Below are positions 1 to 28,664 of a stretch of DNA of 28,664 bases, piece by piece (position 1 is the stretch's first letter; each line of letters begins with the position of its first letter). Source of the stretch: a virus. The position numbers and the translations under genes were made by a program. The stretch is taken from IMG/VR virus record IMGVR_UViG_3300034190_002005, positions 1-28,664 of that record; one strand, 5' to 3'. A model generated the notes under the pieces. It was not told the origin of the DNA and did no database searches. It was given only the letters and a program-made list of their open reading frames with translations.

Positions 1-2
1 TA

Positions 3-33
3 CAAATATACAAATTTATTTTGAAACTACCAA
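3..33 (-). promoter_or_regulatory. Bacteroidota-type promoter P1
   Basis: On the minus strand TATATTTG (10 to 3) is preceded by exactly 19 bases and then TTGG (33 to 30). This fits the Bacteroidota sigma-ABfr consensus of a -33 TTTG and a -7 TAnnTTTG. The site overlaps the last codons of the Mom-like gene and points left, so it would drive genes beyond the window edge. The same arrangement recurs at six other sites here. Confidence 0.75.
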
Positions 34-783
34 ATTTATTGGTTCCATTTTTATAATTTCTTCTACAAATTGTTCGTTTTCCTTTGGGTAAGGTAATATT
101 GGGTGTTTAATAGTTTTCATTAACTTTCTTCTTACACCACCTTTTGCTAAGATATAGATGTATCTATGTTTTCTGGGGTTTTTTCTTATCCAAAATGTAG
201 ATGATGATATCTTTTGAATTTCCTTTGGATTATTTGTACCAAACTTAACATAAGATGTTCGTTGGTGGTGCCAATCACCATTTTCTTCCCATCGGAAATC
301 CCAACTATCATTAAATCTTAGTTTGTTACCCTGATACAACCAATTGGTTGCTTGGTATATAGTACCACAATGTCCCTCTTTAGGGTCTGAATATGATATC
401 AATCCTTTTATTTTAGGAACGTTGGTTCTTAACCAATCAAATGTTTGAGATAGAAACCAACTCTCTATATTTGAACCATAATCATCAAATACGAATAATC
501 GAGTAAGTTCTAATACTTCATCTCTTTCTAATAAAGGTGTTATAGATTGACCTGCACTTCTACCTATTGGGTCACCATAACAAGCAACTCCAATTAGTTT
601 ATCCTCAACACCACTAAAGAATGGGTGTTCTTCTACTTCTGAGGTAAATAAACCAATAGCGTAGGATACCTTTGTCCACAATCCACTATAATGGTTGTTA
701 ACAATGATATCCTTCGCTACCGATTTAGTTATTAATCTAACTGATAGTTTTGAAGTATCACAATATGTTTTACTTTCTTTCAT
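16..783 (-). CDS. Mom-like DNA adenine modification protein (GNAT-like fold)
   Basis: This 255-residue protein resembles the phage Mu Mom family, acetyltransferase-fold enzymes that convert adenine in phage DNA to an N6-carbamoylmethyl-type base and so protect it from restriction. Visible blocks are NHYSG (residues 30-34), GVACYGDP (65-72), ELTRLFV (92-98), NIESWFL (105-111), the SYSDP/GHCGTIYQATN stretch (130-147) and LYQG. His31, Arg95, Ser108, Asp133 and Tyr143 fall where, from memory, Mu Mom has its important residues. The start is the ATG at 783, which overlaps the upstream stop as ATGA; an in-frame TTG one codon earlier is less likely. It is the last gene of the NrdA-thioredoxin-HNH run, consistent with modifying newly made phage DNA. 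The family call is recognition by pattern; the exact modification is unknown. It could instead be a GNAT protein with another substrate. Confidence 0.65.
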   Translation of the reverse strand: MKESKTYCDTSKLSVRLITKSVAKDIIVNNHYSGLWTKVSYAIGLFTSEVEEHPFFSGVEDKLIGVACYGDPIGRSAGQSITPLLERDEVLELTRLFVFDDYGSNIESWFLSQTFDWLRTNVPKIKGLISYSDPKEGHCGTIYQATNWLYQGNKLRFNDSWDFRWEENGDWHHQRTSYVKFGTNNPKEIQKISSSTFWIRKNPRKHRYIYILAKGGVRRKLMKTIKHPILPYPKENEQFVEEIIKMEPINLVVSK

Positions 784-1172
784 CAATACTTATTTTCTAT
801 TTTCATAACCTTTTTGATTTTGGTTACAGTATTTGCTGAAATATTTATGTGTTTTTGAATTTCACGAACAGTAATTCCTTTTTTTAAATAAGCAATTACA
901 TCTAAATACTTTTTTAAAAAATCCGAATTAGACTCCTTAGTATTTTGCGTTCTACCACTATATTTTTCTGGTTGGTTTTTTTGAATCTTACGAATCCCCT
1001 CCATTTGCAATCGTTTCCAATCTAATCCAAAATTTTTATTATGAACTTTTCCATGACAAGCACCACATAATGGTATTGTTTTTTTACCACCCAAAGTTTT
1101 AGGAACTACATGATGTTGGTGGATATTACTATTAGTGCCACACTCAAAACATATATTAGATTTTATTTTCAT
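783..1172 (-). CDS. HNH endonuclease with C-terminal helix-turn-helix
   Basis: A 129-residue protein with an N-terminal HNH nuclease domain. A CxxC pair (residues 9-12) and a CGACH pair (36-40) flank the HQHHVVP motif, the usual zinc-binding and catalytic layout. Residues 85-125 look like a helix-turn-helix (KGITVREIQKHINISANTV), probably the DNA-binding part. This combination is typical of free-standing phage homing endonucleases. The start ATG at 1172 overlaps the stop of the upstream small HTH gene as ATGA, and its own stop overlaps the start of the Mom-like gene. Such enzymes usually cut intron-less or variant alleles in related phages and spread themselves and nearby markers. A role as a packaging-associated or restriction nuclease is less likely, given its small size and position inside the nucleotide-metabolism block. 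Confidence 0.85.
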   Translation of the reverse strand: MKIKSNICFECGTNSNIHQHHVVPKTLGGKKTIPLCGACHGKVHNKNFGLDWKRLQMEGIRKIQKNQPEKYSGRTQNTKESNSDFLKKYLDVIAYLKKGITVREIQKHINISANTVTKIKKVMKIENKY

Positions 1173-1372
1173 AAACTACCAGACCAAAATTCGTTTAGGT
1201 GTGTCCAAGTTTCATTTCGTACAATCCTAAGAATATTGGCTGAAGAACACTTATTGTTACGAGCCATAACTCTAACATTTCGGTGTCCCATTTTCCATAA
1301 CTTTCTTATTTGTATAACCTGCTCATCTGTCAATTTAGAAGATGGATGAGACTGACCTCTTAGTATTGGCAT
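1169..1372 (-). CDS. Small helix-turn-helix DNA-binding protein
   Basis: This 67-residue basic protein has the pattern KLTDEQVIQIRKLW followed by a turn and SSANILRIVRNETWTHL. That pattern is the helix-turn-helix module often fused to the end of phage HNH endonucleases. Here it stands alone directly before an HNH gene, with a 4-base ATGA overlap, and it begins immediately after the region shared with thioredoxin (the thioredoxin stop is at 1373). It may act as the specificity partner of the HNH protein, be the detached remnant of a once fused enzyme, or be a small transcription regulator. The domain is clear; the role is inferred. The first residues (MPILRGQSHPSS) are polar and show no other domain. 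Confidence 0.65.
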   Translation of the reverse strand: MPILRGQSHPSSKLTDEQVIQIRKLWKMGHRNVRVMARNNKCSSANILRIVRNETWTHLNEFWSGSL

Positions 1373-1642
1373 TTAACTTGCTTTTTTCAGTTCATTTATT
1401 GCGTTGTTATATGCCATTTCTGATTGTAATCCTGAGAATCGTTGGATTTCCTTTCCGTTTTGTTCAATAACAACTAATGGGATGCTACGAACCGAGTATT
1501 TAGCTGCTTCTTCAAAATCCTTATCAACATCATAATCAGAAAACGTAACATCAGTATGTTCGTTTTTTAATTTATTAATAGTTGGTGCCAATGCTTTACA
1601 AGGACCACACCACTCACCATAAAATTTCTTAACTTCTATCAT
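1373..1642 (-). CDS. Thioredoxin
   Basis: An 89-residue single-domain thioredoxin. The redox motif WCGPC is at residues 11-15, followed by the expected helix (KALAPTINKL), the YDVDKD strand, the cis-proline loop RSIPLVV near residue 57 and a final helix. It is slightly shorter than the common 105-110 residues, lacking part of the first strand and helix, as in many phage thioredoxins. It follows ribonucleotide reductase NrdA after 31 bases, so its likely job is to re-reduce the C-terminal cysteine pair of NrdA during deoxynucleotide synthesis. Serving as a polymerase processivity factor, as host thioredoxin does for T7, is possible because a family A polymerase is present, but nothing in the sequence shows it. 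Confidence 0.92.
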   Translation of the reverse strand: MIEVKKFYGEWCGPCKALAPTINKLKNEHTDVTFSDYDVDKDFEEAAKYSVRSIPLVVIEQNGKEIQRFSGLQSEMAYNNAINELKKAS

Positions 1643-1673
1643 TTTTATTTATTTAAATTATTAATTGTAACAA

Positions 1674-3455
1674 TTAGCCATCACAACTAGCACAGGTTGG
1701 GTCCATTGCTTGTTGTGCAATATCACCTCTAAGTACCGATTCCGTTCTCATATAGTAAAGAGTTTTAACTCCCTGCTTCCAAGCTTCCATAGTTACTTGG
1801 TTAATCCACTTAGGAGTAGCCGTTGCGGGAAATGCTAAATTCAATGATACACCTTGGTCTATATATTGTTGTCTAATACCAGCTTGTCTAACTAAATCTA
1901 ATTGGTTAATTTCCTTAAATGTTTTAAATACACTCTTAATGGTAAATGATTTAACTGAATCTTCTTCTTTTAATTCAGATACCTTAACTACCTTACCATT
2001 TAAGAAACAATAATCATCCAATTCTTTAATATCCTGAATTGAACCTCCATCTGTCATAATCTTATCCCAAGTTTCTTTGTTGTTAATTCCAACTTTACGA
2101 AGTACCTTTTCCAACTCAGAATTTTTACGAATAAATGTACCTTTAGCGGTTTGTTCGGTAAAAATATTAGCAGCCCAAGGTTCGATACCAGCCGATACAT
2201 CACCACTCAATTTAGAGTTAGATACCGTTGGTGCGATTGCTCTAAGGTGAGTGTTTCTCATCCCACTATCTCTACACCATAATGGTTCACCTAACTCAAT
2301 AGCCATATCTCTACTAGCTCGTTCGGATTCAATCTTTAATTGAGAGAAAATCTTACGAGTTTCAAATTGTGCAGCCATACCTTCAAATGGGATACCATTT
2401 TGTTGTAAGTAAGTGTGCCATCCCAATACACCCAATCCTAATGCTCTACCTTTTTCAGCAGAACGGATTGAATTTTCAAAACCTTTTAAGTTTTTAGCTT
2501 TTTGGATAAACTCTTCCATTACACCATCCAAGAACCAAGTTGCGGTATATACTAAATCGGTATCTTTCCACTCATCATATTTGGATAGGTTTAATGAACT
2601 TAAACAACATACAAATGAATGTGATTCATCGGTATGTAAAGTAATTTCTGAACATATGTTTGTCATATGAACTTTTAATCCATTTTGTTTGTACATCTCT
2701 GGGTTTTGTTTGTTAACATTCCCCTTATACATAATATATGGTTCACCAGTTGCTTTACGTTTCTGAAGTAACTTACCCCATTTTCTACGAGCTTCTTCAT
2801 CTCCATTTTCTAAGTTTCTCATAAACTTATCGCCAACAATTGCTGCTTGGTGTAAGTTTAATGATTGCCTATTAACATCACCTTTAGGTTCTCTAATTTC
2901 CAACCACTCTTCAAAATCTTTGTGTTCTATATTTAGGTTTACAGATGCTGCACCTCTACGAACTGAACCCTGATTTGTTGCAAGTATAGTTGAATCGTAT
3001 ATTTTAGCGAATGGAATTACACCATCCGATGTTCCGTTGCCTGTAATCTTAGCTCCAGCAGGTCTAATTTGATTGATACCAATACCAACACCACCACCAT
3101 GCTTAGCCAATAACATTAATTCCAAATTTTTGGAACCAATATCATGTATAGAATCAGCTACATCAATTCCGAAACAAGAAATAGGTAAACCTCTATCAGT
3201 TCCAGTGTTTGAAAGAACAGGCGAAGCTAAATTTAACCAACCTTTCCATATGTAATCAAAAAACTTACTTGCCATCTGAGGTTTATTTAAACGTTGTGCA
3301 ACTTTAGTTGCTACCCTCCAATATGCATCTTTTGGTTTTTCACCTGGTAACAAATATCCCTTAGATATTGTCTTTACATATATATCGGTGTTTCCCCACT
3401 CAGGGAAATCAACACCCAATTCCCAACCTAAAACTTCTCCGTGATTTTTAGCCAT
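1674..3455 (-). CDS. nrdA: Ribonucleoside-diphosphate reductase, large (alpha) subunit
   Basis: The 593-residue catalytic subunit of a class I ribonucleotide reductase, which reduces ribonucleotides to deoxynucleotides with the NrdB subunit encoded at 4220-5215. Key residues are present: Cys94 in PISCFG and Cys283/284 in FVCCLSSLN form the redox set, NICSE (266-270) holds the active-site Cys268 and Glu270, the paired tyrosines of the radical path lie in TLYYMRTES near the end, and the protein closes with CASCDG, the C-terminal CxxC reduced by thioredoxin. It is shorter than the E. coli enzyme (about 760 residues) because the N-terminal ATP-cone is missing, so dATP feedback through that domain is probably absent. 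The start ATG at 3455 lies two bases past the end of the MazG-like gene. The gene sits in a row of nucleotide genes: NrdB, SET, MazG, NrdA, thioredoxin. Confidence 0.95.
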   Translation of the reverse strand: MAKNHGEVLGWELGVDFPEWGNTDIYVKTISKGYLLPGEKPKDAYWRVATKVAQRLNKPQMASKFFDYIWKGWLNLASPVLSNTGTDRGLPISCFGIDVADSIHDIGSKNLELMLLAKHGGGVGIGINQIRPAGAKITGNGTSDGVIPFAKIYDSTILATNQGSVRRGAASVNLNIEHKDFEEWLEIREPKGDVNRQSLNLHQAAIVGDKFMRNLENGDEEARRKWGKLLQKRKATGEPYIMYKGNVNKQNPEMYKQNGLKVHMTNICSEITLHTDESHSFVCCLSSLNLSKYDEWKDTDLVYTATWFLDGVMEEFIQKAKNLKGFENSIRSAEKGRALGLGVLGWHTYLQQNGIPFEGMAAQFETRKIFSQLKIESERASRDMAIELGEPLWCRDSGMRNTHLRAIAPTVSNSKLSGDVSAGIEPWAANIFTEQTAKGTFIRKNSELEKVLRKVGINNKETWDKIMTDGGSIQDIKELDDYCFLNGKVVKVSELKEEDSVKSFTIKSVFKTFKEINQLDLVRQAGIRQQYIDQGVSLNLAFPATATPKWINQVTMEAWKQGVKTLYYMRTESVLRGDIAQQAMDPTCASCDG

Positions 3456-3457
3456 TT

Positions 3458-3769
3458 TTATTTTTCTTCTTTAATGAATACCCCATTTATGGTTTTTCCT
3501 TGTCTATTCTTAATTTCATCCCAAGCTGCTTCCAAACATTCGGTTGGATTCAGTCCTAATTGTTTAGAAAGAATAATTAAAGTTACAAACGTATCCCCAA
3601 TACCATCCATTATTTCTGCAGTATTCTTATTCTTTGCTATTGCACCAGCCGTTTCACCTAATTCCTCCATAACTTTCATTAGTTGTTTTGGGGCGTTTTC
3701 TGGCTTCAAAATATTCTTATCGTCAGCCCATTGGGTAACGTTATCTATTAAATTATCAAATGTTATCAT
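3458..3769 (-). CDS. MazG-like nucleotide pyrophosphohydrolase
   Basis: A 103-residue all-alpha protein with the MazG/dUTPase-superfamily metal-binding pattern: EELGE (residues 35-39), then E52 and D55 in AEIMDGIGD, with D59. It is the size of single-domain phage MazG-like enzymes, which hydrolyse nucleoside triphosphates to monophosphates and pyrophosphate. Proposed roles in phages are cleaning damaged or unwanted nucleotides, supplying monophosphates, or lowering the host alarmone ppGpp; the sequence cannot separate these. The start ATG overlaps the stop of the SET gene as ATGA, and NrdA begins two bases after its stop, so the three are almost certainly co-transcribed and probably translationally coupled. 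Confidence 0.85.
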   Translation of the reverse strand: MITFDNLIDNVTQWADDKNILKPENAPKQLMKVMEELGETAGAIAKNKNTAEIMDGIGDTFVTLIILSKQLGLNPTECLEAAWDEIKNRQGKTINGVFIKEEK

Positions 3770-4176
3770 TTTAATATTGTACTTTTTAAGTTATAGGTTC
3801 CGAAAAGTTCTTCACCTTGTTTAATGGGTTTTATTACTTTCTTTGTTACAGAATCAACATTACCATCGGTTTCTTTTGTGTTAACATATGCCCAAGGATT
3901 CGATAAATTAAAGTATGAATCTTTAAACAACCTAAACCAAATAAATGGGTATTCGTTTCTATTTTCGTATGATTTTAAAATCAAAAATTTAGATGATTCA
4001 GGTAATGTATCAAATTCTTCAACTGATACAATATATGAGTTAGTTTGACCATCCCATCTGATAAAAACATCCTCACCAACATTTAGGTCTCTAAGAGCGA
4101 AAGTTCCGATTCCATGTGTTGATGAGGGTGCTATATCAGTTTTTAAATGTTCGTTTAAATATGTAAATGGTTTCAT
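3766..4176 (-). CDS. SET-domain protein (putative protein lysine methyltransferase)
   Basis: A 136-residue protein consisting of little more than a minimal SET domain. The N-terminal half has the typical opening (IAPSSTHGIGTFALRDLNVGEDVF, residues 15-38, a G-x-G-x-F-A motif followed by GE). The C-terminal half has Asn99 and Asn106 where SET proteins carry the NHS and PN elements, and then IKPIKQGEELFGTYN (115-129) with the GEEL turn and Tyr128 near the usual catalytic tyrosine. SET enzymes move a methyl group from S-adenosylmethionine to a lysine. The NHSC core is degenerate, so activity is uncertain. The size is close to the free-standing viral SET protein of chlorella virus. A Bacteroidota-type promoter ends about four bases before the ATG. 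A histone H1-like gene lies one gene upstream. The fold assignment is good; the substrate is unknown. Confidence 0.7.
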   Translation of the reverse strand: MKPFTYLNEHLKTDIAPSSTHGIGTFALRDLNVGEDVFIRWDGQTNSYIVSVEEFDTLPESSKFLILKSYENRNEYPFIWFRLFKDSYFNLSNPWAYVNTKETDGNVDSVTKKVIKPIKQGEELFGTYNLKSTILK

Positions 4177-4180
4177 ATTA

Positions 4181-4211
4181 CAAATATACGAAATTTAATT
4201 GAATTTACCAA
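4181..4211 (-). promoter_or_regulatory. Bacteroidota-type promoter P2 (SET-MazG-NrdA unit)
   Basis: Minus strand TATATTTG (4188 to 4181), 19-base spacer, TTGG (4211 to 4208). The shared extension TTTCG lies directly before the -7 element. Only TAAT separates the -7 element from the ATG of the SET gene, so the transcript would be leaderless or almost so. Confidence 0.8.
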
Positions 4212-4219
4212 GGGTTTTA

Positions 4220-5215
4220 TTAAAACATATCATCCCAATTTTCACCTTCTCCAGCTTTGGAATAGTCAGTAGGTCTTACTGCAAAGAAATCGGTATGTGT
4301 AACTCCACCCGATAGTTGATAGAACCAATCTAATCGTTCAACTGCATCTTTATCATATTCGAATATACTCTCATATCCCAACTCAACTAATTTTATATTA
4401 GTTCTAGCTTTGATAAATTCTTTCAAATCTGTTGAAGATAGGTTTTCTAATTCACCCATCTCAAACATTTTATCAATGAATTTTGATTCTAATTCTACGA
4501 TAAGTCTCGCAGCTTCTTCGATAGATTCCTTACTATCTTCTCTAAGTGTAGTAAATTCACTACACATATCTCTAAACAATTGACATCCCATCTTAGAATG
4601 TAAGGATTCATCCCTTATACTCCATTTCATTTGCTGTCCAATACCTTTCAATAGATTTCTCATTTGGAATGAGTAAAGTACTGCAAATGAAGAGTATAAA
4701 GATACTCCTTCACTAAATGCTGAGAAGATAGCAAGAGAACGTCCTACTTCTTTTCTAGCTTCAGCGTTTACTTCTAAATCGGTGTGTTTCCAATCGTTAG
4801 ATGTTGCGGTTAGGAGTTCAAACTTCTCAGCGATTGCAGGTTCATGCAAAAATGCTGAGAAGTCATCTAATCCTAATGTTTCATTTAGATATGAATATGC
4901 GGTAGCATGTATTGTTTCTTGGGAACCAAACATCATTGCCATCTGCTTTATTTCATGCTTTGGAAACCAATTGGTAACCATAGTAGTCCAATAATCAGAA
5001 ACTGCACATTCTGTTTGAGCAAATCCCAAAAGAATGTTTCCAACTAAGTTTTTTTCCTCTTTTGTAAGATGTTCATTCCAATCTTTTACATCACCCTGCA
5101 TAGGTATTTCAGTATGTAACCAAAATGCCTGTGCTTGCTTTAACCACCCTTCGGTGTAATAATCGGGATATTCAAAAGGTTTGTAAGGAACTCTTTCTTT
5201 AAATAATTTGCTCAT
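4220..5215 (-). CDS. nrdB: Ribonucleoside-diphosphate reductase, small (beta) subunit
   Basis: The 331-residue ferritin-like radical-generating subunit of class I ribonucleotide reductase. The second and third ligands are in SQETIHATAY (Glu100, His103), with a tyrosine at position 107 four residues after the histidine, where the radical tyrosine sits in NrdB. The other helix pair carries Glu169 (FSEGV), Glu203 and His206 (RDESLH). The first ligand, usually aspartate, appears to be Glu69 in AQTECAV. The C-terminal tail (GENWDDMF) is acidic and aromatic like the NrdA-docking tail of other NrdB proteins. The gene starts 8 bases after the histone-like gene, and its stop is followed by P2 before the SET gene. 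NrdA is encoded two genes downstream rather than adjacent, an arrangement with SET and MazG inserted between the subunits. Confidence 0.94.
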   Translation of the reverse strand: MSKLFKERVPYKPFEYPDYYTEGWLKQAQAFWLHTEIPMQGDVKDWNEHLTKEEKNLVGNILLGFAQTECAVSDYWTTMVTNWFPKHEIKQMAMMFGSQETIHATAYSYLNETLGLDDFSAFLHEPAIAEKFELLTATSNDWKHTDLEVNAEARKEVGRSLAIFSAFSEGVSLYSSFAVLYSFQMRNLLKGIGQQMKWSIRDESLHSKMGCQLFRDMCSEFTTLREDSKESIEEAARLIVELESKFIDKMFEMGELENLSSTDLKEFIKARTNIKLVELGYESIFEYDKDAVERLDWFYQLSGGVTHTDFFAVRPTDYSKAGEGENWDDMF

Positions 5216-5223
5216 AATTGGTT

Positions 5224-5394
5224 TTATTTAGATTCGTCTACTGAAAGTTTTCTGTAATCCGTTACCAATTTTTTGATTTCACCAATATGCTTACGAGCTC
5301 TTGATTTAGCTGCTTTGGTTGTTCCGTTGTGATTTTCTTCGAACGCTATGAATAGTTCTTGAATTTGTTCGAATACTTCTTGCGATGTTGCCAT
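5224..5394 (-). CDS. Histone H1-like protein (Bacteroidota Hc1 type)
   Basis: A 56-residue protein. It begins MATSQEVFEQIQELFIAFEE and continues with the basic stretch TKAAKSRARKHIGEIKKLV and DYRKLSVDES. The pattern of an amphipathic helix, then K-A-A-x-x-R-A-R, then a lysine-rich helix and FRK/YRK is that of the short histone H1-like (Hc1-type) proteins common in Bacteroidota. These bind DNA non-specifically and compact it. The start ATG at 5394 has an A/T-rich leader and no Shine-Dalgarno sequence. The stop (5226-5224) is 8 bases before nrdB, so the two are co-transcribed. In a phage it could compact or shield phage DNA, displace host nucleoid proteins, or be a captured host gene. The family call rests on pattern memory and the host evidence. 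Confidence 0.72.
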   Translation of the reverse strand: MATSQEVFEQIQELFIAFEENHNGTTKAAKSRARKHIGEIKKLVTDYRKLSVDESK

Positions 5395-5423
5395 AAATTT
5401 TATTATTTTTAATTGTTAAAGTT

Positions 5424-5571
5424 ACCAACCCTTATTTGAGTTGGGTGAATATAACTATCGTATATATTCAAAAAATGAATATGTTTTTGATAGTATTTTT
5501 TATAAATTACTTTTTGATATTTTGTGTACCTAAAATAAATCAGGTGTTAAAATACCTTAATGGTAATTTAA
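5424..5571 (-). other. Leader region with nested inverted repeats before the histone-like gene
   Basis: The 191 bases between the helicase stop and the histone-like ATG hold no clear Bacteroidota-type promoter but several inverted repeats. CCAAC (5425-5429) pairs with GTTGG (5440-5444). TATATTC (5463-5469) can pair either with GAATATA (5447-5453) or, as ATATTCA (5464-5470), with TGAATAT (5476-5482), so two hairpins exclude each other. TTAAAATACC (5547-5556) pairs with GGTAATTTAA (5562-5571) with one mismatch, close behind the helicase stop. It may be a helicase terminator plus a structured leader. A/T-rich pairing of this kind can arise by chance. Confidence 0.3.
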
Positions 5572-5585
5572 TAGATTCACAATTA

Positions 5586-6944
5586 CTACCCAAAGTTTTC
5601 TACATATTTTTTGTGTAGTAATTGCTTCTCCATTTCTTGCCCATTTGCTGATTCTTTCTGAGTAATGATTCCATCGGATGAATTTCCATCAAACACTTCA
5701 ATGAATCCAGTATTGGTATCCATTTTAGATGGGAATGTAATACCATCAGGTCCAAATCTATTCTTCATAATATGGAATCGTGCAGTATTGTTCAATTTAT
5801 CTTTTGCTTTCCTACTGATACTCATAATAAAATCTGCATTCATTACCTTAGCGTAAGAATCTGCTATCTTATCCGCTTCAATAACTTCAGAATCGATTGC
5901 TGAACGATTTGTTTGGGATGCTGTCCAAATTGGAATTCCCAATTCACCACTAATACCTCTCAACTCAATGTAAACACCACCTTGCTCACCATAAGTTGAA
6001 TCAGATTTATTGGTAGTAGAAAGTAACAAATCAGCGTAATCAACTATAATCAAATCAGGTTTATTACCAGCTGCTGTCATTTTCTCAATATGGGCTTCAA
6101 TCTTTTTAGCAGATACACCTTTTGGTGGATAATATTTAATTAAAAGTTTACCTCTTAATTTTGATATTTTATCCAACACTAATTCTTTCTTATCCTTCAC
6201 ATCAGATGATGGAATTTGTGTAAAAACAGTATCATATCGTTGTCCAACATAGTGTTCGGAAAGTTCTAAGGAATAATGTACTACATTAAGTCCAGCTTTT
6301 ACAGCTGCTGCTCCTAATGCACATAATACCCAAGTCTTTCCAACACCAGATGGTGCAACTGCTACTCCCAATTCTCCAGGTCCCAAACCACCATCCATTA
6401 CATCATTAATACAATCCCAACCAGTTGGAACTGAGTTTCTATTAATTTCGCTTGTTCTTTCTTCAAAATCTAATAAGTAATCGTGTCCTAATTCGGAATC
6501 AACTCCAACCTTCATAGCTTTGTCTACCAAATCTTTGATTCTATCGTAGTTTCCAGCTTTAAGTAAATCAATTGATTCAACGATTGCCTGTTTTAGATTT
6601 TGATTGATACAAAATGATGAAAACTCCTTCTTAACATAATCTAAATCAGAATCACCAATTTGAGTGAATACCGATTTTAGTTGCTCAATTACATTTTTTT
6701 GAAATCCCTTATCATCTAACTTTGAAACCTCAACTTTAAATACATCTAACGTTGGAGATTTTTTAAACTCATTATGATAGTTCATAATCTCCTCAGCAAT
6801 CCATTTGTTAGATTCGGATTCAAAAAACTTTGGATGAATGATTTCACTTAATGTATCTAATAAACGAACATCAGCAATCAAAGATGTTAAAACCTTTGTT
6901 TGAAATGATTGTCCGAATTTAGCAAGAGTATCTATATTTTGCAT
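5586..6944 (-). CDS. Replicative DNA helicase (DnaB / T4 gp41-like)
   Basis: A 452-residue RecA-fold hexameric helicase that unwinds the phage replication fork. The N-terminal helical domain (residues 1-150) is followed by the linker and the motor domain. Walker A is APSGVGKT (197-204), preceded by GGLGPGELGV. Further motifs are HYSLELSE (a DnaB-type H1a region), the Walker B strand LIIVDYADLL, an ASQTNRSA motif III-like sequence and SISRKAKD with an arginine-finger-like region. Length and order match T4 gp41 and DnaB. The start ATG at 6944 lies 23 bases after the -7 element of promoter P3. It follows the 5' nuclease, recombinase and ssDNA-binding genes, so the block encodes most of a replisome. 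No primase or helicase loader is visible in this window. Confidence 0.9.
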   Translation of the reverse strand: MQNIDTLAKFGQSFQTKVLTSLIADVRLLDTLSEIIHPKFFESESNKWIAEEIMNYHNEFKKSPTLDVFKVEVSKLDDKGFQKNVIEQLKSVFTQIGDSDLDYVKKEFSSFCINQNLKQAIVESIDLLKAGNYDRIKDLVDKAMKVGVDSELGHDYLLDFEERTSEINRNSVPTGWDCINDVMDGGLGPGELGVAVAPSGVGKTWVLCALGAAAVKAGLNVVHYSLELSEHYVGQRYDTVFTQIPSSDVKDKKELVLDKISKLRGKLLIKYYPPKGVSAKKIEAHIEKMTAAGNKPDLIIVDYADLLLSTTNKSDSTYGEQGGVYIELRGISGELGIPIWTASQTNRSAIDSEVIEADKIADSYAKVMNADFIMSISRKAKDKLNNTARFHIMKNRFGPDGITFPSKMDTNTGFIEVFDGNSSDGIITQKESANGQEMEKQLLHKKYVENFG

Positions 6945-6967
6945 GTATATAACCTAATTTGATTTCA

Positions 6968-6998
6968 CAAATATACGATAAATTTGTGAGTAAACCTA
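6968..6998 (-). promoter_or_regulatory. Bacteroidota-type promoter P3 (helicase)
   Basis: Minus strand TATATTTG (6975 to 6968), preceded by ATCG and a 19-base spacer to TAGG (6998 to 6995), the weakest -33 match of the set. It lies between the 5' nuclease stop and the helicase ATG, leaving a leader of about 20 bases. Confidence 0.68.
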
Positions 6999-7000
6999 AT

Positions 7001-8047
7001 TTATTTTGTAATAATATTGTGGAATGTAGATTGTAACCAATCATTAATATCCCGCCAATTCTGAAGTACCTTATATTTGTTACCAACTTTAAGGAAATCT
7101 AACTTATTGAATTGAATATCCTCTTCAGCAAATCTGTCCAATATTTTCAATTTCTTATTTGTTGGAATGTGTGGTTCATCTAACTCCATTAACCTCTTAT
7201 TCATAAGGAGTTGGTCTTTTGCTTCTAAGATATCATTATAAAGTTTAATCTTTCCCTTCTTCTCTTCACACATTTGGAAGAATTCCGTATGTGTTATAAG
7301 CCTATCCTCAGATAGTTCAGGAAACCTCTTTAAAAGCGTTTTAATACCACATCCTCTAATGCCAGGTATGTTATCTGATTTATCACCATCCAATGTACGA
7401 TACAAAAGTAAGTTTTGAGGCCAAATACCAAATTCATCAAATACAACCTGTCTATTATATAGTTTCTTTTTAGTAGGTGAAAAAACCAATACTTTATTTG
7501 AAACTAATTGTAAGAAATCTTTATCAGTTGATACTATAATAACTTCACCATCTAACTCATTTTGAGTATATTGTGTAACGTATGCAATGGTATCATCTGC
7601 TTCAATTCCATCATAAACCATAGTTGATACTGGTAAATAATCTAAGATATCATTCAACCAAACAAATTGTTGTCTCATTGATAATCTCTCATCTTCTTCA
7701 CTCATCATCTCACCATAGGTACGATTGACTCTGAATCGATTCTTTTCTCTTCCAGCTTTGTATCCTTCGTGAATTTCTTTTCTTGATTTAGAACCATCTT
7801 TACCATCGAATGTAACCACAACTCTCGTTGGATTAAATTCTCTGATTTGGTATCCAATAGATTTGAGTGAACCAATCACCCCACCCGTATGGTCACCATC
7901 CTCATTCATTGTGGGGTTGGTGGTCCAGCTACGGATGAAGGTGTTTAGTCCATCAATAATAAGAACTCTACTATTTCTCTCTCGTAAATGATTTGTTTTA
8001 TGCTCCTCACTCACTTCGTTGAGGATATCTTTGTAGAGTTTCTTCAT
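7001..8047 (-). CDS. 5'-3' exonuclease / flap endonuclease (T4 RNase H-like)
   Basis: A 348-residue FEN-1/PIN-like nuclease that would remove RNA primers or flaps from Okazaki fragments, as T4 RNase H does. Metal-binding acidic residues are in order: Asp32 (IIDGLNTF), Asp81 (VTFDGKDG), Glu149, Asp151 and Asp152 (GIEADDT), Asp175 and Asp177 (STDKDFLQL) and Asp222/Asp225 (LDGDKSDN). They are followed by the helix-hairpin-helix DNA-binding motif IPGIRGCGIKTLLKRF. I chose the ATG at 8047, which overlaps the upstream stop as TAATG; an in-frame TTG eight codons earlier would add an asparagine run that is only the shifted reading of a CAA repeat. It lies between the 78-aa gene and the helicase, and promoter P3 overlaps its 3' flank. 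Confidence 0.9.
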   Translation of the reverse strand: MKKLYKDILNEVSEEHKTNHLRERNSRVLIIDGLNTFIRSWTTNPTMNEDGDHTGGVIGSLKSIGYQIREFNPTRVVVTFDGKDGSKSRKEIHEGYKAGREKNRFRVNRTYGEMMSEEDERLSMRQQFVWLNDILDYLPVSTMVYDGIEADDTIAYVTQYTQNELDGEVIIVSTDKDFLQLVSNKVLVFSPTKKKLYNRQVVFDEFGIWPQNLLLYRTLDGDKSDNIPGIRGCGIKTLLKRFPELSEDRLITHTEFFQMCEEKKGKIKLYNDILEAKDQLLMNKRLMELDEPHIPTNKKLKILDRFAEEDIQFNKLDFLKVGNKYKVLQNWRDINDWLQSTFHNIITK

Positions 8048-8283
8048 TATGTTGTTGTTGTTGTGGTCCAAGTACCGTGTACACCAAAGTACTTATCAAT
8101 CATCTCTAATCTATCGTTTGCATCTATCAACATTTGTAATGCTGATTCTGCATTTTCATAGAAATCACCAGTTGAATGGTCACCAATCCCAGCGGGATGT
8201 TTTTCCAACAACTCCAATGTAAGGAGTGCTTTTGCCTTATCCGCTTCAGCGGATGTTTTTAACATATCTCTTAATCTGCTCAT
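8047..8283 (-). CDS. Conserved small protein of unknown function in the replication block
   Basis: I do not recognise this 78-residue protein. It is largely helical and charged (KTSAEADKAKALLTLELLEKH, then ENAESALQMLIDANDRLEMIDKYF) and ends in a run of six threonines encoded by ACC and five ACA codons. It sits between the recombinase (21 bases upstream) and the 5' nuclease (TAATG overlap), so it is translated with replication proteins. It could be a small replisome or recombination accessory factor, for example a mediator with the position, though not the recognisable sequence, of T4 UvsY. That functional idea is based only on context. The reading frame itself is well supported by tight packing on both sides. 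Confidence 0.7.
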   Translation of the reverse strand: MSRLRDMLKTSAEADKAKALLTLELLEKHPAGIGDHSTGDFYENAESALQMLIDANDRLEMIDKYFGVHGTWTTTTTT

Positions 8284-8303
8284 AACTTATTGTTTTTTTA
8301 ATT

Positions 8304-9425
8304 TTAATCTCCGATAACTTGGTCATCTACTACTAAGTTATCCAAATCTTCAGCTGCTGATTTATATTCTCTGATTGTTGCTTCACAAATTTTGTTATAA
8401 ATCTGCTCTTCCAACTCTTTGCTGTTTTGTAACAACTCAGGAAAATCTTTAGCTTGGAATTTGTGTTCCTCACCAGTTTCAGTATCAACATAAGTGTACC
8501 ATGCTCCACCTTGTTTAAGAATACCATTCTCTTTCATAACAGCCAACCATGCTCCATAATTATCGATACCCCTATCGAACATTATTTCAAAATCAGCGTG
8601 TCTAAGTGGTGGTCCCATTCGGTTTTTAACAACCTGTGCTCTTACTTTAATACCTACAATTCTATCAGTACCATTTACCTTAGCCTTAATACTACCCATA
8701 CCCTTTAATCTCAAACGAACCGATGCGTGGAAAGCGATTGCTTTACCACCAGAGGTAGTCCAAGGGTCAGAGAATGGCATTGCGTTCATCTTCTGTCTTA
8801 ACTGATTTGTGAAAACCAATGTGATTTTCTGTCTACCAATTAAGTTAGTGATTTTACGCATTGCTTTAGAAATGATGATTGCCTTATCGGTTGCGTATCC
8901 ATCTTTACCATAATCTGCATCCATCTCCTTTTCAGTTGATGCTGCTGCAACTGAATCCACTACGATTGTTACGAGCTTATCTTTCGATGCGATTCGTACT
9001 TTCTCAATAATGGTTTCAGTAAATTCGAAACATTGTTCTACTGTTTCAGCTGCTACATATAGTAATTTAGATACATCTACTCCAATTACTTCTAAGAACT
9101 CTCTACTTACTGCGTTCTCAGTATCAATCAGTACAGCTACACCTCCCTTTTTCTGCGTTTCCGCAAGGAGGTGAGCTGATACTAATGATTTTCCAGATTG
9201 TTCTAATCCAGTAATTTCGGCGATTCTACCAACAGGAAATCCACCATAAGGTCTATTCGAAATGGCAACGTCTAGCATTGATGCTCCAGTTGAAACCCAA
9301 TCAGATACATCGGTAGGGGAATCTCCCCCGTCCAAAAAGAATGCTACCTTTTGGTCTTTTGCTTGTTTGTTAAGAGATTCGGCAAGTAAACTTGCCAAAT
9401 CATCTTCTTTTGTCTTTTTTGCCAT
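8304..9425 (-). CDS. RecA/UvsX-like recombinase
   Basis: A 373-residue strand-exchange ATPase. Walker A is GLEQSGKS (73-80), the Walker B strand is LVTIVVDSVAA, and the DNA-binding loop region around FTNQLRQKMN and TSGGKAIAFHASVRLRL corresponds to the RecA L2 area. The N-terminal helix and the acidic C-terminal tail (AAEDLDNLVVDDQVIGD) are as in RecA and UvsX. It forms filaments on ssDNA, pairs homologous DNA and in T4-like phages starts recombination-dependent replication. It directly follows the gp32-like gene after 12 bases, so both are made from the strong control region at 10257-10543. The DPWTTSGGKA sequence is close to bacterial RecA; I cannot tell from sequence alone whether it is nearer to UvsX or to RecA. 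Confidence 0.92.
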   Translation of the reverse strand: MAKKTKEDDLASLLAESLNKQAKDQKVAFFLDGGDSPTDVSDWVSTGASMLDVAISNRPYGGFPVGRIAEITGLEQSGKSLVSAHLLAETQKKGGVAVLIDTENAVSREFLEVIGVDVSKLLYVAAETVEQCFEFTETIIEKVRIASKDKLVTIVVDSVAAASTEKEMDADYGKDGYATDKAIIISKAMRKITNLIGRQKITLVFTNQLRQKMNAMPFSDPWTTSGGKAIAFHASVRLRLKGMGSIKAKVNGTDRIVGIKVRAQVVKNRMGPPLRHADFEIMFDRGIDNYGAWLAVMKENGILKQGGAWYTYVDTETGEEHKFQAKDFPELLQNSKELEEQIYNKICEATIREYKSAAEDLDNLVVDDQVIGD

Positions 9426-9437
9426 TAAGTTTTAGAA

Positions 9438-10256
9438 TTATGAGTTAAATAAATCATCAAATGCGTTAGCAACATCATCTAACTTCTTTCTATCTTCTAC
9501 CGCCGGTGCTGCTGCTTGAGGAGCAGGTGCCGATGGAGTTGATTGTGGAGTTGATGGTGTTGAAAGAGATTGTTGAGATACACTTTCATCAGCTGCTTCT
9601 GCCGATGGATTCAACCAACCTTCCAATACACCTTTCAATTCATCGTAAGATAACTCTGAATAGATATCAGTAATATTGGTTTGTCCTTCCAACAACTGCT
9701 TAACTTGCGCCTCATCAGATGTAATAGGAGTTTGTGCTGGTTTAACACGAATGGTAGTTACAGGATAAGAAGTTCCTGCATCTTCTGCTGATACATACTC
9801 AATAGTGATATCTCTACCAGTTGTTGGGTCGGTAATATCACCATAGTCTGGGTCAGCAATGTAACCTAAGATTTCTTGGTAAACGGTCTTTCCGAATCCC
9901 CAAAATTTGATTCCTTCACCTTCTTCACCACGAACAAGAACAGGAACAAAAGTACGAAGTTTCGGCTCCATTTTCTTTGCAGCTTTCCAATCTTCTTTAT
10001 CACCCATACGCTTCAACTTGTCAGCGAACTCTACGATAGGGTCAGGACGGCCGAATGATGATGGTGAAAGATAAGTTTTGTTGTTGATGTTGTAGTGAAA
10101 ATACAATTCGATGAAAGGATTTTCTTTGTTGAATAGGTAAGGTACGATTCTTACTTGATGTTTACCAGGAGTTGGTTTCCAAAGGTTGCTCTTTGAGTTT
10201 CCAGTGTTTTGTAGTTTGTTCAGTCTACCTCTGATTGCGCTCAAATCTAGTGCCAT
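9438..10256 (-). CDS. Single-stranded DNA-binding protein (T4 gp32-like)
   Basis: A 272-residue protein with the layout of T4 gp32. A short basic N-terminal segment (RGRLNKLQNTGN) is followed by an OB-fold core opening with LWKPTPGKHQVRIVPY, then FIELYFHYNIN, LRTFVPVLVRG and IKFWGFGKTVYQEILGYI. A flexible Ser/Thr/Pro/Ala-rich linker (about residues 215-250) leads to an acidic-aromatic C-terminus (DDVANAFDDLFNS) of the kind that docks partner proteins. It contains no cysteine, so the zinc site of T4 gp32 is missing. Two almost identical Bacteroidota-type promoters and one second-class motif lie upstream, fitting a protein needed in large amounts throughout replication. Recombinase, 5' nuclease and helicase follow. 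Confidence 0.85.
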   Translation of the reverse strand: MALDLSAIRGRLNKLQNTGNSKSNLWKPTPGKHQVRIVPYLFNKENPFIELYFHYNINNKTYLSPSSFGRPDPIVEFADKLKRMGDKEDWKAAKKMEPKLRTFVPVLVRGEEGEGIKFWGFGKTVYQEILGYIADPDYGDITDPTTGRDITIEYVSAEDAGTSYPVTTIRVKPAQTPITSDEAQVKQLLEGQTNITDIYSELSYDELKGVLEGWLNPSAEAADESVSQQSLSTPSTPQSTPSAPAPQAAAPAVEDRKKLDDVANAFDDLFNS

Positions 10257-10269
10257 AATTTTTAAAATT

Positions 10270-10365
10270 TTAAGTGTTTAAATTATTTAATGGTTTTATT
10301 TTGGTGTCTTTCCTACACCATATATAAATATCAAAAAACCCAATTTTAAGAGGGTCTCTCTCCAT
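10270..10365 (-). CDS. Possible 31-residue upstream reading frame (leader uORF 2)
   Basis: An ATG eight bases after the -7 element of promoter P4 opens a 31-codon frame that stops at 10272-10270, 13 bases before the gp32-like gene. Its start (MERDPLKIG) and its later KDTKIKP segment resemble uORF 1 (MEKDTKIQP...), because the region is duplicated. Its middle crosses a terminator-like hairpin and the second-class promoter motif, so protein-level constraint is doubtful. It could be a translated leader or chance. Confidence 0.22.
   Translation of the reverse strand: MERDPLKIGFFDIYIWCRKDTKIKPLNNLNT
10321..10332 (-). promoter_or_regulatory. Second-class promoter motif L1 (ssDNA-binding gene)
   Basis: The minus strand reads GATATTTATATA, a member of the recurring ATATTTATA motif set. 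It lies 65 bases before the gp32-like ATG and directly after a terminator-like GGGTTTTTTG tract. Promoter function is inferred from recurrence and position. Confidence 0.5.
10333..10355 (-). terminator. Weak terminator-like hairpin
   Basis: On the minus strand ACCC (10355-10352) can pair with GGGT (10341-10338) around a ten-base loop, followed by six T. The stem is short, so it is at best an attenuator between promoter P4 and the gp32-like gene. A similar GGGTTTTTTGG tract precedes motif L7. Confidence 0.35.
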
Positions 10366-10373
10366 TTGTTATA

Positions 10374-10404
10374 CAAATATACGAAATAAAATTGATACTA
10401 CCAA
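10374..10404 (-). promoter_or_regulatory. Bacteroidota-type promoter P4 (proximal, ssDNA-binding gene)
   Basis: Minus strand TATATTTG (10381 to 10374), preceded by TTTCG, 19-base spacer, TTGG (10404 to 10401). It is the nearer of two tandem copies. Transcripts would carry uORF 2 and motif L1 in the leader. Confidence 0.82.
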
Positions 10405-10407
10405 ACA

Positions 10408-10455
10408 TTATTTGAAAAACTTTTTGAATGGTTGTATTTTGGTATCTTTCTCCAT
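10408..10455 (-). CDS. Possible 15-residue upstream reading frame (leader uORF 1)
   Basis: An ATG eight bases past the -7 element of promoter P5 begins MEKDTKIQPFKKFFK and stops at 10410-10408, just upstream of the -33 element of P4. The very short leader mirrors other genes here whose ATG lies four bases from the same promoter type. It could be a leader peptide; it is too short to judge by composition. Confidence 0.25.
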   Translation of the reverse strand: MEKDTKIQPFKKFFK

Positions 10456-10463
10456 TTGTTATA

Positions 10464-10494
10464 CAAATATACGAAAAATAATTGGTATAAACAA
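10464..10494 (-). promoter_or_regulatory. Bacteroidota-type promoter P5 (distal, ssDNA-binding gene)
   Basis: Minus strand TATATTTG (10471 to 10464), preceded by TTTCG, 19-base spacer, TTGT (10494 to 10491). It begins immediately after the endolysin terminator, so a fresh transcript starts here for the replication block. Confidence 0.8.
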
Positions 10495-10496
10495 CA

Positions 10497-10522
10497 AAAG
10501 AGGGAAATTTCTTTCCCCCTTT
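10497..10522 (-). terminator. Rho-independent terminator after the endolysin gene
   Basis: On the minus strand AAAGGGGGAAA (10522-10512) pairs with TTTCCCTCTTT (10507-10497) around a four-base GAAA loop, with one G-T pair, followed by TGTTGTTTAT. It lies 22 bases after the endolysin stop and separates the endolysin unit from the replication block. Confidence 0.8.
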
Positions 10523-10543
10523 TTAAATTTGTTTTGTTTTACG

Positions 10544-11467
10544 TTATAATGATACCAACATATCCAACAGCTCTTGCTGAGGGAACATATCGAATTTATC
10601 TTTACGAGTGTTGGTATGAGTCCAAACACCTTTTACTCTACCATAGTATGCATCTTCATTAAATTCAAATGCATCAGCACCTTTCTCTTTAATTAGTGTA
10701 GGTAATCCAGCTCTGATATCAATGTTATCTCTTTCAGCGATAAACTTCAACCATTGTTCTAATGCTTTGATTTGTTTATCAGAATATTTGTGCCAAGTTG
10801 AGTGTCCTCTAAATGGTTTAGCCAAAGTTACGATTTGTGATTCATCAACTAAAGTACCAGCATAAGTTTTGCCATTTACTACATACCCAAAGTTACATAC
10901 CTCCATACCAATAGAGTTTACATGCATCTTTTGTGAACCATTCTTACCTAAGTGGTAACCCCAGTTTCCAGCAGGAAATGCCTGAACTACTTCACCATCA
11001 TATTTTTCATCGTTACCTTTTACTGAAGGTCCTCCCATTACGAATTCAGTTGCGATTGCACCATTCTTATCCGCATCCCATTGTTTGATACAATTATATG
11101 GGTTGTGCCAACCAGCGGTGTGGTGAATGAATACCCACTCAGCGTTGATTGGTCCTTTTTTGTATTCATCATCTGGCATAAAGTATTCAATGATTTCTAA
11201 ACCATTTGATGATGTATATGGTTTCTTAGTATAAAGCCCCTTTGCATCTTCAGGATTTGCTCCACCAGCACCATTATCAGTATCCAATAATTCCATTTTG
11301 GCGAGTGTTCCTCTACCAACTAAACCATCCGCGCCCAATCCGTTTGCAGATTGCCATTTCTTTACTGCTTCAGCAGTACCTTTACCAAATATACCATCAG
11401 CTGCAACACCAACGATTTCTTGTACATCTTTTACGAGTTCTCCTCTTGAACCAATTTTTAGTAGCAT
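10544..11467 (-). CDS. Endolysin: peptidoglycan-binding domain plus N-acetylmuramoyl-L-alanine amidase
   Basis: A 307-residue lysis enzyme of two domains. Residues 1-58 are a PG_binding_1 domain (LKIGSRGELVKDVQ..., DGIFGKGT, VKKWQSANGL, DGLVGRGT), which anchors to peptidoglycan. After a glycine-rich linker, residues 90-250 form an Amidase_2-type catalytic domain, with the zinc-site histidine in VFIHHTAG (115/116), GYHLG (His172), NSIGMEVCN (Cys191) and HSTWHKYSDKQI (222-233), as in T7-type amidases. It cleaves the bond between muramic acid and the stem peptide. No signal peptide is visible, so a holin encoded elsewhere or other export is needed; none is recognisable here. An alternative is a virion-associated wall enzyme, because it lies behind structural-type genes. 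A strong terminator follows. Confidence 0.9.
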   Translation of the reverse strand: MLLKIGSRGELVKDVQEIVGVAADGIFGKGTAEAVKKWQSANGLGADGLVGRGTLAKMELLDTDNGAGGANPEDAKGLYTKKPYTSSNGLEIIEYFMPDDEYKKGPINAEWVFIHHTAGWHNPYNCIKQWDADKNGAIATEFVMGGPSVKGNDEKYDGEVVQAFPAGNWGYHLGKNGSQKMHVNSIGMEVCNFGYVVNGKTYAGTLVDESQIVTLAKPFRGHSTWHKYSDKQIKALEQWLKFIAERDNIDIRAGLPTLIKEKGADAFEFNEDAYYGRVKGVWTHTNTRKDKFDMFPQQELLDMLVSL

Positions 11468-11479
11468 ATTTTATTATTC

Positions 11480-11881
11480 TTAATTTTGATTAAATTGTAT
11501 AACCTCAAAGATACGAGTCTGAATACGTTTTGTACCTTCTGTATTAGTAAGTATTATTGAGTTTCTAAATTTTTGCCAATCAATTATAAATGTTTTATCC
11601 AATACACCATTATTTTCTTCTCTCACCAATTGATTTAGTGCATTAATTGTGTATAATGAATTTGATTCTTTTTTACGATGTATTAGTATCGTATCATTTA
11701 ATGGATGTGTTGGTTTATACTGAGTATCGATATTATATGTAATATACAATTCATCTAAATTAGTCTTATTTTGTAAGACATAGATGTAGTTATATACTAT
11801 TACATAAGTTTCTCTAATTTCTTGTAGAATTTGTTGTAATTCAGCTTTTGTCGTAAATGTACACAATAGTTGTGTTTTCAT
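11480..11881 (-). CDS. Unknown protein upstream of the endolysin
   Basis: I do not recognise this 133-residue protein. It starts with a helical, glutamine- and glutamate-rich segment (KAELQQILQEIRETYVIVYNYIYVL), then shows an alternation of strand-like segments (ELYITYNI, TILIHRKKE, TFIIDWQKFRNSIIL, RIFEVIQF). It has no signal peptide, no clear transmembrane helix and only one cysteine (Cys7). It begins 38 bases after second-class motif L2 and ends 12 bases before the endolysin, so it is probably expressed late. A small virion or lysis-related protein fits the context but is not shown by the sequence. Confidence 0.65.
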   Translation of the reverse strand: MKTQLLCTFTTKAELQQILQEIRETYVIVYNYIYVLQNKTNLDELYITYNIDTQYKPTHPLNDTILIHRKKESNSLYTINALNQLVREENNGVLDKTFIIDWQKFRNSIILTNTEGTKRIQTRIFEVIQFNQN

Positions 11882-11916
11882 ATATCTATTTCTCTATAAT
11901 GAGAATTCCGTTGTTG

Positions 11917-11928
11917 GTTATAAATATA
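11917..11928 (-). promoter_or_regulatory. Second-class promoter motif L2
   Basis: The minus strand reads TTATATTTATAA, 38 bases before the ATG of the 133-aa gene. A small hairpin (CACTT 11932-11936 with AAGTG 11945-11949) lies directly upstream, after the stop of the 710-aa gene, and may act as a weak terminator. Confidence 0.5.
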
Positions 11929-11960
11929 AGCCACTTTCACAAAGAAGTGATTATTTTATA

Positions 11961-14093
11961 TTATTTAATTTCACCAAATTGAGAATCACCGAACTTTTCT
12001 TTTAGTTCAGGTCCAATATATGAAACTTGTGCACCACCACCACTTCGTCCGGCTGTTCTGTACATTCTAAAGTTAATGTACCACTCATCTCTATCAGTAG
12101 TACCAGCTACAGTTGTATTTTTTAAAGTACCATTATCATAGTATTGCTTATTATGAGTTACACCCTCATATCCATTAGATGTTACAATTTGATTAGCCAA
12201 TGATAATCCACTTATAAAATGTGCAGCACCAAAATCATATTTACTAGCAACTCTACCATTCCTAGAACCTATAAGTTTAGAGAATTTTTCAACAGAAACA
12301 ACCTCCTTTAGTTTAGAGTTTAGTTGAACCATAGTAGGGTCTTTTAAAATATCTTTTTGTAATTTAGACCAACCTACTTTATCCATTTTACCATCTTTCT
12401 CATACTGAGATTTAAGTTGGTTTGCTCTTTCTTTTGTTTTATACACAACATCAGAAATAACATCAAGCTCAGTATCATCAAATATACCTTGAACATCACC
12501 CATTTCATCAATCATTGATTTTATTGATGTTTTGGTGGTTTTTACATCCGATATTAATTCATCATTAACTGCTAATGTATATCCACCTTCTCCAATGTAT
12601 TGACCCTGTCTTTCTCTTTTGGTTTTATCAGGGTGTAATGTTTGTAATGCCTTTGAGTTAGCTGGACATCCATACACATCACCATTTTTTCCATATTTAA
12701 CAGAAACGAATGATACCATCTCAGTTCCACCTTCACCATTTTGGAATACCAACTTATCACCAGCAGGGAATGAGCCATCACCAGGTAGATAAGCTTCATC
12801 ACCTTTAGCAATTTCAGAATCATATAATCTCATTTCCGCAAATTGCTTTAACATACGAGATGCAAGGTCTTGATTTTGTTTCATTAACTCATCAAACATT
12901 TTAGCATATGATAAATCAACCGCATCCGAAGCTTCTTGTGATGGTATCTCCATATTACTCAATACATCACTCATTCGTTGTTTATGAGCTTTTACTGAAT
13001 TTGCTAAATCTTCTGAAATCTTACCTTCAGCTGCATATTTTTCTAATACGTTAATAGTATTATCAACTGAAATATTATTATCTATTGAAAACTTTAAGTA
13101 TTCTTTTGAATGTTGTGATGATGGTGTTAATAAGTTACCATTATCATCAGTAGGTCCAAAGACACTTTTAAATTTAGTAGTATCAATTCTATCTAATGGT
13201 GGAGTTTTAAATAATTTCTCAACATTAACATCATCTATCTCTTCAGTAAACCCTTTTGAAGTTTTCTTAAATACAGAACGTATGTTTTGTGAACCTAAAT
13301 CAGGTTTAGCAGCGGCCTCAATTTCAATTGACATTTTATTATCATCTTCCGGTAACTCCATAAATTCCGAAATTTTATTGATGGCAGATATTGCACCCTT
13401 TGTCCCATCTCCTAATATTTTGTATAAGCCACCACCATGCTTTCGCATATCATCTAAATATAATTTTTTTCTATTAGATGATACCGATATATTAAGCTCA
13501 GATAACGTATTTACTATTTCTTCTTTTGATTTTGAACTATCAAACATTACAGACAATTTATCTATAATCTGATTTGCTTCAACTTTAGCTTCAGCACTCA
13601 TAGATGATTTTTCAACTCTGGTTTTAAATCCATCAATAGTTTTTTGGTCATTCTCCGAAACATTAGTTTTATCCGAATCAGATGTACCACTATCACCATT
13701 ACTATCGTTTTCTAAATCAGGTGCAGTATAATTCGAATCTTTTGAAAATATATTTGGACCTGCTTCACCATCATTATCATCTCTATCAACTTTAACTAAC
13801 TTACCATTCTCAACATTATAAGATACAAAATCATCTTCTTCTTTACCCCAACCTTTACCTTTCCAAACTAAACCCATTTGTTTAGCTTTTTCTTTCTCCT
13901 TTGGGTCTAAGGTTTGTTCACCAGCTTCTAATAGATTTTCAATTAGTGTGTTTTTTATTTCAGTCAATCCCCACTCATCCAATATTTCAGATATGAGGGT
14001 AATATGAGTAGATTTAGTTAATATAGGATATCCTTCATCTGAACGATACGATAACTCTGATAATAACTCTTCAATAAATTCAATTTTATTCAT
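11961..14093 (-). CDS. Large uncharacterised protein, probable virion component
   Basis: A 710-residue protein I cannot assign. The N-terminus is helical (MNKIEFIEELLSELSYR). Residues 60-110 include GLVWKGKGWGKEEDD and NGKLVKVDRD, a module I associate loosely with phage structural proteins. Residues 115-150 are an acidic low-complexity linker rich in Asp, Asn and Ser. The middle is helical and charged, with LDDMRKHGGGLYKILGDG near residue 215. The C-terminal 150 residues are better ordered (FSKLIGSRNGRVASKYDFGAAH..., ending DEWYINFRMYRTAGRSGGG...). There is no signal peptide or transmembrane segment. It starts 28 bases after second-class motif L3, the motif that precedes sheath and tube, which argues for late expression and a place in the virion or in injected material. 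A motif search and structure prediction would be the way to place it. Confidence 0.6.
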   Translation of the reverse strand: MNKIEFIEELLSELSYRSDEGYPILTKSTHITLISEILDEWGLTEIKNTLIENLLEAGEQTLDPKEKEKAKQMGLVWKGKGWGKEEDDFVSYNVENGKLVKVDRDDNDGEAGPNIFSKDSNYTAPDLENDSNGDSGTSDSDKTNVSENDQKTIDGFKTRVEKSSMSAEAKVEANQIIDKLSVMFDSSKSKEEIVNTLSELNISVSSNRKKLYLDDMRKHGGGLYKILGDGTKGAISAINKISEFMELPEDDNKMSIEIEAAAKPDLGSQNIRSVFKKTSKGFTEEIDDVNVEKLFKTPPLDRIDTTKFKSVFGPTDDNGNLLTPSSQHSKEYLKFSIDNNISVDNTINVLEKYAAEGKISEDLANSVKAHKQRMSDVLSNMEIPSQEASDAVDLSYAKMFDELMKQNQDLASRMLKQFAEMRLYDSEIAKGDEAYLPGDGSFPAGDKLVFQNGEGGTEMVSFVSVKYGKNGDVYGCPANSKALQTLHPDKTKRERQGQYIGEGGYTLAVNDELISDVKTTKTSIKSMIDEMGDVQGIFDDTELDVISDVVYKTKERANQLKSQYEKDGKMDKVGWSKLQKDILKDPTMVQLNSKLKEVVSVEKFSKLIGSRNGRVASKYDFGAAHFISGLSLANQIVTSNGYEGVTHNKQYYDNGTLKNTTVAGTTDRDEWYINFRMYRTAGRSGGGAQVSYIGPELKEKFGDSQFGEIK

Positions 14094-14118
14094 AATGTGG
14101 TGTTTTCAATCCCTATAT

Positions 14119-14130
14119 CCTATAAATATT
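14119..14130 (-). promoter_or_regulatory. Second-class promoter motif L3
   Basis: The minus strand reads AATATTTATAGG, overlapping the stop of the polymerase gene and 28 bases before the 710-aa gene. It matches L4 and L7 closely over AATATTTATAG or ATATTTATAG. Confidence 0.55.
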
Positions 14131-15397
14131 AAAGTTTTCCATAATCGGTTCCCCAATCAGCTTTAATAGGAAATCCAAAGGATTCTATTATTTCTTTTAA
14201 TTTTTTTGCATCTTCTTTTGGAGTATCTAATGGATAACTAAATAAAAATGAATCATACGTATAAAGAGTAAGTTCAATTTTCGTTTGTTTAATAAACTCC
14301 ACAACTTTCTTCATTATACCCATATTCAACTCAGTTTCAGTCGCTTGGAGTAAATAATTAAATAACTTCTGCGGATTCACCCCTTCTATACTACTCAGAG
14401 GGATTTTCCTATGTTGTGTTTGAAGATATCCCACTTCACTACTCCTACTCCATAATTTCTCAATAAACTCTCTAACACCCTTATAATAAGGTATTTCATC
14501 AAACTCCTCAGGTATACCACCATAAAGGAGTTGGAAGGTGATTCCTTTGGATTCATCATAAGGAACTCCGTATTGGTCCGCTAACCATTGGTGAACCGAT
14601 GTTTTTGGTAATTCGTAATTAATCAACTTACCAATGATTCTTGGGTGGTATGCATCATAATCCATTTGTAGAAATATACTATTCTTTTTTGGTACAAACA
14701 CATCTCTCGTTCCATCCTTTTTGTTTAGAGCCGAAAAGTTGATACCACCAAATCGGTTGGAGGGACGGGAGGTAATGGTGTATGGGTTGTATTCGGTATA
14801 TAAGGTTGTATCTTTTAAGTGTTTGGTGGCTTGAGGCCATCTATCAAGAAATTTTTCCTCATCGACCCGAACCCCAAAACGTTCTATATCTGAGAGAAGG
14901 GGAATCACATCGTTATTCATCCAAGAAGGGGTTGGAGTAGGTAATGTAAGGGAATCTACAAATGATTTAAGGTGTTCACCCCATTTCATTAAAGGTGCTA
15001 TCTTACCTAAGTTTTCTCTAATCCCCATTCTACTATAATGGTTGATGAATTGCTTCTCTTCGTTTTTTAATTCTAATAATATGTTCTCATCAAAGAACGT
15101 ATGTGTAGATATATCAAATAAGTTTTGGATGTTAGTATCCATTTGTAGTAAACCTTTCTTATTCCATACCCATTTTGGTTGTTCGGAGGTAGAAAGGTCT
15201 AAATTATGAGGGGTTCCATCAATATGATTATATATAAGGATAAAGTCAGTATTTCCCATCCTTACGAATAATAATGATAGCTCATTATTCAATGGGTGCT
15301 TCTCTAAATCATTCCAAATGGGAATTATTGTAGATGGAGTTGTTTCCCACATTTGTAGGAACTCATTTACTTCACTCTGCGATTCAACTATAACCAT
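14129..15397 (-). CDS. Divergent short family A DNA polymerase
   Basis: A 422-residue protein with the order of family A (Pol I) polymerase motifs. IERFGVRVDEEKF (171-183) matches the start of the polymerase domain. TSRPSN...INFSALNKKDGTR (209-231) matches the TxR/QN(I)P region. Motif A is LQMDYDAYHPRIIG (244-256, Asp246 and Arg253). Motif B keeps Lys284, Phe288 and Tyr292 with YG. GYLQTQHRKIPL and LLQATETELNMGIM match the conserved Q region, and motif C is TYDSFLF (Asp382). Both catalytic aspartates are present, but the motif A glutamate is His251, the motif B arginine is Tyr280 and the HDE of motif C is YDS. The N-terminal 150 residues may be a worn 3'-5' exonuclease domain (WNDLEKHP with Asp30 and Glu32). 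It is smaller than typical phage Pol I proteins (about 600-700). Promoter P6 ends four bases before the ATG. Confidence 0.78.
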   Translation of the reverse strand: MVIVESQSEVNEFLQMWETTPSTIIPIWNDLEKHPLNNELSLLFVRMGNTDFILIYNHIDGTPHNLDLSTSEQPKWVWNKKGLLQMDTNIQNLFDISTHTFFDENILLELKNEEKQFINHYSRMGIRENLGKIAPLMKWGEHLKSFVDSLTLPTPTPSWMNNDVIPLLSDIERFGVRVDEEKFLDRWPQATKHLKDTTLYTEYNPYTITSRPSNRFGGINFSALNKKDGTRDVFVPKKNSIFLQMDYDAYHPRIIGKLINYELPKTSVHQWLADQYGVPYDESKGITFQLLYGGIPEEFDEIPYYKGVREFIEKLWSRSSEVGYLQTQHRKIPLSSIEGVNPQKLFNYLLQATETELNMGIMKKVVEFIKQTKIELTLYTYDSFLFSYPLDTPKEDAKKLKEIIESFGFPIKADWGTDYGKL

Positions 15398-15401
15398 TTT
15401 A

Positions 15402-15433
15402 CAAATATACGAATAATATTTGGATTATCCCAA
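15402..15433 (-). promoter_or_regulatory. Bacteroidota-type promoter P6 (DNA polymerase)
   Basis: Minus strand TATATTTG (15409 to 15402), preceded by ATTCG. TTGG lies at 15433-15430, a spacer of 20 bases. Only TAAA separates the -7 element from the polymerase ATG, suggesting a leaderless transcript. It overlaps the end of the glycosyltransferase gene. Confidence 0.75.
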
Positions 15434-16381
15434 TGTTTTTGAAGTATTTTTTACTTTACTAAGATATTCACTAAATTTTTGCCTATGGGAATCATCAACT
15501 GTATCGTTGATATCTCCTTCTATTGAATTTGGATAAATATTGGATTGGAATCCATCAGTTCTATAATGTTCCACATCATCTCTGATTCTAAGTATGTTAT
15601 TCCATAGTGTATCTTCACCATTACCCTCTTTATCAGTTACTCTACCATCACTATGTATCCTAGCGTAAGTTAATGTCTTTTTTATCGAAGTATGTGATAA
15701 ACCTAAATAATCCAATATACCCATTGCTTCTAAATCATCCACAAAGTTGGATGTTACCTCCAATTTATCAATAACTTTCAATATAGATGATACTCTCATT
15801 ACATATGTATGATATACACACATATGATTAGCCTTAGAACAATGAATTATTGAACTATGGTATTGTGGTTCATCAAAATGGTTATGTTTGAACCTCCAAG
15901 GTAGGTTATATGGGTGGTCATAAAGATAACCTTCCCATATATCAACTGTCTTTGGTGCTTCTATTGGAGTTTGTGTGGTTATCTTACTTCGTAGTTCATC
16001 ATTTTCAAAGAATGTAGCTGAACCATAGCTGAAATCCAATGATGGGTTCGTTGTGTAGGTATTAACTATATACTCTATTGAGTTTTCAACCAATAAATCA
16101 TCATCATCTAACCTTACTATCAATTCTCCCTTTGATAACTTAGGTGAAATAGTCCAAGAATCCTTAAACATATCATAAGGAGTTGCTGATGTGATGTAAA
16201 CTATACGTTTTGTGGGGTTGTTAGTTTTGAAAGTGTTATATATTTTAAGATTTTCATTAGAACCACTATCATCGAATAGAATAACTTCCCAATTATCATA
16301 AGTTTGTAATTGAATAGAGGATAATGCCTGTTTTAAGAATTCAGGTCTTTGAAATGTTCTTACAACTATTGTAACTTTCAT
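15425..16381 (-). CDS. Family 2 glycosyltransferase
   Basis: A 318-residue GT-A fold enzyme. The N-terminal MKVTIVVRTFQRPEFLKQAL and WEVILFDDSGSNEN (31-44) are the nucleotide-sugar-binding opening of GT2 enzymes, and LIVRLDDDDLLVEN (88-100) is the metal-binding DxD strand. The C-terminal half (FVDDLEAMGILDYLG, then IHSDGRVTDKEGNGEDTLW) has acidic residues where GT2 enzymes carry the base and acceptor site. There is no transmembrane segment, so it is soluble. In a phage it could glycosylate modified DNA bases, a virion protein or host surface sugar. The neighbours are virion genes upstream and polymerase downstream, and its promoter P7 is of the replication class, which mildly favours DNA modification. 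The acceptor is unknown. Confidence 0.85.
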   Translation of the reverse strand: MKVTIVVRTFQRPEFLKQALSSIQLQTYDNWEVILFDDSGSNENLKIYNTFKTNNPTKRIVYITSATPYDMFKDSWTISPKLSKGELIVRLDDDDLLVENSIEYIVNTYTTNPSLDFSYGSATFFENDELRSKITTQTPIEAPKTVDIWEGYLYDHPYNLPWRFKHNHFDEPQYHSSIIHCSKANHMCVYHTYVMRVSSILKVIDKLEVTSNFVDDLEAMGILDYLGLSHTSIKKTLTYARIHSDGRVTDKEGNGEDTLWNNILRIRDDVEHYRTDGFQSNIYPNSIEGDINDTVDDSHRQKFSEYLSKVKNTSKTLG

Positions 16382-16400
16382 CTATTTGTGAGTTTGAGAA

Positions 16401-16431
16401 CAAATATACGAAAAATATTTTGATTTACAAA
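16401..16431 (-). promoter_or_regulatory. Bacteroidota-type promoter P7 (glycosyltransferase)
   Basis: Minus strand TATATTTG (16408 to 16401), preceded by TTTCG, 19-base spacer, and a perfect TTTG (16431 to 16428). This is the best consensus match in the window. The leader to the glycosyltransferase ATG is about 19 bases. Confidence 0.85.
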
Positions 16432-16432
16432 A

Positions 16433-16786
16433 TTATTTTTTGTGAAATTGTAATAGGTTTGGTAAATATAATCCAATCTTAGGAATATCAGCGGATGCTA
16501 GTTTTATAGAAGCTGCGTTTGATTTTTTAATCTCATCGGATTTACCATTTATTCTCCAATCCAAAGATGTAGTTTTATAAAATGGATTATTAACATACTT
16601 AGTAAGTGAATTAACATTTATTTCAAATATTGGGCTGTTGATATCATTTGATTTTTGTAAAAAGTAACGTACAATATATCCTATTAAATAATCTTTATTG
16701 TTAGGCTTTGGAATATGTGAAAATGTTTTTAATTTTTTATATTCACTTCCTAAATTAGAAATATTTTTATATCTATCTATTTTCAT
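16433..16786 (-). CDS. Unknown protein at the end of the virion gene block
   Basis: I do not recognise this 117-residue basic protein. It is rich in lysine, asparagine and isoleucine, with a strand/helix mix (DYLIGYIVRYFLQKSND, IFEINVNSLTKYVNN) and a hydrophobic C-terminus (IPKIGLYLPNLLQFHKK). It has no cysteine, signal peptide or membrane helix. It starts one base after the stop of the hub-like gene and is the last gene of the long virion run, so it is expressed with baseplate genes. A minor baseplate or assembly protein is plausible from context only. Promoter P7 lies directly behind it. Confidence 0.65.
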   Translation of the reverse strand: MKIDRYKNISNLGSEYKKLKTFSHIPKPNNKDYLIGYIVRYFLQKSNDINSPIFEINVNSLTKYVNNPFYKTTSLDWRINGKSDEIKKSNAASIKLASADIPKIGLYLPNLLQFHKK

Positions 16787-16787
16787 A

Positions 16788-19025
16788 TTACGAATTTCTA
16801 TATCCTCCTGTTACTTCGGTTTTCCATGTTGTCCCATCAATTATGTGCTTTACAGATAATACCTGAAAGAATCCATTTCGATACATTGATGGTATTCCAT
16901 TTACTCTAAACATATCACCTCGTCTAATTCCACTAACACCATGTATACTAAATGAAAAGTTTATTGGCATTAATGGTGATGGAGTTGATTTTTTTGATGC
17001 CTCTTCATCCATATTATGCTTCAATAACGAAAATAATGAACTATCATTAAATGCACCAAGTACACAATAACCAAATAAATCACCTTTCAGGTCATCACTT
17101 TCCTCATATTTAGGATTTGGATAGAACTTAGCTTTACCTAATATTATATTTAACATCTGCTCTTTAGCTGCCTCTTTATCATCCTTATCTTTAGTATCCG
17201 TATCTTTAGGTGGGATTTCTTTCTTTTTTATCTCCACTTGTAATTTATCCGGTTTTGATGAAAATAGATTTCCAGGTAATCTTGAAGCATTTCCATTTAA
17301 CTTAGCACCTTCAGTTTTCTCACTTTTAGATAACCTCTGTCCAATTATTTGATTCATCTTAGCACCACTAATATCTAAATCAAGTGAAGAATCGATGAAT
17401 ACCGAATCACTTCCAATTAAATTAAATTCATAGGGTGTTGTAGGTTTACCCGGTGCAATTGAATTCATTTCAAATACCCTTAACTCAGTTGATTTTTTAT
17501 CTTTAGTAGGAGATTCTAAAATTTGAAAATCCCACATACCATTTACTGCGGATGAAATACCATTTAATATTTGATATAATGCATCTTTAATAAAAAAGTT
17601 TGGAGTTTCTATTATACTTTTTGCAAAATCAAAATTAACATATAAATCATTTAGATATCCCCACTCACCAGCTTTCAAAGTTACCGGATTACCAAACCCT
17701 GCCTCAACTGATGATAATGTTTTACCATCTTTTTGAGGGAATTTTGAAAATCCCATTGAAGCATCGTAAGTATCATTAGTTAGTGATTCCAATGTTGAAT
17801 CTTCAGTTATTTTATTTAAACTTAGTTTAGGTGCTTTTGGATTTGGTATAAACAAACGTCCCCCATCCATACTAAATATTTTTGGAAACGCTGAACAGGT
17901 TGTGTATTTTGTTTGTACTTCAAATTTAACTACATTTGCGTCCTCGCCACCCAATTGATAACCATCGACACCAATTTCATTAAGTATTATCATTAAAGTT
18001 GAAAACCTAATAAATCTATCATTGGCTATAATCTTTGTACCCTTTTCTAAATCAACTTTTTCACCATCTACTTCAACACTACCCTTACCAAAATCCCAGA
18101 AATCATCATGTGCAGTGTTTTCATTTATTTTTTCTGAAACTTCTTCATCAAAGTTTATATAACTATAAAAACTTGTTATTTCATTAAAACCGGGTTTTGT
18201 ATATAACGATTTAACAGCAACAGTTTGTCTGTTTTTTGGTAGTGCATTAAATACCGTCATCCAACGTTTTTCTCCTAATTTTGCTCCTGATTTTGCTATC
18301 CAACCAGTTCCAAATAAAGAAGCTGAATTAATCTTTGCATCTTTACCTTCTTGTTGATTACCAGTCTCAGATGTTAGTAAGTATGCAGGTAATTCTGTAT
18401 AACCCGTACATTTAACATTAATAACCCACTTATCACCATCAATTGAAACACCTCCACCTGTAATATATCCTAAGTAGTTATCATAGTGTCCACTACTATC
18501 TTTTCTTTTTTCATCACGTACATATGATGATTGAAATTTTGCTATTTCATTGGCGGTTGATTTCACCACTCCACCTACTCCGGATGGGGTATTCCACCCC
18601 CATTCTAAAAATATAGAATATCCGGGTTCTAAATAATATTCAGTAATAGTTTCCATTTGTTCACGTGTAAACGCAGTTATACTGAAAGAAGCTTTTCTAG
18701 ATAAAGTACCAGAACCCTCATCAATTTCCATAGATGAAACTACCGGAGAAGGTCTAAATCCTTGACCCGATGTTTCTGAAATTGCCGTACCATCCCATGT
18801 AGTTCCAATTGTACCAGAAGATGTACTATCCCCATAAATTCCACTTTCACTACCAGCTGCCTTAAATAAACTATAATTTGGATTAGATACCATTGCCATA
18901 CCTACACCAGAAGTTATCTTTGTCCAACAATTTAGTTGAGATACCTTTAATGTGCTATCAACTCTATTCGATAACTCAGTTTTTACGTGCTTTTTAAAGT
19001 TTGAAAAATTTGGAAATGCTGACAT
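16788..19025 (-). CDS. Baseplate hub-like structural protein
   Basis: A 745-residue virion protein. The last 60 residues (INFSFSIHGVSGIRRGDMF..., FFQVLSVKHIIDGTTWKTEV) match the closing domain of contractile-tail hub proteins such as gp27 and P2 gpD: a G-(x)n-RRGD-type turn, then a V-x-H-x(4)-TW-x-T segment. The N-terminal part has long beta-rich stretches, including YYLEPGYSIFLEWGWNTP near residue 150. A charged Lys/Asp-rich segment (about residues 610-630) interrupts the C-terminal half. It is larger than T4 gp27 (391 residues), so extra domains are inserted. It follows the LysM-like baseplate gene after 9 bases. The hub would sit at the centre of the baseplate below the tail tube. The fold call rests on the C-terminus and the position. 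Confidence 0.62.
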   Translation of the reverse strand: MSAFPNFSNFKKHVKTELSNRVDSTLKVSQLNCWTKITSGVGMAMVSNPNYSLFKAAGSESGIYGDSTSSGTIGTTWDGTAISETSGQGFRPSPVVSSMEIDEGSGTLSRKASFSITAFTREQMETITEYYLEPGYSIFLEWGWNTPSGVGGVVKSTANEIAKFQSSYVRDEKRKDSSGHYDNYLGYITGGGVSIDGDKWVINVKCTGYTELPAYLLTSETGNQQEGKDAKINSASLFGTGWIAKSGAKLGEKRWMTVFNALPKNRQTVAVKSLYTKPGFNEITSFYSYINFDEEVSEKINENTAHDDFWDFGKGSVEVDGEKVDLEKGTKIIANDRFIRFSTLMIILNEIGVDGYQLGGEDANVVKFEVQTKYTTCSAFPKIFSMDGGRLFIPNPKAPKLSLNKITEDSTLESLTNDTYDASMGFSKFPQKDGKTLSSVEAGFGNPVTLKAGEWGYLNDLYVNFDFAKSIIETPNFFIKDALYQILNGISSAVNGMWDFQILESPTKDKKSTELRVFEMNSIAPGKPTTPYEFNLIGSDSVFIDSSLDLDISGAKMNQIIGQRLSKSEKTEGAKLNGNASRLPGNLFSSKPDKLQVEIKKKEIPPKDTDTKDKDDKEAAKEQMLNIILGKAKFYPNPKYEESDDLKGDLFGYCVLGAFNDSSLFSLLKHNMDEEASKKSTPSPLMPINFSFSIHGVSGIRRGDMFRVNGIPSMYRNGFFQVLSVKHIIDGTTWKTEVTGGYRNS

Positions 19026-19034
19026 AACTTGTTT

Positions 19035-19331
19035 TTAATTATAGTTTATGAACTCATTGTTTATTTGTATATAATTTTGAGGTATTCTTAGTATTGTCCC
19101 ATCAACTAACCCCAATGGTGCATTATGTATATTATTAGCAGATGCAATAATCCACCAAAGCGATGAATCATTGTAATATTGATAAGCAAGTGTATCTAAT
19201 CTATCACCAGTTTCAGTTGCTACATACTTATCATCATCTCTTAATGGTATCTGAGGGTATATCTTTGAACGATATACACGTCTACCATCATTGGTGTTTT
19301 TTTCTTCGTTATTTTTATATCTACTCGCCAT
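19035..19331 (-). CDS. LysM-like baseplate protein (gp53 / gpX type)
   Basis: A 98-residue protein with a LysM-like fold pattern: YVATETGDRLDTLAYQYYNDSSLWWIIASAN (residues 37-67), then GLVDGTILRIPQN (74-86). The GD-x-LDxLA, WWxIAxAN and G-x-x-LRIP elements are shared by small contractile-tail baseplate proteins such as T4 gp53 and the tail protein X family, which join hub and wedges. The N-terminal arm (RVYRSKIYPQIPLRDDD) is typical of the same group. It lies 5 bases after the 590-aa tube-initiator-like gene and before the hub gene, the order expected for baseplate genes. Confidence 0.82.
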   Translation of the reverse strand: MASRYKNNEEKNTNDGRRVYRSKIYPQIPLRDDDKYVATETGDRLDTLAYQYYNDSSLWWIIASANNIHNAPLGLVDGTILRIPQNYIQINNEFINYN

Positions 19332-19336
19332 TATAT

Positions 19337-21109
19337 TTATGTTGTTGGTGTGAATGAATAGAATTTATTACCAGACGTACTTTTTCTACTTTGTAAAAAT
19401 TTAATAGTAACTGCTACATCAGTTATCATTGGTAATTTGTAATTTATTTCATCAATATCCCAAGGAGTAGAATCATCGAATGTATATGATAACGATTCTA
19501 TAAATGATTCTTTATTTTTATACAAATCACCCAATGTAAATTTAATAAAAGGAGCTGTCATAGCGGTTGAACCCGCATCATAACCTTGTGGATATACCAA
19601 TCCAGTTAAAAAATTCAATTTATCCCAACCAGCCTTATGTTCTTCTGCATTTAATGCAAATACCTTAAAATTAAAAGTTACACTACGTTCTACACCACCA
19701 TATGTATAATATTGAAATGGTGCTCCCATAAATTTAGCAGAATCCCAAGATGGAGATAAGGTTTCACTTAATCCACTTATAGTTGCTCTAAATTGTACTG
19801 TTTTTTTATTTGCAATTGAATAAAATTTCAATGGTGCAAAATCTAAATAATCCTTTTCGTCCCCAACTTTTAATTCATTAACACCATCTGTTTTACTATC
19901 AATTTTATATTTACTAACTAATGATTTACCATCTCTGTCAAATTCAGGTGATATTCTATTCCTATCAATTGTTAATTCTAACTTATCAGGAAACTTTTGT
20001 GTTCCATTTTCACCAAAAATAGCACTATTTTCTTCACCCTCATCAATTGCTTCTTTGATTGTTTTAAACCCAGTCTTTTCAGTCCCTCTAAGAGTACCAT
20101 CTCTATAAGCGGCATCCTCAATCGTTTTTCGTGGGATGGTGTTATACAACGTACTATATAGTGGGATATCATCTCCGGCCTTTAACCCATCATATGATGG
20201 TAAGTTAAATTTACTTAGTACTATTTGTGGGGTTTTAGATGCTAATCCACCTTCTTCAGTTGAATCTATGAAGTTTAATTTACCAGGCTCATCATCATCT
20301 CTGAATGTTAGGTTAAATGTTTTTGAATACATCAAACCACCTACATCTCTTACACCAGTTTTAGAGTCGGTTTTAATTGTTACACCAACTTCACTATCTA
20401 AACTACCATAGTTTACGTTTATATTTGAACCATCTTCATTAGAGCCAGCGCTGTTGAATCCAGTTGTTGAACGTTCTCCAAATAATTTACCTCTAATCTT
20501 ATCTTTTACTAAGTTGATTGCTCCACCAATTGCTTGCTTTCCAATAGTTTTTAGGTTTCCACCACCACCATCTTTTAAGAATTTACCCAATAGAGAACCT
20601 TCACCAGATTTACGGATATCCGCTAAATCAATCATTCGATTTTGAGTTTCACCTTTAGATGATATCCTATCATCACCAACTACTTTTGTTGGGATTATAT
20701 TTGATGGGATTCCTAACTTATCATTTACAAAATTTCTAGCATCAGCTATTGCTCCACCAATTAAACCACCATCACCCTCAGTACCATTAGCACCAGCTTT
20801 CATTACATCTAATAATGGTGTTGTTCTTAATGTAAGTCTTGGTAAATCTGAACCATATATAACTGGGATTGATAATCCTCGTATGATTCGTACACCTACT
20901 ACCTCTTCTTCTAAGAGAGTTTCACTTCCCCTTACACCTAATGTTTTTCTTAATAATCTTGCTGCCGCAAATCCAGTATTATTTACTAAGGGGTCAGATG
21001 TTGAAATACGGATATCCTTTGAGTTTTGGATATCATAAGCCTCCTCAGCGGTTTTTCCTCCCTGAGATGTTAGTTGTTTATTTTTAAATAATTCTAATAA
21101 TGTTGGCAT
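19337..21109 (-). CDS. Tail-tube initiator or baseplate-like structural protein
   Basis: A 590-residue virion protein. The C-terminal 150 residues (VERSVTFNFKVFALN, HKAGWDKLNFLTGLVYPQ, APFIKFTLGDLYKN, SFIESLSYTFDDSTPWDI, LPMITDVAVTIKFLQ) have the pattern of tube-like beta proteins that cap the tail tube at the baseplate, comparable in position to T4 gp48/gp54. The N-terminal half is low in complexity and glycine-rich (GDGGLIGGAIADARNFVND, GGGGNLKTIGKQAIGGAINLV), suggesting a flexible or membrane-active arm. It lies between the tape measure (9 bases upstream) and the LysM-like gene, where initiator proteins are normally encoded. The role is inferred from order and the tail-like C-terminus. Confidence 0.55.
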   Translation of the reverse strand: MPTLLELFKNKQLTSQGGKTAEEAYDIQNSKDIRISTSDPLVNNTGFAAARLLRKTLGVRGSETLLEEEVVGVRIIRGLSIPVIYGSDLPRLTLRTTPLLDVMKAGANGTEGDGGLIGGAIADARNFVNDKLGIPSNIIPTKVVGDDRISSKGETQNRMIDLADIRKSGEGSLLGKFLKDGGGGNLKTIGKQAIGGAINLVKDKIRGKLFGERSTTGFNSAGSNEDGSNINVNYGSLDSEVGVTIKTDSKTGVRDVGGLMYSKTFNLTFRDDDEPGKLNFIDSTEEGGLASKTPQIVLSKFNLPSYDGLKAGDDIPLYSTLYNTIPRKTIEDAAYRDGTLRGTEKTGFKTIKEAIDEGEENSAIFGENGTQKFPDKLELTIDRNRISPEFDRDGKSLVSKYKIDSKTDGVNELKVGDEKDYLDFAPLKFYSIANKKTVQFRATISGLSETLSPSWDSAKFMGAPFQYYTYGGVERSVTFNFKVFALNAEEHKAGWDKLNFLTGLVYPQGYDAGSTAMTAPFIKFTLGDLYKNKESFIESLSYTFDDSTPWDIDEINYKLPMITDVAVTIKFLQSRKSTSGNKFYSFTPTT

Positions 21110-21118
21110 AATCTTATT

Positions 21119-23803
21119 TTATATTGCGTAAGAATTACTTCCCACCTTATCTACCACTTTTGATATAGCGGCTGTTACTTTGGCCCCGTCCATATAAACA
21201 CCAACCTTACCAGAGATAAGGTCCTCACGCAATCCTTTAATTTCTGCTAACAAACTACCTTCAGTACTTTCTCCATTTTGAGAAGTAACAGTTTTATCAG
21301 ATTCATCTCCACCAAACAATCCATTAATACCAACAGCTATTGCTCCTATTGCTCCTATCGCAAGTAGACCAGGTAAAGCAGTGATACCAGCTACACTAAC
21401 TAACATCAACGATGCCGCAAGTGCGGTTAGTGCTAACGATAATGCCATAATTGGTCCTATAAATGTTACAATGTTTCCAATTACAGTACCTACACCAGAA
21501 ATAGTATCACCTATACCAGATGCAGAATCACTTATAGTTTTTAAACCTGTACCTACTAATGATAATCCATTACCTAACATAGTAACACCTAAACCAGCCA
21601 TCATCATTGCTACTCCGATTCCCATAAGAACAGGTAGTGCTGCTGTTCCGAATAGTGCTAAATAAGCTAACGAACCAGCAAGAGCAATTAATCCTAATGA
21701 TAATAATCCAATCATTGGTAGTAATGTAACCATACCTAATATAGATGTACCAACTGCTAATAAATTAGGAGTTAATGATGATATCCCAGCTCCTAACATT
21801 TCAAAACCAGTTCCAATTGCTTGTAATCCAATTCCTAATACTAACACTGCTGATGCAACAACTAACATTGCCGCTGCTCCAGCTAAAATAGCCACAGCAC
21901 CTACACCACTCATCATAATAGCACCTAATAGAGCAACTGCCCCAACTAAAGCTAACATTGATACCACAGCCATTCCAACTGCTTCCCAACTAACTTTCAT
22001 AAATTCTTGTACTGCTTTTCCAAATATGAATACCGCACCAGCTACGATTACCATTGCTGCTGCACCTTGTAATACTTTTTTCATATCAATCTTACCAATA
22101 GAATCCATCATCCCACCTTTACTGGCTGGATTTGTTTTACTACTTAATGATTTACCACTATCTAAAGATTTAGTTCCACCTTTGGATTTAACCATATCTT
22201 TACCTTTTCCAAACATTCCACCTAAGAATCCTTTTAACTTACCACCAATTCCGGTCATACCCTTCATAGATGTTAAACCATCTTTTAAGTTGAATCCCAT
22301 TTGCCCAGCAGCAACAGCCATACTACCAAGTGATTGAACTCCAGTAAGAATTGGTGAACCAAATGCTTTTAAAGTTTCTAAAGTTTGGTCATACGTTGAT
22401 AGCTGGATTGAACCATCTTTGTTCAATTTATCAGCATTTGTTGCCATCTTTTCGAATTCAGCAACAGATACACCTAATAATTCAGCAGTTTTCTTTTTAG
22501 AGAAGTAATCCATTTTGTTGAATTCTTCAATACCACCCAATGATGATAATGTTTCCCTAACCATACCACCTATATCACCTTCATATGCTAATGCTCTGGC
22601 TCTATCTAAGTTGATATTTTTACCTAACATTGCACCTAATTCCAATTCAGCGTTAATTGATGATTCAAAATCTAATAGATTATCAGCAACACCACTAAGG
22701 GTTTTCATATTAACACCTAACTTACCAGCAGCAATTGCTGCTTCAGCTATATTCTTACCACCATCTTTACCAAACAATGCAAATTCTTCAGTAGAGCCAG
22801 CTAAATCAGCCATTACATCAGCAGGTACTAATCCGTTTTGTATTGCTAATTCTTTTGATGATTGAATTAAATTTTCTGCTACTGCAGTAGAACCATCATT
22901 TAAACGTGAGAATTGTCCATATAATCCAGCCGCTTCAACTGTACTTATACCCATATTCTCAGCCATTACATTGGTATTAAGCTGGGTTTTTAATGATACA
23001 TCATTTAATCCACCAAATTCTTTTGATAAATTTTTAGTGGTTCCAACTGCATCTTTAAATACAGTACCAAATAATGTAGTTGATATATTAGAGGTTGATA
23101 ATAATGAACCACCGAGTTCTTGCGCAGTGTGTAATAATTTTTTACCAGCATAACCAGCACCAATAAGTGCACCACCCAATACCCCACCAATAGTTGATGT
23201 AAGTAATGATGCGGTTTCTAATATACCCCCAATAGTATCTTTTATACCATCATATACATTTCTTTGCTTTTGTAAGAAATCTTTTTGTTTGGTAGTAAGT
23301 TTATTTTGAGTGTTTGCTAAATCATTTTGTTGAGTTAAATTATCAACAATATGTTGATTTTCGGAAGAAATACTACCCAACTCACCAATGTGTTTATCAT
23401 ATTCAGCCGTTAATGCGGCTTTTTGTAAAACATCATCTCTACCAAGTTGAGCTAAATCTTTATTGATTGAGGCTATTTTACTCATTGCTGCTTCTTGAGG
23501 AGCAGTTAAGTTGTTTGCTTTAACCTGAGCTATTAATCTTTCTCTATCTTTGTTAACTAAATCATCATAGATAGAACCCATTGATTTTAAAGATGATTCT
23601 TCGGTTGCAAATCCTTTGAGTCTTTCTAAGTTAGCTTGCTTTAACTCCCTACCTAATTCTACTACTTTAGCTTTTTGCTCATCAACAAATTTGTTGATTT
23701 CTAACTGAGTTTTGACAGTAGATTGCTTAGCCGCATTAATATCAGCTTCAGCTTTTTTAATCTCCTTTAAGATTTCCAATCTACCTCTTAAATCGTCAGC
23801 CAT
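21119..23803 (-). CDS. Tape measure protein
   Basis: An 894-residue protein, the longest in the window. Residues 1-185 are a charged coiled-coil region (EILKEIKKAEADINAAKQS, KTQLEINKFVDEQKAK, TTKQKDFLQKQRNVYDG). A first hydrophobic segment lies at about 198-220 (LLTSTIGGVLGGALIGAGYAG). Residues about 575-835 are an unusually long run of alanine/glycine/leucine-rich hydrophobic segments, typical of tape measure proteins that enter the host membrane during injection. It ends in a short charged tail. By the usual ratio of about 0.15 nm per residue the tail would be roughly 130 nm. It comes after the tube and chaperone-like genes and before the baseplate genes, the standard order. Confidence 0.88.
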   Translation of the reverse strand: MADDLRGRLEILKEIKKAEADINAAKQSTVKTQLEINKFVDEQKAKVVELGRELKQANLERLKGFATEESSLKSMGSIYDDLVNKDRERLIAQVKANNLTAPQEAAMSKIASINKDLAQLGRDDVLQKAALTAEYDKHIGELGSISSENQHIVDNLTQQNDLANTQNKLTTKQKDFLQKQRNVYDGIKDTIGGILETASLLTSTIGGVLGGALIGAGYAGKKLLHTAQELGGSLLSTSNISTTLFGTVFKDAVGTTKNLSKEFGGLNDVSLKTQLNTNVMAENMGISTVEAAGLYGQFSRLNDGSTAVAENLIQSSKELAIQNGLVPADVMADLAGSTEEFALFGKDGGKNIAEAAIAAGKLGVNMKTLSGVADNLLDFESSINAELELGAMLGKNINLDRARALAYEGDIGGMVRETLSSLGGIEEFNKMDYFSKKKTAELLGVSVAEFEKMATNADKLNKDGSIQLSTYDQTLETLKAFGSPILTGVQSLGSMAVAAGQMGFNLKDGLTSMKGMTGIGGKLKGFLGGMFGKGKDMVKSKGGTKSLDSGKSLSSKTNPASKGGMMDSIGKIDMKKVLQGAAAMVIVAGAVFIFGKAVQEFMKVSWEAVGMAVVSMLALVGAVALLGAIMMSGVGAVAILAGAAAMLVVASAVLVLGIGLQAIGTGFEMLGAGISSLTPNLLAVGTSILGMVTLLPMIGLLSLGLIALAGSLAYLALFGTAALPVLMGIGVAMMMAGLGVTMLGNGLSLVGTGLKTISDSASGIGDTISGVGTVIGNIVTFIGPIMALSLALTALAASLMLVSVAGITALPGLLAIGAIGAIAVGINGLFGGDESDKTVTSQNGESTEGSLLAEIKGLREDLISGKVGVYMDGAKVTAAISKVVDKVGSNSYAI

Positions 23804-23812
23804 AAGGTTTTA

Positions 23813-24025
23813 TTATTTTTTAGCTATTCTAGCTAAGATATCATCTAATTCATCCTTATCTTGTTGAATCTTAGCCATCACATCGGTTAATTCTTTTGGA
23901 ACTCCAGCTTTTTTAGCTTTTGCTAACATTCTATCAGATGCGTTTTTTGATAAACCATCAAAGAATGCATCTGAGAATCGTTTTGATGCTGAAAACAGAC
24001 CTTCGTTTACTTTTTCTTTTTTCAT
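23813..24025 (-). CDS. Small protein upstream of the tape measure gene
   Basis: A 70-residue, strongly charged helical protein (KVNEGLFSASKRFSDAFFDGL, then AKKAGVPKELTDVMAKIQQDKDELDDILARIAKK). I do not recognise it. Its gene has its own second-class motif L4 24 bases upstream and ends 9 bases before the tape measure gene, so the two are likely one unit. It could be a tape-measure chaperone or a minor tail protein; position is the only evidence. A hydrophobic patch (FFDGLSKNASDRML) may be an interaction surface. Confidence 0.65.
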   Translation of the reverse strand: MKKEKVNEGLFSASKRFSDAFFDGLSKNASDRMLAKAKKAGVPKELTDVMAKIQQDKDELDDILARIAKK

Positions 24026-24046
24026 ATGAATATTGTTGTATGTACT

Positions 24047-24058
24047 TCTATAAATATT
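24047..24058 (-). promoter_or_regulatory. Second-class promoter motif L4 (tape measure unit)
   Basis: The minus strand reads AATATTTATAGA. It follows within five bases of the T tract of a terminator, so termination of one unit and start of the next are back to back. The motif lies 24 bases before the ATG of the 70-aa gene. Confidence 0.58.
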
Positions 24059-24062
24059 GGAT

Positions 24063-24096
24063 AAAAAAAAAGTAAGGATTATTTTCTAACCCTTAC
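24063..24096 (-). terminator. Rho-independent terminator overlapping the end of the gp51-like frame
   Basis: On the minus strand GTAAGGGTTA (24096-24087) pairs with TAATCCTTAC (24081-24072) with one G-T pair around a five-base loop, followed by a run of T with one A. The stop codon of the upstream frame (24081-24079) lies inside the stem, so ribosomes could affect termination. Confidence 0.8.
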
Positions 24097-24330
24097 CTTT
24101 GATTGCCTTTCAGCTTTTTTATGTTCTTCAGCTTCTTTTTTCTTTAACTCTATTAATTTGTTAAAGTAAAACTTCCTCCATTGAATTGGCATGAAATACA
24201 CATCTTTCCAAGTAAATCCGTTACCAAATTGGATAAGTTCCCATATTTGGTTATGAAGAATTTGAGTATAGTTATTCGGAAGGGTAAAAAAATGAAATCC
24301 CAAAGGGAATATCAAGTGCCTCCTGCTCAC
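24079..24330 (-). CDS. gp51-like or tail-assembly-chaperone extension frame
   Basis: An 83-codon frame overlapping the last 59 bases of the gp26-like gene in the +1 frame. The conserved part is NQIWELIQFGNGFTWKDVYFMPIQWRKFYFNKLIELKKKEAEE, followed by a lysine/glutamate-rich tail. That pattern (helix, MP, aromatic-rich helix) resembles T4 gp51 and also the C-terminal extension of tail assembly chaperones. The frame has no ATG before codon 47; the first possible start is a GTG at 24330 inside the upstream gene, followed by an AGGAGG that could serve a TTG. A programmed shift from the upstream gene at a seven-T run is the alternative. Its position between tube and tape measure is exactly where chaperone genes with frameshifts are found. 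The existence of a translated product is likely; the way it starts is not settled. Confidence 0.6.
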   Translation of the reverse strand: MSRRHLIFPLGFHFFTLPNNYTQILHNQIWELIQFGNGFTWKDVYFMPIQWRKFYFNKLIELKKKEAEEHKKAERQSKVRVRK

Positions 24331-25045
24331 CAGTCACCTCAGAGGTGAACTCGAATTTTAAATCCATATCAGGACTCAGTTCTCTAACGTATTTTCTAAA
24401 TGATTTTGTATCTAACGCAAGAAATTCATTCTGAACCCATTTTGTTATATATCCTCTATCAGCGTTACCATCTACCGATTGTATCATATATTTTAATCGA
24501 GTGGTTACATCAAATGATTTCTCACCCTTTCCTTTATATAATCTCTCTAATGATTGTAATTCTTTTGTAATTTCAGCTTCATCACCATGTGTAAGTAATT
24601 TAAATTCTAACTCTTTACCACTTTTTGGTAATTTAAATTTATAAAGGTTTTCACCATTTAATAAATCTTCATTAAAATCCTTTGTTTTTACTTTACTCAA
24701 ATCAACAGTAACTGATTGAGGTTCTAATGTAAATGGGTCGGTTACTTCTACTTGATAATCTGCACCATATCCCATTACTCTCGTTGCTAAAAGAATTGCG
24801 TTTTTATCTCCAATAAATATATCATTAATATTAACACCCTTCTCTACTACAACTGATTCGAATAATTTATCTAAAACCACACCTTTCTTTATTAAAGATT
24901 GGGAAGCTAAGATATCTTCTTCTCTTGCAGTCATATATTTGATTTCAACATTACCTTTTCTCAGAGGGTGTCCTTCTGGGTAAACTAACCCCTTTGAAGG
25001 TAAGTCAATAATTTCTGTTGGAAATTCATATTTAGTATCACTCAT
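24272..25045 (-). CDS. T4 gp26-like baseplate/tail assembly protein (chaperone position)
   Basis: A 257-residue protein. It has IDLPSKGLVYPEGHPLRKGNVEIKYMTAREEDILASQSLIKKG (residues 13-54) and VGYGADYQVEVTDPF-type sequence near 95-105, a set that I recognise from T4-like gp26 proteins (PSKG-x-x-YP, MTA-x-EEDIL, GDKNAILLATRVMGYGADY). T4 gp26 is needed for baseplate hub assembly. Unlike many relatives it shows no CxxC zinc pair after the GYGADY segment. It is the first gene after the tube gene and a terminator, with its own motif L5 23 bases upstream, and it overlaps a second frame at its 3' end. By position it corresponds to the tail assembly chaperone of other phages. Both names may describe one evolutionary group. 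Confidence 0.68.
   Translation of the reverse strand: MSDTKYEFPTEIIDLPSKGLVYPEGHPLRKGNVEIKYMTAREEDILASQSLIKKGVVLDKLFESVVVEKGVNINDIFIGDKNAILLATRVMGYGADYQVEVTDPFTLEPQSVTVDLSKVKTKDFNEDLLNGENLYKFKLPKSGKELEFKLLTHGDEAEITKELQSLERLYKGKGEKSFDVTTRLKYMIQSVDGNADRGYITKWVQNEFLALDTKSFRKYVRELSPDMDLKFEFTSEVTGEQEALDIPFGISFFYPSE
24286..24292 (-). other. Candidate +1 ribosomal frameshift site
   Basis: The minus strand has seven T (TCA TTT TTT TAC in the gp26-like frame), four codons before that frame stops. A tRNA-Phe on the second TTT can re-pair with TTT after a one-base forward slip, placing ACC next and entering the gp51-like frame. No pseudoknot is obvious to me. This is a hypothesis from sequence and context. 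Confidence 0.4.
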
Positions 25046-25065
25046 ATTAAACCTTTATTTGTTTA

Positions 25066-25077
25066 TATATAAATATA
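25066..25077 (-). promoter_or_regulatory. Second-class promoter motif L5 (gp26-like unit)
   Basis: The minus strand reads ATATATTTATAT within a longer A/T run, 23 bases before the gp26-like ATG and directly behind the T tract of the tail-tube terminator. Confidence 0.5.
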
Positions 25078-25090
25078 TAACTTTAAAAAA

Positions 25091-25127
25091 AAGATAAAAA
25101 AAAAGGTTCTCACTAAGAGAACCTTTT
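25091..25127 (-). terminator. Strong rho-independent terminator after the tail tube gene
   Basis: On the minus strand AAAAGGTTCTC (25127-25117) pairs perfectly with GAGAACCTTTT (25111-25101) around a five-base loop, followed by a nearly pure T tract. It lies 26 bases after the tube stop and separates the abundant sheath and tube mRNA from the low-copy chaperone and tape measure genes. Confidence 0.9.
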
Positions 25128-25152
25128 CTATTATTAAAATATGTGTTATATT

Positions 25153-25641
25153 TTAGAATTCTAATATAGCGTAATCATACGATAACGTTAATTCGATATC
25201 AGCGGCATCATTAGAGGAGAAATCTAAATCATTGAAGTTTGCCGATGCAATAAATGCACCTTTCAACTTCCACTGCTCTATCTTATCACCAACAGGCCCT
25301 AACATATAGAAATCAATATCTTTTTTGTAGAAATCGGCGTAACCTTTTCTACCAGTTAATGATTCATATCCTAAACGTACCCATTCCATAACTTGTTGTG
25401 CACCTGAAGGTACAATTGGGTCATATAATGAGATTGTTATATCTTGCCACTCACCCTTACCTTGCAATTTGCGGTAAGTATTGATATGGTCTAATTTCAC
25501 AGTTTCGAAGTTGATAGATGGTCGAGCCGCTGTCTTTATAAGGTATGATTGAATTCCATCAATCTCCATTATAAAACGATTCTTCATCTTCGGTTCGAAG
25601 TTTGTGAACATCATTTCGTTAAATTCTAATACTTCTGCCAT
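25153..25641 (-). CDS. Tail tube protein (T4 gp19-like)
   Basis: A 162-residue major tail tube subunit, which stacks as hexamer rings inside the sheath. The sequence pattern is that of T4 gp19: KNRFIMEIDGIQSYLIKTAARPSI (residues 20-43), then KLDHINTYRKLQGKGEWQDITISLYDPI, then MEWVRLGYES, and a beta-rich end (KGAFIASANFNDLDFSSNDAADIELTLSYDYAIL). The length is the same as gp19 (163 residues). The gene follows the sheath gene with second-class motif L6 between them, and a strong terminator closes the unit. Sheath, tube and terminator in this order give the two most abundant tail proteins one transcript plus an extra internal start. Confidence 0.9.
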   Translation of the reverse strand: MAEVLEFNEMMFTNFEPKMKNRFIMEIDGIQSYLIKTAARPSINFETVKLDHINTYRKLQGKGEWQDITISLYDPIVPSGAQQVMEWVRLGYESLTGRKGYADFYKKDIDFYMLGPVGDKIEQWKLKGAFIASANFNDLDFSSNDAADIELTLSYDYAILEF

Positions 25642-25664
25642 TTTTTTATTTTTCTCCTTTTATA

Positions 25665-25676
25665 CTAATAAATATT
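25665..25676 (-). promoter_or_regulatory. Second-class promoter motif L6 (tail tube)
   Basis: The minus strand reads TAATATTTATTA, inside the near-palindrome ACTAATATTTATTAGT, 25 bases before the tube ATG and in the 54-base gap after the sheath stop. It differs from the other copies at the last bases (TTA instead of TAG or TAT). Confidence 0.42.
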
Positions 25677-25695
25677 AGTTATTATTATTTTTAGT

Positions 25696-28011
25696 TTATG
25701 CTGAAAAAGCTGCTCCAGTTGGTAAGATGTTGAAATCAATTACAATGAATTCAGCTGTCTTAGCCGGTTGTAAGAATATTTGTCCAGCAAGTATGTTTCT
25801 ATCAACTACATCAGGTCCGTTGTTAGATTCATCCATTACTACTTTAAATGCGTACAATCCTTGTCTTTGTTGGATACCTTCTAAGTAAGGTTGTACAGTA
25901 TTGATGAATCTTCCTCTTGTCTGAGCGGTATTTTGTTCAAACACTAAGAATCTAGAAGTAGATGCCACAAACTTTTTAACAGTGATTAGTAATCTTCTTA
26001 CGTTGATTCTATCCAATGCTGATGCTTTATCTTGCAACGTTTTCTGTCCAAATGCCACAATACCTTGTCCAGGGAAAGCTGCGATTGGGTTTACTTTGTT
26101 TTCGTATAAAGTATCTCTTTCAGAATGTGTCAATCTATTCAATACACTAACTGCTCCTACAATACCACCTCTATTCAAACCAGCAGGTGCGAACCATTCT
26201 GCTCCGATAGCGTCATTTGCTGCGAATACAGCCGGCATCAATACTGATGGTGGAACTGAAATTAGTTTGTTAGTGTTAGTATCAACCGTCTTAACCCAAG
26301 GGTAGTAAGATGCTGCGTAGTTTGTATCTACTGCGGTTGATTGAGTAGTTGCGTCAGAGATTGTTGCATCTACTCTATTGAAATCAGCGATGTAAAATGC
26401 ATCTGAACGAGCTTCTACAACATCAATTGCTTTAGTGGTTACTGATGGGTGATATTCTCTGATAATACCCGGAGTTACCAACATATTGATATCATATTCA
26501 TCTACGTTAGAAATTGCGTTCAATGCTTTAACATATGCTACTGAACCAGATGATGTTGCTGATGAACAATCAAATCCTTGTGTGTTTGAAACATCGATTG
26601 AACTTCCTAAGTTAATTGAAGTTGCTGGTGATTGTCCACTAAATCCACCTTGGAATCCTAAAGTAAACTGTCTCTTAACCATATCAGATGAATCTGAACC
26701 ACTCATTACATAAGATAGTTGAGAATCAAATCCGAAATCTACGTTTGAACCAGTTTCAGCTAATGCTGGGATTGCGTTCAAATAATGAACGTTATCACCT
26801 TTAACACCAATTGTTTCAAAATCGAAACCAGAATATTTTGCCGATGAACCAGCAGTATTATCTGATGCGTTTGTTTGATAAACAACTGCAGGTACTAAAG
26901 TTTCAGGACCACCAAGTCCAACAAAAATTGGGTTTGTGTATGCTTCATGTGCAAATGGTGCGGCTGAAACAGGGTATGAACCATCTGGTTTAACTTCTAC
27001 TCTTATGTATTTAGAGTTATTTAACCAATCACCATTATCAGTAACTTTACCATTAGAATCGATTGTTCTATACATATCACCAATTCTTCTTGCGATAAAA
27101 TTAGGTGATGATGGGTCTAAGTTTACATTGTTAAATGATTCTAAAACAACTTTTCTCTTATCAGTATCGGCAAATGCTCTAATAGTTACTGAGAATGTTG
27201 AATAATCAGTTGAACCATCTTCACCAGCTGCTTTTACGTTTGAGATAGAAACTTTAAATCTTTTATTTTCATTAGTACCATGCCCTAAAGTATGGAACTT
27301 AAATAATTCACTTCTTAAACCAGAAATCAATTGTGATTTTACAAATGGTGTAGATGCTACTGATGCTTCACCAAATACTTGGTCTGATAATGCTACTGCG
27401 GATACATCCAATCCCCAACCATTACTTTCGTCGTGGTCAGCTACTGATTGAGATGCTACATTCTCAAAGTAAGAATAAACATATCCATCTTTTGAACCAA
27501 ATGGTGATTCACCAAATACATCACTTACATCATTAGTATCCGATGGTTTGATTGATGCGGATACGTATCCGATACCACTTCCACTAACCAAAAACGAACC
27601 AGATGCATTGTTATCGGGGTCTGTGATGGTAAATCCATCAAACCCAACATCAGCATGACCAACATTGGTTGAATGAATAGTTGTTACTAATTTATATCCA
27701 GTAGAACCAGATACTGCTATACCAATAGGTGCTGTTTGTGTATATCCACCTTCATTCATTACTCTTACAACTGTTACAGTACCAGCTTCTCTAAGATAGT
27801 TTTGTACTGCATATTCTGTATAGTAAGTTCCATCAGGTTTACCAAATTTATCCTCAAATTCCGATTGAGTTCTAATTACTGTGGGAACGAATGCAGGTCC
27901 TTGTTTGAAAGGTCCTACGAATGCTGCTCCAATTTCTCCGATACCTTGAGCCAAGAACGATAAATCGTTTTCTCTTGTGAATACTCCAGGTGATACAATT
28001 CTTTCTGCCAT
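25696..28011 (-). CDS. Tail sheath protein (T4 gp18-like)
   Basis: A 771-residue contractile sheath subunit. The N-terminus (MAERIVSPGVFTRENDLSFL..., GAAFVGPFKQGPAFVPTVI, FEDKFGKPDGTYYTEYAVQNYL, TVTVVRVMN) and C-terminus (INVRRLLITVKKFVASTSRFLVFEQN, WxxV-like TVQPYLEGIQQRQGLYAFKVVMDESNN, AEFIVIDFNILPTGAAF) are the conserved parts that form the contractile core and the handshake between subunits. Residues about 120-480 are variable, serine/threonine/aspartate-rich and probably exposed on the tail surface. It is longer than T4 gp18 (659 residues) because of this insert. Motif L7 lies 50 bases upstream. The tail tube follows. Confidence 0.94.
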   Translation of the reverse strand: MAERIVSPGVFTRENDLSFLAQGIGEIGAAFVGPFKQGPAFVPTVIRTQSEFEDKFGKPDGTYYTEYAVQNYLREAGTVTVVRVMNEGGYTQTAPIGIAVSGSTGYKLVTTIHSTNVGHADVGFDGFTITDPDNNASGSFLVSGSGIGYVSASIKPSDTNDVSDVFGESPFGSKDGYVYSYFENVASQSVADHDESNGWGLDVSAVALSDQVFGEASVASTPFVKSQLISGLRSELFKFHTLGHGTNENKRFKVSISNVKAAGEDGSTDYSTFSVTIRAFADTDKRKVVLESFNNVNLDPSSPNFIARRIGDMYRTIDSNGKVTDNGDWLNNSKYIRVEVKPDGSYPVSAAPFAHEAYTNPIFVGLGGPETLVPAVVYQTNASDNTAGSSAKYSGFDFETIGVKGDNVHYLNAIPALAETGSNVDFGFDSQLSYVMSGSDSSDMVKRQFTLGFQGGFSGQSPATSINLGSSIDVSNTQGFDCSSATSSGSVAYVKALNAISNVDEYDINMLVTPGIIREYHPSVTTKAIDVVEARSDAFYIADFNRVDATISDATTQSTAVDTNYAASYYPWVKTVDTNTNKLISVPPSVLMPAVFAANDAIGAEWFAPAGLNRGGIVGAVSVLNRLTHSERDTLYENKVNPIAAFPGQGIVAFGQKTLQDKASALDRINVRRLLITVKKFVASTSRFLVFEQNTAQTRGRFINTVQPYLEGIQQRQGLYAFKVVMDESNNGPDVVDRNILAGQIFLQPAKTAEFIVIDFNILPTGAAFSA

Positions 28012-28058
28012 ATTATTTATTTCTCCAATAAGTTTATTTTGATTTTATACCAAATACA

Positions 28059-28070
28059 ACTATAAATATA
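28059..28070 (-). promoter_or_regulatory. Second-class promoter motif L7 (sheath)
   Basis: The minus strand reads TATATTTATAGT, 50 bases before the sheath ATG and right after a GGGTTTTTTGG tract that may end the upstream fibre transcript. The same GGGTTTTTTG-then-ATATTTATA arrangement is found at L1. Confidence 0.55.
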
Positions 28071-28073
28071 ACC

Positions 28074-28099
28074 AAAAAACCCAAAAGAGTAAATTGGTT
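28074..28099 (-). terminator. Weak terminator after the tail fibre gene
   Basis: On the minus strand AACCAA (28099-28094) pairs with TTGGGTT (28084-28078) with one bulged base, followed by a T tract. It is near the fibre stop at 28119. The short stem makes this a tentative call. Confidence 0.42.
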
Positions 28100-28118
28100 A
28101 TATTCATAAGTGATTTTT

Positions 28119-28664
28119 TTATTTATTTAGTAAAAGTTTTACCATTTCCTTCAATTCATCAATCTCTTTTTGTTGAGCTTTCACAATTTCAGTTTGTTCT
28201 TTAATACCTTCAACTAATAATGGAACTAATCTATCGTATTTAAGAGTTAAGTAATCTTCACCAGATGTAGAGAACATATTACCATCCTCATCAAAATCAG
28301 TATCGAATGGTGCTGAATGAACAACCTCAGGCATTACTTCTTTTACTTGCTGAGCTGATAAACCTATTTGTTGTTTATCATCTTCATATCCAACCGATTT
28401 TGCTAAATCATTGTTTACATAGTAGAATGCATCTAACTTAGAAATCTTATCTAATGGATTTTCAATCTTACCAGTCTTTTCTTTCAATCTTTCATCGGAG
28501 TAGAATGCCACAATATCTTGTGTAACTCTTAATTCCCGAGTCATATAGATTTGAGAATTGTTTACCTCCAATCTTTCAGAACCACCAGTTACAACTCTCC
28601 ATTGGTCACCTGCATGGAACTGCATATAAGTGTTTGTATCACCATTATGGTAGATATAATCATT
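28119..28664 (-). CDS. Tail fibre or spike, C-terminal part with S74 intramolecular chaperone (partial)
   Basis: The frame is open to the window edge, so the N-terminal part is missing; 181 residues are visible. The first residues (NDYIYHNGDTNTYMQFHAGDQWRV...) are the beta-rich repeat seen near the tip of trimeric fibres. YSDERLKE then starts a Peptidase_S74 (endosialidase-type) domain, in which the serine of SDERLK is where the chaperone cleaves itself off after trimer formation. GLSAQQVKEVMPEVV and YLTLKYDRLVPLLVEGIKEQ are the later S74 blocks, and the end is a coiled coil (VKAQQKEIDELKEMVKLLL). It would help a receptor-binding fibre or spike fold and then be released. An internal ATG at 28625 is not the start, since coding continues upstream without a stop. 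Confidence 0.88.
   Translation of the reverse strand, partial: NDYIYHNGDTNTYMQFHAGDQWRVVTGGSERLEVNNSQIYMTRELRVTQDIVAFYSDERLKEKTGKIENPLDKISKLDAFYYVNNDLAKSVGYEDDKQQIGLSAQQVKEVMPEVVHSAPFDTDFDEDGNMFSTSGEDYLTLKYDRLVPLLVEGIKEQTEIVKAQQKEIDELKEMVKLLLNK

Follow-up and report, generated by a model that had tools for sequence, protein, structure and literature searches.

SET domains are best known as the histone methyltransferases of eukaryotes. Described members outside eukaryotic genomes include vSET, the SET domain of chlorella virus PBCV-1, which methylates Lys27 of histone H3 (PMC7019647), cpnSET of Chlamydia pneumoniae, which methylates the protein Hc1, and an archaeal SET protein for which methylation of MC1-alpha, a DNA-associated protein, has been reported (both PMC10117894). 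SET genes have also been annotated in tailed phages, as a 'SET domain-containing protein-lysine N-methyltransferase' in Synechococcus phage Sf-CH1b, under a name taken from PBCV-1 vSET in a Podoviridae sp. record, and as ORF62 of Stenotrophomonas phage Ps15, which is a SET protein (PMC9025141). Hc1 proteins of family PF07432 have been published in moraphages, jumbo phages of Bacteroidota, in a paper whose main text makes no mention of a SET domain (PMC12619734).

Here, we analyzed a virus record of 28,664 bases (the window), which comes from a T4-like Bacteroidota phage with genes for ribonucleotide reductase, a DnaB-type helicase, a RecA-like protein, tail sheath and baseplate-type proteins on the minus strand; the names of the window's later genes were assigned by reading, without a search. 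Like C. pneumoniae, this phage encodes both a SET protein and a PF07432 protein in one genome (Table 1). The first-pass annotation had placed the two genes in one block, separated by nrdB alone, and proposed that they might act together as a DNA-compacting protein and a lysine methyltransferase. The ORF map agrees with this layout, and an ORF check found the coordinates given for SET, nrdB, and Hc1 to be exact.

Table 1. Features of the SET locus and of related loci (positions are those of the window unless a related locus, L, is named)
Feature	Position	Strand	Basis or remark
nrdA, ribonucleotide reductase large subunit	1674..3455	-	closes the variable nrdB-nrdA slot on the other side
MazG-like pyrophosphohydrolase	3458..3769	-	4-base overlap of its start codon with the SET stop (ATGA, 3769-3766)
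SET-fold protein, 136 aa	3766..4176	-	ORF call, Pfam, family profile, model
Promoter-like site of Bacteroidota type, TTG-20-TATATTTG	4181..4211	-	directly before the SET start codon
13-base core of the promoter-like site, TTTCGTATATTTG	4181-4193	-	recurs in the window and in relatives
nrdB, ribonucleotide reductase small subunit, 331 aa	4220..5215	-	between Hc1 and SET
Hc1 family (PF07432) protein, 56 aa	5224..5394	-	net charge +1
Guanidinoacetate-methyltransferase-like domain fused to a SET-like domain	L157:986-1969, L156:5419-6405, L159:156-1139		

Results

A SET protein by profile and fold

Taken singly, the window protein matches the Pfam SET profile (PF00856) with an E value of 7.9e-4 and 20.3 bits, just below the cut-off of 22.4. 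All 13 family members scanned match the same profile (best E 4.3e-7), and some relatives, together with one fused form, score above the cut-off, with 37 bits at locus L160. A family profile of 46 rows detects MLL-type SET structures over residues 13-130 with an E value of 6e-5; a dozen chains fall below 1e-3, and the matches up to E 0.1 are SET proteins only. Searches of PHROGs gave weak and partial matches only, and a search of NCBIfam gave no match. The dN/dS ratio of 0.13-0.18 (window versus three relatives) indicates purifying selection, and the ORF is therefore not a chance ORF. Two pattern-based scans of bacterial and archaeal genomes found no relative of the family and thus no cellular origin for it, although scans of this kind cannot prove absence.

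The AlphaFold2 model, computed from 45 sequences, has a pLDDT of 93.8 and a pTM of 0.84; an earlier model from eight near-identical sequences (pLDDT 40) was discarded in its favor. By VIA-align, the model aligns with MLL1 (Z 10.5), with vSET (PDB 3kma; Z 10.3 over 66 residues at 1.8 Å) and with SETD8 (Z about 10), and vSET is also the first and best Foldseek match. The agreement with SET structures spans about 65-80 residues, whereas the whole-length superposition in Foldseek is poor (TM about 0.4, rmsd 12-14 Å), so the halves of the model may be wrongly packed or domain-swapped, and their predicted relative packing is not to be trusted. Fold and family profile together (Z about 10; 13 of 13 relatives) uphold the SET identity proposed at first pass. 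Like vSET, the phage protein is a minimal viral SET domain; the two differ in their cofactor motif and in their hosts, which are eukaryotic for vSET and bacterial for the phage.

An altered active-site pattern shared by the clade

Profile scans yielded about 50 distinct SET-family proteins, and conservation was counted over 45 of them, among which identity falls to about 29%. Six residues are invariant in all 45 sequences: G22, G24, W41, N99, E123, and Y128. The cofactor motif XGXG is kept (H21-G22-I23-G24 in the window), with both glycines universal and the histidine present in 43 of the 45. The N-H pair of the NHSC motif, on the other hand, is not kept. Asn99 is followed by threonine in 43 sequences and by serine in two, and the window protein, which also carries N106, reads N99-T100. 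The register that equates N99-T100 with N-H rests on a cyanophage relative, which has AYYVNHSDNPNVDV where the window has WAYVNTKETDGNVDS. The active-site tyrosines are only partly kept: in the alignment to MLL3, Trp41 stands at the tyrosine of EYxG, and Gly126 and Tyr128 stand at the first and the second tyrosine of ELxYDY. The first-pass annotation was right that the NHSC core is degenerate, but this is not decay in a single sequence; since Asn-Thr/Ser is fixed in 45/45 members, it is a trait of the clade.

Compared with the SET family at large, the phage clade has in common the full-domain profile match at family level, the fold, the XGXG motif, the asparagine of NH and a tyrosine at the catalytic position. 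It differs in the replacement of the NH histidine by Thr/Ser, of the SET-N tyrosine by tryptophan and of the first ELxYxY tyrosine by glycine, and all three changes count against catalysis. In SET enzymes, the asparagine of the NH pair bonds S-adenosyl-L-methionine (SAM) via its side chain, whereas the histidine can face outward; XGXG, the tyrosine and both residues of the NH pair are lost from MLL5, a protein unable to bind SAM (PMC5094779). Because the phage clade, unlike MLL5, retains XGXG and the asparagine, by analogy SAM binding is likely and catalysis possible. PRDM7, in which serine takes the place of a conserved SET tyrosine, remains an enzyme but has lost most of its efficiency (PMC4919437); the position changed in PRDM7 would be the one occupied by Trp41 in the phage protein.

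SET proteins of cyanophages, such as the one encoded beside purM in Synechococcus phage Sf-CH1b, are 27-31% identical to the phage protein, share Trp41 and likewise come from T4-like phages. Unlike the clade described here, the protein of cyanophage SynMITS9220M01 retains N-H-S-x-x-P-N and the first tyrosine, and, unlike the window phage, the two complete cyanophage genomes checked have no Hc1. Our literature search found no paper on SET in cyanophages and no description of the Asn-Thr/Ser clade with its invariant tryptophan and its fusions.

SET is optional cargo between nrdB and nrdA

The comparison set comprised about 250 related stretches. Across loci, the gap between nrdB and nrdA is empty or holds MazG, SET and MazG, a methyltransferase, a methyltransferase and SET, SET alone, or MazG and SET. 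In another lineage, nrdB and nrdA are distant versions (NrdB 33% in L030) placed downstream, which leaves Hc1, SET, and MazG contiguous. Where nrdB precedes SET in relatives, the promoter-like site upstream of SET is conserved. Its TTG, separated by 20 bases from TATATTTG, has the form of a Bacteroidota promoter, and because this site precedes SET, the SET-mazG-nrdA segment may be transcribed apart from Hc1-nrdB. The core TTTCGTATATTTG occurs at nine sites in the window (up to two mismatches) versus 2.4 expected. Exactly or with one mismatch, it stands before several genes on the minus strand (4181, 6968, 10374, 10464, 15402, and 16401).

In sister phages, SET has as its neighbor or fusion partner a class I methyltransferase; this enzyme matches guanidinoacetate N-methyltransferase (GAMT) with an E value of 1e-13. 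It adjoins SET in L094, L133-L145 and others, is fused to it in three loci (Table 1), and occupies the nrdB-nrdA slot alone in L186, L190, L191, and L195. In L144 (5424-5996), L149, and L164, the methyltransferase lies in two overlapping frames, perhaps through a frameshift. In L126-L131, SET forms the C-terminal part of a DUF6065 protein (L126:5152-6414; DUF6065 E 1.7e-70), a domain on which we found no paper in the literature. A Mom-like gene and a JmjC_2 cupin are found close to these fusion genes. The slot of the window phage holds neither the class I methyltransferase nor DUF6065. As hints to function, the GAMT-like and DUF6065 partners are stronger than Hc1.

Some further genes lie near phage SET genes. 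The window carries a Mom-family DNA-modification gene at 16-786 (PF25680, E 5e-45), of which many relatives have two copies; Mom was considered as a partner of SET and rejected, as it also occurs in loci that lack SET and none was seen near some loci that have it. A 213.6-kb phage contig with a SET of the Asn-Thr type encodes a second, canonical SET (GGFINHSETPN; L173:1315-1668) that adjoins a putative thymidylate synthase (thyA, named by reading). Cyanophage SET genes adjoin nrdB or purM (L257, which is P-SSM7, L252, L174, and L259), a recurrent arrangement that may be due to chance.

Hc1 is a fixed core gene

The first-pass annotation had described the second protein of the proposed pair as H1-like and lysine-rich. 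The former is borne out by the match to PF07432 (E 2.3e-9; 37.4 bits against a cut-off of 23.5), whereas the latter was overstated, since the protein has seven lysines in 56 residues and a pI of 8.1, which is not a strongly basic, lysine-rich composition. Chlamydial Hc1 has a long basic tail, which is missing from the phage protein. With its small size and its net charge of +1, the phage Hc1 is a poor fit to a compacting polycation. A PF07432 match occurs in one Bacteroides control genome, and the hosts may have PF07432 proteins of their own.

A sample of 80 loci, picked by nrdB and by neither SET nor Hc1, contained 18 loci with both genes, none with SET but without Hc1, about 35 with Hc1 but without SET, and 22 with neither. 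This association (Fisher test, p 8e-4) was rejected as a sign of a SET-Hc1 pair, because a single clade underlies it on the nrdB tree (IQ-TREE, 75 loci). On this tree Hc1 changes once and SET at least eight times, with six of the SET changes forced by well-supported branches, so that the association reflects the shared ancestry of one clade, which Hc1 marks and within which SET was gained and lost independently of it. Moreover, the conserved lysines of Hc1 are equally frequent in phages with and without SET, and three Hc1 sequences occur in identical form in both groups. Outside that clade, SET was found without detectable Hc1 in a 104.9-kb contig (with SET fused to DUF6065) and in two Synechococcus phages with complete genomes, and the complete genome of Flavobacterium phage immuto has Hc1 but no SET; contigs in this comparison may be fragments, whereas the complete phages are not. 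The check across phages that the first-pass annotation had called for thus returned co-occurrence but no linked gain and loss, and the proposed dedicated pair is unsupported. Hc1 belongs to the stable core of one phage clade and SET is swappable cargo; they are not dedicated partners.

Discussion

We favor, with a probability of roughly 0.55, the reading that the window gene encodes a small, phage-type SET protein that acts as a SAM-dependent protein methyltransferase, is carried as optional cargo between nrdB and nrdA and is not the dedicated partner of Hc1. In this type of SET domain, the Asn-His cofactor motif would have become Asn-Thr/Ser and one active-site tyrosine would have become tryptophan. 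The gene is carried in the nrdB-nrdA slot, in the window lineage with a promoter-like site of its own and an overlap with mazG, and in the course of infection its product probably modifies a protein of the host or of the phage. We infer cofactor binding, catalysis and a protein substrate; the SET homology and fold, the conservation pattern, the cargo behavior, the promoter match and the gain and loss independent of Hc1 are results.

A possible, though less probable, reading is that of a dead SET-like module, with the fold kept for binding or regulation and any methylation left to the class I methyltransferase in those phages that have one next to SET or fused to it. Binding without catalysis had been the fallback of the first-pass annotation, along with a target other than Hc1. 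The histidine is lost in all members and two active-site tyrosine positions are altered, inactive divergent SET domains such as MLL5 do exist (PMC5094779), and in sister phages SET follows, or is fused to, the GAMT-like enzyme, for which there are also loci with no SET beside it in the slot. However, the cofactor glycine pair, the asparagine and one tyrosine, all lost from MLL5, are invariant over 45 sequences, and the slot of the window lineage contains no class I methyltransferase. It is unlikely, in our estimate, that SET has been re-engineered, with changed chemistry or substrate, to form with the GAMT-like enzyme a two-domain N-methyltransferase whose targets would be host proteins, amino acids or DNA-modification precursors.

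We consider it quite improbable that SET methylates the Hc1-like protein of the phage (or of the host) and thereby modulates DNA compaction. There are precedents in cpnSET with Hc1 and in the archaeal SET with MC1-alpha (PMC10117894), every SET-positive locus of the nrdB sample is also Hc1-positive, and Hc1 and SET become direct neighbors where nrdB is displaced (L030, L095-L108). Nevertheless, Hc1 stayed constant through at least eight gains or losses of SET, its lysines and some whole sequences are the same with and without SET, and both the cyanophages and the phages with the DUF6065 fusion have SET but no detectable Hc1. In contrast to C. pneumoniae, the phages show no coupling of SET and Hc1 genes, and their Hc1, at 56 residues, is nearly neutral. 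Least probable of all, and to our mind very doubtful, is an action of SET on an enzyme of nucleotide metabolism, e.g., the neighboring ribonucleotide reductase. Several unrelated phages have SET next to genes of nucleotide metabolism, with nrdB, mazG, and nrdA in the window, the order nrdA-nrdB-hypothetical-SET in P-SSM7, SET-purM in Synechococcus phages, and the canonical SET next to the thyA named by reading; but large phages often carry genes of this kind, the SET genes of some other phages (Kolga, P-RSM6) are located elsewhere, and SET persists where nrdBA is the distant version.

The locus cautions that proximity of genes is not the same as a functional pair; here, one neighbor is core and the other is cargo. 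As small proteins, the phage SETs lend themselves to asking whether a SET domain without the NH histidine still methylates. A conserved but altered type of SET domain, present in a large set of bacterial viruses, gained or lost repeatedly at one slot and fused to GAMT-like or DUF6065 proteins, suggests a use of this fold by phages that has not been studied.
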